A stretch of 64,000 nucleotides of DNA from Deltaproteobacteria bacterium. GTDB lineage: Bacteria > Myxococcota_C > UBA6777. Both the position numbers and the translations under genes were made by a program. The stretch covers positions 1 through 64,000 of the forward strand of contig PCBK01000130.1 in assembly GCA_002731275.1 (NCBI GenBank). Reading direction: 5' to 3'. Positions 1-64,000 of the stretch are shown piece by piece. Within the stretch, counting starts at the first letter, position 1; every line of letters starts with the position of its first letter. Under the pieces are notes generated by a model. That model was given only the letters and a program-made list of their open reading frames with translations, ran no database searches and had not been told where the DNA came from.

Positions 1-138
1 ACAGTGCAAGGGATAGGATGGAAGAACTGTCACCTCATTCAAGCAGTGGATGGCTACACTTACAAAAATCGAATGGGCGTTTCCTCCCCCCATCTAAAGA
101 AGGGGGTCTCCACGCCTCAGCTGAACGAAAGGTTTTAA
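1..138 (+). CDS. iscB: IscB nuclease, C-terminal end only (cut by window edge)
   Basis: Frame 1 is open from the first base and ends in TAA at 136-138. The peptide aligns with the last ~50 residues of the complete IscB at 8042-9430: TVQGIGWKNC here against TTQGIAAKYC there, then DGYTYKNRMGVSS against DGYNYNNRMGVSS. It is therefore the tail of a second, separate IscB gene whose body lies outside the window. As in the other copy, the coding sequence runs through the right-end hairpin and stops just before the next gene, here 4 nt before the ATG at 143. Whether the missing part is intact cannot be judged. Confidence 0.85.
   Translation, partial: TVQGIGWKNCHLIQAVDGYTYKNRMGVSSPHLKKGVSTPQLNERF
75..116 (+). 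repeat. IscB-element right-end hairpin, copy 1
   Basis: The arms GGCGT (76-80) and ACGCC (112-116) pair, and inside them a C-run faces a G-run (TCCTCCCCCC against GGGGG). The sequence nearly matches 9361-9401. Right ends of IS200/IS605-type elements typically carry such a subterminal hairpin. An AACGAAAGG motif follows at about 124-132 and the next start codon is at 143. Confidence 0.75.
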
Positions 139-142
139 TTCG

Positions 143-1456
143 ATGAGAATGATTGAGACCTTTACTCAAGACCAGAACGGTGGCTCCTGGCTGGAGCCGT
201 CAACTTTGACAACGAACATCACGTATCCTCATTGGTTGGAGTCATGGTGGATGGAGCTTGCCTGCCAACAGAGCAAGCAACAGGATCCCCACGAGATGTT
301 ACGATCATTTGAGACAGAAGTTCGCCAGCTCAGTGATACCTTCACGACAGAGCGCAAAGAAGGCTTTGACGCCTACCAGCAGCAAACGTCGATGTTGTTG
401 GCGTATGGACTGTTTTACTTCCCACAAACCTTTGCCCGGGTGCGTTATCCGCTGCTCGAATTGCTCGCCCACCGCAAATGGTCACCGCCCCTCGAGCGTC
501 CCCTTCGCATCCTGGATCTGGGAGCAGGTTTGGGTGCTGCGAGTATCAGCTTTGCGCACCTCTTTGCCTCCCACCCAACGCTTCAAGAGATCGAGATCAC
601 AGCGCTCGATTCTTCGCGACAGAGCTTGCAGTACTTTCGCAAACTCACCAAAGAACAGAGCGCACAATGGCCCAATGTGTCTTGGGACATTCGCAACGCA
701 GATCTCCGCAAGACGGAGAGCTGGCTGCCGACCTCTTCGCCTCACTGGGACCTGATCATCGCGAGCTTCTCACTTAACGAGGCTTTTTACGGTGCCCTCG
801 ATGAACAGATCAAATGGACCGAGCTCGTCCTGACTCGTGCGCTGCAGAAAACGGGGGTGTTCCTCATCCTCGACCCCGCCAGTCAGGAAAAAACACACCG
901 CTTTGAGCAGTACAGAGATCACTTCGCCGATCACGCCCGATACCACGTCTGGAGCCCCTGTCTTCACGAACATCCATGTCCACTCAGGCAAGAGGGAAAA
1001 AGACAGTGTCACGAGGTCCGACAGTGGGAGCCTCCAGACTCGATGACCTTCCTCAATCGCAGATTGTTTCGGCACATCACCTCGCTCAAATACAGCTTCC
1101 TCGCGCTGGGCAAGCAGCCAGCTCCAGCCTTCTCCCAGCCAGAAGGTCAGGCGCTCTTTCGGATGATCGCGCCATTGCAAAATAACAAAGCTCACGCCCA
1201 AATGACCGGGTGTTGTACAGATGGATGCAAGAGAGAGTTCGAGTGGCTCAAACGATGCCTCGACAAACCCACACAAAAACAGCTCGTCCAATTGGAACGT
1301 GGGGACATTGTACACGTGACCTCCTTACAAGAGATGTCCCGTGACGGGTACGTCCGGCTACAGAAGGACTCATCGTGTACAGTTGTCCATCCAACACCTC
1401 TTGTCCTAAAGGGGAAGAACGCAGATAGTGCACAATCGCCAGATGACGCTTCGTAA
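143..1456 (+). CDS. Rsm22/METTL17-like SAM-dependent methyltransferase family protein
   Basis: A Rossmann methyltransferase fold is indicated by LDLGAGLGAAS at about residues 123-133, the SAM-binding motif I. Further on, C273-x5-C279-x9-C289 (SPCLHEHPCPL...QCHEV) plus a distal CC at 357-358 resembles the iron-sulfur cysteine pattern of Rsm22/METTL17, mitochondrial small-subunit assembly proteins with bacterial relatives. The likely role is small-ribosomal-subunit maturation, by homology only. The start is the ATG at 143 with GAAAGG upstream, a ribosome-binding sequence that belongs to the end of the preceding IscB element; a second in-frame ATG lies at 149. The C-terminus (about 300-437) is not assignable. 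Translation may depend on the element-derived leader. Confidence 0.75.
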   Translation: MRMIETFTQDQNGGSWLEPSTLTTNITYPHWLESWWMELACQQSKQQDPHEMLRSFETEVRQLSDTFTTERKEGFDAYQQQTSMLLAYGLFYFPQTFARVRYPLLELLAHRKWSPPLERPLRILDLGAGLGAASISFAHLFASHPTLQEIEITALDSSRQSLQYFRKLTKEQSAQWPNVSWDIRNADLRKTESWLPTSSPHWDLIIASFSLNEAFYGALDEQIKWTELVLTRALQKTGVFLILDPASQEKTHRFEQYRDHFADHARYHVWSPCLHEHPCPLRQEGKRQCHEVRQWEPPDSMTFLNRRLFRHITSLKYSFLALGKQPAPAFSQPEGQALFRMIAPLQNNKAHAQMTGCCTDGCKREFEWLKRCLDKPTQKQLVQLERGDIVHVTSLQEMSRDGYVRLQKDSSCTVVHPTPLVLKGKNADSAQSPDDAS

Positions 1457-1489
1457 TTTACATTTTTCCCAACAAGAAAGGCACCTTCA

Positions 1490-2536
1490 ATGAACCAAGT
1501 CCGCTTTGTCCCGATATCAGACATCCTCATTGAAAATGAATACCTTCGTCTCGACACAAAAATCGAAGAGCTCAAGAAAAGCATCAAGGCGATCGGGCTG
1601 ATCCACCCTCTGATCATCAACCAAGAGAATGAACTCATCGCCGGTGGCCGACGCTATTCGGCGCTCAAAGAGCTTGGCTTTGAGCAGGTCCCTGTCGTCG
1701 TCGTCGATCAAGATCGACGTGAACAAGAGCTCATCTCGATCGATGAGAACTTGATGCGGCTGCCCTTGAAAGGATTGCTGCTCGAAAAAGCCCTCAACAG
1801 AGGCCGCGAGATCTACGAAGCCCTCTATCCAGAGGCCAAAAAAGTCGAGCTCACACCTGTCGTTAAGACCAAACCCGAGCCATCAGAGGCGTCCGCGACA
1901 CCTGAAGACATGATGGAAGATAAGGTCGATGGGAAGGCTTCTTTTGTCGAAGTGACGGCACAAAAAACAGGTCTCTCAGAGGGCACCATCCGCAGCGCGA
2001 TCGTGCGTGAAGTCAAATCCTCTCCGAGGGTCAAAGAGGCCAGAGATCACGGTGAGCTAGGTGCAGCACAGACCAACGAGATCATCAAACTCGAAGAAGA
2101 TGAACAAGACAAGATCCTCTCGGTCGTCAAAAACCTCCCCACAAAAGAGGTCAAAAAGATCGTCAAAGAAGTGCAGGAAAACGGCGCAGACGCCACGATC
2201 GAACGTATCCTCAGTGAAGAGGCGATGCCCAAAATATACGCGGATTTCCTGACGGCCGCGAGTAAAGCCTACCGATTGTGTGGACGTATCCTCAAGCAAA
2301 AACCGGACTGTCCTTCCTCTCGCACCACTGAAGTGCTCGAAAACATCGCGACAGGTCAGGAGCTTTTGCAAAAATTGTCCGCGTTTGTCGAAGAGTTCGA
2401 AGAAGAGCCACAAGACGCAGCGCCGACCTCACTGCCTTCTTATGAAGAGCACACCCCGTCCTCAGCGCTTCAGTCTCCAGAGACTTCCCCACTCGCAGAA
2501 CAAGAAGCTTCAGTCGACGCACCTATCACTGCATAG
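1490..2536 (+). CDS. ParB/Spo0J-type nucleoid or partition protein without ParA
   Basis: The N-terminal ParB domain is clear: a KIEELKKSIKAIGLIHPLII segment followed by ELIAGGRRYSALKELG at about residues 47-62, matching the GERR-type arginine box that binds CTP in this family. A central helix-turn-helix (QKTGLSEGTIRSAIVREV, about 158-175) should bind DNA. The acidic, Pro/Ser-rich C-terminus (about 290-348) resembles no known dimerisation domain that I can identify. AAGAAAGG precedes the ATG. Neither neighbour encodes a ParA ATPase and no parS-like palindrome was seen, so this is either a regulator built on a ParB scaffold or an orphan from a plasmid or phage. Confidence 0.8.
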   Translation: MNQVRFVPISDILIENEYLRLDTKIEELKKSIKAIGLIHPLIINQENELIAGGRRYSALKELGFEQVPVVVVDQDRREQELISIDENLMRLPLKGLLLEKALNRGREIYEALYPEAKKVELTPVVKTKPEPSEASATPEDMMEDKVDGKASFVEVTAQKTGLSEGTIRSAIVREVKSSPRVKEARDHGELGAAQTNEIIKLEEDEQDKILSVVKNLPTKEVKKIVKEVQENGADATIERILSEEAMPKIYADFLTAASKAYRLCGRILKQKPDCPSSRTTEVLENIATGQELLQKLSAFVEEFEEEPQDAAPTSLPSYEEHTPSSALQSPETSPLAEQEASVDAPITA

Positions 2537-2617
2537 TTCCACAAATCAGATCATCCGGCAAAAGTCTCCTCTCCTTCTGGCGTTCCGCCTCCATCGCGAT
2601 TTCTTTCTCCAGTTATT

Positions 2618-2646
2618 TTGGAATTTCGACAAAGATACTCTATGAT
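2618..2646 (+). promoter_or_regulatory. Sigma-70-like promoter for the ATPase-CYTH gene
   Basis: TTGGAA (2618-2623) and TATGAT (2641-2646) are separated by 17 nt, a good fit to the -35/-10 consensus (4/6 and 5/6). Transcription would start near 2653. Confidence 0.45.
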
Positions 2647-2764
2647 CCGTTACGTCTTCGCCCCCCGTGCATCCTAATACAAATGCATGGAACATGCAGT
2701 CTCAAATATCGCCACATTGCCCGATAGACACAGGGCTTCACCCAAAATATGGTTCGAAAAAAAT

Positions 2765-3913
2765 ATGAGAGCGACACCTCCTCAAACACCTCCTCCAGAT
2801 ACACCACCCATCTACCGTATCGTCTTGACAGGCGGCCCATGTGGAGGAAAAACCACCTCCCTGTCTCATATCACAGAGCGCCTTGAGTCCGTCGGGTTTC
2901 GGACCTTCCAGGTCCCAGAAGCTGCGACCATCTTGTTCACAGGCGGCGTCAATCTCTCCAACGTGAACATCGAGCAAGAGGTGCGCTTTGAAGCCAACCT
3001 CGTCAGCCTACAGATGGCGCTCGAAGACACCTTTTACGATCTCGCGCTCTCCACAGGAAAACCCTGCGTGCTCCTATGTGATCGGGGGACGATGGACGCT
3101 TCGGCTTACATCGCTCCTGAGATGTGGCAGGCGCTCCTCGATGAACAAGGATGGACAGAGGTCGGACTCCGAGATCGGCGATATGACGCGGTCATTCACC
3201 TCGTGACAGCGGCAGATGGTGCGGAGCCATTTTACACACACGAAAACAACCCAGCGCGCAAAGAGCCCGCCGAGCAAGCCCGTGTGCTCGACAAACAGCT
3301 CCGAGACGCCTGGGTGGGACACCCTCACCTTCGTATCATCGACAACAGTACAGGGTTCGCCGAAAAGATCCACCGCGCGATCATGGCCGTCAGTAAGATC
3401 ACCGACACCCCTGTGCCCAAAAAAATCGAGCGCAAATTCTTGCTCAAGCGCACGCCCAGATCGTCGGAGTTTCCCATCCACTTTAAGACCTTTACGATCG
3501 AACAAACATATCTACTCAGCCAGGACAACAACCAAATTCGCCTCAGACGACGAGGGGCGAATGGCGCGTTTACTTACACACGTACGATCCGCCAACCGAT
3601 GAGAGACGGCGAACATGTGGAGCTAAAAAGGCAGATCGCAGGACGAGAATATCTTGGGTTGCTCGATCAAGCCGATCCTACGAAGGCTGTGATCCGCAAA
3701 AGTCGACGCTGTTTCTTGTGGAATAACCAGTACTACGAGCTGGACACATTTATCGAGCCACAAGAGGGGTTGTGTATCCTCAACGTCGAGTACAAACAGT
3801 TTAGTGAGACGCTTTTGCCGGACTTTTTGGAGATCGAAAGAGAGGTCACAGGCGACGAAAATTACATGAGCTACACGATCGCCACAAAGGCCGGCCAAAG
3901 TGAGGAGCGATAG
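2765..3913 (+). CDS. AAA-type ATP/GTP-binding protein fused to a CYTH domain (TTD14-like)
   Basis: The N-terminal half is a P-loop NTPase: IYRIVLTGGPCGGKTTSL carries a Walker A motif (GPCGGKT) and LCDRGTMD is a likely Walker B region. The C-terminal half begins KKIERKFLLKR, the ExExK-like signature opening CYTH triphosphatase/cyclase domains. This order matches the family of Drosophila TTD14 (TRPL translocation defect 14), a nucleotide- and phosphoinositide-binding protein; the bacterial members' substrate is not known to me. The ATG at 2765 leaves 18 residues before the conserved start of the fold. An in-frame ATG at 2687 would add 26 unremarkable residues; neither has a good Shine-Dalgarno. 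Confidence 0.8.
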   Translation: MRATPPQTPPPDTPPIYRIVLTGGPCGGKTTSLSHITERLESVGFRTFQVPEAATILFTGGVNLSNVNIEQEVRFEANLVSLQMALEDTFYDLALSTGKPCVLLCDRGTMDASAYIAPEMWQALLDEQGWTEVGLRDRRYDAVIHLVTAADGAEPFYTHENNPARKEPAEQARVLDKQLRDAWVGHPHLRIIDNSTGFAEKIHRAIMAVSKITDTPVPKKIERKFLLKRTPRSSEFPIHFKTFTIEQTYLLSQDNNQIRLRRRGANGAFTYTRTIRQPMRDGEHVELKRQIAGREYLGLLDQADPTKAVIRKSRRCFLWNNQYYELDTFIEPQEGLCILNVEYKQFSETLLPDFLEIEREVTGDENYMSYTIATKAGQSEER

Positions 3914-3936
3914 GACAAAAAAAGGAACAAGTGTCC

Positions 3937-4221
3937 CTACTTCTTTTGTTCTTTGACGATACGAACGAGTTGCTTGATCATCAGCTCCCTCTTTTGTGAC
4001 CATCTCTTACCCGTAGCGGCCTGATTCGTGAACACGTAACTTCTCTTGGGACAGGCCTTTCGGTCGGCTCCCCCGCAACGACATCCTTCTTCCGCACCTT
4101 CTTCAACATCTGCGAAAACAGTCCAAAGGGAATCCCTTTCATCTCTGTCACGACCTCTCCTCTTCGCGAGTCGATGTCTCTCTACCTTTGTAATCTTTTT
4201 CTTACATTCATGAAGAATGAT
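3937..4221 (-). pseudogene. Possible gene remnant: open frame without a start codon
   Basis: The ~490-nt stretch between the CYTH gene and the histidine kinase has no ordinary gene. On the minus strand, 95 codons are free of stops (bounded by TGA at 4222-4224 and TAG at 3937-3939) and read as a plausible protein: DSLWTVFADVEEGAEEG, then EGCRCGG, KACPKRSYVFTNQ and RELMIKQLVRIVKEQKK at the end. No ATG, GTG or TTG lies near its 5' end, so it may be the 3' remnant of a decayed gene. I do not recognise the family, and chance cannot be excluded. Confidence 0.3.
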
Positions 4222-4404
4222 TCAAACACATAATGAAGACATCTCGACCCCATCGATATTTTTGTTCATGAGCTTACAACCTGCGGTCAAAACGGAAGAC
4301 AGCTCGCCATAGAACCCCACTGGATAGTTGACAAATCCTATGGGAAAGGTAGACTTAGTGAGTCTCCACATGTTGATAGTGTTGTTACGTTGAGGTTAAG
4401 AGCT

Positions 4405-6060
4405 GTGAATTCAAGAACGCCAGCGTCACCTACCACGCTTGCTCCGGCTTTCCTCAGGGCTGCATTGCACGTCCCGACCGGTGACATTCATCTGGAATGT
4501 CTGTCAGGTGATCTGCAATGGCTCTGCGGTATGAGCACCGATGCGCTCAACCTCACGGCGGGGATATGGGGGAAACTGATCGATGATTACGACGCATTTT
4601 GTCTGACCCTCGTTAAGCTGACAAAAGACCAACCACTGACACAAACACTCTACTGGAACCACACAGACGGACACAAAGTCGAAGCCTGTCATACATTTGT
4701 TTACGCCCCCATGCAGGGCTCTGACGCCTTCAAATACATCGATATCTTCGTGAGATTCGTAGGGCTTGAGCTGCTCGACTACATCAAAGCGCTCGAAAGC
4801 TCCTACGAGACACGCTCGAAAGACTGTGGTGCATTGAGCTTCCCAAAAGTGTGGGAGGAGCCGGGTTTTTATGAGAGGGTTGTGGGTTCGGTCAACGATG
4901 GTATTCTCGTCAACGATCCGAATGGTCAAATCCTATACATGAATGAAAATCTTGCAAAACTTTTGGGTTACTCTCCAGGGGAGCTTTTGGGGAAACACCT
5001 GTTCGATGTCATGGACGAAGAAGGCATACAGCTCACCAAAAAACGACTCTCTGAGCGTATCAGTGGCACAGAGGAGGTCTTCGACTTTCGTTTTGTCCAC
5101 CGCAACGGTGCTCATGTCTGGACACGCGTCTCTGCCAAACCCTTGGTCGATGATGATGAACGTCATATGGGTTCACTCGTGTCCATCTCCGACATCTCCG
5201 CGCGAAAAAAAGCAGAGCAAGACCTCCAAGTGCTCCTCAACGAGCTTGAGCAACGTGTACAGGAAAGGACCAAGCTCCTGACACGCGCCAACTCCGAGCT
5301 GAAGAAGGAAGTCGAGGAGCGCAAGAGCGCAGAGAAAAGAGCTATCCTCGCCAGCCGCGCAAAGAGTCAGTTCCTGGCAAACATGAGCCACGAATTACGC
5401 ACCCCTCTCAACGCGATCATCGGGTACTCAGAGATTTTGGAAGAAGAGATGCAGTCGGCAGGTGTCGATGACTTCCAACAAGACATCGAATGTATCCACT
5501 CATCTGCACAACATTTGTTACAGTTGATCAGCAGCATACTCGACCTTTCAAACATCGAAGCAGGGAGGATGGAGCTTCAGTCCGAAGAGATCTATCTCGA
5601 TGAGTTCCTAAGCGAGCTGCGTATGATGATGGAAGACATGCTACAGCAAAGCGAGCTTCTCTTTATCGTCGAACAACAGCTCGACACGATGAGCTTTATT
5701 GCGGATCGAGGAAAGCTACGGCAGATCATTTTCAACTTCTTGAGCAACGCGGTCAAGTTCACACTGACAGGTAGTATTTGCTTGCGGGTCCGACACGACG
5801 TAGACCAAGCCCACATCATCTTCGACGTCGAAGACACAGGAATAGGCATCCATGAAGACGATATTGATGCGCTCTTCTCTGCATTTTGGCAGGCTGATGG
5901 TTCAGCGACGAGGCGCTTTGAAGGTGCGGGGTTGGGACTCGCCATTGCACAAGAATACACTCGCTTGATGGGTGGTCGTATTTCAGTCAAGAGCAAGTAT
6001 GGGGAAGGCTCAACTTTTTCGGTGGCCATCCCGACATGGCATACTTTGGATACCACGTAA
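4405..6060 (+). CDS. Cytosolic PAS-domain sensor histidine kinase
   Basis: After an unassigned N-terminal ~155 residues comes a PAS domain (NDGILVNDPNGQILYMNENLAKLLGY), a coiled-coil linker (EQRVQERTKLLTRANSELKKE), a HisKA dimerisation helix with the phospho-acceptor in MSHELRTPLN (His ~329), and a HATPase domain with N-box NFLSNAVKFT, G1 DTGIGI and G2 GAGLGLAIA. No membrane segment or receiver domain is present, so it is a soluble kinase whose response regulator is encoded elsewhere. GTG at 4405 is preferred because TGAGGT lies 8 nt upstream; a TTG at 4390 is also in frame. The downstream hydrolase gene uses a Shine-Dalgarno overlapping this gene's stop codon, suggesting co-transcription. 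Confidence 0.9.
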   Translation: MNSRTPASPTTLAPAFLRAALHVPTGDIHLECLSGDLQWLCGMSTDALNLTAGIWGKLIDDYDAFCLTLVKLTKDQPLTQTLYWNHTDGHKVEACHTFVYAPMQGSDAFKYIDIFVRFVGLELLDYIKALESSYETRSKDCGALSFPKVWEEPGFYERVVGSVNDGILVNDPNGQILYMNENLAKLLGYSPGELLGKHLFDVMDEEGIQLTKKRLSERISGTEEVFDFRFVHRNGAHVWTRVSAKPLVDDDERHMGSLVSISDISARKKAEQDLQVLLNELEQRVQERTKLLTRANSELKKEVEERKSAEKRAILASRAKSQFLANMSHELRTPLNAIIGYSEILEEEMQSAGVDDFQQDIECIHSSAQHLLQLISSILDLSNIEAGRMELQSEEIYLDEFLSELRMMMEDMLQQSELLFIVEQQLDTMSFIADRGKLRQIIFNFLSNAVKFTLTGSICLRVRHDVDQAHIIFDVEDTGIGIHEDDIDALFSAFWQADGSATRRFEGAGLGLAIAQEYTRLMGGRISVKSKYGEGSTFSVAIPTWHTLDTT

Positions 6061-6071
6061 AGGAGGAACGC

Positions 6072-6845
6072 ATGGGTGTTTGCGTCACAGATGACCAGGT
6101 ACAGGTGGCTTACAAATTGTTTGGCCAAGGTGAGCGTTATGTCGTTCTCGTGCATGGATGGATGGTCTCAGGTGAGGTTTTTTCTTCCCTACTCCCATAT
6201 CTACGTACAGAGGTGACTTGGATCGTTCCCGATTTGAGAGGCACAGGCGACTCTGACAAACCGAAGAGCGGGTACACACTCGCACGCCATGCAAAAGACG
6301 TAATGTCTGTCGTGGATCACCTTGGCGTCGGGAACTTTGCACTTGTAGGCCACAGTATGGGCGGACAAATTGCCCAACAAATCGCCGCAACACACTCCAC
6401 ACGAGTCAACGCGCTCGCCTTACTCAACAGTGTTCCAGCTTCGGGCATCCCCTTACCAGAAGAAGCGACGCAATTATTCAGACACTCCGCAGGTTCTAAA
6501 GAGAGCCAAACGGCGATCCTGAACATGGCTTGCAAAACGCTCACAGATGAAGCGCTTGCGTCGCTCCTTGCAGACGCAGGAAGTATTTCGGGTGCTTGTA
6601 TTGAAGAGAATTTCGATGCTTGGACAGCAGGTGGTTTTGCAGATATCATCGGAAACATTCACGCGCCGACGTTGGTGTTGGCGACAGATGATCCCTTCCT
6701 ACCACCTGACTTTCTCACACAGGCCGTCGTCGACCCGATCCCCAACGCCTCGCTCGTCCATCTTCCAGGACCAGGACATTACCCTCAAGTCGAAGCCCCC
6801 GCACAAACAGCAGCCATCCTTGATGCTTTCCTTATCGGTCGATAG
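6072..6845 (+). CDS. Alpha/beta-hydrolase
   Basis: This is a 257-residue alpha/beta-hydrolase: oxyanion-side HGW motif (VVLVHGWMVSGEVF), nucleophile elbow GHSMGG, acid region LATDDPF and a C-terminal GPGHYPQ carrying the catalytic His. Its ~260 residues without a signal peptide fit cytosolic esterase/lactonase-type members; the substrate is unknown. The ATG at 6072 is chosen because AAAGGAGG (6059-6066) sits at ideal distance and overlaps the kinase stop codon. The gene therefore probably forms an operon with the sensor kinase. Confidence 0.85.
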   Translation: MGVCVTDDQVQVAYKLFGQGERYVVLVHGWMVSGEVFSSLLPYLRTEVTWIVPDLRGTGDSDKPKSGYTLARHAKDVMSVVDHLGVGNFALVGHSMGGQIAQQIAATHSTRVNALALLNSVPASGIPLPEEATQLFRHSAGSKESQTAILNMACKTLTDEALASLLADAGSISGACIEENFDAWTAGGFADIIGNIHAPTLVLATDDPFLPPDFLTQAVVDPIPNASLVHLPGPGHYPQVEAPAQTAAILDAFLIGR

Positions 6846-6846
6846 C

Positions 6847-7518
6847 CTACCAACGTGTGTGTAGCGCTAATCCACCCATCTTGTTGCCATCACGCGTCGC
6901 GTTGAACCACGGCAAGACATCAAAGCGTCTTCGGTAGCGGCGTCTGTAGCGTCGTCGTCGAAAACCTCGCCTCGATCGAAAGAACATATTCACGAGTCCG
7001 AGCGCCAAAGCTGCGCCAGCGATCCCCCATATCGTGACCGAGAACACTGGACCATAGTCGCTGATAAAGAGTGGCAAGAAGCCCCAAAACATCGAGAGAC
7101 CACCTGCGACTGTACCAATGACGCCCCACGCAAAACGATTGCGTCCAGTGAACAGAGAAAACAAGTTCCCACCAATCGAAGTCACATCAGCGATCAACAA
7201 TGGGATACCAATGATCCAAAAAGGGACCTTCAGATCGTCTGCGGAGCTCTGCATTTGCACGAGCACACCGAGTGTCGACACGTGGGAGAGCATTCCTTTG
7301 GGAGCAGCCTCTGTCTTGAATTGTGTCGAGGGTGCCTTGAGCGCGAGTACAGTGTCGGACGACTGCGCAAGAGGGGTGAGTTGTTGAGAAAAAGGTGTTC
7401 CAAAAGACAAAGGCGTCGCGTTTGCAGTGGAGACAAGACAAAGCAAACATCCAACAACCAACGAAACCATTCGCAACGACCGAGTCACACGAGCATCAAA
7501 TGGTATATATCTTTCCAT
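6847..7518 (-). CDS. Hypothetical inner-membrane protein with Arg-rich tail
   Basis: I do not recognise the family. The 223-residue protein has an N-terminal hydrophobic segment (SLRMVSLVVGCLLCLVSTANA) that looks like a signal peptide, about three further membrane segments (PFWIIGIPLLIADVTS; FAWGVIGTVAGGLSMFWGFLPLFI; VFSVTIWGIAGAALALGLVNMFF), then an Arg/Tyr cluster (RSRRGFRRRRYRRRYRRR) that should face the cytosol. AAGGAG stands 9 nt before the ATG at 7518; a TTG directly in front is less likely. It converges with the hydrolase gene, one base apart. Confidence 0.6.
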   Translation of the reverse strand: MERYIPFDARVTRSLRMVSLVVGCLLCLVSTANATPLSFGTPFSQQLTPLAQSSDTVLALKAPSTQFKTEAAPKGMLSHVSTLGVLVQMQSSADDLKVPFWIIGIPLLIADVTSIGGNLFSLFTGRNRFAWGVIGTVAGGLSMFWGFLPLFISDYGPVFSVTIWGIAGAALALGLVNMFFRSRRGFRRRRYRRRYRRRFDVLPWFNATRDGNKMGGLALHTRW

Positions 7519-7640
7519 CAAATATACTCCTTACGAGACAGTAAGACGGGCTTCTTTCTAAAGATGCACCTTACCACATCGTCATGCAAGATTCCACACA
7601 CACAAATAACCCCAGGCACTCGACCCGCTCACAAAGCAAG

Positions 7641-7669
7641 TTGCATCGACGACGCTGTCTCTGTATATA
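7641..7669 (+). promoter_or_regulatory. Weak candidate promoter for the omegaRNA/IscB transcript
   Basis: TTGCAT (7641-7646) and TATATA (7664-7669) are 17 nt apart. Transcription would begin around 7677, about 20 nt before the predicted guide. Before the IscB insertion this could have been the promoter of the haem-binding gene. The match to consensus is modest. Confidence 0.3.
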
Positions 7670-7697
7670 TGCAAGCAGTGACACCATCTGCTAAACT

Positions 7698-8040
7698 GTA
7701 AACGAAAGGAGTTGGCAGTTTCCACAAGGTTCACGTAACCCTCGACATAACTGCCTGAGAGCCGGTCAAGAACCTCCCCCTAAAGGGAGAGGCTTGAAAG
7801 AGCCTCTATGTTGACCAGCCTTTGTGAAAACACTCGAAAGGAGGCATTCAAACTACGTTAGGAGCGAATACATAGGCACTCCCGGATGCTTCTCCAGTCC
7901 TGGGCTCTGCGGCATGGTTGTTAAATGTTTTTTGGAGGTAGAAACTGTGTGACCTGCATCAAAACCGCTCTGTAACATTGGCGAGGAGACCATCACTGGA
8001 CAAGAGCTCCGGATCGACTCCCAGAACACGAGGTAACTCG
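7698..8040 (+). ncRNA. Putative omegaRNA of the IscB system (guide ~7698-7713, scaffold from 7714)
   Basis: IscB nucleases use an omegaRNA encoded directly upstream, with a ~16-nt guide at its 5' end. The ~330 nt before iscB are non-coding and strongly structured. GGCAGTT (7714-7720) pairs with AACTGCC (7749-7755), enclosing GGTT/AACC (7728-7731/7737-7740). GGTCAA (7764-7769) pairs with TTGACC (7811-7816), enclosing a hairpin of CAAG..CTTG and CCTCCCC..GGGAGAGG (7767-7796). Structure starting sharply at 7714 suggests the scaffold boundary, leaving 7698-7713 (GTAAACGAAAGGAGTT) as the guide. The exact ends and 3' processing site are inferred, not visible. Confidence 0.65.
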
Positions 8041-8041
8041 A

Positions 8042-9430
8042 TTGATACAAAATACCTTACAAGACCCAAAAGCCAGGCCTGCTCAAAACAGAGTCCTGGT
8101 TCTCGACAAGAACAAACAGCCTCTGATGCCCTGCCACCCGGCCAGAGCCAGAGAACTCCTCAGAAAAGGACGTGCTGCCGTCTACAGACGATTTCCGTTC
8201 ACGATCATCATCAAAGACCGCGAGGGTGGAGCCACACAACCGACAGTCCTCAAGTTCGACCCTGGCTCCAAAAAGACCGGCATCGCCGTCGTTGCTGACT
8301 TTCAACGTGGGAAGCGTTGCATCTTCGCCGCTGAACTCGAGCATCGTGGAGAGCAGATCAAAAAAGCGCTCGAAAAGCGACGAAACATCCGTCGTTCTCG
8401 CAGAAGTCGAAAGACCCGCTATCGCAAAGCACGCTTCGAGAACCGAAGAAAACCCAAGGGGTGGTTGGCTCCGTCACTACAAAGCAGAGTGGATAACATC
8501 GAGTCCTGGACACGGAAGTTTCGGGCATTGATACCGGTCTCAAGCCTTTCGGTAGAGAACGTTCGTTTTGATACGCACAAACTCGTCAATCCCGAGGTTC
8601 AGGGGGTCGAATACCAACAGGGAACGCTCTTTGGCTACCAGGTCAGGGAATATCTCCTCGAAAAGTGGGGTCGAAAGTGCGCGTACTGCGGCAAACAGAA
8701 CGTACCTTTGCAGGTGGAGCACATGACCCCCAAAAGCAGGGGAGGCTCCAACAGAGTTGACAACTTAACTCTGGCCTGCGAGATGTGCAATCAGAAAAAA
8801 GGAAGCAAAACAGCCGGCGGGTTCGGATTCCCAGGACTTTGCAAAAAGGCGGACAGGCCCTTGAGAGCGGTGGCAGTTGTGAATTCGACCCGACCAGCGA
8901 TTCTTGAGGTGCTCAAAAGTACGGGTCTTTCGGTGGAGACAGGCAGCGGTGGACAGACGAAATTCAACCGAAGTCAACAGGGTTATGCGAAAGAGCATTG
9001 GATTGATGCAATGTGTGTTGGTGACAGTGGAAGACATGTCTTCGTCGAAAAGTGCCACGAAGTTCTGGAGATAAAGGCGATGGGAAGGGGTACTCGACAA
9101 ATGTGTCGGGTGGATCGTTTTGGATTCCCGAGAACGGGAGCAAAAAAGAAAGAAAAAAGAGTGGATGGATTTCAGACGGGAGACATCGTCAAGGCAATCG
9201 TGACAAAGGGAAAAAAGAAAGGAACGTATGTGGGTCGAGTGGCAGTCCGAAGCAGCGGGAATTTCAACATCAAAGAAGGAAAAAAGACGACACAAGGCAT
9301 CGCAGCAAAATACTGCAAAATGGTACAAAAAATAGATGGATACAATTACAACAATCGCATGGGCGTTTCCTCCCCCCTCTTAAGAAGGGGGTCTCCACGC
9401 CTTGGCAAAATGGAGGCTTTTGATCGATGA
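8042..9430 (+). CDS. iscB: IscB, OMEGA-type RNA-guided DNA nuclease
   Basis: IscB proteins are RNA-guided dsDNA endonucleases of IS200/IS605-type elements and the family from which Cas9 arose. All landmarks are present: the PLMP motif at residues 27-30 followed by CHPARARELL; RuvC-I FDPGSKKTG with Asp73; an Arg-rich bridge helix (about 112-137); RuvC-II LSVENV with Glu172; an HNH insert with zinc ligands C213/C216/C246/C249 and catalytic VEH (His227); and RuvC-III EHWIDAM with His319 and Asp322. The C-terminal ~150 residues correspond to the TAM-interaction region. The start is uncertain: TTG at 8042 is used, but relatives begin close to VLVLDKNK (residue 18). No TnpA transposase is nearby. 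The last codons run through the right-end hairpin, and the stop (TGA 9428-9430) overlaps the next ATG. Confidence 0.93.
   Translation: MIQNTLQDPKARPAQNRVLVLDKNKQPLMPCHPARARELLRKGRAAVYRRFPFTIIIKDREGGATQPTVLKFDPGSKKTGIAVVADFQRGKRCIFAAELEHRGEQIKKALEKRRNIRRSRRSRKTRYRKARFENRRKPKGWLAPSLQSRVDNIESWTRKFRALIPVSSLSVENVRFDTHKLVNPEVQGVEYQQGTLFGYQVREYLLEKWGRKCAYCGKQNVPLQVEHMTPKSRGGSNRVDNLTLACEMCNQKKGSKTAGGFGFPGLCKKADRPLRAVAVVNSTRPAILEVLKSTGLSVETGSGGQTKFNRSQQGYAKEHWIDAMCVGDSGRHVFVEKCHEVLEIKAMGRGTRQMCRVDRFGFPRTGAKKKEKRVDGFQTGDIVKAIVTKGKKKGTYVGRVAVRSSGNFNIKEGKKTTQGIAAKYCKMVQKIDGYNYNNRMGVSSPLLRRGSPRLGKMEAFDR
9361..9401 (+). repeat. IscB-element right-end hairpin, copy 2
   Basis: Arms GGCGT (9362-9366) and ACGCC (9397-9401) pair; inside, CCTCCCCCCTCTT faces AAGAAGGGGG. 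It lies inside the iscB coding sequence. TGGAGG follows at 9411-9416 and the haem-binding gene starts at 9427, 25 nt after the hairpin. Confidence 0.75.
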
Positions 9431-9975
9431 AAAACATTCTCAAAATTATCATGTACATCTTGTTGTCCCTTCTTGGTATCTTCGTATTGATCCAGCTCGT
9501 CCCAGTCAAACGGACCAATCCGCCTGTGACCTCAGAGATCAAACTCCCCCCTGAGATGGAAAAAATCGTCAAGAAAGCCTGTTATGATTGCCACTCTAAC
9601 GAGACAAAGTGGCCCTGGTACAGCTATATCGCGCCCGTCTCTTGGACTGTCGCACATGACGTCAATGAGGGCCGAAGAGAGTTGAACTTCTCCGAGTGGG
9701 GGAAATACTCGGAGAGAAGACGTAGAAAGAAGATCGAAGAGATCTGGGAAGAAGTCGAAGAGAGAAAAATGCCCATGCCTCTCTACATCGTCACACACCC
9801 CGAAGCGCTCCTCACCAAAAAAGAACGCCTCGTCATCAAAAAATGGACCCACTCCCAACTCAATCCCCCCAAAAAACGTGACGCGAAGGTCGACAAGGCG
9901 AAGACAGACACCAAACCAAAAGAGACCCCCAAAGAAGAAAACGTCAAAAAAGAAAACACCAAAGCTACAAAGTGA
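9427..9975 (+). CDS. Membrane-anchored haem-binding domain protein (single CxxCH cytochrome)
   Basis: One N-terminal membrane anchor (IIMYILLSLLGIFVLIQLVPV) is followed by a Haem_bd-type domain: CYDCHSNET carries one CxxCH haem-attachment site, followed by the family's typical WPWYSYIAPVSW. The C-terminus is a Lys/Glu-rich tail (about residues 145-182). The protein would face the periplasm as a c-type cytochrome; the redox partner is unknown. Its ATG overlaps the iscB stop (ATGA). GGAGG at 9412-9416, inside the IscB element, is the only Shine-Dalgarno, so the gene now seems to be read from the element. The original leader may be the sequence at about 7641-7713, left of the element. Confidence 0.85.
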   Translation: MKNILKIIMYILLSLLGIFVLIQLVPVKRTNPPVTSEIKLPPEMEKIVKKACYDCHSNETKWPWYSYIAPVSWTVAHDVNEGRRELNFSEWGKYSERRRRKKIEEIWEEVEERKMPMPLYIVTHPEALLTKKERLVIKKWTHSQLNPPKKRDAKVDKAKTDTKPKETPKEENVKKENTKATK

Positions 9976-10054
9976 CACCATGTGTGACCAAAAAGTCAGA
10001 TACAAACGCTGTCATACGTAGCACTTGATGAGAAGACCACCAGACCTTCGATGC

Positions 10055-11134
10055 TTACTTCTCTTCTTTCGGCGTTCTGACCCGTGTAGGTGAGAACGCA
10101 GAGGGAACATCGACCTGCTCTCCACAGATCGCACGCGCCGCGTCCTCTGTCGCAGCAAACGACGTCGACATACCAAACCCACCAAATGCCGCGAGCCAAA
10201 ACAATCCGGGAAAATCAGGATCCTCTCCCCATATCGGCGATTGATCGTCCGTGTACGTACGGAAACAGTGCCATGAACGAGATAACCCCAACGAATCAGC
10301 GACATCAGGCAGCGAGTCGAGTAACTTCACTGCAATCTCCTCAGCAATCTCAGGATGAGGTTCAAACACATCAGGATCAGACGCCGGAATACGTTCACAG
10401 ACAGAGACGAGGCGTGTCTCTGGATCCCACAAACGCATGTACCAGCCCGCCTCCTCCTCCCAGTAAAAACCACAATCACTCGATGGCATAAAATCTTCTC
10501 GCCAGCCCGACGTCACAAACAAATGCCTCGCATATGGCGAAGCCTCCACCTGCATCAACGGATCAGCGTTCAAATACTCGTTTAACCAAGCCCCACCAGC
10601 GTTGATGACCCAAGATGCATGGTGCTTGGTCCCATCATCAGTCGTCACACACCAGCGCTGATCATCCTGCCGGACGTCGACAACCCGCGTTCGAAATTGA
10701 AAGGATACGTGGGTACGATCGACGGCCTGCATCAACTGCTGAACATATCCACCAGAATCCAACAGACCATCAGTCGGCGTATACACACATGGCGTTTGCT
10801 TTTCTTTTCCCTGGTATCGCGTCGTCAACTGACGCAGCTCAAAGATGTCGGGATGATGCGCAGGTGGTGTTCGCCCCACGACGATCGAACCCGTCTCGCG
10901 AAAGCAGACCTCTTTGATATCCTGAGGCCACGAACGAATGGAACGATACGTCCACTCTGTCAGTTGCGGGTTTCGATACAGTTGGCGAATCATACCTGCG
11001 TTCTTCCCCGAAGAGTGAACTGCTGGCATCATCTCCTTCTCCAACACAAGCACACGCTTGCCTCGCTGCCCCAAATGATAAGCGACAGAAACACCGAGCA
11101 CCCCAGCCCCAATGACGATCACATCTTGTTGCAT
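10055..11134 (-). CDS. FAD-dependent oxidoreductase, DAO (D-amino-acid/glycine oxidase) family
   Basis: The N-terminal dinucleotide fold is textbook: DVIVIGAGVLGVSVAYHLGQRGKRVLVLEKE, with GxGxxG and a terminal acidic residue. It is followed by VHSSGKNAGMIRQ and, near the C-terminus, LFWLAAFGGFGMSTSFAATEDAARAI, the second FAD-contact region of DAO-type enzymes. The middle holds INAGGAWLNEYL. The family oxidises amine substrates such as glycine, sarcosine or D-amino acids; the exact substrate cannot be read from the sequence. The ATG at 11134 is used because the fold begins four residues later; an ATG at 11152 would add only six residues. It stands alone, with DUF2330 upstream on the same strand. 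Confidence 0.85.
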   Translation of the reverse strand: MQQDVIVIGAGVLGVSVAYHLGQRGKRVLVLEKEMMPAVHSSGKNAGMIRQLYRNPQLTEWTYRSIRSWPQDIKEVCFRETGSIVVGRTPPAHHPDIFELRQLTTRYQGKEKQTPCVYTPTDGLLDSGGYVQQLMQAVDRTHVSFQFRTRVVDVRQDDQRWCVTTDDGTKHHASWVINAGGAWLNEYLNADPLMQVEASPYARHLFVTSGWREDFMPSSDCGFYWEEEAGWYMRLWDPETRLVSVCERIPASDPDVFEPHPEIAEEIAVKLLDSLPDVADSLGLSRSWHCFRTYTDDQSPIWGEDPDFPGLFWLAAFGGFGMSTSFAATEDAARAICGEQVDVPSAFSPTRVRTPKEEK

Positions 11135-11248
11135 AACAATCTCCATGCACATAACACACCCTCAAGGGGCTACATTCGACAACAGAGGACGTTGTACACG
11201 GTCAACACCCAATGTCAAGCCTACAAAACCGCCCCTCGTCGTAGCCCA

Positions 11249-12292
11249 TCAATCTTTTTTCATCCGGCGCACACCAAACCACAAACCAACAAACAACAGC
11301 AAGACAGGGAGCAATTCAATCGGTATGGGTATCGTTGTGTATTTGATATCGATGATCGGAGGTGGCGCTTTGACGACGTTCTTGACGGAAGAGAAAAAGA
11401 CCTCAGCGATGCCCGGTCGAGGAGAGGAGCGATCGACAAAGGTGGTCAACCACAACGACCCCAAAGAAGACGACCACTTTTTGGGCAACAATGACAACTT
11501 CTTCCACGCCTGTTCGTCGACCTCGTTGCTGTATCCTTCAACGGCGGGCCACGGCTTCTTTCCGTCCCCAAGTGTCCCCTTCATCCGGGTCTCACTCAGC
11601 ACATATACGCGCAGTGAACGAGGTGTTTTCCCACTGACCTTTTGCATAGAAGCGGGCTCTCTGTAAGGATAAAATGGACGCTTGGTCTTAAATGACATCC
11701 TCACAGCCGATGTCGACGGAGCCTGCGCGGCTGCTTTGTTTTCAATCTTGAAGGCCGTTATCTTCCAGCCCATTTTGATATACGGCGCCAACCATGTTTG
11801 CAGCTCAGGGTTGAGCATGTAACCGTTTTTGTTGATCCAATCTGCCATCGCCTTTGCGTCTGTTGCCTCAAGTACAACGGCGTTATAGCCTGCAATCTTT
11901 TTGCGCACGAGCACTTTGACGGCGCTACGTGGGACCGCTTTGAGATCTCCTCGACTGAAGAGCCACATTCCCCACTGGAGCTTGACCTTTTCCTGCACCT
12001 TTCGCTTTGGTTTGGTCAGCGCGTGTAGCTCCTGGAAAACGACATCAGGCACTTCCGCAAGCTCAGGGACTGTAGGTGTTGGGACCAAAAAACCGAAGTT
12101 CATCGCGCCCGTCTCAAAAGACGCACGTCTGATAAAGTGTTCTACACCGCGCTTTTGATCCCAGATGATAATCGCCTGCTCTTTCTCAATCTTGATCTGA
12201 TACCCAGGAGGTGGGACCGGCGCACATGCCAACGCTAGCGACGGCGCAAACAAAGAGATACACAACGAAACCAACCATACCAACCGTGTCAT
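11249..12292 (-). CDS. DUF2330-domain secreted or membrane-anchored protein
   Basis: The mature protein starts right after a signal peptide (LVWLVSLCISLFAPSLALA) with CAPVPPPGY and continues EKEQAIIIWDQKRGVEHFIRRA and FGFLVPTPTVPEL, the typical opening of DUF2330, a family of unknown function. A C-terminal hydrophobic helix (IPIPIELLPVLLLFVGLWFGV) followed by RRMKKD forms a membrane anchor, so the bulk of the protein lies in the periplasm. ATG at 12292 is chosen because AAGGAG lies 8 nt upstream and it gives a normal signal peptide; an ATG at 12313 also has a GGAGAG. Confidence 0.8.
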   Translation of the reverse strand: MTRLVWLVSLCISLFAPSLALACAPVPPPGYQIKIEKEQAIIIWDQKRGVEHFIRRASFETGAMNFGFLVPTPTVPELAEVPDVVFQELHALTKPKRKVQEKVKLQWGMWLFSRGDLKAVPRSAVKVLVRKKIAGYNAVVLEATDAKAMADWINKNGYMLNPELQTWLAPYIKMGWKITAFKIENKAAAQAPSTSAVRMSFKTKRPFYPYREPASMQKVSGKTPRSLRVYVLSETRMKGTLGDGKKPWPAVEGYSNEVDEQAWKKLSLLPKKWSSSLGSLWLTTFVDRSSPRPGIAEVFFSSVKNVVKAPPPIIDIKYTTIPIPIELLPVLLLFVGLWFGVRRMKKD

Positions 12293-12468
12293 CAACGAAC
12301 TCCTTTTTTCCATACTCTCTCCAAATCACCAGCACGAGGCTCGGTGCATCGTTCATCCCCCCCACACATACCACAAACACCACACCATTGCATCCCAAGA
12401 TTGGGACCACACTCTATTGACAAGTCGGCCACTCCTTCAAAGAATACACTTGGACAAAGACGAGAGGA

Positions 12469-13929
12469 ATGAGTGTATTTGCTATGGTAGAGACAACACA
12501 CGAGGACTTTGCGAAGCTTCGCAGCATCTTAGCATCAGCACCGTCAAAGGAAGGGTTTGTTGCGCTGCTTGCGCTCTTTGCGTCCTGGACACATTCTGAC
12601 ACACAAGACCTCGCGCTGACTTATGCCCAAGAACACCTAGCGACATGGCCAGACACATTCAGGATCGCTGAGCCAAAAGACATCTGGCCTAGATTCCCAC
12701 ACGCACCACCTCCCGCGATGATCAACCTCCTGAGAGGGCTCGACATCACCGAACCGATCACAAGGCCGCTCGCGCTCAAAGCCATCACGCTTCCCCCTTT
12801 TGCACGAGAACTTCGCATCCTTCGTATCAAGCACATGCACACAAAAATAGGCATGGAATTACTCACACAGGCGCGTCATCTCTCCCAACTCCAACAGCTC
12901 AGCATCCACAAAAGTCAACTGACGAGGACAGACGCGGCCATCCTTGTCAGCTCTCCCTACCTCCACCAGCTTCGTCACCTCGCGCTCCCACACAACCGCC
13001 TTGGAGAGGACGGGATCACCTTCATCGCGCACGCCCCCATACTACAGGGACTCCAATCACTCGATCTCAGTCACAACGCTCCAACGGACAAAAGCGCCTG
13101 CGCGATCGCACAATCAAGTTATATGCACGCGCTCACAACACTTCGTCTCAATGAACCTCGTTCGAACTGGCAGACTATCGGAGATAAAGGAGCGATGGCG
13201 ATCGCCTCATCTCCCTACCTAAGCCATCTTCGAGAGCTTGGTTTCGCAGGTCACCACATCAGCCCACGTGCCCTTGAAGCCCTCGCTTCATCCTCATCTC
13301 TATCAGGACTGCAATGTCTGGATCTGTCCTACCACACCCGCTATCCACACCCCTTTGCGGGTATCCTCACAGCCCCCACCTCCTGGACACAATTGACACA
13401 ACTCAAACTCAATGGTCTCTACGGAAGCGATGTCCTTTTGGAGAGGCTCTCCAATGGCACACCGCTCAAACAACTGCAAAGACTCGAACTCGACGCCAAC
13501 CATATCACCCCCGAAGGGATCGCCAGCTTCGCGGACTCGCGAAAAATCCGACAACTCCAACACCTCTCCCTCGCACATAACCACATCCACGACGAAGGCG
13601 CGAGCTATCTCGCGAGTAGCCCAAATACGCAACATCTGCGAACACTCGACCTCCACCAAAATGAGATCGGTGACTTTGGGGCCAAGCGACTCGCGGAGTC
13701 GAGTTATCTCAGTCAGCTCAAGACACTTGTGCTCTCAGGGAATGCCCTTGGCGAAGAGGGTTTCAAGGCCATCGCCTTCTCCGAGACGCTCTCTGCCGAA
13801 GTCAGAAGAGAGTATATCGGCTTCGTCGCCAGAGATGATCTACTAAAGGAAGCGGACAGGAAAGGTCTTCGCAATCCCCGCTCGATGAATAAAACCACCC
13901 TCCTCCACGCGCTCTTGTCGAGTGATTGA
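12469..13929 (+). CDS. Leucine-rich-repeat protein, ribonuclease-inhibitor type
   Basis: Residues ~1-110 form an alpha-helical head (FVALLALFASW, then PPAMINLLRGLDI) of the sort preceding repeats in myxobacterial LRR proteins. From about residue 115 there are at least ten repeats of roughly 24-28 residues with the core LxxLxLxxN (LRHLALPHNRLGEDG, LQSLDLSHN, LQHLSLAHNHIHDEG, LRTLDLHQNEIGDFG). The G-DEG/G-FGA spacing is of the ribonuclease-inhibitor kind. The C-terminus (DDLLKEADRKGLRNP) is helical. No signal peptide: a cytosolic protein-binding scaffold, partner unknown. An ATG at 12484 is an alternative start. It converges with the next gene, 11 nt apart. Confidence 0.8.
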   Translation: MSVFAMVETTHEDFAKLRSILASAPSKEGFVALLALFASWTHSDTQDLALTYAQEHLATWPDTFRIAEPKDIWPRFPHAPPPAMINLLRGLDITEPITRPLALKAITLPPFARELRILRIKHMHTKIGMELLTQARHLSQLQQLSIHKSQLTRTDAAILVSSPYLHQLRHLALPHNRLGEDGITFIAHAPILQGLQSLDLSHNAPTDKSACAIAQSSYMHALTTLRLNEPRSNWQTIGDKGAMAIASSPYLSHLRELGFAGHHISPRALEALASSSSLSGLQCLDLSYHTRYPHPFAGILTAPTSWTQLTQLKLNGLYGSDVLLERLSNGTPLKQLQRLELDANHITPEGIASFADSRKIRQLQHLSLAHNHIHDEGASYLASSPNTQHLRTLDLHQNEIGDFGAKRLAESSYLSQLKTLVLSGNALGEEGFKAIAFSETLSAEVRREYIGFVARDDLLKEADRKGLRNPRSMNKTTLLHALLSSD

Positions 13930-13940
13930 CGTTTTTCTTC

Positions 13941-16130
13941 TCACTTGCTGGTGCTGCCCAACATCCCTCTGACACGGGCAAATAGATTTTTTCCAACCTT
14001 TCCAGGTTCCCAACCAACAGGTTGTGCAGCGCGTACACTTGGACGCTCTAACATCCTGTTGTGATACGCAAACAACGCAGGAAAAAGCCGCTCCAATGGT
14101 AACCCCCTGCGCACTTGATACGCCAACGCCGGGAAAAATGCACAATCCGCAAGGGAGAATCGCTCTCCGGCGATATATTCAGCTTCGGCAGCGTATCTCT
14201 CCCAACATTGGAGTTCTCGTAAAACAGCCTCATATGCCGAAACAATGGTCTCCTTTTCGGGCTGAGGAAGCGCCTCGTTGTGGGGATACAAAAAGAGCCT
14301 CTCGATGGGGCTGTAGACCTTGCGAAGAGTGTCAGTCTCATGCATACGTGCGAGGACTTTCGCCATCACCACCTTCTCGTCCTTGTTGGGCAACAAGGGA
14401 TGTTCTGGGTAGTACGTCTCCAGATACATTAAGATCCCCAATGACTCCGTCAACACAAGCGCGTCAGGCTCGATCAAGACAGGCGTCGTGCCACGTGGAT
14501 TGATCGCCAAGAACTCCGGGCTTTTGGTCTCTTTGGGTTGAGACATCACGCGCAATCGATGGCCTTCAAAGGGTAGGTCCTTTTCTCCGAGCGCGATCAT
14601 CACACGCCAGCTTGGGATCGAACCATTCACCCAATATAACGTTCGCGGTTTTTTGCGGAGCCCTTGCAGGTAGAGTAGGTCAAAGCCTTCACCGTACTCG
14701 GCCTCCCAATCGAAGTGTGCGGAGCGATTCTCCAGACCAAACGCCGAGAGCATCCTCTGTGCCTGCTCATAAGGGGTCTCTTCACGTATAGAGGGCGTTG
14801 TATCCTTCAGACTTTTGCGCTTGGCACCCTGCCCAAAGACAGACCCATCAGGTGCCTGGAAGGTGCTGATGTCTCGGAAAGTGAAGCTGATACGTTGTTC
14901 ATCGTACAAACGCTCATCGGGCGTTTTTTGGGTGATGGGTCGACGATCGCGCTTGATACTGTGAAACCACCGGGTATTGCTCTCACTCCCCAAGACAAAG
15001 ATCGAGCCGTGGGGGAGCGCAATCTCCTGGTAGGCGTGCTTGTCCTCTTTGTTACGCAGGCTCATCGTCCTCGTCGCCCCGAGGCTCAAATTGGCGATCA
15101 ATGTATCCCTCTTGATATCGAGGGTCTTGTCCGTATGCGGGCTGATCCAGGCGTGTCCGTCCTTGTAGTATTGGATCAGCGCGTGATTGAATGTCTGTCC
15201 ACAATGTGCTTCGAGCCAGCCTTTGGCACGCAAAGAGAAAGGTGTCCACTCGACAAGATCGGGTTGCGTATCGGCAGGGTGACGATAGATAGGCTTCGCA
15301 CCATCCTCAATCGTCCCCTGGAGCGCGATCAAACGTGAGACGGGATTGCCACGAAGATTCATCTCATGCCACTCGATCTCCTCCTTCACATCGGGAAAAC
15401 ATCCTTGCAAAGCCTCTGGCAAGATATCGTAGATGACATAGCTGTCTCCTGCCGCGACGCCCTCTAACCTCGCGCCACGAAGTGGTCGTTTGGCTTCCGC
15501 TTCGAGGTCCTGCAATAATGTGTTCGCGGTGGGTGTTTGGGCGTACCACTTACCGATAAAGTCGAGCCCTCTTTTGTGTCGCTTGGGGCTCGTCCCGTTG
15601 GTCACATCGGAGAGGACACTTACGTCAAAACCGAGGAAGAATGCGTCCGCAGAGGTCGCAGTCACACATACATTGGTCGCCACACCACAGATGACGAGTG
15701 AGTCCACCTCTCGGCGGTCCAATTCTTCCTTGAGAGCAGTCTCTGTAAAGGCCGAGTACCATCGTTTCTCGACGACCACATCTTGTGAGGAGTCGATCAT
15801 CCCTTCGACGAGAGGGAAAAAGGCCGCTCCCTCTTCACCTCGGACACAACAGGCTTCTTTGCCAAAATGAGTGCTCGCGAGAAAATCGTTGTTAGGGGGG
15901 ACACCTTGTTTGGCTTCATCGGAAGGCATCACTGGCCGTGGCGCAGGCTTTTCTTTCCAATCACTGTAGACAGAACGGACCCACACGATTGGTTGTGAGG
16001 TCTCTCGAAAGGCGTGCACGATGCGCGCGAGATTCGATATCAAATGACTGGAAGGAATGAATTTGGCACCAAACATCCCACCAGGACTGAGAAATTCATT
16101 TTGCATATCGATCACAACAAGCGCTCTCAT
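13941..16130 (-). CDS. Three-domain fusion: isochorismatase-like hydrolase, AlkB-type dioxygenase, glutathione S-transferase
   Basis: Residues 1-205 are a cysteine hydrolase of the isochorismatase family with the triad Asp8 (VVIDMQNEF), Lys122 (EKRWYSAF) and Cys155 (GVATNVCVTAT). Residues ~225-425 are an AlkB-like Fe(II)/2-oxoglutarate dioxygenase with iron ligands His332, Asp334 (SPHTDKTLD) and His390 (RWFHSIKRD), and 2-oxoglutarate arginines in QRISFTFR (413, 419). Residues ~497-705 are a GST: thioredoxin fold with PRGTTPVLI and TESLGILMYLE (Glu562-Ser563), then the helical domain with FSLADCAFFP (Asp662). All three active sites look intact. The ATG at 16130 is preceded by AAAGGAGCG. No stop or frameshift separates the domains. 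The combined pathway is unknown; alkylation damage or small electrophile handling is a guess. Confidence 0.9.
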   Translation of the reverse strand: MRALVVIDMQNEFLSPGGMFGAKFIPSSHLISNLARIVHAFRETSQPIVWVRSVYSDWKEKPAPRPVMPSDEAKQGVPPNNDFLASTHFGKEACCVRGEEGAAFFPLVEGMIDSSQDVVVEKRWYSAFTETALKEELDRREVDSLVICGVATNVCVTATSADAFFLGFDVSVLSDVTNGTSPKRHKRGLDFIGKWYAQTPTANTLLQDLEAEAKRPLRGARLEGVAAGDSYVIYDILPEALQGCFPDVKEEIEWHEMNLRGNPVSRLIALQGTIEDGAKPIYRHPADTQPDLVEWTPFSLRAKGWLEAHCGQTFNHALIQYYKDGHAWISPHTDKTLDIKRDTLIANLSLGATRTMSLRNKEDKHAYQEIALPHGSIFVLGSESNTRWFHSIKRDRRPITQKTPDERLYDEQRISFTFRDISTFQAPDGSVFGQGAKRKSLKDTTPSIREETPYEQAQRMLSAFGLENRSAHFDWEAEYGEGFDLLYLQGLRKKPRTLYWVNGSIPSWRVMIALGEKDLPFEGHRLRVMSQPKETKSPEFLAINPRGTTPVLIEPDALVLTESLGILMYLETYYPEHPLLPNKDEKVVMAKVLARMHETDTLRKVYSPIERLFLYPHNEALPQPEKETIVSAYEAVLRELQCWERYAAEAEYIAGERFSLADCAFFPALAYQVRRGLPLERLFPALFAYHNRMLERPSVRAAQPVGWEPGKVGKNLFARVRGMLGSTSK

Positions 16131-16290
16131 CTTCGCTCCTTTTGTTCCATTAGACAGTTTGAAACGACTTCTTGTACATATCGAGATAGACGTCATTCAC
16201 GAATCTTGGGACGTGAGCACGTTGGCTCGTGTTCAATTTTTCAGGATATAGCGGTTGAGCAGTTGCCAGGGGGACAGGATACAGTGATTG

Positions 16291-18027
16291 TCAGGGGAGC
16301 GTAATGAGGCGGATACGGTGGTTTCCAGTGTCTGCAACAAAGAGACCTGTACCTTTGACGTAGATAAGATCATTTGGGGAGCGGAAACGTGCATCATCGG
16401 CTTTCCCATCAACATCTCCGGGCGTTCCACACTTTCCAGCGAAGGTCGTGACGTTGCCATTGCTGATTTTGCGGATACAATGATTTCCTGTATCTGCGAC
16501 ATACATATTGCCGTTCCCATCGCTGGCAATCCCTCGTGGGCTTCTAAATTCCGCCTGTAATGAGGTACCATCTATATAACCGATGCCGCCGCTGCCTGCA
16601 AAAGTTGAGACTGTGGATGTCGTATCGACAAGGCGAATCTTGCTGTTTTGGCTATCAGCAAAATACAAATCCTTACCATTCAACAATATCCCCATTGGAC
16701 CTGAACACAAGGCATCCGCAAGTGAGCCATCAATAAAACCTCTCCCCTTCATTCCGATCAACGTGGTGATTTGTCCACTCTTAACCAAGCGCACAGCGTG
16801 TTTGGACTGCTGCGTCACATACAATCGATCGTCTTGGGTGTCATATGCCAATCCAGTCGGTGCTATGATGGCAGTTTTGGACGCACTCACAGGTCCTTCA
16901 ACGAGGGCACCTGTGCTTGCTCCACTCCCTGCAAAGGTAGAGACCATTTGGCTTGAGAGGTTCACCTCGCGAATACGGTTATTCTTTGTATCCGCAACAA
17001 ACAAGCTCCCATTCCCATTCAATGCAAGTCCTTGTGGTTCATAGAACCATGCTTTCGACCCAAGATCGTCCTTCATCCCAGGAACACCACCGCCTGCAAG
17101 GGTTGCAACGTTGCCTTGTAAGGTCATCTTCCGGATGACGTGGTTGTTTGTATCGGAGATGTAGATGTTTCCAGAGGTGTCAGCGATCAGATTATGAGGT
17201 GCGTTAAATTTTGCCAGCGTTCCTTGCCCATCTTTGTAACCAAAGACACTTCCGGCAATAGTAGAGACGAACACACAACCGCTACACGTTACATCGGGTG
17301 TCTTTTCAACAGCCACTTCTGGTGTTGTTGGCTCAGGCGATGTCTCGACACGACTCTCCGGCTGTCTTTCAGCCCCCGCATCAACAGCGTCGTCGACAAC
17401 TGGCTCTTGTGTTGGCTCCACCTTCTGCTCTTGGGTAGACTCAGAGGTCTCGCAGTTGTCATCGACCTGACCATTACAGTCATCGTCCTTTTGATTGCAC
17501 ACCTCTTTAGAGGGAACGATCTGTGATTGACAGGTTCCCCAGCGTCCTTGTGCATCACATTTCTTCTCTCCAGCGCGACACACACCCATCTTGGAAGTCC
17601 CCTCAGGGCCAGTGTAACAAGCACGCACGTCTCCTTCTTTGCAGTCGGTGCAGTTGGGTTCACAATCTCCCCAGTACATCGCCTTGAGATAATCAGGCTG
17701 ACATGTTGAAATCCCGGTTCGACATGTGCCACCAAATGGCTGTTCGATCACACATATCTTCTGTGCCCCTTTCGCTTTGCACTCTTCTCGCGCAAAAGAG
17801 ACACAAACACCCTGTGCCTGTCCGTCGACCTTCTGACATACTCCCCGATACCGTTGGTTGTTACACTCACAATTCTGTGTACAAGGGCTATTGGCAGGAT
17901 CGAGGAGCTGCGCGCTCGCTTGATCCTTTGCGTCGTCACAATCCGCAAGATCAGAGCAGGCTTGGAGTTGGAACAAAGAGACACAACACACTGTAAAGGC
18001 GAACAAAACCAATCGAAAATACATCAT
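16291..18027 (-). CDS. NHL-repeat lipoprotein with MopE-type motif
   Basis: The signal peptide ends in a lipobox (LFQLQAC), so it should be lipid-anchored in the outer or inner membrane. A cysteine-rich region (about residues 25-195) contains one CNQKDDDCNGQVDD motif, the DxDxDG-like metal-binding element of MopE-type proteins. A Thr/Pro/Glu-rich linker (195-250) follows, then a C-terminal propeller of about six NHL repeats with GNIYISDTNNHVIRKM, GSLFVADTKNNRIREV, GNMYVADTGNHCIRKI and TGLFVADTGNHRIRLI. This is a surface binding module of unknown ligand. GAGGAAG precedes the ATG. Confidence 0.85.
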   Translation of the reverse strand: MMYFRLVLFAFTVCCVSLFQLQACSDLADCDDAKDQASAQLLDPANSPCTQNCECNNQRYRGVCQKVDGQAQGVCVSFAREECKAKGAQKICVIEQPFGGTCRTGISTCQPDYLKAMYWGDCEPNCTDCKEGDVRACYTGPEGTSKMGVCRAGEKKCDAQGRWGTCQSQIVPSKEVCNQKDDDCNGQVDDNCETSESTQEQKVEPTQEPVVDDAVDAGAERQPESRVETSPEPTTPEVAVEKTPDVTCSGCVFVSTIAGSVFGYKDGQGTLAKFNAPHNLIADTSGNIYISDTNNHVIRKMTLQGNVATLAGGGVPGMKDDLGSKAWFYEPQGLALNGNGSLFVADTKNNRIREVNLSSQMVSTFAGSGASTGALVEGPVSASKTAIIAPTGLAYDTQDDRLYVTQQSKHAVRLVKSGQITTLIGMKGRGFIDGSLADALCSGPMGILLNGKDLYFADSQNSKIRLVDTTSTVSTFAGSGGIGYIDGTSLQAEFRSPRGIASDGNGNMYVADTGNHCIRKISNGNVTTFAGKCGTPGDVDGKADDARFRSPNDLIYVKGTGLFVADTGNHRIRLITLP

Positions 18028-18121
18028 AGCTTCCTCAAATACGACAAGTGAACACTCCCCTCACAGCAGAAGTCATTTTGTGCGAAGGCGGAAACCCAAC
18101 ATACCACAAAAAGCCACAGGC

Positions 18122-18150
18122 TTGCTATTGTACCTAAGAAGCGCTATCTA
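18122..18150 (+). promoter_or_regulatory. Candidate promoter for sufE
   Basis: TTGCTA (18122-18127) and TATCTA (18145-18150) are 17 nt apart, and a start of transcription near 18157 would leave an ~80-nt leader before the sufE ATG. The -10 match is weak. Confidence 0.3.
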
Positions 18151-18239
18151 TCTCAACGCACGCAGCACGAGCTGCTCCACCAAAAAGAACAAAACCCTGC
18201 ACAGGCGTTTTGCACATAGAGGAAGAAGGAGAGTACCGA

Positions 18240-18656
18240 ATGACATTGGATGAATTGGTCGACAATTTCGAGTTCTTGGGAGATTGGGAAGAGCGCTATC
18301 GATACATCATCGATTTGGGCAAGAAACTCCCCCCTATGCCCGAAGAGGCCAAGACTGAAGAGAATCTTGTGCAAGGCTGTATCAGCAAAGTCTGGATGAC
18401 AGCCAACGTCCACGATGACCAAGAGCCTACAAGAATCGAGTTTATCGCGGACAGTGACGCATTCATCGTCAAAGGATTGATTGGGATCGCGTTGATGCTC
18501 TACTCGGATAAAACGCCTGAGGAAATTCTGGCGTTGGACATCAGCAACTTGTTCGAGCGCTTGGGCTTAGACGAGCACCTGACAGTCAACAGAAGGAATG
18601 GGTTTCAGTCGATGCTCAACAGGATCAAGTCCATCGCAAAAGAAGCGCAAGCATAA
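18240..18656 (+). CDS. sufE: SufE-family Fe-S assembly protein (cysteine desulfurase sulfur acceptor)
   Basis: 138 residues, the usual SufE size, opening MTLDELVDNFEFL and containing LPPMPEEAKTEENLVQGC, in which Cys47 is the persulfide-accepting cysteine. SufE takes sulfur from the desulfurase SufS and passes it to the SufBCD scaffold in the cytosol; none of those partners is in the window. The ATG at 18240 follows AAGGAGAG at good distance, so the ten upstream in-frame codons are not used. It converges with the thioredoxin-like gene. Confidence 0.9.
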   Translation: MTLDELVDNFEFLGDWEERYRYIIDLGKKLPPMPEEAKTEENLVQGCISKVWMTANVHDDQEPTRIEFIADSDAFIVKGLIGIALMLYSDKTPEEILALDISNLFERLGLDEHLTVNRRNGFQSMLNRIKSIAKEAQA

Positions 18657-18699
18657 GGTCGTTGGGTACAAGGAAAGTTTTAGAGGGGAGTGGAGAGGA

Positions 18700-19047
18700 T
18701 CAGTCAGCAGCGATGGTCTTCTCCATACGACGGGTTAATCGTTCGAGTCCTGCGCCAGCAAACTTCTTCTGGATCTCACCATCTTTATAAATGACATTGT
18801 AAGGCAAGTCAGTGACTTCGGCGAGCCAGGGGTTGTCGCGCTTGAACTTGATCAATCCTGGTTGATCGATCAAGAGCTTCCCAAAGCGCACGTGGGACCA
18901 CGTCTCGTCCTCTGCGAGGAAGGTGTTGAGCTCCTCAGTCCAAGCATTGCACGCAGCACAGTCTTTTTTGCCAAGCATCAACACAACACGAGGTGCCGCG
19001 AGAAAATCGTCGAGGTTTTTTCTATCGAGCATTTCAAGTTGACTCAT
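18700..19047 (-). CDS. Thioredoxin-like protein with CAAC active site
   Basis: 115 residues of thioredoxin-like fold: VVLMLGKKDCAACNAWTEEL has the redox pair Cys30-x2-Cys33 (CAAC instead of the common CGPC), and LPYNVIYKDGEIQKKFAG contains the cis-proline region (LPYN) and the following strand. No signal peptide, so cytosolic. It lies directly downstream of a peroxiredoxin on the same strand, with a strong terminator between them, so it may supply reducing power to that enzyme or simply share a theme. AAGGAGATA precedes the ATG. Confidence 0.8.
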   Translation of the reverse strand: MSQLEMLDRKNLDDFLAAPRVVLMLGKKDCAACNAWTEELNTFLAEDETWSHVRFGKLLIDQPGLIKFKRDNPWLAEVTDLPYNVIYKDGEIQKKFAGAGLERLTRRMEKTIAAD

Positions 19048-19148
19048 AAGATATCTCCTTGTGATTCAGTTCATTTAAAGGGGCCTCAGGATGCCCCACA
19101 GCAGGCCAAGATGGCCATAGGCAAACCGGGACGCAAGGGCCCAAACGC

Positions 19149-19180
19149 AAAAAGGGCGTCGATGACTCGACGCCCTTTTT
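19149..19180 (-). terminator. Intrinsic terminator of the peroxiredoxin gene
   Basis: A perfect 14-bp stem (19149-19162 with 19167-19180) closes on a TGAC loop. On the minus strand, GGGCGTCGA..TCGACGCCC is followed by TTTTT. The structure is symmetric and could act in both directions. Confidence 0.85.
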
Positions 19181-19203
19181 ACAGAGGGTATCTTGCGATT
19201 GGA

Positions 19204-19728
19204 TTAGCCAGCGAAATCATCGCCTTTGTTCCAGTCAGCGCCGCAGAGACCACCACTTTGGAGAGCCTGGACTGTGCGGAGAGTTTCTTTGGGGCTACGG
19301 CCTGCGTCGAGGTCGTTGACGACGACGGAGCGCACAACGCCTTTGTCATCGATGATGACAGTGCCGCGGAAAGCGATACCAGCGTCTTCTTTCAAGACAC
19401 CAAAAGCACGGCTTACGCTGTGGTTGGTATCAGCCAAGACGGGGTGAGTGATTTTGTTTGCGAAGGTTTTACCATCTTCGAACCATGCTTTGTGGCTGAA
19501 GAAGGAGTCAGTGGATGCACCAATGACTGCGACACCATCATCATCAAAATCGTCGACCAATTCTTGGAATCCGCGGATTTCTGTGGGACAAACGAAAGTG
19601 AAGTCGAGTGGATACCAGTAGATGACGTGCCATTTACCTGCGTAGTCACTGCTGCTTACAACTTTTTCTTCGCCATTCACGTATGCAACGGATTTCCATT
19701 CTGGAGCTTGTTGTCCGACCTGAGCCAT
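19204..19728 (-). CDS. Typical 2-Cys peroxiredoxin (AhpC/Prx1 type)
   Basis: PLDFTFVCPTEI places the peroxidatic Cys47, and GGLCGADW the resolving Cys162, in a 174-residue protein. The YWYPLDFTFVCPTE block and STDSFFSHKAW are diagnostic of the AhpC-type family, which reduces hydrogen peroxide and alkyl hydroperoxides using a thioredoxin-like or AhpF reductant. The C-terminus (DWNKGDDFAG) lacks the YF motif linked with hyperoxidation sensitivity in eukaryotic enzymes. GAGGAGAAA precedes the ATG. A consensus -35 and a palindrome upstream suggest regulated expression; a terminator separates it from the thioredoxin-like gene downstream. Confidence 0.92.
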   Translation of the reverse strand: MAQVGQQAPEWKSVAYVNGEEKVVSSSDYAGKWHVIYWYPLDFTFVCPTEIRGFQELVDDFDDDGVAVIGASTDSFFSHKAWFEDGKTFANKITHPVLADTNHSVSRAFGVLKEDAGIAFRGTVIIDDKGVVRSVVVNDLDAGRSPKETLRTVQALQSGGLCGADWNKGDDFAG

Positions 19729-19811
19729 GTTCGTTTCTCCTCATCTGAACTGATGTATCTAGTGAGTCATGGGGGGTGTCCCCATTTCGAATGTCTTTTC
19801 ATAGACTGGTG

Positions 19812-19876
19812 CATATCTGTGTCTGGATCACATAATTGTCAAGAAAAAACTTGCATAAAACACCGAATCATATTCG
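19812..19876 (-). promoter_or_regulatory. Promoter region and candidate operator of the peroxiredoxin gene
   Basis: On the minus strand a perfect -35 TTGACA (+ strand 19837-19842) is followed at 18-19 nt by a weak -10 (around 19812-19818). Just upstream of it is the exact palindrome CGAAT-CAT-ATTCG (19864-19876). Its AT-rich core is compatible with a peroxide or metal regulator of the Fur/PerR class, but that assignment is a guess. Confidence 0.4.
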
Positions 19877-19963
19877 ATTCTAGATAGATACACATTTGTC
19901 ACTCCCAACCATCCCTCCCCAACAGCAGATCGAATCATTCGTGGACAAGTGGAAAGAGCGACC

Positions 19964-21757
19964 TCAACGCCTAGCGGGCTTCCACACCTTTTTCCAGCGT
20001 CGGCGCTTCACCCACTTTTTACGGCTCTTGCTCCACTCCCATACGAGGCGATACTGTCGGACCCATTTGCCTTTACCGAGCTTCTTGTACGTCCTTCGTG
20101 CAGAAGGCTTCGTGCGAGAAGGTGGGTCAGGATCTTTCATGATCAGTTTCTCACGCTCGACGGGTTCAGGAGCGTTGCCTTCTGGTTCCGTCAAAAAGTA
20201 AAACACAGCGACCAACGCAGCGAGTCCAAGCAGCACCCACATAAACTGAAGAGACCAACCAAAGACCCCTAGCCATACAGTCGATTTGGGCTTCTTCTTT
20301 CCTCTTTTTTTCCGGTTAGAAGGTGCTTGCTGTGTGGGCGGCGGCGTTGTGATCCTGGGCGCTCGAATCTCCGCCTCCCTTGCAGGTTTTCTCCCAAGCC
20401 CAAGCTCATCATCACTCGGAAGAATGCCACCAAACACAGACGCTGGTTGCTGTTGGGGAGCTGGTGCCTGCTGCGCTGGCGTTTGCTCTCTTCGGGCGTG
20501 TGGTGGGACACTCCCGCTCGGAGGCGACGATTCAGGGAGATCATCCCAACTACCCCACTCGTTTTTTGGTGTGCTCATACTCTCTCCTGTCGGTAACGAT
20601 TGTCTTTTGGTCTCGATCACCTCGGACAACAAAATGGGCTCTAGGTCGGCAGTCTCTTGGAGTGATAAAGGCTCTTCCATTGCGGCCATTTCAAGGATTG
20701 AGTTGCGCAACGAAGAGAGATCATGAGTCGCCTGCACTCGAGGCCGCTCAGGTTGACTGTTTTGGTCTTCAAAGAGATCTTCGAGTGTCTTTCCCAGCTG
20801 CGCGCCAGACAAAAAACTCGCCTCAGACTCAGAGACGGTCGCATCCTCTGCGTGCAATAACGCCTCAAGCAGCTCCTCACACGAATCAAAGCGCGCCTCG
20901 GGTTCTTTTTCGAGACACCTGAGAATGATCTGTTCGAGGACAATTGAGAGCTCTGGCACATACTGGAGTGGTGAAGGCGCAGGTTCGCGGATATGGGAGT
21001 AAATAAGCGCGCTCTCCTTACCAGAGAATGGAAATCGCGCTGTCGCCATCACGTACAAAATGACCCCTAAACTGTAGATATCCGCACGATGATCGACTCT
21101 TTTGCTGTCCAACAGTTGCTCAGGCGCTGTGTAGCGAACCGTCCCCATCACAGAGCCCGTCTGTGTCATCCCGACCTCACCTTCTTCTAACGCTTTCGCG
21201 ATCCCAAAGTCCGTGAGTTTAGGGACAATCTTCTCTCCTTCGAGTTGCAGGAGAATGTTGTCAGGCTTCAGATCTCGGTGCACGATCCCTTGCTTATGAG
21301 CGTACCCTATCGCGTCGAGGATAGGGAGCATAAGCTCAATGATAGCGTCGAGTGAAAGAGGTGCATTCGCCTGTTTAAGCAGCTTCTTGAGATCTTGCCC
21401 CCCAACCCACTCCAAGATCAACCCTGTCAACATGTCTTCTTCGACGACATCGACAAGGCGAACGATATGTTGATGTCGCAAGCGAGCCTGCAAATAGGCT
21501 TCGTGATGAAATCTCTCTCGGACGTGAGCGATTTGTTCTTTGTCGAGGGTAGGCAAGAGGATCTTCATGGCAAAATGAGTGTTGTCTTCGAGTCTTCGAA
21601 CACGGTATACCCACGAAGTCCCTCCCTTCCCAACAAACTCTTCGATGAGATAACGTTCCGATGCAACGGCGCCTATCAATGACTCAGGAGAGAATGAAGT
21701 TAACTTTTCGATCAAATTGCGCTGCACAGTGGATCCTTGTTGACGTCTGAAGGACAC
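19964..21757 (-). CDS. Transmembrane Ser/Thr protein kinase
   Basis: Kinase domain at about residues 35-300: glycine loop VGKGGTSWVYRV, catalytic Lys in FAMKIL, HRDLKPDN, DFG and a typical activation segment ending TAPEQ. A Pro/Gln-rich linker (about 400-500, with HARREQTPAQQAP) leads to one membrane helix (LGVFGWSLQFMWVLLGLAALV). The extracytoplasmic tail is a short basic, Trp-rich segment (KKWVKRRRWKKVW) with no recognisable sensor domain. GTG at 21757 is given; GTG at 21727 has a better AAGGA sequence and may be the true start. It is transcribed alone; its substrates are not apparent. Confidence 0.88.
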   Translation of the reverse strand: MSFRRQQGSTVQRNLIEKLTSFSPESLIGAVASERYLIEEFVGKGGTSWVYRVRRLEDNTHFAMKILLPTLDKEQIAHVRERFHHEAYLQARLRHQHIVRLVDVVEEDMLTGLILEWVGGQDLKKLLKQANAPLSLDAIIELMLPILDAIGYAHKQGIVHRDLKPDNILLQLEGEKIVPKLTDFGIAKALEEGEVGMTQTGSVMGTVRYTAPEQLLDSKRVDHRADIYSLGVILYVMATARFPFSGKESALIYSHIREPAPSPLQYVPELSIVLEQIILRCLEKEPEARFDSCEELLEALLHAEDATVSESEASFLSGAQLGKTLEDLFEDQNSQPERPRVQATHDLSSLRNSILEMAAMEEPLSLQETADLEPILLSEVIETKRQSLPTGESMSTPKNEWGSWDDLPESSPPSGSVPPHARREQTPAQQAPAPQQQPASVFGGILPSDDELGLGRKPAREAEIRAPRITTPPPTQQAPSNRKKRGKKKPKSTVWLGVFGWSLQFMWVLLGLAALVAVFYFLTEPEGNAPEPVEREKLIMKDPDPPSRTKPSARRTYKKLGKGKWVRQYRLVWEWSKSRKKWVKRRRWKKVWKPARR

Positions 21758-21957
21758 CCAACACTATGAATGACCTTTGGAAAGAGGGAAGTTTTGCTCT
21801 TTCGTAGCGTAGCACCCACCGATCCACTCGTCAAGCCATATAGCTCCCGTCCAATCATCCCCTAAACATCCCGACAGCATCGAACATACTTCACTTACAA
21901 ATAGGATCCGTTCAGATAAAAAAAGTCACCCCTCAGTAGGCCAAAAAGATAACCCTT

Positions 21958-22845
21958 CTACGCGACCAGCCTGAGTCGCTTGTCAGCTTGACGAATCGTG
22001 ATCTTTTGTGACCAGCGGAGATCGATTCGATCGGCCTCCAGACCATCACCAAACACCACTCCACCGACATTCATCTCACTCGTCAGTGTCAGCGCTTCTT
22101 CCCTTTGTAAGATGCCCTCTGTCAACTCCGTTTGTGTCGCAACACTCGGAAAAGCTTCACGCACAAAGAAGATCAAGCGAGGAGACTCTGGAGCAGGCAG
22201 TGGCAGTCGACAACGCCTCGCCCGATGGATGGACTGCGCCCACCCTGTCGCGCCAGTCCCTGTTGAGACGATCACCCCCGAAGAAGAATGACGTTCCTTC
22301 GACTCTCCCCACTCGATCACATACCGCGCGGACTGGTGAGAGCGATGTCCCATAAAGATCTCGTTGAGGGCGTACAAACATTGACCATCATCGGTCCGCG
22401 CTTCAACCATCGCACGAGACTCCAAACGAACGCGCCTTGCGGCTGTTTGTTGCAACAATGTCTCTGCGACGTCAGGTCGATGCTTGACCAGGACACCATC
22501 AAAACGCCGAAAGTTCGGATTGATACCAATAACAGATTGACCTTCTAGATACTTGGCTGCGTTGGCGACAAGTCCATCCTGTCCGACAGCCACGACGAGA
22601 TCTTCTGGTTCAAATAGAAAGCGATCCAGATCGCGACGGGATATTTTCATACGACGCCACTTGCGCGGGATCGCACGTAACACCCTGTCAATCGCCTGGG
22701 CCTGTTCTTTCTCCCTCATGAGGACGTCCTCAATGTCGCGCCCTCGGTGCTTCAAATAAAACGCCGCTTGCCCGTGTGTCCCGTGTGTTGCCAACAACTC
22801 CTCGTACTCACTCGGACGATACAGCACGACCACTCGGGGGACCAT
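21958..22845 (-). CDS. Divergent NAD kinase-like protein
   Basis: The fold is that of ATP-NAD kinases: VVAVGQDGLVANAAKYL stands where NAD kinases have GGDGT, YALNEIFMGH matches the NE/D motif, and VSTGTGATGW matches the substrate loop. The GGDG element reads GQDG here, keeping the Asp but losing one Gly. So it may be an NAD kinase or a relative acting on another diphosphate nucleotide. ATG at 22845 follows GGGAGGTG and starts one base after the stop codon of the SPFH gene upstream; the two are certainly co-transcribed. Confidence 0.75.
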   Translation of the reverse strand: MVPRVVVLYRPSEYEELLATHGTHGQAAFYLKHRGRDIEDVLMREKEQAQAIDRVLRAIPRKWRRMKISRRDLDRFLFEPEDLVVAVGQDGLVANAAKYLEGQSVIGINPNFRRFDGVLVKHRPDVAETLLQQTAARRVRLESRAMVEARTDDGQCLYALNEIFMGHRSHQSARYVIEWGESKERHSSSGVIVSTGTGATGWAQSIHRARRCRLPLPAPESPRLIFFVREAFPSVATQTELTEGILQREEALTLTSEMNVGGVVFGDGLEADRIDLRWSQKITIRQADKRLRLVA

Positions 22846-22846
22846 C

Positions 22847-23869
22847 TTACACCTCCCGTTCGAGATGTTTGGTGCCCGCATCAGCCAGACGCGTAAGGAT
22901 TGGACCCAACATCTCAGGGCTGATCGTCAGGTGTTCAACATCAGGTAATTGACCGGCAAACTCACGAACTGTCAAACCAATCAACACCTGCGCTGGTAGA
23001 CCTTTGTATAGCTGCACACGTTCTTTCTCGGAGTCCATCTGTGCGTCGGAGACCAAACGAATACTCTCTGCCTCAGATTCGCTCTCCAACTTGCGCCGCT
23101 GTGCGTGGGCGAGCGCTTCGATCTTCATCGACTCCGCTTGCTCTTGCATCCGTTTGCGCTCATTTTGACCTTCCTGACCGATCAAGTCTTCTTGACGACG
23201 TGCCAACTCGATGCGGTTTTGTAGCTCATTCTCCGCGATCGCACGCTCTCGCTCAACAGCCAACGCACGACGCTCAAAGGTCGCCTTGTCGGCCTCTTGC
23301 TGGATCGACTCTCTCGTCGGCATTTGAAGCGCCTTCTCCACCTCGGCTGTCGGACGAATCCCTGCAATCCGCAAAGATACAATCTCAATCCCCATTTCGG
23401 ACAGGCTCTGATCGTCCCCCAAACCATTGCCAATGCGCTCTCGTAACGCCTCCACACCGGAGACGAGGATCTCTTGCAGTGATGTCTGTGTCAGATACTC
23501 CCATGCGAGCTGCTGTGCCAGCTCTGTCAACAACTGAGACATTTGCTCCAATGGCTGCTTGCGCCACTGCCCCGTATCAAGATCCACACTAAAATCGACA
23601 CGGCTCGCGAGCGTCTCAGGCTCATGTACACGCCACGTCACCACAGCCTGGATCGTCACCTCCTGAAAATCCTGTGAACGCCCATGAAACAATATAGGAA
23701 GCTCTCGATCGTCCATCGGTAACTCCGCAACACTGGAAGAGAGTGGCAAAAACCAAAACGCCAACCCGCGTCCCTTCTTTGTCAACTGACCAGCACGTGA
23801 AAACAACACATACGAGCTCGTCTCCGCACGAAGATGTCGCCAAAATATCAAACGGGTCATATCAGCCAT
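22847..23869 (-). CDS. SPFH/band-7 domain protein
   Basis: The SPFH domain spans about residues 25-200 (GRGLAFWFLPLSSSVAELP, then VTIQAVVTWRVHEPETLASRVDF), followed by a long charged coiled coil (about 195-280, rich in ERERAIAENELQNR and KRMQEQAESMKIEALAHAQRR). The family forms membrane-associated oligomeric scaffolds related to flotillin and stomatin. No strong N-terminal membrane helix is seen. ATG at 23869 follows AAGGAG. It is the first gene of a two-gene unit with the NAD kinase-like protein, which suggests a shared role, unknown. Confidence 0.85.
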   Translation of the reverse strand: MADMTRLIFWRHLRAETSSYVLFSRAGQLTKKGRGLAFWFLPLSSSVAELPMDDRELPILFHGRSQDFQEVTIQAVVTWRVHEPETLASRVDFSVDLDTGQWRKQPLEQMSQLLTELAQQLAWEYLTQTSLQEILVSGVEALRERIGNGLGDDQSLSEMGIEIVSLRIAGIRPTAEVEKALQMPTRESIQQEADKATFERRALAVERERAIAENELQNRIELARRQEDLIGQEGQNERKRMQEQAESMKIEALAHAQRRKLESESEAESIRLVSDAQMDSEKERVQLYKGLPAQVLIGLTVREFAGQLPDVEHLTISPEMLGPILTRLADAGTKHLEREV

Positions 23870-24234
23870 TGGTCTTCTCCTTCGATGCTCGCCCTTCCCG
23901 TATACACACCACAGCCCCACGAACAACATGATTCTCTCGTTTCACGCTCACTCGTCTTCGCCTGTCATTCATGCATTTCAACAATGAATAACCTCGTATA
24001 CATCGGGAATACATCACAGCATCTCCTGTTCATGATAGATATATGCACAACACATATATGCAATTCATATATATGCACACCGCATCAAAGTCAAGCAAAA
24101 AGAAGGACACCCTGATCTCCCTGTCTTTCAGACTTGACAATCGCGCATCAATAGAGGTATTCACGCAGATCTTTGACAGTCGGTGTCAAAAACAAGAACA
24201 ACACACCAACACCAGACATACCGGTAACGGGTAC
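23870..24234. other. Intergenic region between SPFH and TonB-receptor genes (divergent promoters)
   Basis: About 365 nt without a convincing gene. It must hold the promoters of both divergent units. Its one clear structure is the set of three ATATATGCA repeats at 24039-24077. The open frame extending the TonB receptor upstream to 24043 has no signal-peptide logic and is not used. Confidence 0.6.
24039..24077 (+). repeat. Three phased ATATATGCA direct repeats upstream of the TonB receptor
   Basis: ATATATGCA occurs exactly at 24039-24047, 24054-24062 and 24069-24077, a strict 15-bp period with unrelated 6-nt spacers. It lies ~160-195 nt before the TonB-receptor start and is a candidate binding site for a multimeric regulator. 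The same 9-mer also occurs at 7665-7673, over the candidate promoter of the IscB transcript. Confidence 0.6.
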
Positions 24235-26505
24235 ATGCAAGAACATAGAGCGAGATATTCAACCCCCCTTCACAACGTGTGCTTCCTTTTGCTGTTGATG
24301 CTCACTTTGCTGGGGACGAGCCACACAACATACGCCAAGAAAAAGACTCTTCGCTTCGAAGGCACCGTCCTGGAAAAAGGTCGTCGTGAGCCTATCGAAG
24401 CTGCAGGTGTCTTCATTAAAGAACTACGCAGAGGTGCCTACACAGACGCCAACGGTAAGTTTGTCCACACACTCCCTCCTGGAACCTATACACTGTTGAT
24501 TAAGCCCCTCGGCTTCGTCGCCTTCAAAAAGAAGATCACGCTCACCACATCCACCAACAAGACCTACTACATCGAGCCTGACCCCAACACGCGCTTTCAA
24601 TCCTCCACCAAAGAGCGCCGATTCAAAGAAAGCTCCCAACAACAAAGCATGAATCGCAAACAGCTCGCGAGGATGGCAGGTGGTCTCGGTGGCGATCCAC
24701 TCCGGGGGATTCAGAACTTCCCAGGGATCGCACGTGCCAGTCGGACAAATGGTGACATCATCGTCCGTGGCGCTTCCTTCGCGGACACGGGCTTTTATGT
24801 AGATGGACACAAACTCCCCATCCTCTACCACTTTGGTGCCGGCCTCACAGTCATGAACAGACGCTTTCTTCAGCGTATTGAGTTCTTTCCTGGTGGCGCA
24901 CCTCTTCGTTACGGTCGACTGACAGCTGGACTCGTATCGATCGAGAGTCGCAGCGCACAACCCAAGACCGTCCACGGCGAGGCGTACATCAGCTTCGCAG
25001 GCGCAGGCTTCTACCTAGAGCTGCCACTTGGCGCAGGCTGGACCCTCAGCGCCGCGATGAATCGCTCGTACATCGACGCCTTCTTCTCGCTCTTTACGCC
25101 GGACACACTCACAGGACACTTTTGGGACTACCAAGCCAAGCTCAGTTGGCGCAACAAGCACCACTCCCTCTCCTTCTTCTTGCTTGGCTCTGATGATGTC
25201 CTCAACTACGAAGGACTCAAAGAAGGTGGCGAAGTCCCTGTCATCGGACGAGACAAAAACGTCACAGATCTCCGATTTGTCCGACTGATTAGCAAATATA
25301 TTTACACACGAAAGATCTTGACCTTCCGCGCAAGTCTGGCATTTGGCTTCAACCAAGATGGCAAAGAGGACTCTCTTCAACGACGAAACAATTGGGAGTG
25401 GCCTGTCGAGCTACGTATTGACACTCTGCTCCAACTGCACAAGACCTTTCGTTTGAGCTTTGGGCTTGATGGTGTGTGGAGCCTTCATCACTTTGATGTA
25501 AAGACACCACAAACAGACGTCACAAGTTTCCCATCCCCAGCCCCCAACCCAACGTATCTCGAAGATACCAACCAGAAAATCCTCACCGCCCCAGCCCTCT
25601 ATCTTTCGACGCGTTGGGAACCCGCAAAAGATATCGTGTTACAAGCTGGTGTGCGAGGTGATATGTTCATGACAGAAGGAAGGATGCGTTTTGGCATCTC
25701 CCCCCGACTGTCTGCAAGTGTGAAGGTCCACCCCAAGTGGCGACTTCTCCTCGCAACAGGTCTTTACAACCGTGCCCCATCGATCGAGCAATGGTCTACT
25801 GAGCAAGGTACACCGACGCTCGATCTACAAAAAGCCTTTCAAGTCGCTGGTGGTTTTGAATTTCGACCACTTCGACAATTTAAGCTACGAATGCAAGGCT
25901 TTTACAATCACATGTACGACCTGATCACCCCCTCAGGTGCCCCGATCTCCAACGAAGGTGCCTTCCTGATTCAGAACTATACCAATCAAGGGTTTGGTCG
26001 AGGGTACGGACTCGAACTTCAGGCAAGACTGCACCCTCTGCAAAATCTTTCGGCATGGGTCACATACACATTCTCTCATGCAGAGCGGGGTGTACGCCCC
26101 TCAGAGACATACACTCTCTACGAATTTGACCAACCACACATCCTCAACTTGATGGTCATGTGGCGCATTGGAGGAGGCTGGTTCATCAACGCTCGCTTCC
26201 GTATGGCGAGTGGTAGCCCCACACCTTCCTTACAGAGGGTGATCTACGACGCTGATACGGATGATTACAAAGCGACCTTGAGTCTGGAGAATGACGATCG
26301 TCTACCGACCTTCCACCAGCTCGATGTCCGCGTGGAAAAACGTTGGGTATTCCAACACTGGGTGCTCAGTTTTTATCTGGATCTTCACAACCTGTACAAC
26401 GCTAGAAACGCTGAAGAATTCCGCTACAACTACAATTACACGGAGCGTCGGCCGATCAACGGATTGCCATTCTTCCCGGCCTTTGGTGTAAGGGGGACAT
26501 TCTGA
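24235..26505 (+). CDS. TonB-dependent outer-membrane receptor
   Basis: A signal peptide (CFLLLLMLTLLGTSHTTYA) precedes a carboxypeptidase-regulatory-like domain (GTVLEKGRREPIEAAGVFIK ... GAYTDANGKF ... LPPGTYTLLI). Then come the plug (GGDPLRGIQNFPGIARAS, IIVRGASFADTGFYVDG) and a 22-strand-type barrel ending in Phe (AFGVRGTF), as outer-membrane proteins do. It imports an unknown large substrate using TonB energy. The ATG at 24235 fits the signal peptide; an upstream in-frame ATG at 24043 would bury it. It overlaps the next gene by TGATG, so a lipoprotein partner is translationally coupled. ExbBD/TonB genes are not in the window. Confidence 0.88.
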   Translation: MQEHRARYSTPLHNVCFLLLLMLTLLGTSHTTYAKKKTLRFEGTVLEKGRREPIEAAGVFIKELRRGAYTDANGKFVHTLPPGTYTLLIKPLGFVAFKKKITLTTSTNKTYYIEPDPNTRFQSSTKERRFKESSQQQSMNRKQLARMAGGLGGDPLRGIQNFPGIARASRTNGDIIVRGASFADTGFYVDGHKLPILYHFGAGLTVMNRRFLQRIEFFPGGAPLRYGRLTAGLVSIESRSAQPKTVHGEAYISFAGAGFYLELPLGAGWTLSAAMNRSYIDAFFSLFTPDTLTGHFWDYQAKLSWRNKHHSLSFFLLGSDDVLNYEGLKEGGEVPVIGRDKNVTDLRFVRLISKYIYTRKILTFRASLAFGFNQDGKEDSLQRRNNWEWPVELRIDTLLQLHKTFRLSFGLDGVWSLHHFDVKTPQTDVTSFPSPAPNPTYLEDTNQKILTAPALYLSTRWEPAKDIVLQAGVRGDMFMTEGRMRFGISPRLSASVKVHPKWRLLLATGLYNRAPSIEQWSTEQGTPTLDLQKAFQVAGGFEFRPLRQFKLRMQGFYNHMYDLITPSGAPISNEGAFLIQNYTNQGFGRGYGLELQARLHPLQNLSAWVTYTFSHAERGVRPSETYTLYEFDQPHILNLMVMWRIGGGWFINARFRMASGSPTPSLQRVIYDADTDDYKATLSLENDDRLPTFHQLDVRVEKRWVFQHWVLSFYLDLHNLYNARNAEEFRYNYNYTERRPINGLPFFPAFGVRGTF

Positions 26506-27305
26506 TGAAGAAGATACTCTGCACAATACTCCTTGGGTTGTGGACGCTCTTTGCCTGCCAAGGCCCACCAGAACCTCGTGAAGAGATCAATGAACTTCGC
26601 GTCCTCGCGATCCGCGCAGAACCTCCCACAGCCAAACCCGGTGACAAGGTCAAGCTCGACGTCCTGACGACATCACCAGACCAACAGACAGTGACCTATC
26701 AGTGGTTCTTGTGTACCTCCCCTGAGCAGGCCTCTACAGGATGTCATGAAGACAGCGCGGCGACAAAACTTGGGACGACAAAAGACACAACGCTCGACAT
26801 CCCACAAAACGCTCTCGACAATCTCGATGAAGTCGAGACCCTCCGAGGGCGCTATCTCATCGTGACGCTCGTCGCCAAAGGTACAGAGAAAGAAGTCATC
26901 GCGACGAAGCGCATCGTCGTTTCGACTAATCAACAAAACAACAACCCGACGATCACCGGTCTGACACTCACTCCAGAAGGTGAGACCACGCCCCTCACAG
27001 AGCCATACAAAGGCAAGCTGGAGACTTCGTACACACTGCTTCCAAAGGTCACAGCGGACAGTCAAGAGAGTTACACTCGTGTGACCGCACAAAACGAGAA
27101 AAAGCAAGACAAAGAGGTTTTGTTTTACTCTTGGTATACGAGTAAAGGTTCTTACAGCAAAGGATATCTCAGTCAGTCACCCGACCCACAAAACACCTAC
27201 ATCTCCCCCAAAGAAGCGCCCGGCAAACCTGTGACGATCTTCTTACTTGTACGGGATGGACGCGGCGGCGTTGACTGGCTCACCAAAGAGATCACAATCG
27301 AATAA
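26505..27305 (+). CDS. Lipoprotein coupled to the TonB receptor
   Basis: The lipobox LLGLWTLFAC gives a lipid-anchored Cys ~18. The mature 250 residues have beta-sandwich character: LRVLAIRAEPPTAKPGDKVKL resembles the first strand pair of Ig-like/PKD domains, and FLLVRDGRGGVDW a closing strand. Two such units are likely. I do not recognise a named family. The start codon overlaps the receptor stop (TGATG), strong evidence for a two-component surface uptake unit in which this lipoprotein captures substrate; that role is inferred from the arrangement. Confidence 0.75.
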   Translation: MKKILCTILLGLWTLFACQGPPEPREEINELRVLAIRAEPPTAKPGDKVKLDVLTTSPDQQTVTYQWFLCTSPEQASTGCHEDSAATKLGTTKDTTLDIPQNALDNLDEVETLRGRYLIVTLVAKGTEKEVIATKRIVVSTNQQNNNPTITGLTLTPEGETTPLTEPYKGKLETSYTLLPKVTADSQESYTRVTAQNEKKQDKEVLFYSWYTSKGSYSKGYLSQSPDPQNTYISPKEAPGKPVTIFLLVRDGRGGVDWLTKEITIE

Positions 27306-27333
27306 TACCCCCTCAGTCCATCCTCTCAAACGC

Positions 27334-28761
27334 TCATCCGTCGACGACCCTCTTTTGTCCCCTTTTTTCCTTAGCATAGCCTGACTCCTCAAGTGGAGTG
27401 TCGTCATAGCGCACCTTTGAGAGGATTCCCTCCAGCAAAGGCCTCATCTTGTTAAGCTGCTCTGATTTGATCATAAAGTTCCACAAGGGCTCGAACTTCT
27501 TCCAGCCACCGGCATACGCAAAGTGCTTGAGTTTGTGTTTGTGTGCATCATGTTGGAGGCTCGCCTTTAAGATAGAAGGCCAACTGTAAAAAGCTTGATA
27601 CGCCCAATCATACCCTCGCTTTAGCTGTTCAGCAGAGAGCTTCTTGGTCTCGTAGACCACATGTCGCGTGTCGTAAAGGTCCCAATTCTTCGTCAAAATA
27701 CGCCCCTCCTCCTCCATCCTGCGGAATAACGCCGTCCCAGGGTAAGGGGTCAGGATATGAAACGTCGCGGTTGTGATTCCAGATGAGACCGCCCAGTCAA
27801 CAGTCCTCTTGAACACATCCTCGTCATCATCGTCGAGTCCAAAGACAAAGCTGCCGTTGATCATAATGCCTAAGTCATGGAGTCGTTGAATGGCTCGCTG
27901 ATAATCTCGTCCGAGATTTTGCTTTTTGTTGCTCGCTTCGAGATTTTTTGGGTTGAGTGTTTCAAACCCGACAAACAGACTCCTCAGACCAGCTTCAGCA
28001 GCCTGCTCGATCAAATCCCCGCGCAAGATGGAATCGATCGTCGCAGCCCCTTGAAAGAGACGTCCCATCCCCTTCATCCCCTCGAACAGCTCTGACGCAA
28101 AACGTCTGTGTCCTAAGAGATGATCGTCGAGAAAGTACAGATGCTTTCCTGGCAGACGTTCGATCTCATGGAGCGCATCGTCAACTTGTTGCACGTAAAA
28201 GGACTTCCCGCCCTCGAAGAAAGCATCCTTATAACAGAAGTCACAATGATGAGGACATCCTCTCGTCACAACAATCGAGTTAGGCACCAAGTATCGTGAA
28301 CGGTGGATCAAATCTCTGCGTACTTTGGGGATATGTTTGAGTGTCCTGACACTTGAGAAGTAACTAGCCTTCGGTTGTTTGTTGCGAAAGTCCTCTAAGA
28401 ACGCAGGAAAAGTCTCTTCTCCTGGACCGAGAAAGATCGCGTCAGCGTGGGGTGCAGCTTCTTCTGGAAGGGAAGTGACATGCAAACCACCGAGCGCCAC
28501 AAAACAACCTCTCTTTCGATACATATCGGCGATCTCATAGGCCCGATATGCGTTTGTAATGTACACCTGAATCACAACGAGATCAGGTCGATCAGAGAGC
28601 TCTAACGTCTGCACGTGTTCGTCTTCGAGCACAGCCTCGTCCTCCTCCGAAAGATACGCGGCGAGCGTCGCGAGTCCCAAAGGAGGAAACAACGAATACT
28701 TGATAGGCCGCCAATATGGACTCTTTGCTTCAGTCAAAGCGGGCAGGATAAACTTCACCTT
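27334..28761 (-). CDS. B12-binding-domain radical SAM enzyme
   Basis: Residues ~1-140 form a cobalamin-binding-like Rossmann domain (LGLATLAAYL, PDLVVIQVYIT, LGGLHVTSLPEEAAPHADAIFLGPGEETFP). The radical SAM core follows, with TRGCPHHCDFCY providing the CxxxCxxC cluster ligands, then GFETLNPKNL and TPYPGTALFRRME. The C-terminus (about 400-475) is unassigned. Enzymes of this class perform methylations or rearrangements at unreactive carbons; the substrate is not visible. ATG at 28761 follows GAGAGGAG. No biosynthetic neighbours suggest a pathway. Confidence 0.88.
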   Translation of the reverse strand, partial: KVKFILPALTEAKSPYWRPIKYSLFPPLGLATLAAYLSEEDEAVLEDEHVQTLELSDRPDLVVIQVYITNAYRAYEIADMYRKRGCFVALGGLHVTSLPEEAAPHADAIFLGPGEETFPAFLEDFRNKQPKASYFSSVRTLKHIPKVRRDLIHRSRYLVPNSIVVTRGCPHHCDFCYKDAFFEGGKSFYVQQVDDALHEIERLPGKHLYFLDDHLLGHRRFASELFEGMKGMGRLFQGAATIDSILRGDLIEQAAEAGLRSLFVGFETLNPKNLEASNKKQNLGRDYQRAIQRLHDLGIMINGSFVFGLDDDDEDVFKRTVDWAVSSGITTATFHILTPYPGTALFRRMEEEGRILTKNWDLYDTRHVVYETKKLSAEQLKRGYDWAYQAFYSWPSILKASLQHDAHKHKLKHFAYAGGWKKFEPLWNFMIKSEQLNKMRPLLEGILSKVRYDDTPLEESGYAKEKRGQKRVVDG

Positions 28762-29040
28762 CATCGGACGCACTCCTCTCCCATCAGTAGACATCTAAGA
28801 TCTACCAATAAACATACTCAAACACGTTTTTTCTTCATACATCATAAGCCTTTGCATGAACGCAACATGAACTTTGTATGAATTGAAGGAGAAATCTTTC
28901 TGCTCATGTGAAATCTTTTTTTGCCCCATTCACTCACACCAAAATGAACCCGCCCCTGAAATGACACGTCACAGTACCTAGCACATACTCTAGCAGTGCC
29001 AAGCAAAAAGACCTTCCAATCGATACCAAGGAGAAAAACA

Positions 29041-29622
29041 ATGGTGTCCCCAAGTGAGTCTTACCTTCATGATCGTCTGTTGATTTTTCGCGGTTTGTAC
29101 GATGTAGACAGCGCTGACGCGCTCTTTGAGACGCTACATGACCAGATCGAATGGCTACATCCATACTACGACAATGCCGACGAAAGAAGAGTCTACATCC
29201 CTCGTCTCACTGCCAACTACGGTGAAGCCTCCTATAACTACTCAGGACTGACCTTCACCCCAAAACCCTGGACACCTCAACTCAAACAGCTCAAACAGAA
29301 CGCCGAAGCTCTCTCTGGCGAGACCTTCAACGCGCTCATCTTACAACAATACCGCGATGGACAGGACAGGGTGAATTGGCACTCCGATGACGATCCATGT
29401 GTTGGCACAAATCCCACTATCGTCTCGTTCTCTTTTGGTGCATCAAGAGACTTTGTGTTCCGTGCAAAAGACGACAAGAAAGAAAAATTACACCTGCGTA
29501 TTCATCACGGTGATGGCGTGATTATGCGAGGCGACCTTCAACATACGCACGTCCACAAGGTGCCAAAAGAAGCGACAACAGAGACACGAATCAATCTCAC
29601 ATTTCGCAAGATTGTCGCGTAA
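29041..29622 (+). CDS. AlkB-type DNA/RNA dealkylating dioxygenase
   Basis: 193 residues. NWHSDDD gives iron ligands His114 and Asp116, HVHKVPK gives His172, and ETRINLTFRK gives 2-oxoglutarate arginines 183 and 189. The LTANYGEASYNYSGL segment is the nucleotide-recognition lid of ALKBH2/3-type proteins. It probably removes methyl groups from damaged bases by Fe(II)/2-oxoglutarate chemistry. ATG at 29041 follows AAGGAG. A second AlkB domain sits inside the fusion at 13941-16130; the two have different lids. Confidence 0.9.
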   Translation: MVSPSESYLHDRLLIFRGLYDVDSADALFETLHDQIEWLHPYYDNADERRVYIPRLTANYGEASYNYSGLTFTPKPWTPQLKQLKQNAEALSGETFNALILQQYRDGQDRVNWHSDDDPCVGTNPTIVSFSFGASRDFVFRAKDDKKEKLHLRIHHGDGVIMRGDLQHTHVHKVPKEATTETRINLTFRKIVA

Positions 29623-29635
29623 AAATGCAAACAAA

Positions 29636-31771
29636 TCAACCAAAAAACATAGCCTCTTCGAGGTCGCGCTGAGCCTGATCGAGTGTCTCATCATCAGTCT
29701 GTGGGATGGGTTCACCTTCGAGTCTCAGATGAACATGTCGATTGGCCCAGATCCGCCCATTGGGGTGGGCCTTGGGGTGCTCATTCGAGGGGAAAGAAGC
29801 GATCGACTGTTGGGAGCCCTTCATCCTGATATGAAGGGTATTTCCACGAACGAGCGACCACCAGGGCTTGGGATCATCAAGCGCCTGGAAATCATGCCAA
29901 CCATGAAGACGTTCAAGTGCCATCGGCGTTGGCTCCCAAAAATATCGCTTGGTCGTCTGCGATTCTCCCTCGACATCAATCGTAATCCAAGAAGTGAATG
30001 GATCGTCCTTATCGAGCTCACGAGAGGCGATCTGCTCCCCCCTCTCAATGTTCCAGAGAATCAACGCCTCCCCCGCTCCAGAGGACGCCAACATGCGACC
30101 ATCCAATGACACAAACATCGAATGAATCTCCGCTTTATGTCCACGCAAGCGATGCAACAATCGCCCCGTCTCCACATCAAAGACATGGATAATATGCGGT
30201 CGCTCGGCCTGCCCCGCGAAGAGATATCGATGGTCCCAAGAAAACAAAAGCTTGCTGTATTCAACCTTCCCGTACAAGAACGTCTCCTCCCCACCAATCT
30301 CGTACACAAACAAACCATCACGCGCACGAGACCAGACGGCGATCATATTCCCGTCCTTTGAGAAGGCGATCTCATCGCTCGCACCTGGACGCAATCTTGT
30401 CTTATGTGTTGAGAGCTTCTGTCCTCGCTCCACCTCCCAACAATGTATCCCACGCTCGACCTTGAGTAGCCGTTCGTTTGTGAGCATATAGTTGTGTTGT
30501 GGAGGACCACCTTCAAGGTAGTGGATCACGGGGTCATCGAGGATAGAGATCAGCTCGCCGCTCTCTCCATCAAACAACCATGGGCGTGTGTACAAACGCC
30601 TCCCATCAGGAGAAAACCGAACCACTCCAGTGTTCCGATGAAGTCTCGGATTGAGTGACTGAACCTTGGAGATATCCCAGATCGTGAACAAGCCCCTCCC
30701 ATCGACCCCCGCCAGCTTTGAACGATCTTCAGAGAGTGCAAGCGCCTGTGGAGAGTGACATAAACCCTCCAGGCGCCATGCCTCATCCCATGTCCCCACC
30801 TCCAAACAGGTCGTCGCCGGCCCTCTTCCTAATAGAAGCAACGCTTCGTCGGAGGAGAAGCCCACAAAGTCGTATGTACTGTGTTCATGAAGCTGAAATG
30901 CCAACGTACAACGAGGAATCGCTTCGGTATAATCGACACGCCAGACACCGAGAACACCATCGTAATCAAACTCCCAACCGTACATCACAAGCCATTGACC
31001 AGAGGGAGAAAAGAGCGCGTTCATCGTCCCCGCATCCTCTGAAATCTCAGCGCTCGCGATGGTCACGACATCTGTATGTGTTTCTGCATCCTCGATCGCA
31101 ACGCCATCAAATCCAAGTGAGCGCAGCGACCAACGTCGATCGGGTGTTTGGTGGCGTTGATAGGAGAGCGTGCCGGAATACTCTTCGATGGAACCGTCAG
31201 CCCACGACCACGCAAACGAGCGGCGCATCAACTGTCCAGACTGCCATCGTCGAATGGTGAACAACATCGACGTCTGCGCGCTGGAAAACTCGATATCACC
31301 ATCCGCATAACCTGACATCGTGAGAAATGTTTGTGCGAGCAGACCGTGCCCCAAAGGAACAGCTGGCGGACGAAGCGCACGAAGCCATGTAAAATCAGGC
31401 TCAAATGAGCGCCGCACTTCCCACCACCGCTCCAAAATTTTATGCAGTGGGTATTGTTGCGTCGTCTCCCAATAGCGATGAGTGCTGTTTCCGATATAGC
31501 GCTCGAATTTCTCGACATTGGGACAATCGTACCACCAGCATCGATACCACAGACATTGGAGCAACGCATGGGGATACAAACACAAAAACGCAGCGTCGAG
31601 TTGAACAGCCTCTTTGAAGAGAGACAACACATGCCACTCAGGAGAAGACCTGACAACCTGTGCCATGCCTCCATCAAAAGCCTCACAAAGCCCCTTCACA
31701 CCATCAGCAGATAGGATATCTTCCAGATACGACAAGTCGATCAACCGCTCAAAGACAGCTTCATTCGCCAT
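29636..31771 (-). CDS. WD40-like beta-propeller protein
   Basis: Residues ~1-200 are helical and Trp-rich with no assigned domain (YRCWWYDCPNVEKFERY). From about 250 onward there are WD40-type blades: FSPSGQWLVMYGWEFDYDGVLGVWRVD, LSEDRSKLAGVDGRGLFTIWDI, FSKDGNMIAVWSRARDGLFVYEI and VSLDGRMLASSGAGEALILWNI. It has no signal peptide, so it is probably a cytosolic scaffold. ATG at 31771 with GGAAGG upstream is preferred; the frame continues to 31825, but that would take the start into the direct repeats. The N-terminal domain may decide the partner, which is unknown. Confidence 0.75.
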   Translation of the reverse strand: MANEAVFERLIDLSYLEDILSADGVKGLCEAFDGGMAQVVRSSPEWHVLSLFKEAVQLDAAFLCLYPHALLQCLWYRCWWYDCPNVEKFERYIGNSTHRYWETTQQYPLHKILERWWEVRRSFEPDFTWLRALRPPAVPLGHGLLAQTFLTMSGYADGDIEFSSAQTSMLFTIRRWQSGQLMRRSFAWSWADGSIEEYSGTLSYQRHQTPDRRWSLRSLGFDGVAIEDAETHTDVVTIASAEISEDAGTMNALFSPSGQWLVMYGWEFDYDGVLGVWRVDYTEAIPRCTLAFQLHEHSTYDFVGFSSDEALLLLGRGPATTCLEVGTWDEAWRLEGLCHSPQALALSEDRSKLAGVDGRGLFTIWDISKVQSLNPRLHRNTGVVRFSPDGRRLYTRPWLFDGESGELISILDDPVIHYLEGGPPQHNYMLTNERLLKVERGIHCWEVERGQKLSTHKTRLRPGASDEIAFSKDGNMIAVWSRARDGLFVYEIGGEETFLYGKVEYSKLLFSWDHRYLFAGQAERPHIIHVFDVETGRLLHRLRGHKAEIHSMFVSLDGRMLASSGAGEALILWNIERGEQIASRELDKDDPFTSWITIDVEGESQTTKRYFWEPTPMALERLHGWHDFQALDDPKPWWSLVRGNTLHIRMKGSQQSIASFPSNEHPKAHPNGRIWANRHVHLRLEGEPIPQTDDETLDQAQRDLEEAMFFG

Positions 31772-31795
31772 ATATTCATACACCTTCCGTACATC

Positions 31796-31855
31796 AAAAA
31801 CACAACGAGACGGTCCTATCGTCAAGACAAAAACACAATAAGACGGTCTTATCGT
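31796..31855 (-). repeat. Two 27-nt direct repeats, 33-bp period, upstream of the WD40 gene
   Basis: 31796-31822 and 31829-31855 share AAAAACACAA, AGACGGTC and TATCGT, differing at only 3 of 27 positions. The 33-bp period is about three helical turns, so both would face the same side of DNA. They lie 25-85 nt before the WD40 start, between it and the membrane-protein gene, and look like an operator or activator site. Confidence 0.55.
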
Positions 31856-31875
31856 AGAAACCCCTCAAACAATCG

Positions 31876-32292
31876 TCAAGTGGAGAGCAAGCGAGCGATC
31901 AATTGATCATAGTGCATCGCGACATACAGCAAGGTCATCAGATTGGCGTAGAAGATTGTCGGCAAACACCAAAACAAGAAGACCCAAATGGACGACTCAT
32001 TGAGATACACGATGAACATCGAAAGAACCAAACCTAAGTAGAGGTCGGCGCTAATCTGACGAAACCAAAGGTACGGATAGATCGTTTTAACAGTTCTGAA
32101 AAAGTTCTCTTTTGGATGGATGTACAGCGAATACCCCAAAAACCCCAGATACATCGCCCACACGACATATTTTCCGAATGGATACGCCCCACGGCTGGCA
32201 AAAAGTGGCTCTCGCCTCATCCAGATGAGGGCGATCAATACAAGCACAAAGTACACAACCCACAAGAGATGGCGTTTGAAAAAGCGGACCAT
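31876..32292 (-). CDS. Small membrane protein with four membrane segments
   Basis: 138 residues, mostly membrane: LLWVVYFVLVLIALIWM, KYVVWAMYLGFLGYSLYI, DLYLGLVLSMFIVYL and WVFLFWCLPTIFYANLMTLLYV. I do not recognise the family. A strong TAGGAGGT precedes the ATG. The gene follows the MopE-like gene by 37 nt on the same strand, so they may be one transcription unit, although the products need not work together. Confidence 0.7.
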   Translation of the reverse strand: MVRFFKRHLLWVVYFVLVLIALIWMRREPLFASRGAYPFGKYVVWAMYLGFLGYSLYIHPKENFFRTVKTIYPYLWFRQISADLYLGLVLSMFIVYLNESSIWVFLFWCLPTIFYANLMTLLYVAMHYDQLIARLLST

Positions 32293-32329
32293 TTTGACCT
32301 CCTACAACGGCCGTCTTTTCGTGCCCGGC

Positions 32330-35300
32330 CTATGGTGATTGACACTTCCCATAGTAGCAGATTTCGTTGGCTTGACAAGCGACCCCACACCCACCGCAGT
32401 TGTTCGCGTCTTGCTGTGTATTTGCACATTGGTTGCCACACTTCGTCGTCGAAGCAGGACACTGACAGGCTCCCCCCACACAAACGCTGCCGTTTAAACA
32501 AGCCGTCCCACAAGCGCTGCAGTGTTCATCATCTGTTTGTAAATCATGACATGTGTTGCCACACATCGTTTGCCCCGCGGTACAAGTCTGTTTGCACACA
32601 CCTTGCTGGCAAGTGAAGCCAGTATCGCAAATATTGCCACACGCACCACAGTGGACCCGATCGCTTGTTATATCGACACAACCATCAGCACACCTTATCT
32701 TACCTGCGGCACAGAGCGTGGGACCACAAACCCCATCAAAGCATGTCTCTCCAGGTTCACAGGCGAGACCACATCCTCCGCAGTTCTTCACATCTGTGAG
32801 GACGTCCACACACCTCCCATTACAACGAGACGACTGGAAGAAGCAATATGATAAGTCGCTTTGGCAAGACGTCCACTGATTCGCGATACGACTCGGCCAT
32901 AATTGAAGATGTCCTTTTGGATCGAGTGTGACCTGCTCCACAAAGGGAGCATATACTTGTACAATGTTCTGCTTTTTCATCGAGAGCGGATCAAAGAGAG
33001 TGTATCCTTTATAGGCTCCTTGCGCATATAAGATATGAATCCGCCTTTGTTTATCCATAAACCATCTCAGCATTGTGGACCAGGGTGGACGGTACACACC
33101 GATACTTCCAGACGGCGCGACATAGGATGCACCAAAAGACACCGTCTGTATATGTTTTCCAGCAGCATTATACTTTTCAATAGACAACTCGGCGCGATTG
33201 ATTTTCGTGTAACATTTTGTTGCGCCACATTCACACACTGCCGATTCAGAGGACACAGTCAAAAAGATGTAATCCCCACGACCATCTTTTGCCATGTGAA
33301 GGACCTTTCTGGGAACGGTCAATAACAACTTTGTCTGCCCTGTGCGAAGATCTGTCTGATAAATCTCATCTTTGTAAGAGTATAGTGAATCTGTGAATGT
33401 GTTGTTGGTGTTTGTACACGTTTTCAACAGCTTCACTTTGATGGATTTCTTCGTGTAGCGAACATGTCCATCATCGAACCACCCGCCGTACTGTTGCATA
33501 TACATGTTTTTTCGCTGTTGCAAGCGCGCAGCGCGCAAAAAGGACGCTTTGGCATGAGTATCCCTTCTTGCAGAGAGCAAATTGCCTTGGGGATCAAATG
33601 TGAGCAATGCCTCGTTTGTGTTTCCAGCCACAAAAGGATGTGGAACCCCCAACTGCAAACGCGAGAGAGGTGATAGTTTGATCCTGACATAGATGTCTTT
33701 TCCGATAACAGCACCAGAGATATCATTGAGAGAGTTGGACATAAAAGTCTTGATCCAGGAAACTGTTCCATAGAAGTCCGCACGAAGTACGTAGATATGG
33801 TACAGCCCTGGCTTTTGTATTTTCGGCTGGATGGTAACAGAGCCATTGTAGGTCAGTGACGTTTGGAAAAACCCAACGACGATACGCTCTCCAGAAGGAA
33901 GATAATCCATAAACAGGACCGCATGTTTGGGAGACGCCAACTTCAACGGACTGTCACATAGATAAGAGCACGACGTAAACTCATCGATTCGTCCATCACA
34001 GTCATCATCTTTCCAATTGCACACTTCTGTTTGGGGGGCGAGCGGCATTGGAGCATTGCACACAGTCCCACTTCCGTCGGACAAGCAAACATATTCTCCT
34101 GTATTTTTGCAGGCACCATTTGTTTGGGAGCAAGGTGTACCTAAGCGGCTGAACGCCTCATCGACTTTTCCATCGCAATCGTCGTCTTTCCCGTTGCATA
34201 TATCGACAGAGGGCTGTCCACTTCCAATACAAGCTGTCCACACACCATTGGTGCAACTCCGCGTCCCCTTGTTGCACTCACCAACCCCCTCATAGGCAGG
34301 ATCGCCGACATAACAATCAGTAGGGAGATCATCGACTTGTCCATCACAATCATCATCAACACCATTACAGGTCTCAGCCACAGGCTCAACGCCTCCGATA
34401 CAAGGACCCCACGAGGTCCCAGCCTGACAGGTTTGCTTTCCTTTTTTACAGGCTCCAACGTCGCTGCTGCATACTCTGACTTCGCCAGGTGTGCAGATGC
34501 ATGTGTTGTCGACTTTTCCATCACAATCGTTGTCTTTGCCATCACACGCTTCGGGAATGGGTTTGACGACGGGCACACATACAGTATACCCACTACGACA
34601 GGCTTGCGTGCCGACCAAGCAAGGTCCGAGGAGCCCAGAATCACACGACTGTCCCGTCCCAGGAAAAGACTCATCTATCGTCCCGTCACAATCATCATCT
34701 TTTCCATTACATACTTCATTTACAGGGACGATACTACCAACACATGCAGTCCATGCCCCCGCTACGCAAGTGCGCTTCCCCTTCCGACACTCCCCAACAC
34801 CTTCCGTTCCAGGAGGGCCAGTAAAACAAACAGACGAAAGGTTATTATCGATCTCCCCATCGCAATCATCATCTTTCCCATTGCAGATCTCGGCTTTTGG
34901 CTTGCCTTCGCCAGTACACTCACCCCAACGACCATTTTGACAGCGTTGCGTTCCAGGAAGACACGCCCCAGTCCCTCCCCCACAAGACTGTGTGGTCCCA
35001 TCGACACAAGAACACCCTTCATCAACCTGACCGTCGCAATTATCATCTATTCTGTTGCAGGCTTCTGTCGCAGGAAGGGTTTCGCCTTTACACTCTCCCC
35101 ACTTACCGTTGACACAAGCAGATTGTCCAGGGCGACACAATCCCACAAACGCCGAATCTTTTGGACCATTGTAGCAAAAGACAGGTTCGATATTGTCGAC
35201 AACACCGTCACAATCATCATCTTTCCCATTACACTCTTCTTCTTTTTTGACGGCGAGGGGTGTGCACTCCGTCCATTTCCCCTGTTGGCAGACCTTTACG

Positions 35301-35845
35301 GTTTGTTGGCAAGTTCCCTCTCCTGTACATGTCTTCTCTTCACCTGACGTACATGAAACGACATCGCCCTCCTTCACAAGCGTCCACTTTCCAGGAGTTT
35401 GAAAAACACCTCCCCACATCTTCTTTTGTTCATCAAAGGTCGAAGTGATATCGTCCCACATGTTATCCCGCCAATAGGCAAGCTTCTGCGTCTTAGAGGT
35501 CTCAGATGGCGCGATCAAGATACGCAAGGGAACCTTAGGTGTGGCCTCTAACTCGATCGTATACACATCTGTGACAACTCGCTCCTCCGTTGACGCCTCT
35601 GCGCGAATCTTCACATGGACTGACCTCTCGAATGCACCTTGAGCTGCAACAAGGCAAACCTTTTTGTCCTTATCACACAGCACACCTCCAGCAGGAGAGA
35701 ACACCCCAAGGACTTGAAAAGAATCCGTAAGTATAGGTGGTTCAGAAGGAGCTTCGACAGTTGGCTCACCAGCGCAAGCAACAAACAAGAGCGCGAGCAT
35801 ACCCAGGGTATACCACGCCCAATTGGTTCGTTTGGGAGTGTTCAT
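32330..35845 (-). CDS. MopE-type cysteine-rich lipoprotein, eight metal-binding-type repeats
   Basis: The lipobox (LALLFVAC) lipidates the mature N-terminus. Residues ~150-620 hold eight copies of C-[ND]-x-x-D-[DN]-[DN]-C-D-G-x-[VI]-D, for example CNGKDDDCDGVVDN, CNRIDDNCDGQVDE and CDGKDNDCDGKVDN, the motif of MopE-like proteins thought to bind calcium or other metals. Between repeats, G-x-W-x-x-C elements recur. A central non-repetitive region (about 650-1000) may form a beta-rich fold. The end carries four units of CGGCGxxC...G-x-C type (CGACGNICDTGFTCQQGVC). It is a large surface protein for adhesion or metal handling. AAGGAAG precedes the ATG. Confidence 0.88.
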   Translation of the reverse strand: MNTPKRTNWAWYTLGMLALLFVACAGEPTVEAPSEPPILTDSFQVLGVFSPAGGVLCDKDKKVCLVAAQGAFERSVHVKIRAEASTEERVVTDVYTIELEATPKVPLRILIAPSETSKTQKLAYWRDNMWDDITSTFDEQKKMWGGVFQTPGKWTLVKEGDVVSCTSGEEKTCTGEGTCQQTVKVCQQGKWTECTPLAVKKEEECNGKDDDCDGVVDNIEPVFCYNGPKDSAFVGLCRPGQSACVNGKWGECKGETLPATEACNRIDDNCDGQVDEGCSCVDGTTQSCGGGTGACLPGTQRCQNGRWGECTGEGKPKAEICNGKDDDCDGEIDNNLSSVCFTGPPGTEGVGECRKGKRTCVAGAWTACVGSIVPVNEVCNGKDDDCDGTIDESFPGTGQSCDSGLLGPCLVGTQACRSGYTVCVPVVKPIPEACDGKDNDCDGKVDNTCICTPGEVRVCSSDVGACKKGKQTCQAGTSWGPCIGGVEPVAETCNGVDDDCDGQVDDLPTDCYVGDPAYEGVGECNKGTRSCTNGVWTACIGSGQPSVDICNGKDDDCDGKVDEAFSRLGTPCSQTNGACKNTGEYVCLSDGSGTVCNAPMPLAPQTEVCNWKDDDCDGRIDEFTSCSYLCDSPLKLASPKHAVLFMDYLPSGERIVVGFFQTSLTYNGSVTIQPKIQKPGLYHIYVLRADFYGTVSWIKTFMSNSLNDISGAVIGKDIYVRIKLSPLSRLQLGVPHPFVAGNTNEALLTFDPQGNLLSARRDTHAKASFLRAARLQQRKNMYMQQYGGWFDDGHVRYTKKSIKVKLLKTCTNTNNTFTDSLYSYKDEIYQTDLRTGQTKLLLTVPRKVLHMAKDGRGDYIFLTVSSESAVCECGATKCYTKINRAELSIEKYNAAGKHIQTVSFGASYVAPSGSIGVYRPPWSTMLRWFMDKQRRIHILYAQGAYKGYTLFDPLSMKKQNIVQVYAPFVEQVTLDPKGHLQLWPSRIANQWTSCQSDLSYCFFQSSRCNGRCVDVLTDVKNCGGCGLACEPGETCFDGVCGPTLCAAGKIRCADGCVDITSDRVHCGACGNICDTGFTCQQGVCKQTCTAGQTMCGNTCHDLQTDDEHCSACGTACLNGSVCVGGACQCPASTTKCGNQCANTQQDANNCGGCGVACQANEICYYGKCQSP

Positions 35846-35951
35846 GTTTGACTTCCTTTACAGAAGAGATGTAATAGACCTACCAGCCACCCACATCATG
35901 TACTACCATTTTACACAAAAAACATTACACATCACATGATCAAAAAAAGTA

Positions 35952-35979
35952 TTGACGCTTAGCAAGGTGTCAGAATACT
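35952..35979 (+). promoter_or_regulatory. Promoter of the P450 gene
   Basis: TTGACG (35952-35957) and AATACT (35974-35979) are 16 nt apart, after an AT-rich stretch that could act as an UP element. Transcription near 35987 supports translation from 36015. Confidence 0.5.
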
Positions 35980-36014
35980 CTGAGGAAGTTGTTTCACAAA
36001 TTCGGAGATCGACC

Positions 36015-37412
36015 ATGCAACCAGTCAACACACCCACGACACCTGACATGACCAACGTTATCGAGACACCAGGCCCCAAACAACACTGGCCTTACCAACA
36101 CACACGCGAAATTGAACACGACCCACTCGGGCTCTTGCTACGACTCGAACGAGAGTACGGTGAAGTGGTCAAGTATCGTGTCGCCTTCTGGAATGTCTTT
36201 ATCATCAACGCCCCCGAAGGAATTAAGCGCGTCCTCGTCGACAACGTAAACAATTATACAAAAAAGAACATCGACTACCAGATCCTCAAACGCATCCTTG
36301 GAGAAGGTCTGCTTACAAGTGAAGGGGCCTTTTGGCGGCGACAAAGACGAATGATCCAGACGATCTTCACGAGACAAAGGATCGCCAGCTATGCCACCCA
36401 AATGCTCGAAGAAGTCGAAGCCATGCAGACGAGATGGCAGCCATGGATAGAGACCGGTGAGAGCTTTGATCTCGCCGAAGAGTTGATGAAGACAACGCTC
36501 AACATCGCAGGAAAGACGTTATTTGGACTCGATCTTCTCGGGACAGCTGCGACAGTCGGACACTCCTTTCGCTATCTCAACGAGTACTATGGAAGCATCG
36601 ACCTGTGGATGATGTTGTTCGGTTGGTTACCCACCACACGCAATCGCAAAGCCAGACGTTACCAAAAACAACTCGATCAACTCGTGCTGGAGATGATCGC
36701 TTCGAGGCAAAAACAGCTCGACAAAGCCCATCCCCCAAAAGAGATTGAAGATCTATTGACGTTGCTCTTGTGTGCGCGTGATGAGGAGACAGGTGAGCTG
36801 ATGTCCCCACAGCAGGTACGCGACGAGGTGATGACGCTCGTCCTCGCAGGACACGAGACGACTTCTAATGCGATGGCATGGACACTTTATGAGCTAAGTC
36901 GTCATCCAGAGGTCACGGAGAGAGTCCAAGCAGAGTTGGATGAGGTCCTCGCAGGACGTTCTCCAACCATCGAAGACCTCCCCAAACTCACTTACTGCAA
37001 CATGGTCCTGGAAGAATCGATGCGACTACACCCACCAGCGTGGGGAATCTCCAGACAGACAGAAGAAGATGACGTTGTCCTCGGCCACCACATCCCAGCC
37101 AATTCAGTCGTCATCATCTCCCCCTACGCAACGCAACGAAGCTATCGATATTGGGAGGAACCTGATACATTCAAGCCCGAGCGATTTATGGACGCAACTC
37201 ACCATAAATACAGCTACTTCCCTTTTGGAGGTGGGATGAGGATGTGTATTGGGAAACACTTCGCGATGACAGAGATGCTTTTGATGTTGGCGTCACTTTG
37301 CCAGAGGCTTCATTTTCACTGTGAAGCACCGGACGATATCGTCGAGGAACCAGTGATCACGCTGCGCCCTCTCGGTGGGTTGCCGATGTCTGTGACGAAG
37401 AGAGACAGATAG
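36015..37412 (+). CDS. Cytochrome P450 monooxygenase
   Basis: 465 residues with all P450 marks: I-helix AGHETTSN, K-helix ExxR (LEESMRLHP), PERF region (FKPERF) and haem loop FPFGGGMRMCIG with the axial Cys411. It is soluble (no N-terminal anchor) and resembles CYP102/CYP110-like bacterial fatty-acid or terpenoid hydroxylases in overall motifs, but the substrate cannot be assigned. ATG at 36015 is chosen because a promoter lies just upstream; a TTG at 35952 would overlap it. No ferredoxin or reductase gene is adjacent. Confidence 0.9.
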   Translation: MQPVNTPTTPDMTNVIETPGPKQHWPYQHTREIEHDPLGLLLRLEREYGEVVKYRVAFWNVFIINAPEGIKRVLVDNVNNYTKKNIDYQILKRILGEGLLTSEGAFWRRQRRMIQTIFTRQRIASYATQMLEEVEAMQTRWQPWIETGESFDLAEELMKTTLNIAGKTLFGLDLLGTAATVGHSFRYLNEYYGSIDLWMMLFGWLPTTRNRKARRYQKQLDQLVLEMIASRQKQLDKAHPPKEIEDLLTLLLCARDEETGELMSPQQVRDEVMTLVLAGHETTSNAMAWTLYELSRHPEVTERVQAELDEVLAGRSPTIEDLPKLTYCNMVLEESMRLHPPAWGISRQTEEDDVVLGHHIPANSVVIISPYATQRSYRYWEEPDTFKPERFMDATHHKYSYFPFGGGMRMCIGKHFAMTEMLLMLASLCQRLHFHCEAPDDIVEEPVITLRPLGGLPMSVTKRDR

Positions 37413-37443
37413 AATTGTCTGTGTGGGAATGTACGACCCAACC

Positions 37444-38421
37444 TCATTTTCTGTATTGTGAGGCTTTGGCGTGCTTCTCGTCCATGCTCTTTTTGGGGTT
37501 GATGATTCCCCATCCAGTCCGATGGTCACGGCCATCATCCTCCATGTCGATGGCTACCTTTGTGAGGTGTTCGAGCATCTCATGTTGGGTACTACAGGGG
37601 GTCTTTCCACCGGATTTTCTGTGTTTGGAGAGGATCAACGCCGCGACACCAGCGACAAATGGTGTCGCCATCGATGTGCCACTGAGCCGCGCAAACTTGT
37701 CGGGGGGATAGCAAGAGAAGACACCCTCTCCAGGTGCCATAATCACGATATTTGGACCTGTTGAGGAGAAGTCTGAGCGCTCAAGAGAGCTGTCGATCGA
37801 GCCAACACAGATGACATCTTCGTAATGTCCTGGGTATTTGATCGTGTCTGAACCTTCACCCGAGTTGCCAGCGGCGACGATCAGGATCTTGCCAGCGGCG
37901 ATGACATCCTTAACAGCTTGTTCGAGAGCATCGGAACCCTGGCTTGCGCCGAGGCTCATCGAGATAATGTCAGCTCCTTCATCAACGGCCCACTTCATAC
38001 CGTCGATAATCCACTCAAAACGACCAGAGCCATAGTTGTTGAGGACCTTTCCGATCATCAAATCGGCTTTGGGCGCGACCCCAATGACCCCAACATCGTT
38101 GTGTCTCGCGGCGACGATACCGGCACAGTGTGTACCGTGACCTTGTTTGTCCTCAACACCGTCTTTGGTAAAATCCTTGCTCGCGACGATTGCGCTCTTG
38201 AGGTCAGGGTGTGATGTGGCGATACCCGTATCGAGGACCGCGACCTTGACCCCTTCGCCTTGGGTCTTCTTCCATATATCCGGAATCCCCAGCGCTTGCA
38301 ATCCCCAGTCGATCACCTCATTGACCTCTTGAGGGGCGATCGCATCGACTGTAAAGGGTGGCAGAAATGTATCGTATTCTTTTTCTTGCGAACGAAACAG
38401 ACGACCTATCCATCCAAACAT
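37444..38421 (-). CDS. Subtilisin-like serine protease (S8), intracellular type
   Basis: Catalytic triad Asp64 (AVLDTGI), His95 (GHGTHCAG) and Ser250 (SGTSMATP), with oxyanion Asn186 (AAGNSG). The first 50 residues (MFGWIGRLFRSQEKEYDTF) show no signal peptide and no inhibitory propeptide of the usual length, so it resembles intracellular subtilisins, which have a short N-terminal extension. All motifs are intact. The C-terminus (KSMDEKHAKAS) is short. GAGGT precedes the ATG. The ~385-nt space to rlmE is divergent. Confidence 0.9.
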   Translation of the reverse strand: MFGWIGRLFRSQEKEYDTFLPPFTVDAIAPQEVNEVIDWGLQALGIPDIWKKTQGEGVKVAVLDTGIATSHPDLKSAIVASKDFTKDGVEDKQGHGTHCAGIVAARHNDVGVIGVAPKADLMIGKVLNNYGSGRFEWIIDGMKWAVDEGADIISMSLGASQGSDALEQAVKDVIAAGKILIVAAGNSGEGSDTIKYPGHYEDVICVGSIDSSLERSDFSSTGPNIVIMAPGEGVFSCYPPDKFARLSGTSMATPFVAGVAALILSKHRKSGGKTPCSTQHEMLEHLTKVAIDMEDDGRDHRTGWGIINPKKSMDEKHAKASQYRK

Positions 38422-38806
38422 ATTGGTACCTCGCTGGCTTTGGTGCGGCAGATGCTTTCCACAACACGTGCGAAAGCGGCATCGACAGAGACCACAGCAA
38501 TATCAATCGCTGTGGTGGCGTTGAGCATTTTTCTTGCAACAACCTTATCCCTCCAAAATAGAGCACCCTCAGACCGATATCAATGTTTTGCATGCGCCAT
38601 GAGCAGAACAAACTTGAGAAAATCAGGTGTTTCTCGGAGAGATACACAAGGAAGGCTTTCTTTTTGGAACGTTTTGATGATAATGCCTGATACCGTCGTA
38701 ACATGACCTGATCATGTGTTCTATTGAAAAATAGGTGTGTTACGTTCAAGATATTGCGCTTTATGTGCGACAACAACTGGAAACATCAAACCTGGATGGC
38801 ACAACC
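38422..38806. other. Divergent intergenic region with no recognised gene
   Basis: About 385 nt between the subtilase and rlmE start codons. Several short frames occur, none with codon usage or a ribosome-binding site that convinces. The region ends in a moderately AT-rich block (38640-38760) that probably holds the rlmE promoter; no clear -35/-10 pair was found. Confidence 0.5.
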
Positions 38807-39442
38807 ATGGCATTTGTGAGAAAAGATCACTTCCACAAAAAGGCAAAACAAGCGGGATTGCGTTCTCGTGCGGCCTACAAGTTGGAAGAATTAAATAAAC
38901 GATTTCATCTATTTAAACAGAACGGAAAGGTGCTAGACCTGGGCGCAGCGCCAGGTGGCTGGATGCAAGTCGCCGCCAAAGCCGTCGGCCGTCATGGTCG
39001 CGTCGTTGGTATCGACCGACTGGAGATGGACCCCCTGCCCTTCTCGCAGGCGACCATTCTCCTGGGGGATCTTCTCGATCCTATCGTACAGGAGCAGGCA
39101 CTCAAAGAGATGAATGGACCGGCAGATTGTGTGCTATCCGACATGGCTCCGAATATCACGGGGATCCGATTAACGGATTGTGCACGCTCCCACGAGCTCG
39201 CGATGATAGCGTTGAATGTCGCGAGACGCTGCCTCCGTACAGGTGGTGCGTTTGTCGTGAAGATTTTTCCTGGCGACGACCTTGAGGACTTCCGCAAAGA
39301 GATGAAACATTCCTTCCGAAAAGTCCGCACGACAAGACCTGAAGCCACTCGCAAAACGTCCTCTGAGATCTACATCATCGGAACACAATTCCGAGGCACA
39401 GAAGAACATACCCCATCAAAAGAGACAACCAGTGGCCACTAA
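38807..39442 (+). CDS. rlmE: 23S rRNA 2'-O-ribose methyltransferase RlmE (FtsJ)
   Basis: RlmE methylates U2552 of 23S rRNA. The 211-residue protein begins FVRKDHFHKKAKQAGLRSRA and carries SAM motif VLDLGAAPGGWMQV, and a K-D-K catalytic set: Lys25 (RAAYKL), Asp112 (LSDMAPN) and Lys152 (VVKIFPG). The ATG at 38807 fits the conserved N-terminus; an in-frame start at 38735 would add 24 unrelated residues. The C-terminus has a short extension (RGTEEHTPSKETTSGH). It is a single gene with housekeeping character. Confidence 0.92.
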   Translation: MAFVRKDHFHKKAKQAGLRSRAAYKLEELNKRFHLFKQNGKVLDLGAAPGGWMQVAAKAVGRHGRVVGIDRLEMDPLPFSQATILLGDLLDPIVQEQALKEMNGPADCVLSDMAPNITGIRLTDCARSHELAMIALNVARRCLRTGGAFVVKIFPGDDLEDFRKEMKHSFRKVRTTRPEATRKTSSEIYIIGTQFRGTEEHTPSKETTSGH

Positions 39443-39612
39443 GCACAACGCCATGGTCGACGCGAGCATCGACGTCGAGAAGACTTCTTTGTAAGACCAT
39501 ATTCTTTTTTCATCCAACGGCCCCAACCCTGTACAACAAGTCAACAACCACAAGCCGTTGGATTGTAAAACACAACAATCACCCCCAACAATTTTGTAGA
39601 GAGGTTGTCGAG

Positions 39613-41406
39613 ATGTCGACAAAATTCCCACACACACAAGCTACAAGGAACGCTCCCACAGGAGCCTACCGTATTCTTGGTCTGCTATGCCTCCTTTGCG
39701 TCGTTGTGATTGCAGGTTGTATCGATAACCGCAAGAGCAACCGCTCAGCGATCACTCGCCCACTCAACAGAAGCGAGAAAGCACGTATCCAACGTGCGAT
39801 GTTGAGACGTGCACCTTCTCCCCGGTTCCGCCTCAACGCGCTCCTACGTGCAGGTAGGACCCCCTCTGTGCTGGTCTACGGTCTGGACATCTCCCCCTAC
39901 CCAATCCAACGAGGTAAGAAAGTAACATTGACTTACTACCTCAAAGCGTTGCGTCGATTCCGCTCGCGCTGGGGGATCTTTCTGCACTTGCAAGCCTCTT
40001 CAGGACGTGCAGGGATCGTCAAAAACCTGGATCACCATCCCGTCGGTGGTTTGTACCACACACAACGTTGGCGAAAGAACCAGATCTTCAAGAGCACATA
40101 TAGCTTTGTGATGCCCAAGGACTTTCCAGGAAAACAAGCCTACTTTTACACGGGATTTTGGAAAGGCAACCAGCGCATGGTCATTCCCAACACCGTCTCC
40201 AATGACGGTCGCAATAGAATGCTCCTCGCAAAAGCCGCAGTCAGCGGCGCAGGTCTCGAAGCACCACTGTACATCGCCTACCGCATCGATTCTCCCATCA
40301 AAATTGATGGAAAGCTCGATGACCATGCCTGGAAACATATCCCATCGACAGGTCGCTTCCGCACCTACAACAACCGCAAAGCGCGCTTTCGCACAGAGGC
40401 CAAGATCGCCTGGGACAAAACACACCTCTACGTCTCCTACGATCTCGATGACAATGACATCTACAGCAAATACAAGAAACGCGATGACCCACTCTTCAAA
40501 CAAGAGAACGTCGAATTCTTTATCGACGCCAACCGCAACAGAAAAGACTACATCGAGCTGCAAGTCTCACCTGCTGGTGTGATCTTTGACTCTTTTTTCC
40601 AACGTTATCGATATCCTCGTCCTTGGGGTGATTTGAGCTATAACAGTGGTATGGAAGTTGGGGTCCACTTGAGAGGAACACTCAACAAAAGAGACGACCG
40701 AGATAAAGGTTGGAGTGTCGAGTTTCGTTTGCCCTTCAGCAAACTCGGCCCAGCACGTCATCTTCCCCCGAAGGACGGAGATGAATGGCTGATCAACATG
40801 TTCCGCCTCGAACGTTCGCGATACACAGGCGCACAAGACCACGCGTGGTCACCTGTCACGCTCGGTCGAGGTGGTGATTATCACCAGATCAGTCGATACG
40901 GGACACTCCGCTTCTCGACAAAGGTGGCTGGTGGACACGCTCACGCGAAGAAAGCACACCAACACAAAGCCCCTCCAACTCCCCGTATGAACGTCATCAA
41001 AAAGAAACCCGTTCGTCCCAAAGCGCTCCTCGCGCCCAAACACCTGCGCGTCAAACAACCAAGTGTCGTAAAAAAACGCACGGTGATACTCCCGTTGAGA
41101 CCACCCGTTTTGCGCTTTAAACATCGGACAGGTGTGTTACGCTTCCAACAAAAAGGGGCTGTGCCCAAGCCTCCCAAGACCTACAAGTGTCCTCCCAAAA
41201 AGCGTGGAACAAAAGGTGTTGAGATCAAGAATAAAGCGATGGTACCGACACCTCATAGGCTGGCTCCCAAGCAGCCATCTTCAACCCCACTCCCCAGAAG
41301 CGTCCCCGTCCCCCCAAGTGTCCCCAAAAAGGTCCTCCTCAAAGCCATCAAAAAGCCTTCCCCCACGACGAAGAAGACCACCTCCAAACCCACCTCACGC
41401 CCCTAA
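39613..41406 (+). CDS. Lipoprotein with CBM9-like domain and Lys/Pro-rich tail
   Basis: The lipobox (LLCVVVIAGC) is at about residue 36. Residues ~215-430 resemble a CBM9-like carbohydrate-binding module: PLYIAYRIDSPIKIDGKLDDHAW, then TEAKIAWDKTHLYVSYDLDDNDI, ENVEFFIDANRN and YIELQVSPAG. Residues ~70-210 form another beta-rich domain. From about 440 to 597 the protein is disordered, rich in Lys, Pro and Arg (PVRPKALLAPKHLRVKQPS), which may bind the anionic cell wall or lipopolysaccharide. AGAGAGG precedes the ATG. Exported to the surface; ligand unknown. Confidence 0.8.
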   Translation: MSTKFPHTQATRNAPTGAYRILGLLCLLCVVVIAGCIDNRKSNRSAITRPLNRSEKARIQRAMLRRAPSPRFRLNALLRAGRTPSVLVYGLDISPYPIQRGKKVTLTYYLKALRRFRSRWGIFLHLQASSGRAGIVKNLDHHPVGGLYHTQRWRKNQIFKSTYSFVMPKDFPGKQAYFYTGFWKGNQRMVIPNTVSNDGRNRMLLAKAAVSGAGLEAPLYIAYRIDSPIKIDGKLDDHAWKHIPSTGRFRTYNNRKARFRTEAKIAWDKTHLYVSYDLDDNDIYSKYKKRDDPLFKQENVEFFIDANRNRKDYIELQVSPAGVIFDSFFQRYRYPRPWGDLSYNSGMEVGVHLRGTLNKRDDRDKGWSVEFRLPFSKLGPARHLPPKDGDEWLINMFRLERSRYTGAQDHAWSPVTLGRGGDYHQISRYGTLRFSTKVAGGHAHAKKAHQHKAPPTPRMNVIKKKPVRPKALLAPKHLRVKQPSVVKKRTVILPLRPPVLRFKHRTGVLRFQQKGAVPKPPKTYKCPPKKRGTKGVEIKNKAMVPTPHRLAPKQPSSTPLPRSVPVPPSVPKKVLLKAIKKPSPTTKKTTSKPTSRP

Positions 41407-41444
41407 TTGCCCCGAACAACACCAATAAGATCTTCCCACACCCT

Positions 41445-43277
41445 CTAGTATTGGTCGAGCAAGTAAAAATCTTGTGTGGTTGCTTGCCCACTCGTCACCT
41501 TCACAGCGTTGACGAATCCGACAAGGTCACCTTTGTTGGGGAGTGGGTTTTGAACCTTCCAATCATCTGCATCATCGAGGAGCACATAAATCAGCCACTC
41601 TCCAGGTGGGATACCAGGGACGCTGAATTTGATCTCCTTAGCAGCATCGGTAAAGTCAACAACTGCCATCTTGTGATAAAAGACTGGACGGCTCCCGTTG
41701 TTCAACTCCGAGGGTGACTTTTCCTGGAAGAACATGAAGATGATTGGACCCTTCAGATCGCCAGCGGCTACACCTCCACGACACGCACCTGTCGTCGCGC
41801 CATGTTTACAACGACGAATGACCCCTTCAAGAGAGCCTTTTTGCAACACTTTGCACGTGTTGTCCGTGTAATCACAAGATTTTCCGCCTGTGCAGTCCGC
41901 ATCTTCGGTACACTCTACGCATGTGTAGAGTGCCGTTGAACACTTCTTTTTGGTCGCGTTGGTCGCGCAGTCTTTGTCCTCTTTACACTCCGCACAACGG
42001 GAGTATTGAAGCAAACAGATCTTGCCAACCGGGCTGCTCGCACACTCAGCATCGGACTTACAGCTTGGGCATTTACAGGCCCCCCACGTCCCTGTATCTC
42101 CAGTCTTGACATTGCAACTACGACTTCCCTTTTCTCCACCGGGACAATCGCACTCTTTGGTCTCGGACTGCTTACATGAACACAAGCAAGCGCTCCATTT
42201 GCCCTTGCCAGTCGTCGCGTCCTTCTCACATTTGCGATCCCCTTTGACTCCTGATGGACATAAACAAATATCCTTTTGTTCCTGCCCAATCGTACACGTC
42301 GGACAATTACAAACACCATCATCCCAGTAACCACTCGTAGGACAATCCATCCGAGAGAGACCACCTGACGGACAACGACAGGATTGTGTGTCACCAGATT
42401 TACAATCAGGTTGTCCGGTGCGCTTACAATTGGCACAGTCTCCCCACGAACCATCGGACTTACAAACCTGCTCGCCGATCTCTTTATCGTTACAGAGACA
42501 TTCGCGCTTGGAGCCTGAAACACCACAGCCACCAGAGCCACAGACACAGGCGAGCCATTGACCGCCTGAGCAGCTTTGTTGTCCGTCCTTGCCGTCGGTA
42601 CACTTGCATGCTTGTGTTGCGCCATTTGTGCATGGGCCTGTCGTGCATTGACAGCTGCCCCACGTCCCACCTGCACAGACACTGGTCCCCGGCGTGGAAC
42701 CACATGTACAAGAACGTTGGGCTCCGTCAGTGCAAGCTGTACAACCTGCACACGCTCCCCATTGTCCGTTGTTACAAGTTTGCTGACTCGCTCCACCGTT
42801 TGGACATTGACAGCTTTGGGTCTGTCCAGACTCACAGGACGTTGTGGTATTTCCACAACCAGCACAAGCACCCCACGCACCAGCGCTACAGGTTTGGGTC
42901 GCGACTTTATTATCCGAACACTTACACGGTAAAATTGCACCATCTTTACAAGAGCCTGCGGTACAGTCACATGCTCCCCACTGGCCTCCAGTACAAGCCT
43001 GTACACCGGGTGCTGTTCCACAGACACATGAGGCATTGCGACCATCTGTACATGTGGCTTGGGCACCACACGCACATGTCCCCCACGCGCCGCCCTGTCC
43101 ACACGTCTGTACGCCAGGCGTTGTACCACAAAGACATCCGACGATTTCGCCTTCTGCGCAATCTCGTGCAGCCCCAACCCCCGTCTCAGAACATCCAGCA
43201 AACGGACCAAGTATCAACAAAAGAAGAAAAAATATTCCCACACAAAGTGACGAACGACGAACAACACAGACCTTCAT
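41445..43277 (-). CDS. Cysteine-rich repeat lipoprotein (ten ~30-residue repeats)
   Basis: The signal peptide ends in a lipobox (LILGPFAGC). Residues ~30-400 hold ten repeats of about 30 residues with five or six cysteines, pattern C-x-x-G-x(4-5)-C-x-C-x(5)-G-x(2-4)-C-x(2-5)-G-x-W-x-x-C-x-C, for example CTDGRNASCVCGTAPGVQAC ending GQWGACDC. These W-G-x-C endings also occur in the MopE-like protein. A second Cys-rich part (420-500) and a beta-rich C-terminus (FSVPGIPPGEWLIYVLLDD) follow. The disulfide-rich surface architecture suggests adhesion or protection; no family name. ATG at 43277 is chosen for the signal peptide; GTG at 43337 lies upstream in frame. Confidence 0.8.
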   Translation of the reverse strand: MKVCVVRRSSLCVGIFFLLLLILGPFAGCSETGVGAARDCAEGEIVGCLCGTTPGVQTCGQGGAWGTCACGAQATCTDGRNASCVCGTAPGVQACTGGQWGACDCTAGSCKDGAILPCKCSDNKVATQTCSAGAWGACAGCGNTTTSCESGQTQSCQCPNGGASQQTCNNGQWGACAGCTACTDGAQRSCTCGSTPGTSVCAGGTWGSCQCTTGPCTNGATQACKCTDGKDGQQSCSGGQWLACVCGSGGCGVSGSKRECLCNDKEIGEQVCKSDGSWGDCANCKRTGQPDCKSGDTQSCRCPSGGLSRMDCPTSGYWDDGVCNCPTCTIGQEQKDICLCPSGVKGDRKCEKDATTGKGKWSACLCSCKQSETKECDCPGGEKGSRSCNVKTGDTGTWGACKCPSCKSDAECASSPVGKICLLQYSRCAECKEDKDCATNATKKKCSTALYTCVECTEDADCTGGKSCDYTDNTCKVLQKGSLEGVIRRCKHGATTGACRGGVAAGDLKGPIIFMFFQEKSPSELNNGSRPVFYHKMAVVDFTDAAKEIKFSVPGIPPGEWLIYVLLDDADDWKVQNPLPNKGDLVGFVNAVKVTSGQATTQDFYLLDQY

Positions 43278-43536
43278 TCTAGCCTCCAACACCCGCACAA
43301 AAGCAAGCCCAGGAATCAACGTGTCCCTTCTATCCACACCCTCATGTGCTCATACCACAAGCGAGGGTACCATCTTAGAAAGACAGGACGATTACATATA
43401 CGAATACACCGTTCAGGCTAACCAAAGCACCCAAAAAAATCAAGCAGCGATTTGTACTTTAGCGATTTTTATTTCGTAGATGGAAGAGAAAGAGATATTT
43501 TGGTAAGAAAAGGAATGAGCTGAAGACAAATGGACT

Positions 43537-45177
43537 TTAAAGTCCCTCGCTTTCGCCTTTTGTAAGCTCCAAGTAGGGAACAGAGGATGGCTCAAGTGTA
43601 CTCCCGCCAATGGGCTCCTTGAGGAGCTGATAAGTGACAAACATCCCCCCCATCAGCACGATACAAAACAAGATCCCCCACAACAACCCCAAGATGATAC
43701 CGGAAGATCCATCGGATGGGGTCAAAGGAATGCTCTTATCCATCGGCATACTTCCCTCTTTGAACGCACCTCTTCGCGACACTTGACGAGGAGGAGGACG
43801 CCGAACAGGTTCGTGGGCTCGTGGAACAGAAGGTTTCGCTTTCGGCTTGGGGGGCCTATAGTCATCCATTGAGAACGTACGTGGCTCAGACTCCACCTCG
43901 GTGTGTCCGGCAACTTTCATATACGATCCCAGATTATCCTGTTGTCTGGATGAAAAAATGGGACCGTTTGTCAACTCAAGATCGCTGACAGACGCAGAAG
44001 ACTCCCCAACTTCCTCGACCTTCTTATTTTTGCGCCCCAACCCTGTCCGCTCAGCAGAGGAACCAAATGCGTTAGACATGAGTTCGATACTGTCGGACAT
44101 TGAAGCGGAAGACTCGCCAACAGAAGACGAACTCGCTGAGGCCTCTCCAACTTCGTCCAAGAAGTCGATCTCAGCGTCCTCGAAGGGGATATCCTCTAGC
44201 TCACGCTCTTGAAGCGCATCCTGCGAAGGCTCAGCATCACCGCGAATATCGTTGTAAAGATCTTCAACAAAGTCAAATGAAGGCTCGGAAGTTGCCGCGC
44301 GATTGACAGCAGGCAAGTTGGACTGTGAGCTATAGGGGATCTTGCGCTGTGAGGGAGGAATGTAGGTCGAGTCAAGCGCATGAGAAGGCGCTTCCATTGG
44401 CGCTTCCTGTTGTCTTTGCTGGGGAGGCAGGTAGGTTTCATCCATCCTTCCCCCATTGTATGCAGGACCGATAGACAGCTCTCCAGGCATCACCTGATGC
44501 GCCATCATTGTCGCGTCGGCTTCGTCCTCATCTTCCTCGACGAGTCGACTTTCAGGCTTGGCCATTTCAGTTTCGTCATCTTCAAACGGGCTGTATGAAC
44601 CGAAGTCCTCGAATCCAGTTTGTTGTGCGTCACGTGAGCTATCTCCGTACACGGAGGCATCAGACGCACCGAAAAGATCATCAGCCGGAGGAGTCGGTTC
44701 TTTTTCTTCGAGCGCCAACTCCTCCATAGGAAAATCAAAATCCAGCGCTAAGTCCGCCAACAAATCAACTCCGCCTGTCATCGTTTGGAGTCCCTTTGCG
44801 GGCTGCTGAAGACCAGAAGGAAGCATCGTTGTTTGGTCTCCAGGATCGACATCATCGTCCGGTGCGTCCCCTGAGGACAATCGGTCCATGCCACCAGAGA
44901 ACATCATGGTGTGTTCGCCTTCCCCTTCGCCTTCGGAGATCATCAACTGATCGAATGGCAGATCGTTGTGCTCAAAACCTGGCTCATCCTCCTCAAATTG
45001 CACAGATGTTTCGGGGGGCTGGACCTGCATGGTGGGGTAGATGGTTTCTTCTGGAAGTTCGAGTTCACCGACACTCAAACTTTGGCTAGGAGCGATATAG
45101 CGGAAGCAGTGAGGACAAAATTCCGTTTTTTCTGTGAGGGGGGTGTAGCAATAAGGACACGCAATTTCTGTCATCAT
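43537..45177 (-). CDS. Zinc-ribbon protein with C-terminal membrane anchor
   Basis: An N-terminal zinc ribbon (CPYC-x(11)-CPHC, residues ~6-23) is followed by a ~420-residue acidic, low-complexity region (SSASVSDLELT-like Ser/Glu/Asp segments) and one membrane helix near the C-terminus (GIILGLLWGILFCIVLMGGMFV). Such Ser/Thr-rich acidic linkers are good kinase targets. ATG at 45177 overlaps the stop of the preceding TPR/outer-membrane gene (ATGA), so translation is coupled. Together with that gene and the kinase at 46407-48320 it forms a three-gene unit. Function unknown; the likely role is a membrane-bound phospho-target or adaptor of that kinase. Confidence 0.8.
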   Translation of the reverse strand: MMTEIACPYCYTPLTEKTEFCPHCFRYIAPSQSLSVGELELPEETIYPTMQVQPPETSVQFEEDEPGFEHNDLPFDQLMISEGEGEGEHTMMFSGGMDRLSSGDAPDDDVDPGDQTTMLPSGLQQPAKGLQTMTGGVDLLADLALDFDFPMEELALEEKEPTPPADDLFGASDASVYGDSSRDAQQTGFEDFGSYSPFEDDETEMAKPESRLVEEDEDEADATMMAHQVMPGELSIGPAYNGGRMDETYLPPQQRQQEAPMEAPSHALDSTYIPPSQRKIPYSSQSNLPAVNRAATSEPSFDFVEDLYNDIRGDAEPSQDALQERELEDIPFEDAEIDFLDEVGEASASSSSVGESSASMSDSIELMSNAFGSSAERTGLGRKNKKVEEVGESSASVSDLELTNGPIFSSRQQDNLGSYMKVAGHTEVESEPRTFSMDDYRPPKPKAKPSVPRAHEPVRRPPPRQVSRRGAFKEGSMPMDKSIPLTPSDGSSGIILGLLWGILFCIVLMGGMFVTYQLLKEPIGGSTLEPSSVPYLELTKGESEGL

Positions 45178-46364
45178 AAAAGAATCTCTGCTCCAAGAAG
45201 GACGCTGTAAGAGACGGATTGGATGTTGCCCCAAGCGAGCGAGAAGCCAAGAGGTTCAAAGAGAATGTTCAAAGAGCGGTTCACTGTATAGCGAAACCCA
45301 CCTGAGATACGGGCAGCAAAGCGAATACCGTTTTCGGAAGTACAGTACGTCGCTTCGTCGGAAGAGCAAGTTTGTGTTTGGACGTATTGCACACCTGCGC
45401 CGATGCGTGCAAACGCTCCGAGCGGAACCCCCAAGAGATTCATGGGGACATCGAGGCGGAGGGTCGGCAAAGCGTCGACGTGCAACAAGTTGTCACCAAA
45501 AGCAACTGCAGCTTGGAGACCAATCCCAAGACCGCTCTCTTCGGAGAAGAGTGGCATGAAGCGATATCCACCAAACAAAGACGCACGAAAGCTCACAGTT
45601 TCGGAGATAAGAGGCACACCAACATTCCCAGAGGCCCCAAGCCATATAGGCTTAAATTTTTTGATCTTCTTGGGAGTTTTGCTGAGCAACATGGCCCCTC
45701 CAGTAAAGAGGGCTGCACCACCTGCTCCCCATAAAACATTCGCGAATGTAGCCTGTCCTTCGGCTTGTTGTACGAGCGCTTTGACTTCACTTGCCTTGTC
45801 GCCGAACTGTTGGTTGTCGGATTTTTCTTTGAAGGCCGTAACGCTCTCGTTGGCCATCGAACCCAAAATCGCTCCACCTATCAACAAGGCTGCGCCAGAA
45901 GCGAGGAGCACAAAGGAGCCAACGGGAGGACGATAGGCAGGTGCTTTCTTTTTCTTTTTGATGACCTCAACGACCCGACGCTTCTTGGGGAGCTTTTCAT
46001 CGATCTTTGCGATGATAGCCTTGAGTTCTTTTTTGCGCTCAGGTTTGGGGTTATTGAGGAGGTGTTGTTGCAGAAAAATCTTGGCTTTTGCGTAGTGGTT
46101 TAGCTTGTAATGACACAGTCCCAAAAAGTAACGCAGCTCATTACGGGCAAAATCAAGTCCCTTTTTGGGAAGATTTTTGTAAGCAATTTCAAAGTAACGC
46201 AGGGCACTTTTGTACTTTTTTTGGTCGTACAAGTCGTTGGCTTTTTGGTAGGCTGCCTGCATTTTTTGCAGATTTGCACATTCTCCAGTCTTGGGGAGCG
46301 TGAAGAGTCCTGCAAAGAGAAGAAAACCAACGAGGAGAGGTGTGAGATATTTGCTAGAAGGCAT
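45174..46364 (-). CDS. TPR-containing outer-membrane protein
   Basis: A signal peptide (LTPLLVGFLLFAGLFTLPKTGECA) is followed by TPR repeats (AYQKANDLYDQKKYKSALRYFEIAYKNLP; ELRYFLGLCHYKLNHYAKAKIFLQQHLL), a Lys-rich stretch, two hydrophobic segments (SFVLLASGAALLIGGAILGSM; FANVLWGAGGAALFTGGAMLL) and a C-terminal beta-barrel-like half (GASGNVGVPLISETVSFRASLFGGYRFM) ending in hydrophobic residues. So it may sit in the envelope with a periplasmic TPR face. ATG at 46364 follows CGGAG; GTG at 46382 is less likely. It sits 42 nt downstream of the kinase and overlaps the zinc-ribbon gene. Confidence 0.75.
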   Translation of the reverse strand: MPSSKYLTPLLVGFLLFAGLFTLPKTGECANLQKMQAAYQKANDLYDQKKYKSALRYFEIAYKNLPKKGLDFARNELRYFLGLCHYKLNHYAKAKIFLQQHLLNNPKPERKKELKAIIAKIDEKLPKKRRVVEVIKKKKKAPAYRPPVGSFVLLASGAALLIGGAILGSMANESVTAFKEKSDNQQFGDKASEVKALVQQAEGQATFANVLWGAGGAALFTGGAMLLSKTPKKIKKFKPIWLGASGNVGVPLISETVSFRASLFGGYRFMPLFSEESGLGIGLQAAVAFGDNLLHVDALPTLRLDVPMNLLGVPLGAFARIGAGVQYVQTQTCSSDEATYCTSENGIRFAARISGGFRYTVNRSLNILFEPLGFSLAWGNIQSVSYSVLLGAEILL

Positions 46365-46406
46365 TCTTTTTAGCTCCGACACTTTGTACGGGAGGGAGAG
46401 ACAGGC

Positions 46407-48320
46407 TCAAGGGCAACGATTTCGACGAAGAAGATCTGTGGGCAACCGAACGGAGCGTGAAGCATTTTTGGTCGCGCTCCATGAGAACGAACGAGCCATT
46501 CGTTCGCACTTTGTAAGCCTGATGCGGACAGTGCTTCCTGCCCGAATTCGAAGCGTTGTGGGTGTCAATCGTCCGAGGGAGACACCATTTTTAGAGATGG
46601 ACGCACCTGAAGGAATCGAGCGGACTTTCAGAGTATAAAATGTGGCCTTTGCGACGACACGACGACGAACAACACGACGACGAACCACACGTCGACGAAC
46701 GGCTTTTCGGATGCGTCGCTTGCGCACTTTGCGTACTGTTCGACGTCTGACCTTACGCACAACAGGTCGGGGAGCGACCTTTTTGTTGTCTTTCTCTTTG
46801 GCTTTGTTCTCTTCTTCCTGTGCAGCTTTGAGCGCAGCCTGTTCTTTCTTGCGTTTTGCAGCGGCTTTGCGCTTTTGTTCCTCCTGCACATCTCGGATCA
46901 GGTCGAGCCCTCCCATATCATCGTCATCCGTGCGAGACACTGTGGGCTTGTTGTTTTTGGGTTTGTCTCGATTGCCAAAGACAAAAAATCCGATCAACGC
47001 AAAGAAAACAACCCCCGCGACGATCGCATACTTTTGCCAGGGGTTTGAGGACTCAGGTTCTGGGGTCGAGGTCTTAAGCGCCCCCATCGAAGCCATGCGC
47101 TGTGGAGGGGGTTTACGCATCGATGAGTTACTGCTTGAAGCGGAGAAGGAAGGTTCGGATTGCTCTCCCATATTGGCGTCGCGGATTTTGGTGGGCCGGA
47201 TTCCACGTAACGCACCTGATGATGCGCGATTGCCGACACGACTGTAACCTCCACTCTTCGAACGCGTGATAGGTCGTTGGAGTGTACCTGTCGGGACACG
47301 TGTTCCAACTTGCGAGGGGGTCCGCAGTCCAGTGCCAGAGTGAGAGATATCACCACGTGTAGAGGGTGAGATCATTCCCGTAGCGGGTGTCCGGACATGT
47401 GCGCCCACAGAATGTTGCGGCGCAGGCGTCCGTGTACGCGCAGAGACTGAAGGTGCAGGTGCTGCAGCTGCGTCTTGAAGCGCCTCAAGAAAGGTCAAAG
47501 CGTCGGGAAAACGATCATCTTTTTGCTTGGCAAGTGATTTGGCAAAGACGGCCTCCAGCTCAGGAGAGAAGCGTCCTTCGGGATAAAGTGACGCGAGTGT
47601 CGGCGCCGGATCGTAGATGTGTTTCCAGAGAATTTGTGTGGGAGATTCGGCTTTAAAGACGTTGGTACCGGTCAGACATTTTCCGAGGATAATCCCACAG
47701 GAGTAAAGGTCGGAGCGAGTGTCAATGTCCCGAATGTTCCCAAGGGCCTGCTCTGGGGACATGTAGTTTGCGCTCCCCATGGCCGTCCCGGTCATGGTCA
47801 GACCGTGATCGTCATCGCCAAGAGAGGCGATACCAAAGTCGAGAATCTTTAAGACATTTCTTCGACCAGTTGGCGTGATCATCAAGTTTGCAGGTTTCAA
47901 ATCACGGTGGACAATACCGTATTCGTGAGCTTCGGAGAGCGCGGAGAGCATCTGTGAGAATAAATCCACGACAGTGTCGAGTGACAGACGTTTTTGCTGC
48001 TTGATCATCCGACTGAGAGGGTCTCCCTTGATCCACTCTAGAATCAAATAGAAGCCAAACTCCGGATTAAAGTCAAAGTCAACGATCTGAACGATGTTAG
48101 GGTGATTGAGTGTCGCGAGACTTTTGGCTTCGCGACGGAATCGTTCGACGATCCCTTCGTCACTTGCGATATGCGGGTGGAGAACCTTTATGGCAAAAGA
48201 CTTCTGTAAACGGGTGTGTTCAGCACGGTACACCGCACCAAATGCTCCACCACCAAGTTTATCGGTAAAACGATAATCTTTGATCTCTTTACCGATCAAT
48301 GGATCTTTGATTGTAGCCAT
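46407..48320 (-). CDS. Transmembrane Ser/Thr protein kinase with PEGA-like domain
   Basis: Kinase domain at about residues 15-275: LGGGAFGAVYRAEH, catalytic Lys in FAIKVLHPH, HRDLKPAN and DFG. A long Ser/Thr/Pro-rich linker contains likely phosphosites. One membrane helix (WQKYAIVAGVVFFALIGFFVF) is followed by a Lys/Arg-rich coiled segment (RRRVVRRRVV runs) and a C-terminal PEGA-type domain (YTLKVRSIPSGASISKNGVSLG), which in other kinases lies outside the inner membrane. GAGGAG precedes the ATG at 48320. First gene of the unit kinase, TPR/outer-membrane protein and zinc-ribbon protein. Confidence 0.88.
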   Translation of the reverse strand: MATIKDPLIGKEIKDYRFTDKLGGGAFGAVYRAEHTRLQKSFAIKVLHPHIASDEGIVERFRREAKSLATLNHPNIVQIVDFDFNPEFGFYLILEWIKGDPLSRMIKQQKRLSLDTVVDLFSQMLSALSEAHEYGIVHRDLKPANLMITPTGRRNVLKILDFGIASLGDDDHGLTMTGTAMGSANYMSPEQALGNIRDIDTRSDLYSCGIILGKCLTGTNVFKAESPTQILWKHIYDPAPTLASLYPEGRFSPELEAVFAKSLAKQKDDRFPDALTFLEALQDAAAAPAPSVSARTRTPAPQHSVGAHVRTPATGMISPSTRGDISHSGTGLRTPSQVGTRVPTGTLQRPITRSKSGGYSRVGNRASSGALRGIRPTKIRDANMGEQSEPSFSASSSNSSMRKPPPQRMASMGALKTSTPEPESSNPWQKYAIVAGVVFFALIGFFVFGNRDKPKNNKPTVSRTDDDDMGGLDLIRDVQEEQKRKAAAKRKKEQAALKAAQEEENKAKEKDNKKVAPRPVVRKVRRRTVRKVRKRRIRKAVRRRVVRRRVVRRRVVAKATFYTLKVRSIPSGASISKNGVSLGRLTPTTLRIRAGSTVRIRLTKCERMARSFSWSATKNASRSVRLPTDLLRRNRCP

Positions 48321-48456
48321 AAAAGGTGGACTCCTCATTGATGTGTGAGGACATATCACAAAATACATCCCTCAAGTAGCCAGCACTCCCACAAATCTCA
48401 AACGAAAGTGATGGTATCTCCAGCAATCCTATGAAGGATATCGCGTTTCCCATATC

Positions 48457-48686
48457 ATGTCAACCTTCTCCCCTCTCGTGTTTCCAATAGCCACATTCGG
48501 GATGCAAGACAAGACACTTTCTGACAACAAAATCACCTGCACCCACTGTGCAATAAAGAATCCATCCCGCAAGGGTTTTCTCCGTGCATGGTCTGTGGTA
48601 TATCGACTGAGACATCGCAAGCTTCATCATTTAAAATTCGACAACATGAGAATCAAAGACAAAACATAACGTCTATGAGAATGTAG
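48457..48686 (+). pseudogene. Remnant of a zinc-ribbon gene broken by a frameshift
   Basis: Within the ~430 nt between the kinase start and the next gene, frame 1 reads ITCTHCAIKNPSRKGF (CxxC codons at 48538-48549). Frame 3 continues with SPCMVCGIST (CxxC codons at 48585-48596). Joined by a shift near 48575-48580 they form C-x2-C-x(11)-C-x2-C-G, a complete zinc ribbon like those in this window's kinases. It may be a decayed gene, or two chance pieces; the rest of the region shows nothing convincing. Confidence 0.35.
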
Positions 48687-48756
48687 ACGCTGAGAAGCCC
48701 GAAGCAGAACCATCCGATTACGATTGGTAACGCCCCTTTGAAGAAGGAGAAATTTT

Positions 48757-49581
48757 ATGCGTTCATTTCAAACACACATCTTGTGTTTTGCGCTCATTTT
48801 GTGGGGTCTTCCTGCACACAGTTGGGCTGCAAAGTCCAAAAAGCCCGCCACGGTTACCAAAAAGACATCCGCCAAGCCGATGACCCCAAAGCAGGCACAA
48901 GCGCTCGCAGAGAAGATTCTCTTGTTGAGCAACAAAAAGCAATTCAAACAAGTCCTTGGCTTGATGAGTCCGCTGATCCAAAAGACGATCAGTGTGACAC
49001 AACTCAAGCAACAACTCTCCATGACCCTCTCGACAATCGGTCCTTACAAAGCAGGTACATTAAACTTACGCTCGCAAGTCACGCAGGCAAAGCACACGCG
49101 TTTTATTTGGCAGGGAACCTTCGCGAAGGAAAAAGGGACTGTTTTATTGCTGCTCGACTCACAGCAACAAGTCGCTGGATTTATCATCCAAAGTCCGACA
49201 CTATTGCGCAAGATCAGACAGGAACAACCCACAACGCTCAAAAAGGCACAGCTCGCCAAACTCGCGAAACTCGTAAAGAACTTGATGAACGGATACAACG
49301 CTGGCCAATGGAAGATCTTTTGCAAAGATTGTAATTCGGTCATGAAGGTCCTGTTGAAGCCCCCCCGCTTTCAAAACCTGATCAAGGTCTTTCACAACCG
49401 CTACGGCAAGGTGAAGCGTTACGCCTTCTTTAAAGCGTCACGTCTGGCGCTCGCCAAGATCTTGGTGCTTCGTTATAAAGGGGTCTTTAGCAAGCAGGTC
49501 AACAAACCCATGACGATCCAGTTTGCGTTCCAACAGCTCAAAGGCAAGTACCTGATCACAGGTTGGCAGATCAAACCCTGA
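48757..49581 (+). CDS. Secreted hypothetical protein, two-domain
   Basis: A signal peptide (ILCFALILWGLPAHSWAA) precedes a Lys/Thr-rich linker and two similar ~100-residue halves. The first (AQALAEKILLLSNKKQFKQVLGLMSPLIQKTI) and second (AKLAKLVKNLMNGYNAGQWKIFCKDCNSVMK) each start with a helix pair and end in beta strands (AKHTRFIWQGTFAKEKGTVLLLLD; LALAKILVLRYKGVF). The layout resembles DUF3887/DUF4019-like NTF2-type folds, but I cannot name the family. GAAGGAGAA precedes the ATG. Periplasmic or secreted; no operon partner. Confidence 0.65.
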   Translation: MRSFQTHILCFALILWGLPAHSWAAKSKKPATVTKKTSAKPMTPKQAQALAEKILLLSNKKQFKQVLGLMSPLIQKTISVTQLKQQLSMTLSTIGPYKAGTLNLRSQVTQAKHTRFIWQGTFAKEKGTVLLLLDSQQQVAGFIIQSPTLLRKIRQEQPTTLKKAQLAKLAKLVKNLMNGYNAGQWKIFCKDCNSVMKVLLKPPRFQNLIKVFHNRYGKVKRYAFFKASRLALAKILVLRYKGVFSKQVNKPMTIQFAFQQLKGKYLITGWQIKP

Positions 49582-49649
49582 GAAGGGCTCTGTCATGATG
49601 GGGATAAAAAGGGATGAGAAGGGAGGAGCGTTTGTGGGGACGTTCTCTT

Positions 49650-50555
49650 TTAATCGATATCGAGCACTTCACCAACCGCTTCCAATTCACGATCATACGC
49701 TTCATGGTAACGTTTGTGCAACTTTGAGCGAAACTTGTTCAGGTTCGCACGCAGTTCGTCTTCGAGAGAGCCGGGCAATTTTTGGAAGACGTATTGCATC
49801 GCTTCGAGGATCGCGGAGAGAGATTCAGCGATGTCTTCTTGCATGGCACCGTGCTGATGTCCGCCTTGGACCATAGCACCGTACTTAGCAATCCACTCCA
49901 ACTTACGGAATGCACGCAATCCACGGCGAATCACAGGCAGGTCATCGCGGTAAAGATCGCTGTAGCAGTCGACGATTTCCATCGCAGCGGTCGCCATTTT
50001 GGGAGAGCACACACCGAGCAATGCAGTGATTTGTTGTGTGGATTCGTGGATATCGATCATGCGCTCTTCGGAGGTGCGAAGATAACTCGGCCAGCAGATC
50101 GCGTCCATCAAAAAGCGGGGCAGCTCGGGGGCGGAGACACCCATTCTCTCTGCGTACTCTTCGATGTACTGCCAATCCTTACCACGGACAGCGTTGAGGA
50201 GGCCGTTCGCTTCGTCGTCATCTTCGGGTCCATTTCCGTAGGAGAGTCCGTAGGTTTGGATCAGATAGTCGATATACCCGACAAAGGACACGACGATCGC
50301 GTCACTCTCACGTTCGCGGACACGCATCGCGCGGTTGATCAAGAAGTAGGTTGTGAAGACTGTCGCGATCGAACCAAGGATTTTGGTCAACGCTTTGATG
50401 AAAGGTTTGTTGGGTCCAACGGACTCAATCACAGTGAAAAGACCGATAACCACTGCGGCACCGAGAAGGATGAGACCCGCAATCTGAAAAAACCCTAAAC
50501 CATTCTGGGTATCAACCTCAGGCCTGGGTGAACGATGACCTTTTTTTCCACTCAT
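49650..50555 (-). CDS. Hypothetical membrane protein with large cytosolic helical domain
   Basis: Two membrane segments at about residues 22-45 (FFQIAGLILLGAAVVIGLFTVIE) and 55-75 (LTKILGSIATVFTTYFLI) are followed by ~220 helical residues with no recognised motif (MDIHESTQQITALLGVCSPKMATAAMEIVDCYSDLYRDD; LEAMQYVFQKLPGSLEDELRANLNKFRSK). I do not recognise the family. AAAGGAGGA precedes the ATG. It is divergent from the PASTA gene. Confidence 0.6.
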   Translation of the reverse strand: MSGKKGHRSPRPEVDTQNGLGFFQIAGLILLGAAVVIGLFTVIESVGPNKPFIKALTKILGSIATVFTTYFLINRAMRVRERESDAIVVSFVGYIDYLIQTYGLSYGNGPEDDDEANGLLNAVRGKDWQYIEEYAERMGVSAPELPRFLMDAICWPSYLRTSEERMIDIHESTQQITALLGVCSPKMATAAMEIVDCYSDLYRDDLPVIRRGLRAFRKLEWIAKYGAMVQGGHQHGAMQEDIAESLSAILEAMQYVFQKLPGSLEDELRANLNKFRSKLHKRYHEAYDRELEAVGEVLDID

Positions 50556-50836
50556 GGATTCCTCCTTTGTATGAACAGTATATAAGTGTGCTCCAGTGAA
50601 CTTTGCGTGTATCGCAAAAAGAACGGCCGGCTCACAACTTGTGGAAAATTACGACCCAAGGTACGAAAAGCCAGTCCAAAAAGCAAGCTCTTGGGATATG
50701 CAGCAAGTATCCTCTGCCTCCTCAGAGAAAAGAGGTAGGCTCTTTGGTACAAATGGCTTGTCATCCGTGCGTGGTGCGAGTATCTTGTGTGCAAAACAAG
50801 CATGCAACGCTCATACTCAGCGCAGGAGCACTCGCG

Positions 50837-51415
50837 ATGGCACGCCAAGATAACAGCTTTTTTGTGGCTTTTCTGACATCTTTGATCGTTTCAATTGGGA
50901 CAACATTGGTCATGTATTTTGTCGTGTTGCCAAGATTGGCACCATACAGTCGCATGAAGTCCAACACCGTCAGTCAACAAACTGTTCCCAAGTTGGAAGG
51001 ATTACAGCTATCACAAGCCAAATTGCTGTTAAAAGGTATGAACTTACAGCTAGGACTTGCGGGGCAAAAAAATGGCCCCAAGCCAGCGGGGACCATCCTG
51101 TCTCACATGCCTGAGCAAGGTAGCCCTATCAAGCGAGGTGGTGAGGTCAAGGTCGTGATCAGCTTAGGCCCCAAAGCCCCAAAGAAGAGACCAGAGACAC
51201 CACCAGCCCCACAAAAAGTAAAGGTCCCCTCAGTGCGCAACATGCACATCCGGAAAGCCAAACAAAAGGTGAAGGATGCAGGATTGATCGTTGGGCGTAT
51301 CATTTATGGATACGATGAAGACATCTCCCCCAACTGGGTGCTGCGACAGTCCCCACGAGCAGGCAGGATGGTCGAGAAAGGCAGCAAAGTCAAGATCACG
51401 ATCAACAAAGAGTGA
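50837..51415 (+). CDS. Membrane-anchored PASTA-domain protein
   Basis: 192 residues: one N-terminal membrane helix (FFVAFLTSLIVSIGTTLVMYFVVLP) and two PASTA domains (VPKLEGLQLSQAKLLLKGMNLQLG; VPSVRNMHIRKAKQKVKDAGLIVG) separated by a Pro/Lys linker. PASTA domains bind peptidoglycan fragments or lipid II and usually decorate Ser/Thr kinases or PBPs, but here no kinase domain is attached. ATG at 50837 follows AGGAG; the frame extends upstream to 50603 without a good start. The protein may act as a free-standing cell-wall sensor. Confidence 0.85.
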   Translation: MARQDNSFFVAFLTSLIVSIGTTLVMYFVVLPRLAPYSRMKSNTVSQQTVPKLEGLQLSQAKLLLKGMNLQLGLAGQKNGPKPAGTILSHMPEQGSPIKRGGEVKVVISLGPKAPKKRPETPPAPQKVKVPSVRNMHIRKAKQKVKDAGLIVGRIIYGYDEDISPNWVLRQSPRAGRMVEKGSKVKITINKE

Positions 51416-51468
51416 ACGACCCCATTTGAGCACAAAGATACGCATTGATCCGCAGGGTTAAATTGTTG

Positions 51469-51497
51469 TTGACATCTTGAAGCGAGATGAGTACACT
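51469..51497 (+). promoter_or_regulatory. Promoter of the rpsO-pnp-dut unit
   Basis: TTGACA (51469-51474) is a perfect -35, and TACACT (51492-51497) follows after 17 nt. Transcription near 51504 gives an ~86-nt rpsO leader. Confidence 0.65.
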
Positions 51498-51516
51498 TCC
51501 GCTTCCAATGTGTATA

Positions 51517-51534
51517 ACACTTCGCCACAAGTGT
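51517..51534 (+). promoter_or_regulatory. Hairpin in the rpsO leader
   Basis: ACACTT (51517-51522) pairs with AAGTGT (51529-51534) over a 6-nt loop, in the short leader before rpsO. Ribosomal protein S15 represses its own mRNA through leader structures in several bacteria, so this hairpin is a candidate site. Confidence 0.35.
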
Positions 51535-51589
51535 CCCATATATACCGAATAGATAGACCATTTTCGAAGCAAATGAAGAGGCAATACAA

Positions 51590-51859
51590 ATGGCTTTGAC
51601 AGTTGAAAATAAACAAGACTTGATCAAAAAATTCCAAAAAAGCGAAGGCGACACAGGATCCCCCGAGGTGCAAGTTGCGCTTTTGACAGCTCGTATCACT
51701 TACTTGACCGAGCACTTCAAAACACACAAAAAAGATCACCACTCACGTCGTGGATTGCTCAAACTCGTTGGACAGCGCCGTCGCCTGCTCAACTACCTCA
51801 AGAGCAAAGACCTCGGTCGTTACCAGAGCCTGATCAAAGAACTCGGCTTGCGTAAGTAA
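51590..51859 (+). CDS. rpsO: 30S ribosomal protein S15
   Basis: 89 residues, the normal length, with the conserved core [35 protein letters not shown] and [13 protein letters not shown]15 binds the central domain of 16S rRNA early in 30S assembly. A consensus promoter and a leader hairpin lie upstream. pnp follows, the usual rpsO-pnp order of bacteria; here the gap is 198 nt and holds structured sequence. Confidence 0.98.
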
Positions 51860-51951
51860 GCACTTCCAACTCTTTTCCCGCTTCGCTCCTCTCTCTTCTC
51901 ACTTGCACTCACAACCATCCTTGAAACGCTCCATGTGGGGAGTGCGTGAGT

Positions 51952-51987
51952 CGTGTAGGACCACGAGCCAGAACAGGCTCAAACACG
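51952..51987 (+). other. Nested hairpin in the rpsO-pnp gap
   Basis: CGTGT (51952-51956) pairs with ACACG (51983-51987), and inside it GAGCC (51965-51969) pairs with GGCTC (51976-51980) around an AGAACA loop. It ends five nt before the right-end-type hairpin. It could be an mRNA processing or autoregulation site for pnp, or part of an element remnant. Confidence 0.45.
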
Positions 51988-51991
51988 TAAC

Positions 51992-52032
51992 GGGCATTTC
52001 TTCCTACCTCTGTCGAGGCGGGCTTCCATGCC
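51992..52032 (+). repeat. Right-end-type hairpin, copy 3, before pnp (no IscB gene)
   Basis: Same layout and length as copies 1 and 2: GGCAT (51993-51997) pairs with ATGCC (52028-52032), and between them TTCTTCCTACCTC faces GAGGCGGGCTTCC. The outer arm pair is GGCAT/ATGCC instead of GGCGT/ACGCC, so both partners changed and pairing is kept. AAAACGAAAGG follows, then ATG 25 nt after the hairpin, as at 9427. No IscB coding sequence remains upstream. Confidence 0.6.
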
Positions 52033-52057
52033 TGGCCAAAACGAAAGGCTGAATCTG

Positions 52058-54250
52058 ATGAACGTCACCATTGAAAAAGCACGCGTGGGAGCCAACGAGC
52101 TGTCGATCGAGACAGGCGCCGTTGCTCGCCAAGCTGCCGGCGCAGTTGTCGTAAGAAGCGCCGACACTGTTGTACTTGTCACCGTCACGGGGACACGCTC
52201 TCCCAGGCCAGGAATGTCCTTCTTTCCATTGACCGTTGAGTACCGTGAGAGCGCATTCTCCGCAGGGAAAATCCCCGGTGGATTCTTCAAACGCGAAGGA
52301 CGCCCCGGCGAAAAAGAGATCCTGACGGCACGATGTATCGACCGTCCCATGCGCCCCCTCTTCCCCAAAGGATACCTCAACGAGGTCCAAATCTACGCAC
52401 AACCCCTCTCCATTGACCCCGCTTGTGACCCCGACGTCCTCGCGATCACTGGAGCCTCTGCGGCCCTCTCCATCTCCGACATCCCATGGGCTGGTCCCGT
52501 CGCCGGTGTCCGTGTCGTCCGCGTTGACGGAGAGTTGATCACAAACCCTGCCAAAGAGCAAACCGAAAAAGCTGACCTCAACCTCATCGTCGTCGCATCA
52601 CGTGACGCGATCGTCATGGTCGAAGGTGAAGCAAACGAAGTCCCCGAGCCCGAAGTCATCGAAGCGCTCCTCTTTGCACACGACGCAATCATCCCGCTCA
52701 TCGACATCCAAGAATCACTCGTCAAAAAAGTCGGTAAAGACAAATTCGAATTTGTCCCACCCGAACACGACGAATCATTCCTCAAGATCGTCAAAAAACA
52801 GTTCGCCAACGAGATCGAAACCGTTTGCACAACTGCCGACAAACAAGAGCGCAATGCAGCAGCACGTGAATTCAAAGAAGAAGTTCGTGAATTCTTCCTC
52901 AATGACCACTTCGATGGTGATGAGGACGCATACTCCGCAGCATACGATGATATCTCTTGGGCCATCGAAAAATCACGCAAAGAGTTTGTCCGCACACGCA
53001 TCCTCAAAGATGGCGCGCGGATCGATGGACGTGACCTTACAACGGTCCGCCCCATCGACATCAACCTTGGCTGGCTCCCCCGTGTTCACGGTACATCTCT
53101 CTTCACACGTGGTGAGACCCAAGCGTCTGTCACTGTCACCCTCGGGACACAAGAAGATGAGCAGAAGATCGAAGACTTTGTCATGGGCTCCCATTACAGA
53201 CGCTTCATGCTTCACTACAACTTCCCCCCATACAGTGTCGGTGAAGCACGCCCCATCCGTGGACCTGGTCGCCGCGAGATCGGACACGGAAACCTCGCTG
53301 CACGCTCCGTCGAACGCGTCGTTCCTGATTTTGAAACCTTCCCCTACACCATCCGCGTCGTCTCGGACATCACAGAATCCAACGGTTCGTCCTCTATGGC
53401 GTCCGTTTGTGGTGCATCCCTCGCGCTGATGGACGCAGGTGTTCCCATCACCGCACCTATCGCAGGTGTCGCGATGGGTCTCATCCAAGAAGGCGACGAC
53501 ATCGCGATCCTCACGGACATCCTCGGTGACGAAGACCACCTCGGTGACATGGACTTTAAAGTCACAGGGACCGAACAAGGTGTCTGCGCTATCCAGATGG
53601 ACATCAAGATCGAAGGACTCACCAGAGAAGTCTGGAGCCGCGCGCTTAACCAAGCTCGCGATGCACGTCTCCACGTGCTCAACGAGATGGCCAAAGCCAT
53701 CACCGCCTCACGTCCAGAGCTGTCCACCTTCGCACCGCGTATCGTCAGCATCTGGGTCAAACCAGATCGTATCCGCGACATCATCGGGCCCGGCGGAAAG
53801 ATGATCAAGAGCCTCACCGAGCAAACAGGTGTCAGCATCAACATCGAAGACTCTGGTCGTGTCAATATCGCTTCCCCCGACGAGAAAGCTTGTCAACACG
53901 CGATCGACCTCATCAAAGCGCTCACGCGTGAAGTCGAGATCGGAAAGATCTACCTCGGAACCGTCAAGTCCATCAAAGAATTTGGCGCCTTCGTCGAGAT
54001 CCTCCCCGGACAAGAAGGACTCCTTCACATCTCGCAACTTCACAGTGATCGTGTCGAACGTGTCACTGACATCCTCCAAGAAGGTGATGAAGTCCTCGTC
54101 AAAGTCCTTGAGATCGATTCCCAAGGAAAAATCCGACTCAGCCGTAAAGAGGCGATTCAGGAACAATCAGCTCGCATCGCAGAGCAAGAACAACCTGAAA
54201 TCCCTGTCGAAGTTGACGAAGAAAGCGAAGCTTCAGAAGCGACTGCATAA
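52058..54250 (+). CDS. pnp: Polynucleotide phosphorylase
   Basis: A 730-residue phosphorolytic 3'-5' exoribonuclease: two RNase PH-like domains ([70 protein letters not shown]), KH domain ([19 protein letters not shown]) and S1 domain ([21 protein letters not shown]), with an acidic tail. ATG at 52058 begins the conserved N-terminus ([19 protein letters not shown]); an in-frame ATG at 52028 lies inside the right-end-type hairpin and is less likely. AAAGG (52044-52048) serves as Shine-Dalgarno. dut follows after 8 nt. Confidence 0.97.
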
Positions 54251-54258
54251 CATCTCCC

Positions 54259-54714
54259 ATGAAACACACCCTCCGTATCCCCATCAAATGGCTCGGTGAC
54301 GAGCCTCCCCTTTACCCTTCATTCCAAACACCACAATCGGCAGGTGTCGATCTTCTCGCACACATACAAGCACCGATGACACTTCAACCCATGGAACGCA
54401 AACTCATCCCCACAGGGATCGCGCTCGCGCTCCCCAATGGTTTCGAAGCGCAAGTGCGACCACGCAGTGGACTCGCGTGGAAGCATGGCCTGACCGTGCT
54501 CAACGCACCAGGTACCATCGATGCCGATTATCGCGGAGAGATCAAGGTCATCCTGATCAACCTCAGTGAGACCCCCTATACGATCACGCCAAACACACGC
54601 ATCGCCCAACTCGTCGTCGCACCTGTTACACAATTTGAATGGGAGCCTGTCGAGACACTCGACGAAACCAAACGCGGTGAAGGTGGCTTTGGAAGCACTG
54701 GTACACACTCATAA
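54259..54714 (+). CDS. dut: dUTP diphosphatase (dUTPase)
   Basis: 151 residues with the five trimeric-dUTPase motifs: AGVDLLA (1), [12 protein letters not shown] (2), [13 protein letters not shown] (3), [10 protein letters not shown] (4) and [10 protein letters not shown] (5). It hydrolyses dUTP to dUMP, keeping uracil out of DNA and feeding thymidylate synthesis. It starts 8 nt after pnp, so rpsO, pnp and dut form one unit. The gene converges with the MEMO-family gene. Confidence 0.95.
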
Positions 54715-54771
54715 TTCCCCTCGATCCCCTTTTCTCCCCATTCAACCCAAAACAACAGTCTCGACTTCGCC

Positions 54772-56013
54772 TCAAGCAGCCGCTTCGGCCCCCTGAAACA
54801 GGATAGAAGCAAAGCTGACAGCGGAGCCCGTTTCTGCCTCATGCCACACGCCATACCGCGCGACGTGACCTTTAATATCAGGTAACGCACCGAGTAAACA
54901 AGACATCGAAGAGAAACCACACACGTTGTAAAAGTCCATCACGCGGCGACTTTCCTTCCATAATGCGTCCAAACTGCCGACCTCAAGCGCTTTGAGCAGG
55001 TTGGTATCGTGTGCGCGCGCTGCATTCTCCATCATCTCACCTGTGTAAGGATGACCAAACTTGAGCCCAACGTGGCAAAAGTCAACCGCCGCCACTACAA
55101 GCGTTTTGGGCGTCAAGAGACTCGACAGCGCCTTCAAAAAAGGTTCGACTCCCTCGATATCTGTCGGGACTTGGCAATCTTCTAGATGTGCACTCATCGA
55201 CCCACACAGCACAGGAACGATAGGTGTCTCTGGATTCTGAAGGACACGCTGTAAGAAAGGAATTTGAAACTCGATGGAATGTTCGCGGCTATGTGCAAAA
55301 TCCCTGTCATCAAGAAGCGCTCCCGCAGCCTCTCGCAAAACAGCAACCGCTTCAGTATCGCATGGCATCGTCCCAAGCGGTGTTTCATAGTCTTTATTCG
55401 TTAGAGAGAACATCCCCTGCCGGAGCTGGTGACCTGTCCCGAGGATGATCACTCTCTCGACATCAAGCCCTTGTAATGCCTTGTAAGTGAGGGCATAGGA
55501 CTTGCTCTCCACACGCAGATCCAAATGGGGCGCGACGACAGCGACGAGTGAATCAGCTTCAACAGTGGGCGGATCCACTTGTTCCAACAGTGAATCGACC
55601 CAGCGCGTGAGCTCCTCTTTGTCTTCGGGATATGAAACACCAGCGTGGAAAGGCAGCCTTGTTGGCGCATCTTCGAAGCGCTGGATCATCTCCTCGACAA
55701 AAGCCAAGTAACGCTCATCTTCGAGCAAGTGAGACTGACGAAAGGTCTGGATCACTTCGAGGATTTGAGAGATTTCAACCCCAACAGCGCGGTATTGTTG
55801 CCTGAGGATATCGAGAATATTCTCCACAGAGCGCTCTCCATCGAGGAGCTGCAAAATCATAAATGCCCCTTGCGAGAGGACCATCGGCTCCTCTTGGATC
55901 TGCAAGGGATCGTTGACCAAAATGAACGAATCTCCTTCGAGATCGACAGGCTGAAAATCCAGGTCGTCTCGGTATCGAGGTGGTATGTTTCCAGGTTGCG
56001 TATCTATCGTCAT
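54772..56013 (-). CDS. MEMO-family (AmmeMemoRadiSam system protein B-like) protein with N-terminal PqqD-like domain
   Basis: Residues ~1-120 resemble a small winged-helix/PqqD-type module (LSQGAFMILQLLDGERSVENILDIL). The rest is a MEMO-type fold (VAVVAPHLDLRVESKSYALTYKAL, VIILGTGHQL, SREHSIEFQIPFLQ, VVAAVDFCHVG), structurally related to extradiol dioxygenases, with HSIEFQ and DFCH holding likely metal ligands. In the AmmeMemoRadiSam system this protein accompanies a radical SAM enzyme and an AMMECR1-like protein; neither is next to it here. ATG at 56013 lacks a strong Shine-Dalgarno. Confidence 0.85.
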   Translation of the reverse strand: MTIDTQPGNIPPRYRDDLDFQPVDLEGDSFILVNDPLQIQEEPMVLSQGAFMILQLLDGERSVENILDILRQQYRAVGVEISQILEVIQTFRQSHLLEDERYLAFVEEMIQRFEDAPTRLPFHAGVSYPEDKEELTRWVDSLLEQVDPPTVEADSLVAVVAPHLDLRVESKSYALTYKALQGLDVERVIILGTGHQLRQGMFSLTNKDYETPLGTMPCDTEAVAVLREAAGALLDDRDFAHSREHSIEFQIPFLQRVLQNPETPIVPVLCGSMSAHLEDCQVPTDIEGVEPFLKALSSLLTPKTLVVAAVDFCHVGLKFGHPYTGEMMENAARAHDTNLLKALEVGSLDALWKESRRVMDFYNVCGFSSMSCLLGALPDIKGHVARYGVWHEAETGSAVSFASILFQGAEAAA

Positions 56014-56047
56014 CGGCGAGCGTTCCTTTCAGCAAAACAGCGAACGA

Positions 56048-57214
56048 TTAGGCATTTGCTTCGTAACAGAGAGTCGCGTAGTTGGCCATCACTTCAGGGT
56101 CAAGTGCGATCCCCAAGCCAGGAGTTTGGGGGACCAACAAGGAGCCGTCGTCTTGGATCTCGATGGGAGATAGCAAGAGCGCGTCACGAATCTCAGGCGT
56201 CCAGATACCTGGTTCAAACGGAAATTCATAGAAAAACTTTGACGGCCACGCTGCGTATACATGCAGGTTCACCAACAAGGACAATCCATTATGCCCACTA
56301 CTTGGCGTAAAGTGAAGCTCTCTTCTCCAACAAGCGTCCATCACCTGCACCGCTGTAGAGATCCCTCCGGCGATGGTCGCGTCAGGTTGGAAGATATCGA
56401 GTGAACCTTTGTCGATAAAGACTTTGAACTCATGCCACCCAGCGTTCATCTCGCCACCTGCGATGGGGATCGGTGACTCACTGCGAAGCACCGCAAAGTC
56501 GTCATACGCGTGCATATCAACAGGTTCTTCCAACCACTCGATCACGAGCTCTTGCATGGCAGCAAGTTCACCAAGAGCTTGGGGGAGCTTCCACAATGGC
56601 GGCTCTTTGTCACCCTTCCAAAAGCGACGTCCTTGATCGGCGTCGAGCATCAAAGCCAACCCTGGACCAGCACACAGGCGCACCTCGCGACACAACTTGC
56701 GATCCTCTTTGAGCTCGCCACCAAGACGCAGCTTCATCGCGTTGAAGCCCTTCTCCTGGATGGTCTCCAAAGAACGTAGTCGCTCGTCGGTGGGGAGATG
56801 TTGGATCGTTGAACAATAGACAGGGACGGATTCGACAGTGGTATTGGAGGCACCAAAGTCCAAAAGTTGGTAGACTGGTTTTTGCTCGATCTTACCCCGA
56901 AGATCCCAAAAGGCAGGCTCGATCCAGTAGGCAGGCATTCCTCTCCACGCGATCTCTTTGAGTCGCCTGTGGATCGTCCCCAAGTCGAGAGGATCGACCC
57001 CGAGAAAAGACTCTTCGAGCCAGGGACCGAGCGCGTTTCGCTCTTCTCCCATCACCCAGCCAGCCGAGATGCCTTCGAGACCATCATCGGTGGTCAAACG
57101 GATCAGACTCATGCGTTGGTGGGTTTGTGTATATCCCCGATACCAAGCTGGGGAGATAGGGTTGGGTAATGGAATGCTCACGTAAAAGAGCTCTATTTTT
57201 TGAATGGTACTCAT
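56048..57214 (-). CDS. Enolase-superfamily (mandelate racemase/muconate-lactonising type) enzyme
   Basis: An alpha/beta N-terminal capping domain (IQKIELFYVSIPLPNPISPAWY) and a barrel with the superfamily marks: MKLRLG on strand 2, LMLDADQGRR with the first metal ligand, IEWLEEPV with the second, and IPIAGGEMN with the third. The end of the barrel reads FTPSSGHNGLS. Members include dipeptide epimerases, N-acylamino-acid racemases and o-succinylbenzoate synthase; this one cannot be assigned. ATG at 57214 is chosen for the conserved start (STIQKIELF). It lies 34 nt upstream of the MEMO gene, possibly one unit. Confidence 0.85.
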   Translation of the reverse strand: MSTIQKIELFYVSIPLPNPISPAWYRGYTQTHQRMSLIRLTTDDGLEGISAGWVMGEERNALGPWLEESFLGVDPLDLGTIHRRLKEIAWRGMPAYWIEPAFWDLRGKIEQKPVYQLLDFGASNTTVESVPVYCSTIQHLPTDERLRSLETIQEKGFNAMKLRLGGELKEDRKLCREVRLCAGPGLALMLDADQGRRFWKGDKEPPLWKLPQALGELAAMQELVIEWLEEPVDMHAYDDFAVLRSESPIPIAGGEMNAGWHEFKVFIDKGSLDIFQPDATIAGGISTAVQVMDACWRRELHFTPSSGHNGLSLLVNLHVYAAWPSKFFYEFPFEPGIWTPEIRDALLLSPIEIQDDGSLLVPQTPGLGIALDPEVMANYATLCYEANA

Positions 57215-57374
57215 ACGATTCCCCATCGTGTCGGGCATCAAAAGAAACGATCGAAGCATCACGTCAGCTCCAACGAAAGAAAATCAATCTCGCTGGAGTC
57301 CCACAGGAGCAGAGCCATTGACGGTCGATCAAAGGTTGTCGTGGGTGGGTGCTTGCAGGACTGACAGTCTTTAC

Positions 57375-57398
57375 TATACTTATTCTCAGGATGAGAAT
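57375..57398 (+). promoter_or_regulatory. Candidate promoter and palindromic operator in front of the helicase gene
   Basis: A -10-like TATACT (57375-57380) is followed immediately by the perfect palindrome ATTCTCA-GGA-TGAGAAT (57382-57398), placed where RNA polymerase starts. The region is divergent (enolase-type gene to the left, helicase to the right). The operator could silence either or both; the binding protein is unknown. Confidence 0.5.
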
Positions 57399-57443
57399 GC
57401 AATATAGCCACACAAAGCGCACCCGAAAAGAAAGCAAGTCAAC

Positions 57444-59000
57444 ATGAGTCAACGCCCGGTACAGCGGTTATCTGCCATCATTGAGGGGGAAATTGAATTA
57501 CCTCCAGCGCCAGCTCTCGGTCGCATACGCCGGGATCTTCTTGGGAAGCTGACGTTTGAAAATGCGGCGTGGAAAAAGAAGATGACACGCGGACATGCGT
57601 TGGACAACACACCCCGACACCGCCACGCATTCAAGCGTTTATCGACTGGCGGCATCCGGATCGCAAGAGGTGCATGGCGGATTCTCCAAGAGATCGCCAA
57701 AGAACACAATGTCGAGATCGATTGGGACGCACGTGTACTTTCTTCAGAGGAACGTCCCGCGACATTTGACTTTAAAGCGACCTTACGTCCTTACCAAGAG
57801 GGCGCTGTCCAGGCCGCGATCGCCTCGCGAGGCGGCGTAATAGTGGTCCCGACAGGCGGTGGAAAAACGGTCATCGCCTTCGGCCTCGCAGCAGCCCTAC
57901 AAACGGAAACCTTGTTTATCGTACACACCCGCGAACTGCTACGCCAAACCGTTGAATCCGCGAAGAAATTCCTCGGTGTGGAGCCGGGAATTATCGGCGC
58001 GGGCAAGTGGTCCCCTGCGCCCTTTACTGTCGCCTTGATCCAGACGCTCGCACGTCGAGACCTCGAAGAGATCAGTGATCGTTTTGGTCTCGTGATCGTC
58101 GATGAGGCCCATCACGCCCCTGCACAATCGTACTTCGATGTCCTACCAAACTTCCCTGCACGCCACCGCGTCGCGCTCACAGCGACCCCTTACAGAAAAG
58201 ATGGTATGCACCACATGCTCTGGCTGCAATTCGGCGAGATTGTCTACCGCATCCACAAACACGACCTCGAAGAGCACGGTAACCTGCTCACCCCCACCTT
58301 CTTCCCGATCAAGACGAAGTTTACCTACGATTACAAAGACGATTTCCCCGCGATGATCTCTGCCCTATGCCGCAACCCCGCGCGTCAACGCCTCGTCCTC
58401 GAAACGATCGTCAACACACACCGCCCTGGCGGTTGCTCACTCGTCCTCACAGAGCGCGTCGAACACTGCAAAAAGCTCACCGCTGCGTTGGAAAAACAGC
58501 AGCTCCCTGTCGTGATGCTGCATGGTCAACTCAGCAGCAAAATCCGCACGGAGACGCTCGAAAAACTCAAGGAACAAGAGGCCGAGTTACTCGTCGCGAC
58601 GCTTTCATTGATCGGTGAGGGATGGGACCACCCCCCTCTCGACACACTCTACCTCACCGTCCCCAACGGCAATCGCACCAAAACAACACAGGCACTCGGA
58701 CGTATCCTGCGTCCCTGGCCCAACAAACCGACACCACGCGTGTTTGACTTTATCGATCTTGAGATCGGCCTCTTGCGCCATCATTGGAGCGTTCGAAGTC
58801 GTGTCTACGGACTCTCACGAGAAGAGAGCCAAAGTATCCTGTGGAAACAAAAGAGAAGCGACAAACGCCCACAAGCCCCAACGCAGCCACGCCCAGACTT
58901 CCTCAATATGATCAAAGCCGTATCTCGCGGCGACTTCGACTCTGCTGAAACAATCCTCACCTCCACCTCCAAACCAAAAAAATCGAAAGATTCACGATAG
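57444..59000 (+). CDS. SF2 helicase, XPB/RadD-like
   Basis: 518 residues. ATP-binding motif I VPTGGGKT (about 135-142), DEAH box VDEAHHAP (about 218), motif III LTATPYRKDG, helicase C-domain motifs GEGWDHPPLD and QALGRILRP. The N-terminal ~100 residues hold a basic, Arg-rich region (RRDLLGKLTFENAAWKKKM) like those of XPB-type helicases. It unwinds or translocates DNA using ATP, probably in repair. SspB starts 16 nt downstream, presumably co-transcribed. A palindromic site upstream suggests control. Confidence 0.88.
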   Translation: MSQRPVQRLSAIIEGEIELPPAPALGRIRRDLLGKLTFENAAWKKKMTRGHALDNTPRHRHAFKRLSTGGIRIARGAWRILQEIAKEHNVEIDWDARVLSSEERPATFDFKATLRPYQEGAVQAAIASRGGVIVVPTGGGKTVIAFGLAAALQTETLFIVHTRELLRQTVESAKKFLGVEPGIIGAGKWSPAPFTVALIQTLARRDLEEISDRFGLVIVDEAHHAPAQSYFDVLPNFPARHRVALTATPYRKDGMHHMLWLQFGEIVYRIHKHDLEEHGNLLTPTFFPIKTKFTYDYKDDFPAMISALCRNPARQRLVLETIVNTHRPGGCSLVLTERVEHCKKLTAALEKQQLPVVMLHGQLSSKIRTETLEKLKEQEAELLVATLSLIGEGWDHPPLDTLYLTVPNGNRTKTTQALGRILRPWPNKPTPRVFDFIDLEIGLLRHHWSVRSRVYGLSREESQSILWKQKRSDKRPQAPTQPRPDFLNMIKAVSRGDFDSAETILTSTSKPKKSKDSR

Positions 59001-59016
59001 GAGCGCACTAAAGCAC

Positions 59017-59592
59017 ATGACATCATCCTCTGAGAAAATGACCATCCTCCTCGAAATGCTCGAACAGCAGTTGACCATGCTCCACATTGATGCCCGTCGC
59101 CCTGAGGTCCGTGTCCCCGATCACCTCCTCGGCAATCCCAATCTCTGTATCAATCTCAGTTATCGCTTTCGACTCCCTGACCTCCACATCGACGAAGAAG
59201 GTGTCAGCGCCACCCTCAGCTTCCAACAAATCCCTTTTCATTGTTACATCCCCTTCGACGCGATCTGGGCTCTCTCCTTTCCCAGCACATCAGAGCAGCG
59301 TCTGTTTATCGACTCTGCACCCAAAGAGTACCTCCTCTCCCTGCTCTTCGAGCGAACACTCTCCGAAGATGAAGCTGCTGAAGAAACAGACACAACAACA
59401 CCCTCTCCTCAGCTCGCAGTCGCCCCACAGCTCGCGGCTGAACCCATCGATTCACAACCAGTACAAAAGAGTAAACCCGCGCTGCGTCTCGTGACGAGCG
59501 AAGTCGACACCCCACCACCAACTGACGAGACACCACAAAAACCAGCCCCAAAGAGACCGACCCTCCGCCTGATCAAAAATGAAGAGAGCTAA
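59017..59592 (+). CDS. sspB: SspB-like ClpXP adaptor
   Basis: Residues ~25-115 match the SspB substrate-binding domain: VPDHLLGNPNLCINLSYRF, ATLSFQQIPFHCYIPFDAIWALSF. The rest is an unstructured acidic then Pro-rich tail (VAPQLAAEPIDSQPVQK) ending in a basic segment (RPTLRLIKNEES), which resembles the C-terminal ClpX-binding tail. SspB delivers ssrA-tagged and other proteins to ClpXP. AGGAGCG precedes the ATG. It follows the helicase gene by 16 nt. Confidence 0.85.
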   Translation: MTSSSEKMTILLEMLEQQLTMLHIDARRPEVRVPDHLLGNPNLCINLSYRFRLPDLHIDEEGVSATLSFQQIPFHCYIPFDAIWALSFPSTSEQRLFIDSAPKEYLLSLLFERTLSEDEAAEETDTTTPSPQLAVAPQLAAEPIDSQPVQKSKPALRLVTSEVDTPPPTDETPQKPAPKRPTLRLIKNEES

Positions 59593-59615
59593 ACTCCCCT
59601 CTCACCCACTTGCAT

Positions 59616-61817
59616 TCACTGGTAAAATCGAACTCGACAGGGAAGAATGTGTCCCTCGCGTCCTTCGAGCTTCGGCATCATCGGTACCCACCAACGCCCA
59701 TGCTCTAACGCCTGCCACTTGAGTCGACAGGGCTGGTAGCCTTTTCGCCGCAACACAAAGCTCGACTCCGTTTTCCACTTTCTCCACACGCGCAAAGGCG
59801 TCGTCCCCACACGCTGTTGCCCTGCATACACGACCACAGATGACGGACTCGAATACAGACGTAATTGCACCTTTGTCAGCTTCTTCAGGAAGTGGACTGC
59901 TCTGATCCGCTCAGGCGCAGACATGTCTTTCTCAATATCGAGATACATCTGAAGGTGCAGCGCTGCCCTCTGACACGCACCAATCGAAGACGGCATCCGC
60001 ATTTTCAAGCAGCTCATGTTTTTCATCAACAAGTGCCCCAACCTATAGTGACCTCCGGCGTGATGAGGTGACAACTGGATGGTCCGTTGAAACAAGCGAA
60101 TCGCTTTGTTATACGCCTGATTCTCTTCGGCTCTCACGCCCTTCAAGAAGATCTCGGACGCCTTGATCTTGTTCAACGCCAAGAGCGCCCGACCTGGAAC
60201 TTTGGCACGACGACGAGGCTGTGGTCTCACAGTCATCACAACAGGTTCGATCAGCGCGCGCTTGTCAGGAAGAGTCCTCTCAACACGCCGCGCGACCACA
60301 CGGCGAACAGGAAGCACAACGCTCTTTCCAACCACACGTGTGATCACGCGGCGTAGAGGCACACTTGAGCGCTTGACTTTACGCGCAGGTGCCTTCGTGT
60401 TGTTCCGTCCACGAGTTGAGGCGTGGGAGAGTCGTTGGTTCACGAATGTATGTTGGTGGGAGAGCCGATTCCAAAGCCAAGCCACACCAAAGCCACTCAT
60501 CAACACCAGCAAACCGATCAGCACAAAAAACAAAGACCTCGCCTCCGAAGAGGTCTCCTGCCCCACAGTGTGCGCGAGTGTCAAAGCATCATGTCTGACC
60601 GCTTGGCTGCTGTGGTCAGGAGTCATTTGAAGCTCCTCCTGCGACGGTGTTGTGTCGACAACAGGTGCTGGTGTCGAGGAAGGCGTGGGCACGTAGAGTG
60701 GAGGTTTGTCTGGGAACGCCGGTGTGAGAAAGGCGTCTGTGGGTCTAGCGTGAGGACTCTCTTCTTGTGTATGCCCGGCGACATCTTCTTTTACGACTCT
60801 CTCACTGACTGGCTGGCTGGGTGTCTCTTTGTGGCGGGAAACGTCTTGTACAACGGCGACATGAGCATCAGAAGAGTGGAGCGGAAAGAACCCAACATCC
60901 TGAAGCACAGGGGCAAAGACCTTGTGGATCTCGTCGATAAAGTCGGAGGCCTTGGAAAATCTCTCGGCGCTATCTTTTTGCACAGCCCGCTCAACAAGCG
61001 CCTGGATCTCTGGTGAGAAATCAAGATCAGGCCGCAACTCTTTGAGGGAAGGTGCCGCCATGTAACATTGTTTGAAGCAGATCTCTTGTGAGTTTTCACC
61101 GTCAAACAGGTACTCGCCTGTCAACAACCACGCGAGGATAACCCCTGCAGCGTAAAGATCTGAGTGAGGACCAATCTGATCGCGCTTACACTCGATCTGT
61201 TCGGGGGACATAAAATGGGGCGTCCCCATCGCAATGCCTGTGTGCGTAAGCTGTTCATTCCCTTCAGACCAGGCGATCCCAAAGTCGAGGAGCTTGAGCA
61301 CTTCGGCATCGTGTTCCTGGACAACGCGCAAATTTTGGGGCTTGAGATCACGGTGGACGATTCCACTTTGATGAACGGAATCAAGCGCATCCAAGAGTTG
61401 CAAGAAGAGCGGAAGCCAACGTTTGATGGGGAATGTCGTCTCGGGATGTTTGAGCAGCAGGTGGTTGAGATCTTCCCCTTCGAGCCACTCCATCACGATG
61501 TAAAAGCCCAACCTCTCACAATACCCGTGATCGAAGATCCGCACGATGTGAGGATGTTGCAGTGTTTGTAGGACTTCAATTTCACGAAGAAAACGCTCTT
61601 TGGCGCGCTCCTGGGACATGATATGTTTGTGCATCACTTTGATCGCCACAGGATACCCTGTGCGACGATTGCGACCTCTGTATACAGCACCAAAGCCACC
61701 CTCTTTGATCGAACGCTGGAGAGAAAAAACCCCCAAGCTTCCTAAATATAGGGCACACTCTCGACAGTATTTGTCTTGCGCCAGATTGGACGCCTGGCAT
61801 TGTGGGCAAAGCATCAT
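59616..61817 (-). CDS. Transmembrane Ser/Thr protein kinase with N-terminal zinc ribbon, TPR and PEGA-like domain
   Basis: Zinc ribbon CPQC-x(11)-CREC at about residues 4-22, kinase domain at about 28-300 (IKEGGFGAVYRGR, VAIKVMH, HRDLKPQN, DFG), a long Ser/Thr/Pro-rich linker (about 310-410), membrane helix (LFFVLIGLLVLMSGFGVAWLW), a basic region, TPR-like helices (AYNKAIRLFQRTIQLSPHHAGGHYRLGHLL) and a PEGA-type end (LRLYSSPSSVVVYAGQQRVGTTPL). The start is taken at one of two adjacent ATGs (61817/61814); an upstream in-frame start at 61844 is possible. It is divergent from an FHA/sigma-54 activator gene, the likely downstream partner. Confidence 0.85.
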   Translation of the reverse strand: MMLCPQCQASNLAQDKYCRECALYLGSLGVFSLQRSIKEGGFGAVYRGRNRRTGYPVAIKVMHKHIMSQERAKERFLREIEVLQTLQHPHIVRIFDHGYCERLGFYIVMEWLEGEDLNHLLLKHPETTFPIKRWLPLFLQLLDALDSVHQSGIVHRDLKPQNLRVVQEHDAEVLKLLDFGIAWSEGNEQLTHTGIAMGTPHFMSPEQIECKRDQIGPHSDLYAAGVILAWLLTGEYLFDGENSQEICFKQCYMAAPSLKELRPDLDFSPEIQALVERAVQKDSAERFSKASDFIDEIHKVFAPVLQDVGFFPLHSSDAHVAVVQDVSRHKETPSQPVSERVVKEDVAGHTQEESPHARPTDAFLTPAFPDKPPLYVPTPSSTPAPVVDTTPSQEELQMTPDHSSQAVRHDALTLAHTVGQETSSEARSLFFVLIGLLVLMSGFGVAWLWNRLSHQHTFVNQRLSHASTRGRNNTKAPARKVKRSSVPLRRVITRVVGKSVVLPVRRVVARRVERTLPDKRALIEPVVMTVRPQPRRRAKVPGRALLALNKIKASEIFLKGVRAEENQAYNKAIRLFQRTIQLSPHHAGGHYRLGHLLMKNMSCLKMRMPSSIGACQRAALHLQMYLDIEKDMSAPERIRAVHFLKKLTKVQLRLYSSPSSVVVYAGQQRVGTTPLRVWRKWKTESSFVLRRKGYQPCRLKWQALEHGRWWVPMMPKLEGREGHILPCRVRFYQ

Positions 61818-61989
61818 GCTCTCCATAAGTGAACTTAAGTCCACCCTACACTGTAGTTTGACTGTCCGATGGATGCAAGCTCTTGCAAACTTTCGTATGT
61901 GTCACAAGACAAGAATCATTGCAACGAGTCTTCGTCTTTTGTATCGTATCAGCAATTGTGTTCCACATAACCAAAAAGGTGAGTCTACA

Positions 61990-63402
61990 GTGTCACACCA
62001 CCACAAAAGCGCAGATGATCTCAAAACCCTCACGATGGGGATGGACTCCGCGAGCAATCCTTATCACTCCGCGAAAGTCGCGACGCAAGAGTTCCAACTC
62101 GTCCTCCTCGAAGGTCCGCTCAAAGGCCACGTCCTCCCTCTCGATAAAGAGATCATTCATATAGGGCGCGCTGAATGGTGTGATCTTTGTCTCGCCGAGG
62201 ACCGCTGGATCAGCACCCGACACTGCGAACTTCAGCTCACACATGAAGGTGTCCAATTGCGCGACTGTCGCTCTCGCAACGGCGTCTTCCTCGCAGGACA
62301 ACGTATCTACGAAGCCTGCCTCACAGGCGGCGCACAATTCCAGATAGGTGAATCCGTTATCGAGCTACGTGCCACGGACAATCGCAAAGAGTTCGACATC
62401 CACTTCTTCGATGACAGCGGGACCCTTGTCGGGAAGAGCAAGGAGATGAGACAAGTCTTCTCCCTGCTCTCTCACCTCTCAAAACGCGACACTCCTGTCT
62501 TGCTGACCGGTGAAACAGGGACCGGAAAGAGCAGCATCGCCAAAGCCCTTCACCTACAAAGTGCCCGTATTGACAAGCCATTCATCCACGTCAACTGTGG
62601 CGCCTTGCCCGCCGGACTGATCGAATCCGAACTCTTTGGCCACGAAAAAGGTGCCTTCACAGGCGCAGATCATCAACGAAAGGGATACTTTGAACAGGCT
62701 CACGAGGGGACACTCTTCCTCGATGAGATCGCAGAGCTTCCCCTCGAACTCCAACCCAAGCTGCTCGACGTCCTCGAACGCAAAAAGATACGGCGCCTCG
62801 GAGGAACCAAGGAAATCGATGTCGATTTTCGCCTGATCACAGCCACACACAACGATCTCTCCAAAGCCTGCGAAAAAGGCACCTTCAGAAAAGACCTGTT
62901 TTATCGCCTCTCCGTCGTCGATATTGAGATCCCCTCTCTGCGACAACGCCCAGAAGATATCCCACTGCTGATCCACCTCTTCCTTCAGAAACTGTGTAAG
63001 GACCGCGCGATCCAACTGACCTCAAGCGCTGTACAAGCACTCCAGCAGTACATCTGGCCCGGCAACGTGAGACAGCTCCACAACACCCTCGAACGTAGCG
63101 TCGCCTTTATGCTAGGCAACAGTATCGACGCCGATGATCTCTACCTCCCTGTCGTCGAAGACGATGAACAACCAGAGCACGTCCCAAGTAAACTCCCCTC
63201 TGTCTTTGAATCCCCCCTCCCGAAGGACTTTGAAGACGAGATGTATCCCCTCAAGGACATGATGGAGAGTACGGAACAGTTTATCCTGCGCAAAGTCCTC
63301 AAAGAGAAACACTGGAACATCCCAGCAGCCGCCAATCACCTCAGTATTTCGAGGGGGTGGCTGTACAATCGCATCAAAAAATACAATCTTCAGGAAGAAT
63401 AA
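61990..63402 (+). CDS. FHA-domain sigma-54-dependent transcription activator
   Basis: FHA domain at about residues 37-127 (IIHIGRAEWCDLCLAEDRWISTRHCELQL, with phosphothreonine-binding Arg60 and the ISTRH and SRNG loop motifs), AAA+ domain with Walker A GETGTGK (174-180) and sigma-54-contact loop GAFTGA (221-226), then a Fis-type helix-turn-helix at the end (NIPAAANHLSISRGWLYNRIKKY). FHA replaces the usual receiver domain, so control should be by Ser/Thr phosphorylation. GTG at 61990 follows AAGGTGAG; the frame runs upstream to 61600, antisense to the kinase gene, and is not used there. Confidence 0.9.
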   Translation: MSHHHKSADDLKTLTMGMDSASNPYHSAKVATQEFQLVLLEGPLKGHVLPLDKEIIHIGRAEWCDLCLAEDRWISTRHCELQLTHEGVQLRDCRSRNGVFLAGQRIYEACLTGGAQFQIGESVIELRATDNRKEFDIHFFDDSGTLVGKSKEMRQVFSLLSHLSKRDTPVLLTGETGTGKSSIAKALHLQSARIDKPFIHVNCGALPAGLIESELFGHEKGAFTGADHQRKGYFEQAHEGTLFLDEIAELPLELQPKLLDVLERKKIRRLGGTKEIDVDFRLITATHNDLSKACEKGTFRKDLFYRLSVVDIEIPSLRQRPEDIPLLIHLFLQKLCKDRAIQLTSSAVQALQQYIWPGNVRQLHNTLERSVAFMLGNSIDADDLYLPVVEDDEQPEHVPSKLPSVFESPLPKDFEDEMYPLKDMMESTEQFILRKVLKEKHWNIPAAANHLSISRGWLYNRIKKYNLQEE

Positions 63403-63411
63403 TCTCACCAC

Positions 63412-64000
63412 ATGACCCACCAATCAACACCAGCGCTCGCGCTGCTCGTCCGAATGGGTGAAGGCACACCTCCCCCTCCAGCCACGATGATGAGCACAAA
63501 ATGGTTCGCTGAATGCACCAAACAACACGGCCTCTCTCTACTCTACACATCGCCTCTCGCAGCATTTGAGTCACAAAATGGGCTGCGTATGACAGGCTAC
63601 ATCCCAGACCTCGATACAAACACGTGGCAGCCCTCCACCCTCCACCCGATCAAAGCCATCTACAATAGATGTCCCACCTCCCTCGCTCCAAAGAAACTGA
63701 AAGAATTACAGTCGATCGCTCGACAACACCAGCTTCCTTTTGGGAACACACTTGAGGTCCGGACACTCGCACAAGACAAGTGGCGCACACAACAGCTCCT
63801 TGAAGGCGCAGACATTCAGATGCCAAAAACGTCCAATAAGTGGAAAGATTGGAGAGGCCTTTTGTCAGAGACAGGGGCGTTCTTTCTCAAGCCACAGGAT
63901 GGCGCATTTGGCGAAGGTATTTACAAAATCGAGAGCATAGACACACACTACATCCTGAGACGGCCACCTGCGGCGCCTGTCAAAATGGAAGCGCAAGCGC
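63412..64000 (+). CDS. YheC/YheD-like ATP-grasp protein, 5' part (cut by window edge)
   Basis: The reading frame starts with ATG at 63412, 9 nt after the sigma-54 gene, and remains open to the end of the window (196 codons). It shows PSTLHPIKAIYNRCP, a region with NTLEVRTLAQDKWRTQQLL and then FFLKPQDGAFGEGIYKIE, the glycine-rich ATP-binding loop of ATP-grasp enzymes as found in YheC/YheD-type proteins. These are linked to spore coats in Firmicutes, but distant relatives occur elsewhere. The gap to the activator suggests one transcript. Function is not assigned. Confidence 0.7.
   Translation, partial: MTHQSTPALALLVRMGEGTPPPPATMMSTKWFAECTKQHGLSLLYTSPLAAFESQNGLRMTGYIPDLDTNTWQPSTLHPIKAIYNRCPTSLAPKKLKELQSIARQHQLPFGNTLEVRTLAQDKWRTQQLLEGADIQMPKTSNKWKDWRGLLSETGAFFLKPQDGAFGEGIYKIESIDTHYILRRPPAAPVKMEAQA

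What the first reader, a model, noticed from the sequence alone, without database searches (positions are those of the whole stretch)
7698..9430. Complete IscB-omegaRNA locus with all nuclease residues intact and no transposase
Seen: PLMP motif, three RuvC parts (Asp73, Glu172, His319/Asp322), HNH with zinc cysteines and His227, and a ~330-nt structured non-coding segment directly upstream whose first stem starts at 7714. Known: IscB proteins are RNA-guided nucleases of IS200/IS605-type elements and relatives of Cas9. Inference: the locus could be an active, TnpA-independent OMEGA system, possibly domesticated. It is the clearest RNA-guided system in the window.
Basis: partly seen in the sequence, partly recalled or inferred. 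Interest (0 to 1): 0.82.

Follow-up and report, generated by a model that had tools for sequence, protein, structure and literature searches.

The report
IscB element inserted at start codon
This is a real mobile element carrying an RNA-guided DNA-cutting enzyme (IscB, a relative of Cas9's ancestors); the enzyme is of a known kind, but in this genome 11 of the 12 copies with a readable right end sit exactly in front of the start codon of a host gene, which may explain how such elements borrow host transcription to make their guide RNA.

Summary
Window 8042-9430 encodes a full-length IscB (NCBIfam guided_IscB, 434 bits) with all nuclease residues at the stated positions. A HEARO/omegaRNA (RF02033, 102 bits, gathering 83) lies upstream at 7765-7996. 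No transposase is beside it.

Comparison with near-identical copies elsewhere in the genome fixes the element at 7765-9426.

"TnpA-independent, possibly domesticated" is not supported: the genome holds at least 12 copies, two differ by 3 of 1,645 bases, and IscB is under purifying selection (dN/dS about 0.07).

The unexpected result is the target. All 12 right ends abut ATGA, and in 11 that ATG opens a host ORF of 179-794 aa (chance about 4e-8). One copy splits the conserved fliQ-fliR junction exactly at the fliR start, if an evident assembly swap is undone. The guide would thus be sequence just 5' of a host gene, and the presumed TAM its start codon. Enrichment also appears in cyanobacterial elements and weakly in Ktedonobacter.

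Use of host transcription for the guide and donation of a ribosome-binding site are inferences, not shown.

The parts
7765..9426 (+). whole mobile IscB element (1662 bp), left end GTCAAG..., right end ...GATCG
   Evidence: divergence points of near-identical copies C13/C35 and of other copies; HEARO model position 1 falls on 7765
7741..7764 (+). predicted omegaRNA guide (16-24 nt of host DNA, CTCGACATAACTGCCTGAGAGCCG), native sequence 5' of the downstream gene
   Evidence: immediately 5' of the HEARO scaffold; the 16-mer 7749-7764 has no other match with 0-1 mismatch in the held assembly; guide role inferred from characterised IscB/HEARO
7765..7996 (+). HEARO omegaRNA scaffold
   Evidence: RF02033, 102.2 bits, full length
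8030..8033 (+). Shine-Dalgarno-like GAGG, 8 nt before the IscB TTG start
   Evidence: read from sequence
8042..9430 (+). iscB, 462 aa: PLMP, split RuvC, HNH, C-terminal TAM-interacting region; the stop TGA is supplied by the host ATGA
9362..9401 (+). right-end imperfect palindrome GGCGT..CTCCCCCCTCTTAAGAAGGGGG..ACGCC; most sister copies have the IscB stop TGA here, the window copy has TTA
9412..9416 (+). GGAGG near the element's right terminus, 10 nt before the host ATG (Shine-Dalgarno-like)
   Evidence: duplex energy with anti-SD -9.3 kcal/mol
9427..9430 (+). ATGA: junction motif (presumed target and TAM); host start codon ATG overlapping IscB stop TGA
9427..9975 (+). host gene, haem-binding-domain protein (PF14376), 182 aa, whose start codon is the insertion point
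1..142 (+). right end of a second IscB element cut by the contig end; its ATGA junction at 143 opens a 437-aa ORF

Best explanation
The locus is a non-autonomous mobile IscB/HEARO (OMEGA) element of the IS200/IS605-related ISC kind, 7765-9426, inserted exactly before the start codon of a haem-binding-domain gene. Shown here: element ends, intact IscB and omegaRNA scaffold, a multi-copy family with a recent copy pair, junction ATGA in 12/12 copies, and that ATG being a host gene start in 11/12. Inferred: (i) the junction ATGA is both insertion target and TAM; (ii) the omegaRNA is read through from host DNA, so its guide is the 16-24 nt of host sequence before 7765; (iii) when the element is excised or an empty allele arrives, IscB cuts the re-formed site [guide sequence + ATGA], and repair from an occupied copy restores the element; (iv) because the guide lies outside the left end, it must be transcribed by host transcription, which a position directly before a gene start, in the gene's direction, secures; (v) in this copy the element's own end (GGAGG, ATGA stop/start overlap) may keep the host gene translated. 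A transposase acting in trans is presumed but not identified.
For: IscB identity and residues. HEARO RNA. C13/C35 copies differ at 3 of 1,645 positions and have two sets of flanks. 12/12 right junctions ATGA; 11/12 open ORFs of 179-794 aa, several with lipoprotein or membrane signal starts. Null: 14% of ATGA sites open an ORF >=179 aa (P 4e-9); of ATGA sites that are gene starts or intergenic, 17% are gene starts (P 4e-8). Joined flanks put an in-frame stop 2-12 codons before the ATG. fliP-fliQ flank one element copy and fliR-flhB the other, so one copy sits exactly at the fliR start. Orthologues of the window's downstream gene start at the equivalent codon (GTGAAA in G002 and G004, ATGAAA in G001). 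IscB dN/dS about 0.07 between copies. Published IsrB TAMs NTGA, NTG, NTGG (PMC9581776). TnpB precedent for TAM = transposase target and post-excision cleavage (PMC11870625). Guide 16-mer has no other match with 0-1 mismatch.
Against: No transposase with matching ends found; the examined resident IS605 elements have different termini. No expression or cleavage data. No sigma-70 consensus promoter upstream, though the host's promoter type is unknown. Right-end Shine-Dalgarno is strong in this copy and most cyanobacterial elements but not above shuffles in sister copies (AAAGG) and absent in Ktedonobacter. In other hosts only about half of ATG junctions are gene starts (9/18 Ktedonobacter ATGG, P 0.016; 10/16 cyanobacterial ATGA, P 2e-6) and GTGA junctions mostly are not (2/16).
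Confidence: 0.8

Rival explanations
1. Domesticated, immobile IscB with a host function (RNA-guided regulation or defence).
For: No transposase nearby; this copy differs by 14% in protein from its nearest paralogue; purifying selection on IscB.
Against: Many dispersed copies with conserved ends and junction motif; recent copy pair; purifying selection is shared by the copies compared and is expected of a mobile nuclease; the guide has no other match with 0-1 mismatch in the genome to act on; nuclease residues intact, unlike the nuclease-dead TnpB-derived TldR regulators (recalled).
Confidence: 0.07
2. The start-codon pattern is only survivorship: insertion is random at ATGA, copies inside genes were lost, and those before genes remain. 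The element is otherwise as in the best explanation.
For: Insertions inside genes would be purged; in other hosts many copies sit at non-start RTGR sites near genes.
Against: Even among ATGA sites that would not interrupt a gene only 17% are gene starts, against 11/12 observed (P 4e-8). Some extra preference or positive selection seems needed; which one is not resolved.
Confidence: 0.25
3. Decayed, inactive remnant: the lost stop codon in the end palindrome and a lower HEARO score mark a dying copy.
For: HEARO 102 bits against 120-142 in four sister copies; stop TGA changed to TTA in the end palindrome.
Against: All catalytic residues and the full HEARO model are present; dN/dS 0.07 between this copy and C13.
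Confidence: 0.12

Closest known systems
IscB / HEARO OMEGA nucleases (RF02033, NF040563; OgeuIscB, Ktedonobacter IscB, MG35)
   Same: PLMP-RuvC-HNH protein, HEARO RNA directly upstream, usually no TnpA beside it (PMC9755519)
   Different: Host phylum with only five genomes held; start-codon insertion in 11/12 copies; this copy's ORF ends in the host's ATGA
IsrB nickases (PMC9581776)
   Same: Related omegaRNA; TAMs NTGA, NTG, NTGG match the junction motifs seen here
   Different: IsrB lacks the HNH domain, which is intact here
IS200/IS605 TnpA-TnpB elements
   Same: Flanking target motif doubling as TAM, end palindromes, nuclease thought to restore the excised element (PMC11870625)
   Different: TnpB guides lie 3' of the scaffold, IscB guides 5' and outside the left end (recalled); resident IS605 ends differ

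Membership tests
IscB (RNA-guided endonuclease) | NCBIfam guided_IscB equivalog above cut-off | tested here: met
   433.6 bits against 175
IscB (RNA-guided endonuclease) | PLMP, split RuvC and HNH catalytic residues | tested here: met
   D73, E172, H227, H319, D322 and two CxxC pairs
IscB (RNA-guided endonuclease) | RNA-guided cleavage activity | not testable with these tools
   needs biochemistry
HEARO omegaRNA | RF02033 above gathering score directly upstream of the ORF | tested here: met
   102.2 against 83 bits, 7765-7996
IS200/IS605-related ISC mobile element | dispersed copies with shared precise ends and a fixed flanking motif | tested here: met
IS200/IS605-related ISC mobile element | Y1 TnpA that recognises these ends | tested here: inconclusive
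   none in the element; four Y1 genes elsewhere; three examined IS605 elements have different ends
CRISPR-Cas9 | repeat-spacer array nearby | tested here: not met
   no regularly spaced direct repeats in 5000-12000
Domesticated (immobile) RNA-guided factor | single conserved site, no recent movement | tested here: not met
   multi-copy family with a recent pair; conservation of this one site in close strains could not be tested

The most novel reading that the evidence does not exclude
IscB/HEARO elements are start-codon parasites: their TAM (NTG plus A or G) coincides with bacterial start codons, so the element lands directly before a gene in the gene's direction, uses host transcription to make a guide that must lie outside its own end, and in some lineages carries a terminal ribosome-binding site so the host gene is still translated. 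The guide is then the sequence just 5' of the host gene, and the cut site is its empty allele.
Probability: 0.45. Interest if true: 0.68.

Novelty: new member of a known kind. Interest (0 to 1): 0.5.

Why it matters
The nuclease itself is of a known kind. The target pattern offers a concrete answer to how an element whose guide RNA begins outside its own left end gets that RNA transcribed at every new site, and why such insertions are tolerated. It is directly testable by transcript mapping and transposition assays, and would give a reason why IsrB TAMs and the junction motifs seen here read as start codons.

Tried and rejected
Domestication: rejected on multi-copy and recent-pair evidence. 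Stem at 7714 as part of the omegaRNA: rejected, outside the element and unremarkable fold. Resident IS605 TnpA as mobiliser: not supported by end similarity. Self-targeting regulation: guide has no other match with 0-1 mismatch (looser hits no more frequent than the reversed-pattern control). Consensus promoter scan gave nothing. Plain folding of the scaffold is not significant (z -1.29); the family model is the evidence. My first reading that most left flanks are divergent promoter regions was cut back: 3 of 5 are; one is the fliQ-fliR gap, and one follows a co-directional 405-aa ORF without a family match. The C13 and C35 flanks as assembled are probably swapped across the near-identical element, so only the window and C50 copies have assured flank pairs. 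A general Shine-Dalgarno at the right end: not general. Kapitonov 2016, Weinberg 2009, Altae-Tran 2021 and Meers 2023 are not in the library, so whether they note the start-codon pattern could not be checked; from memory, Weinberg et al. report ATGA/GTGA at the insertion site. Residues differing between NTGA and NTGG elements are confounded by ancestry.

Full report
Observation. The ORF at 8042-9430 encodes a 462-aa IscB. Rfam's HEARO model matches 7765-7996 over its full length at 102.2 bits, gathering score 83. No other Rfam family reaches its threshold in the window.

Boundaries. The genome (10.75 Mb, 200 contigs) contains 12 places with an IscB right-end match, five of them full-length, and seven HEARO hits. 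The copies on C13 and C35 are nearly identical and then diverge on both sides. Their left divergence point corresponds to window 7764/7765, where the HEARO model also begins; the right one lies at the ATGA, window 9427. A few shared bases at either edge could shift this by one to four bases. The element is taken as 7765-9426, 1,662 bp.

Mobility. The C13/C35 elements differ at 3 of 1,645 positions, so the family moved recently. IscB genes of the copies differ with dN/dS of 0.06-0.08 where dS is not saturated. No transposase lies in the element or window. Four Y1 genes exist elsewhere; three belong to IS605-type TnpA-TnpB elements, two of them 99.45% identical, but their ends differ from this element's. 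A transposase acting in trans is the simplest reading, unproven. Published surveys also find IscB/HEARO rarely beside TnpA (PMC9755519).

Target. All 12 right ends in the genome are followed by ATGA. They were found by protein similarity, not by searching for ATGA, so the count is not circular. In 11 the ATG opens an ORF of 179-794 aa, several beginning with lipoprotein or membrane signal sequences; the twelfth opens 7 codons. Among ATGA sites in the same DNA 14% open an ORF of at least 179 aa (P 4e-9). Of ATGA sites that are gene starts or intergenic, 17% are gene starts (P 4e-8; gene starts there come from a simple ORF rule, not a gene caller).

Empty sites. Joining the flanks of the window copy and the C50 copy leaves an in-frame stop 2 and 12 codons before the ATG. 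For the window copy, orthologues of the downstream haem-binding-domain gene in relatives start at the equivalent codon, GTGAAA in G002 and G004 and ATGAAA in G001, with no element in front. For C13 and C35 the assembly has probably swapped flanks across the near-identical element: the C13 left flank carries fliP and fliQ, and the C35 right flank starts with fliR (Bac_export_1, 4.8e-54) followed by an flhB-like ORF. Paired that way, the flanks restore the conserved fliP-fliQ-fliR order, with AGAGG just before the fliR ATG. Every pairing keeps an in-frame stop 7-8 codons upstream. So the insertion points are native start codons.

Other hosts. In two same-family genomes nearly all junctions are ATGA, and 10 of 17 listed open an ORF of 80 aa or more, two of these being the same orthologous site. 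In Ktedonobacter racemifer the main group abuts ATGG, 9 of 18 opening such an ORF against 24% expected (P 0.016). In cyanobacteria 10 of 16 ATGA junctions do, against 12% expected (P 2e-6). GTGA junctions in the first mixed set do so in 2 of 16. Junctions in these other hosts were placed by eye from aligned ends and the elements are related, so these figures are indicative. Measured IsrB TAMs are NTGA, NTG and NTGG (PMC9581776), which matches these junctions.

How it probably works. Characterised IscB RNAs carry the guide 5' of the scaffold (PMC9755519), and here the scaffold begins at the element's left end, so the guide is host DNA, 7741-7764. Its last 16 nt have no other match with 0 or 1 mismatch in the assembly. 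The empty site is that sequence followed by ATGA, which an NTGA-reading IscB should cut; by analogy with TnpB this restores the element after excision (PMC11870625). Because the guide is outside the element, it must be transcribed from outside. In three of the five copies with a left flank the neighbour is divergent, so the flank is probably a promoter region; one copy sits inside the fliQ-fliR junction of an operon; one follows a co-directional ORF. All are placed to be read in the element's direction by host transcription. No transcript was examined, and a sigma-70 scan found no consensus promoter before the window copy.

Effect on the host gene. In the window copy GGAGG lies 10 nt before the host ATG (anti-SD duplex -9.3 kcal/mol), and IscB's stop TGA overlaps the ATG. 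Most sister copies stop earlier, in the end palindrome (TGA where the window has TTA), so the overlap is particular to this copy. Most cyanobacterial elements end in GAGG/GGAGG better than shuffles, but the sister copies here (AAAGG) and Ktedonobacter elements do not. Donation of a ribosome-binding site is plausible for some elements, not general, and the GGAGG could instead serve transposase recognition.

Verdict. Ordinary in kind: a new member of the IscB/HEARO family in a little-sampled phylum. Domestication is not supported. Start-codon insertion is statistically firm in this genome; its cause (preference, need for host transcription, or selection) is open. I found no mention of it in the papers I could read, but the four most likely to discuss it were not available.

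Noticed in passing
window 1-142: Right end of a second IscB element at the contig edge, also abutting an ATGA that opens a 437-aa ORF.
   Followed up: yes
L056 and L057 (G000 C13 and C35): Probable assembly swap across a near-identical IscB element: fliP-fliQ end one contig side and fliR-flhB begin the other.
   Followed up: partly
L156, L157, L158 (G000 C11, C23, C42): Complete IS605-type TnpA-TnpB elements, two of them 99.45% identical; ends unlike the IscB element's.
   Followed up: partly
L067 (G000 C84:44767-44892): Solo, internally deleted HEARO relic (30.7 bits) without an IscB ORF.
   Followed up: partly
IscB residues 404-409 and aligned positions in other loci: A short C-terminal segment (SSGNFN against HRPSFR) differs cleanly between elements abutting NTGA and NTGG; possibly fourth-TAM-base specificity, confounded by ancestry.
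   Followed up: partly
genome G000: The host's phylum has only five genomes in the held set, all one family; several contigs end inside IscB right ends, a sign of repeats that broke the assembly.
   Followed up: no
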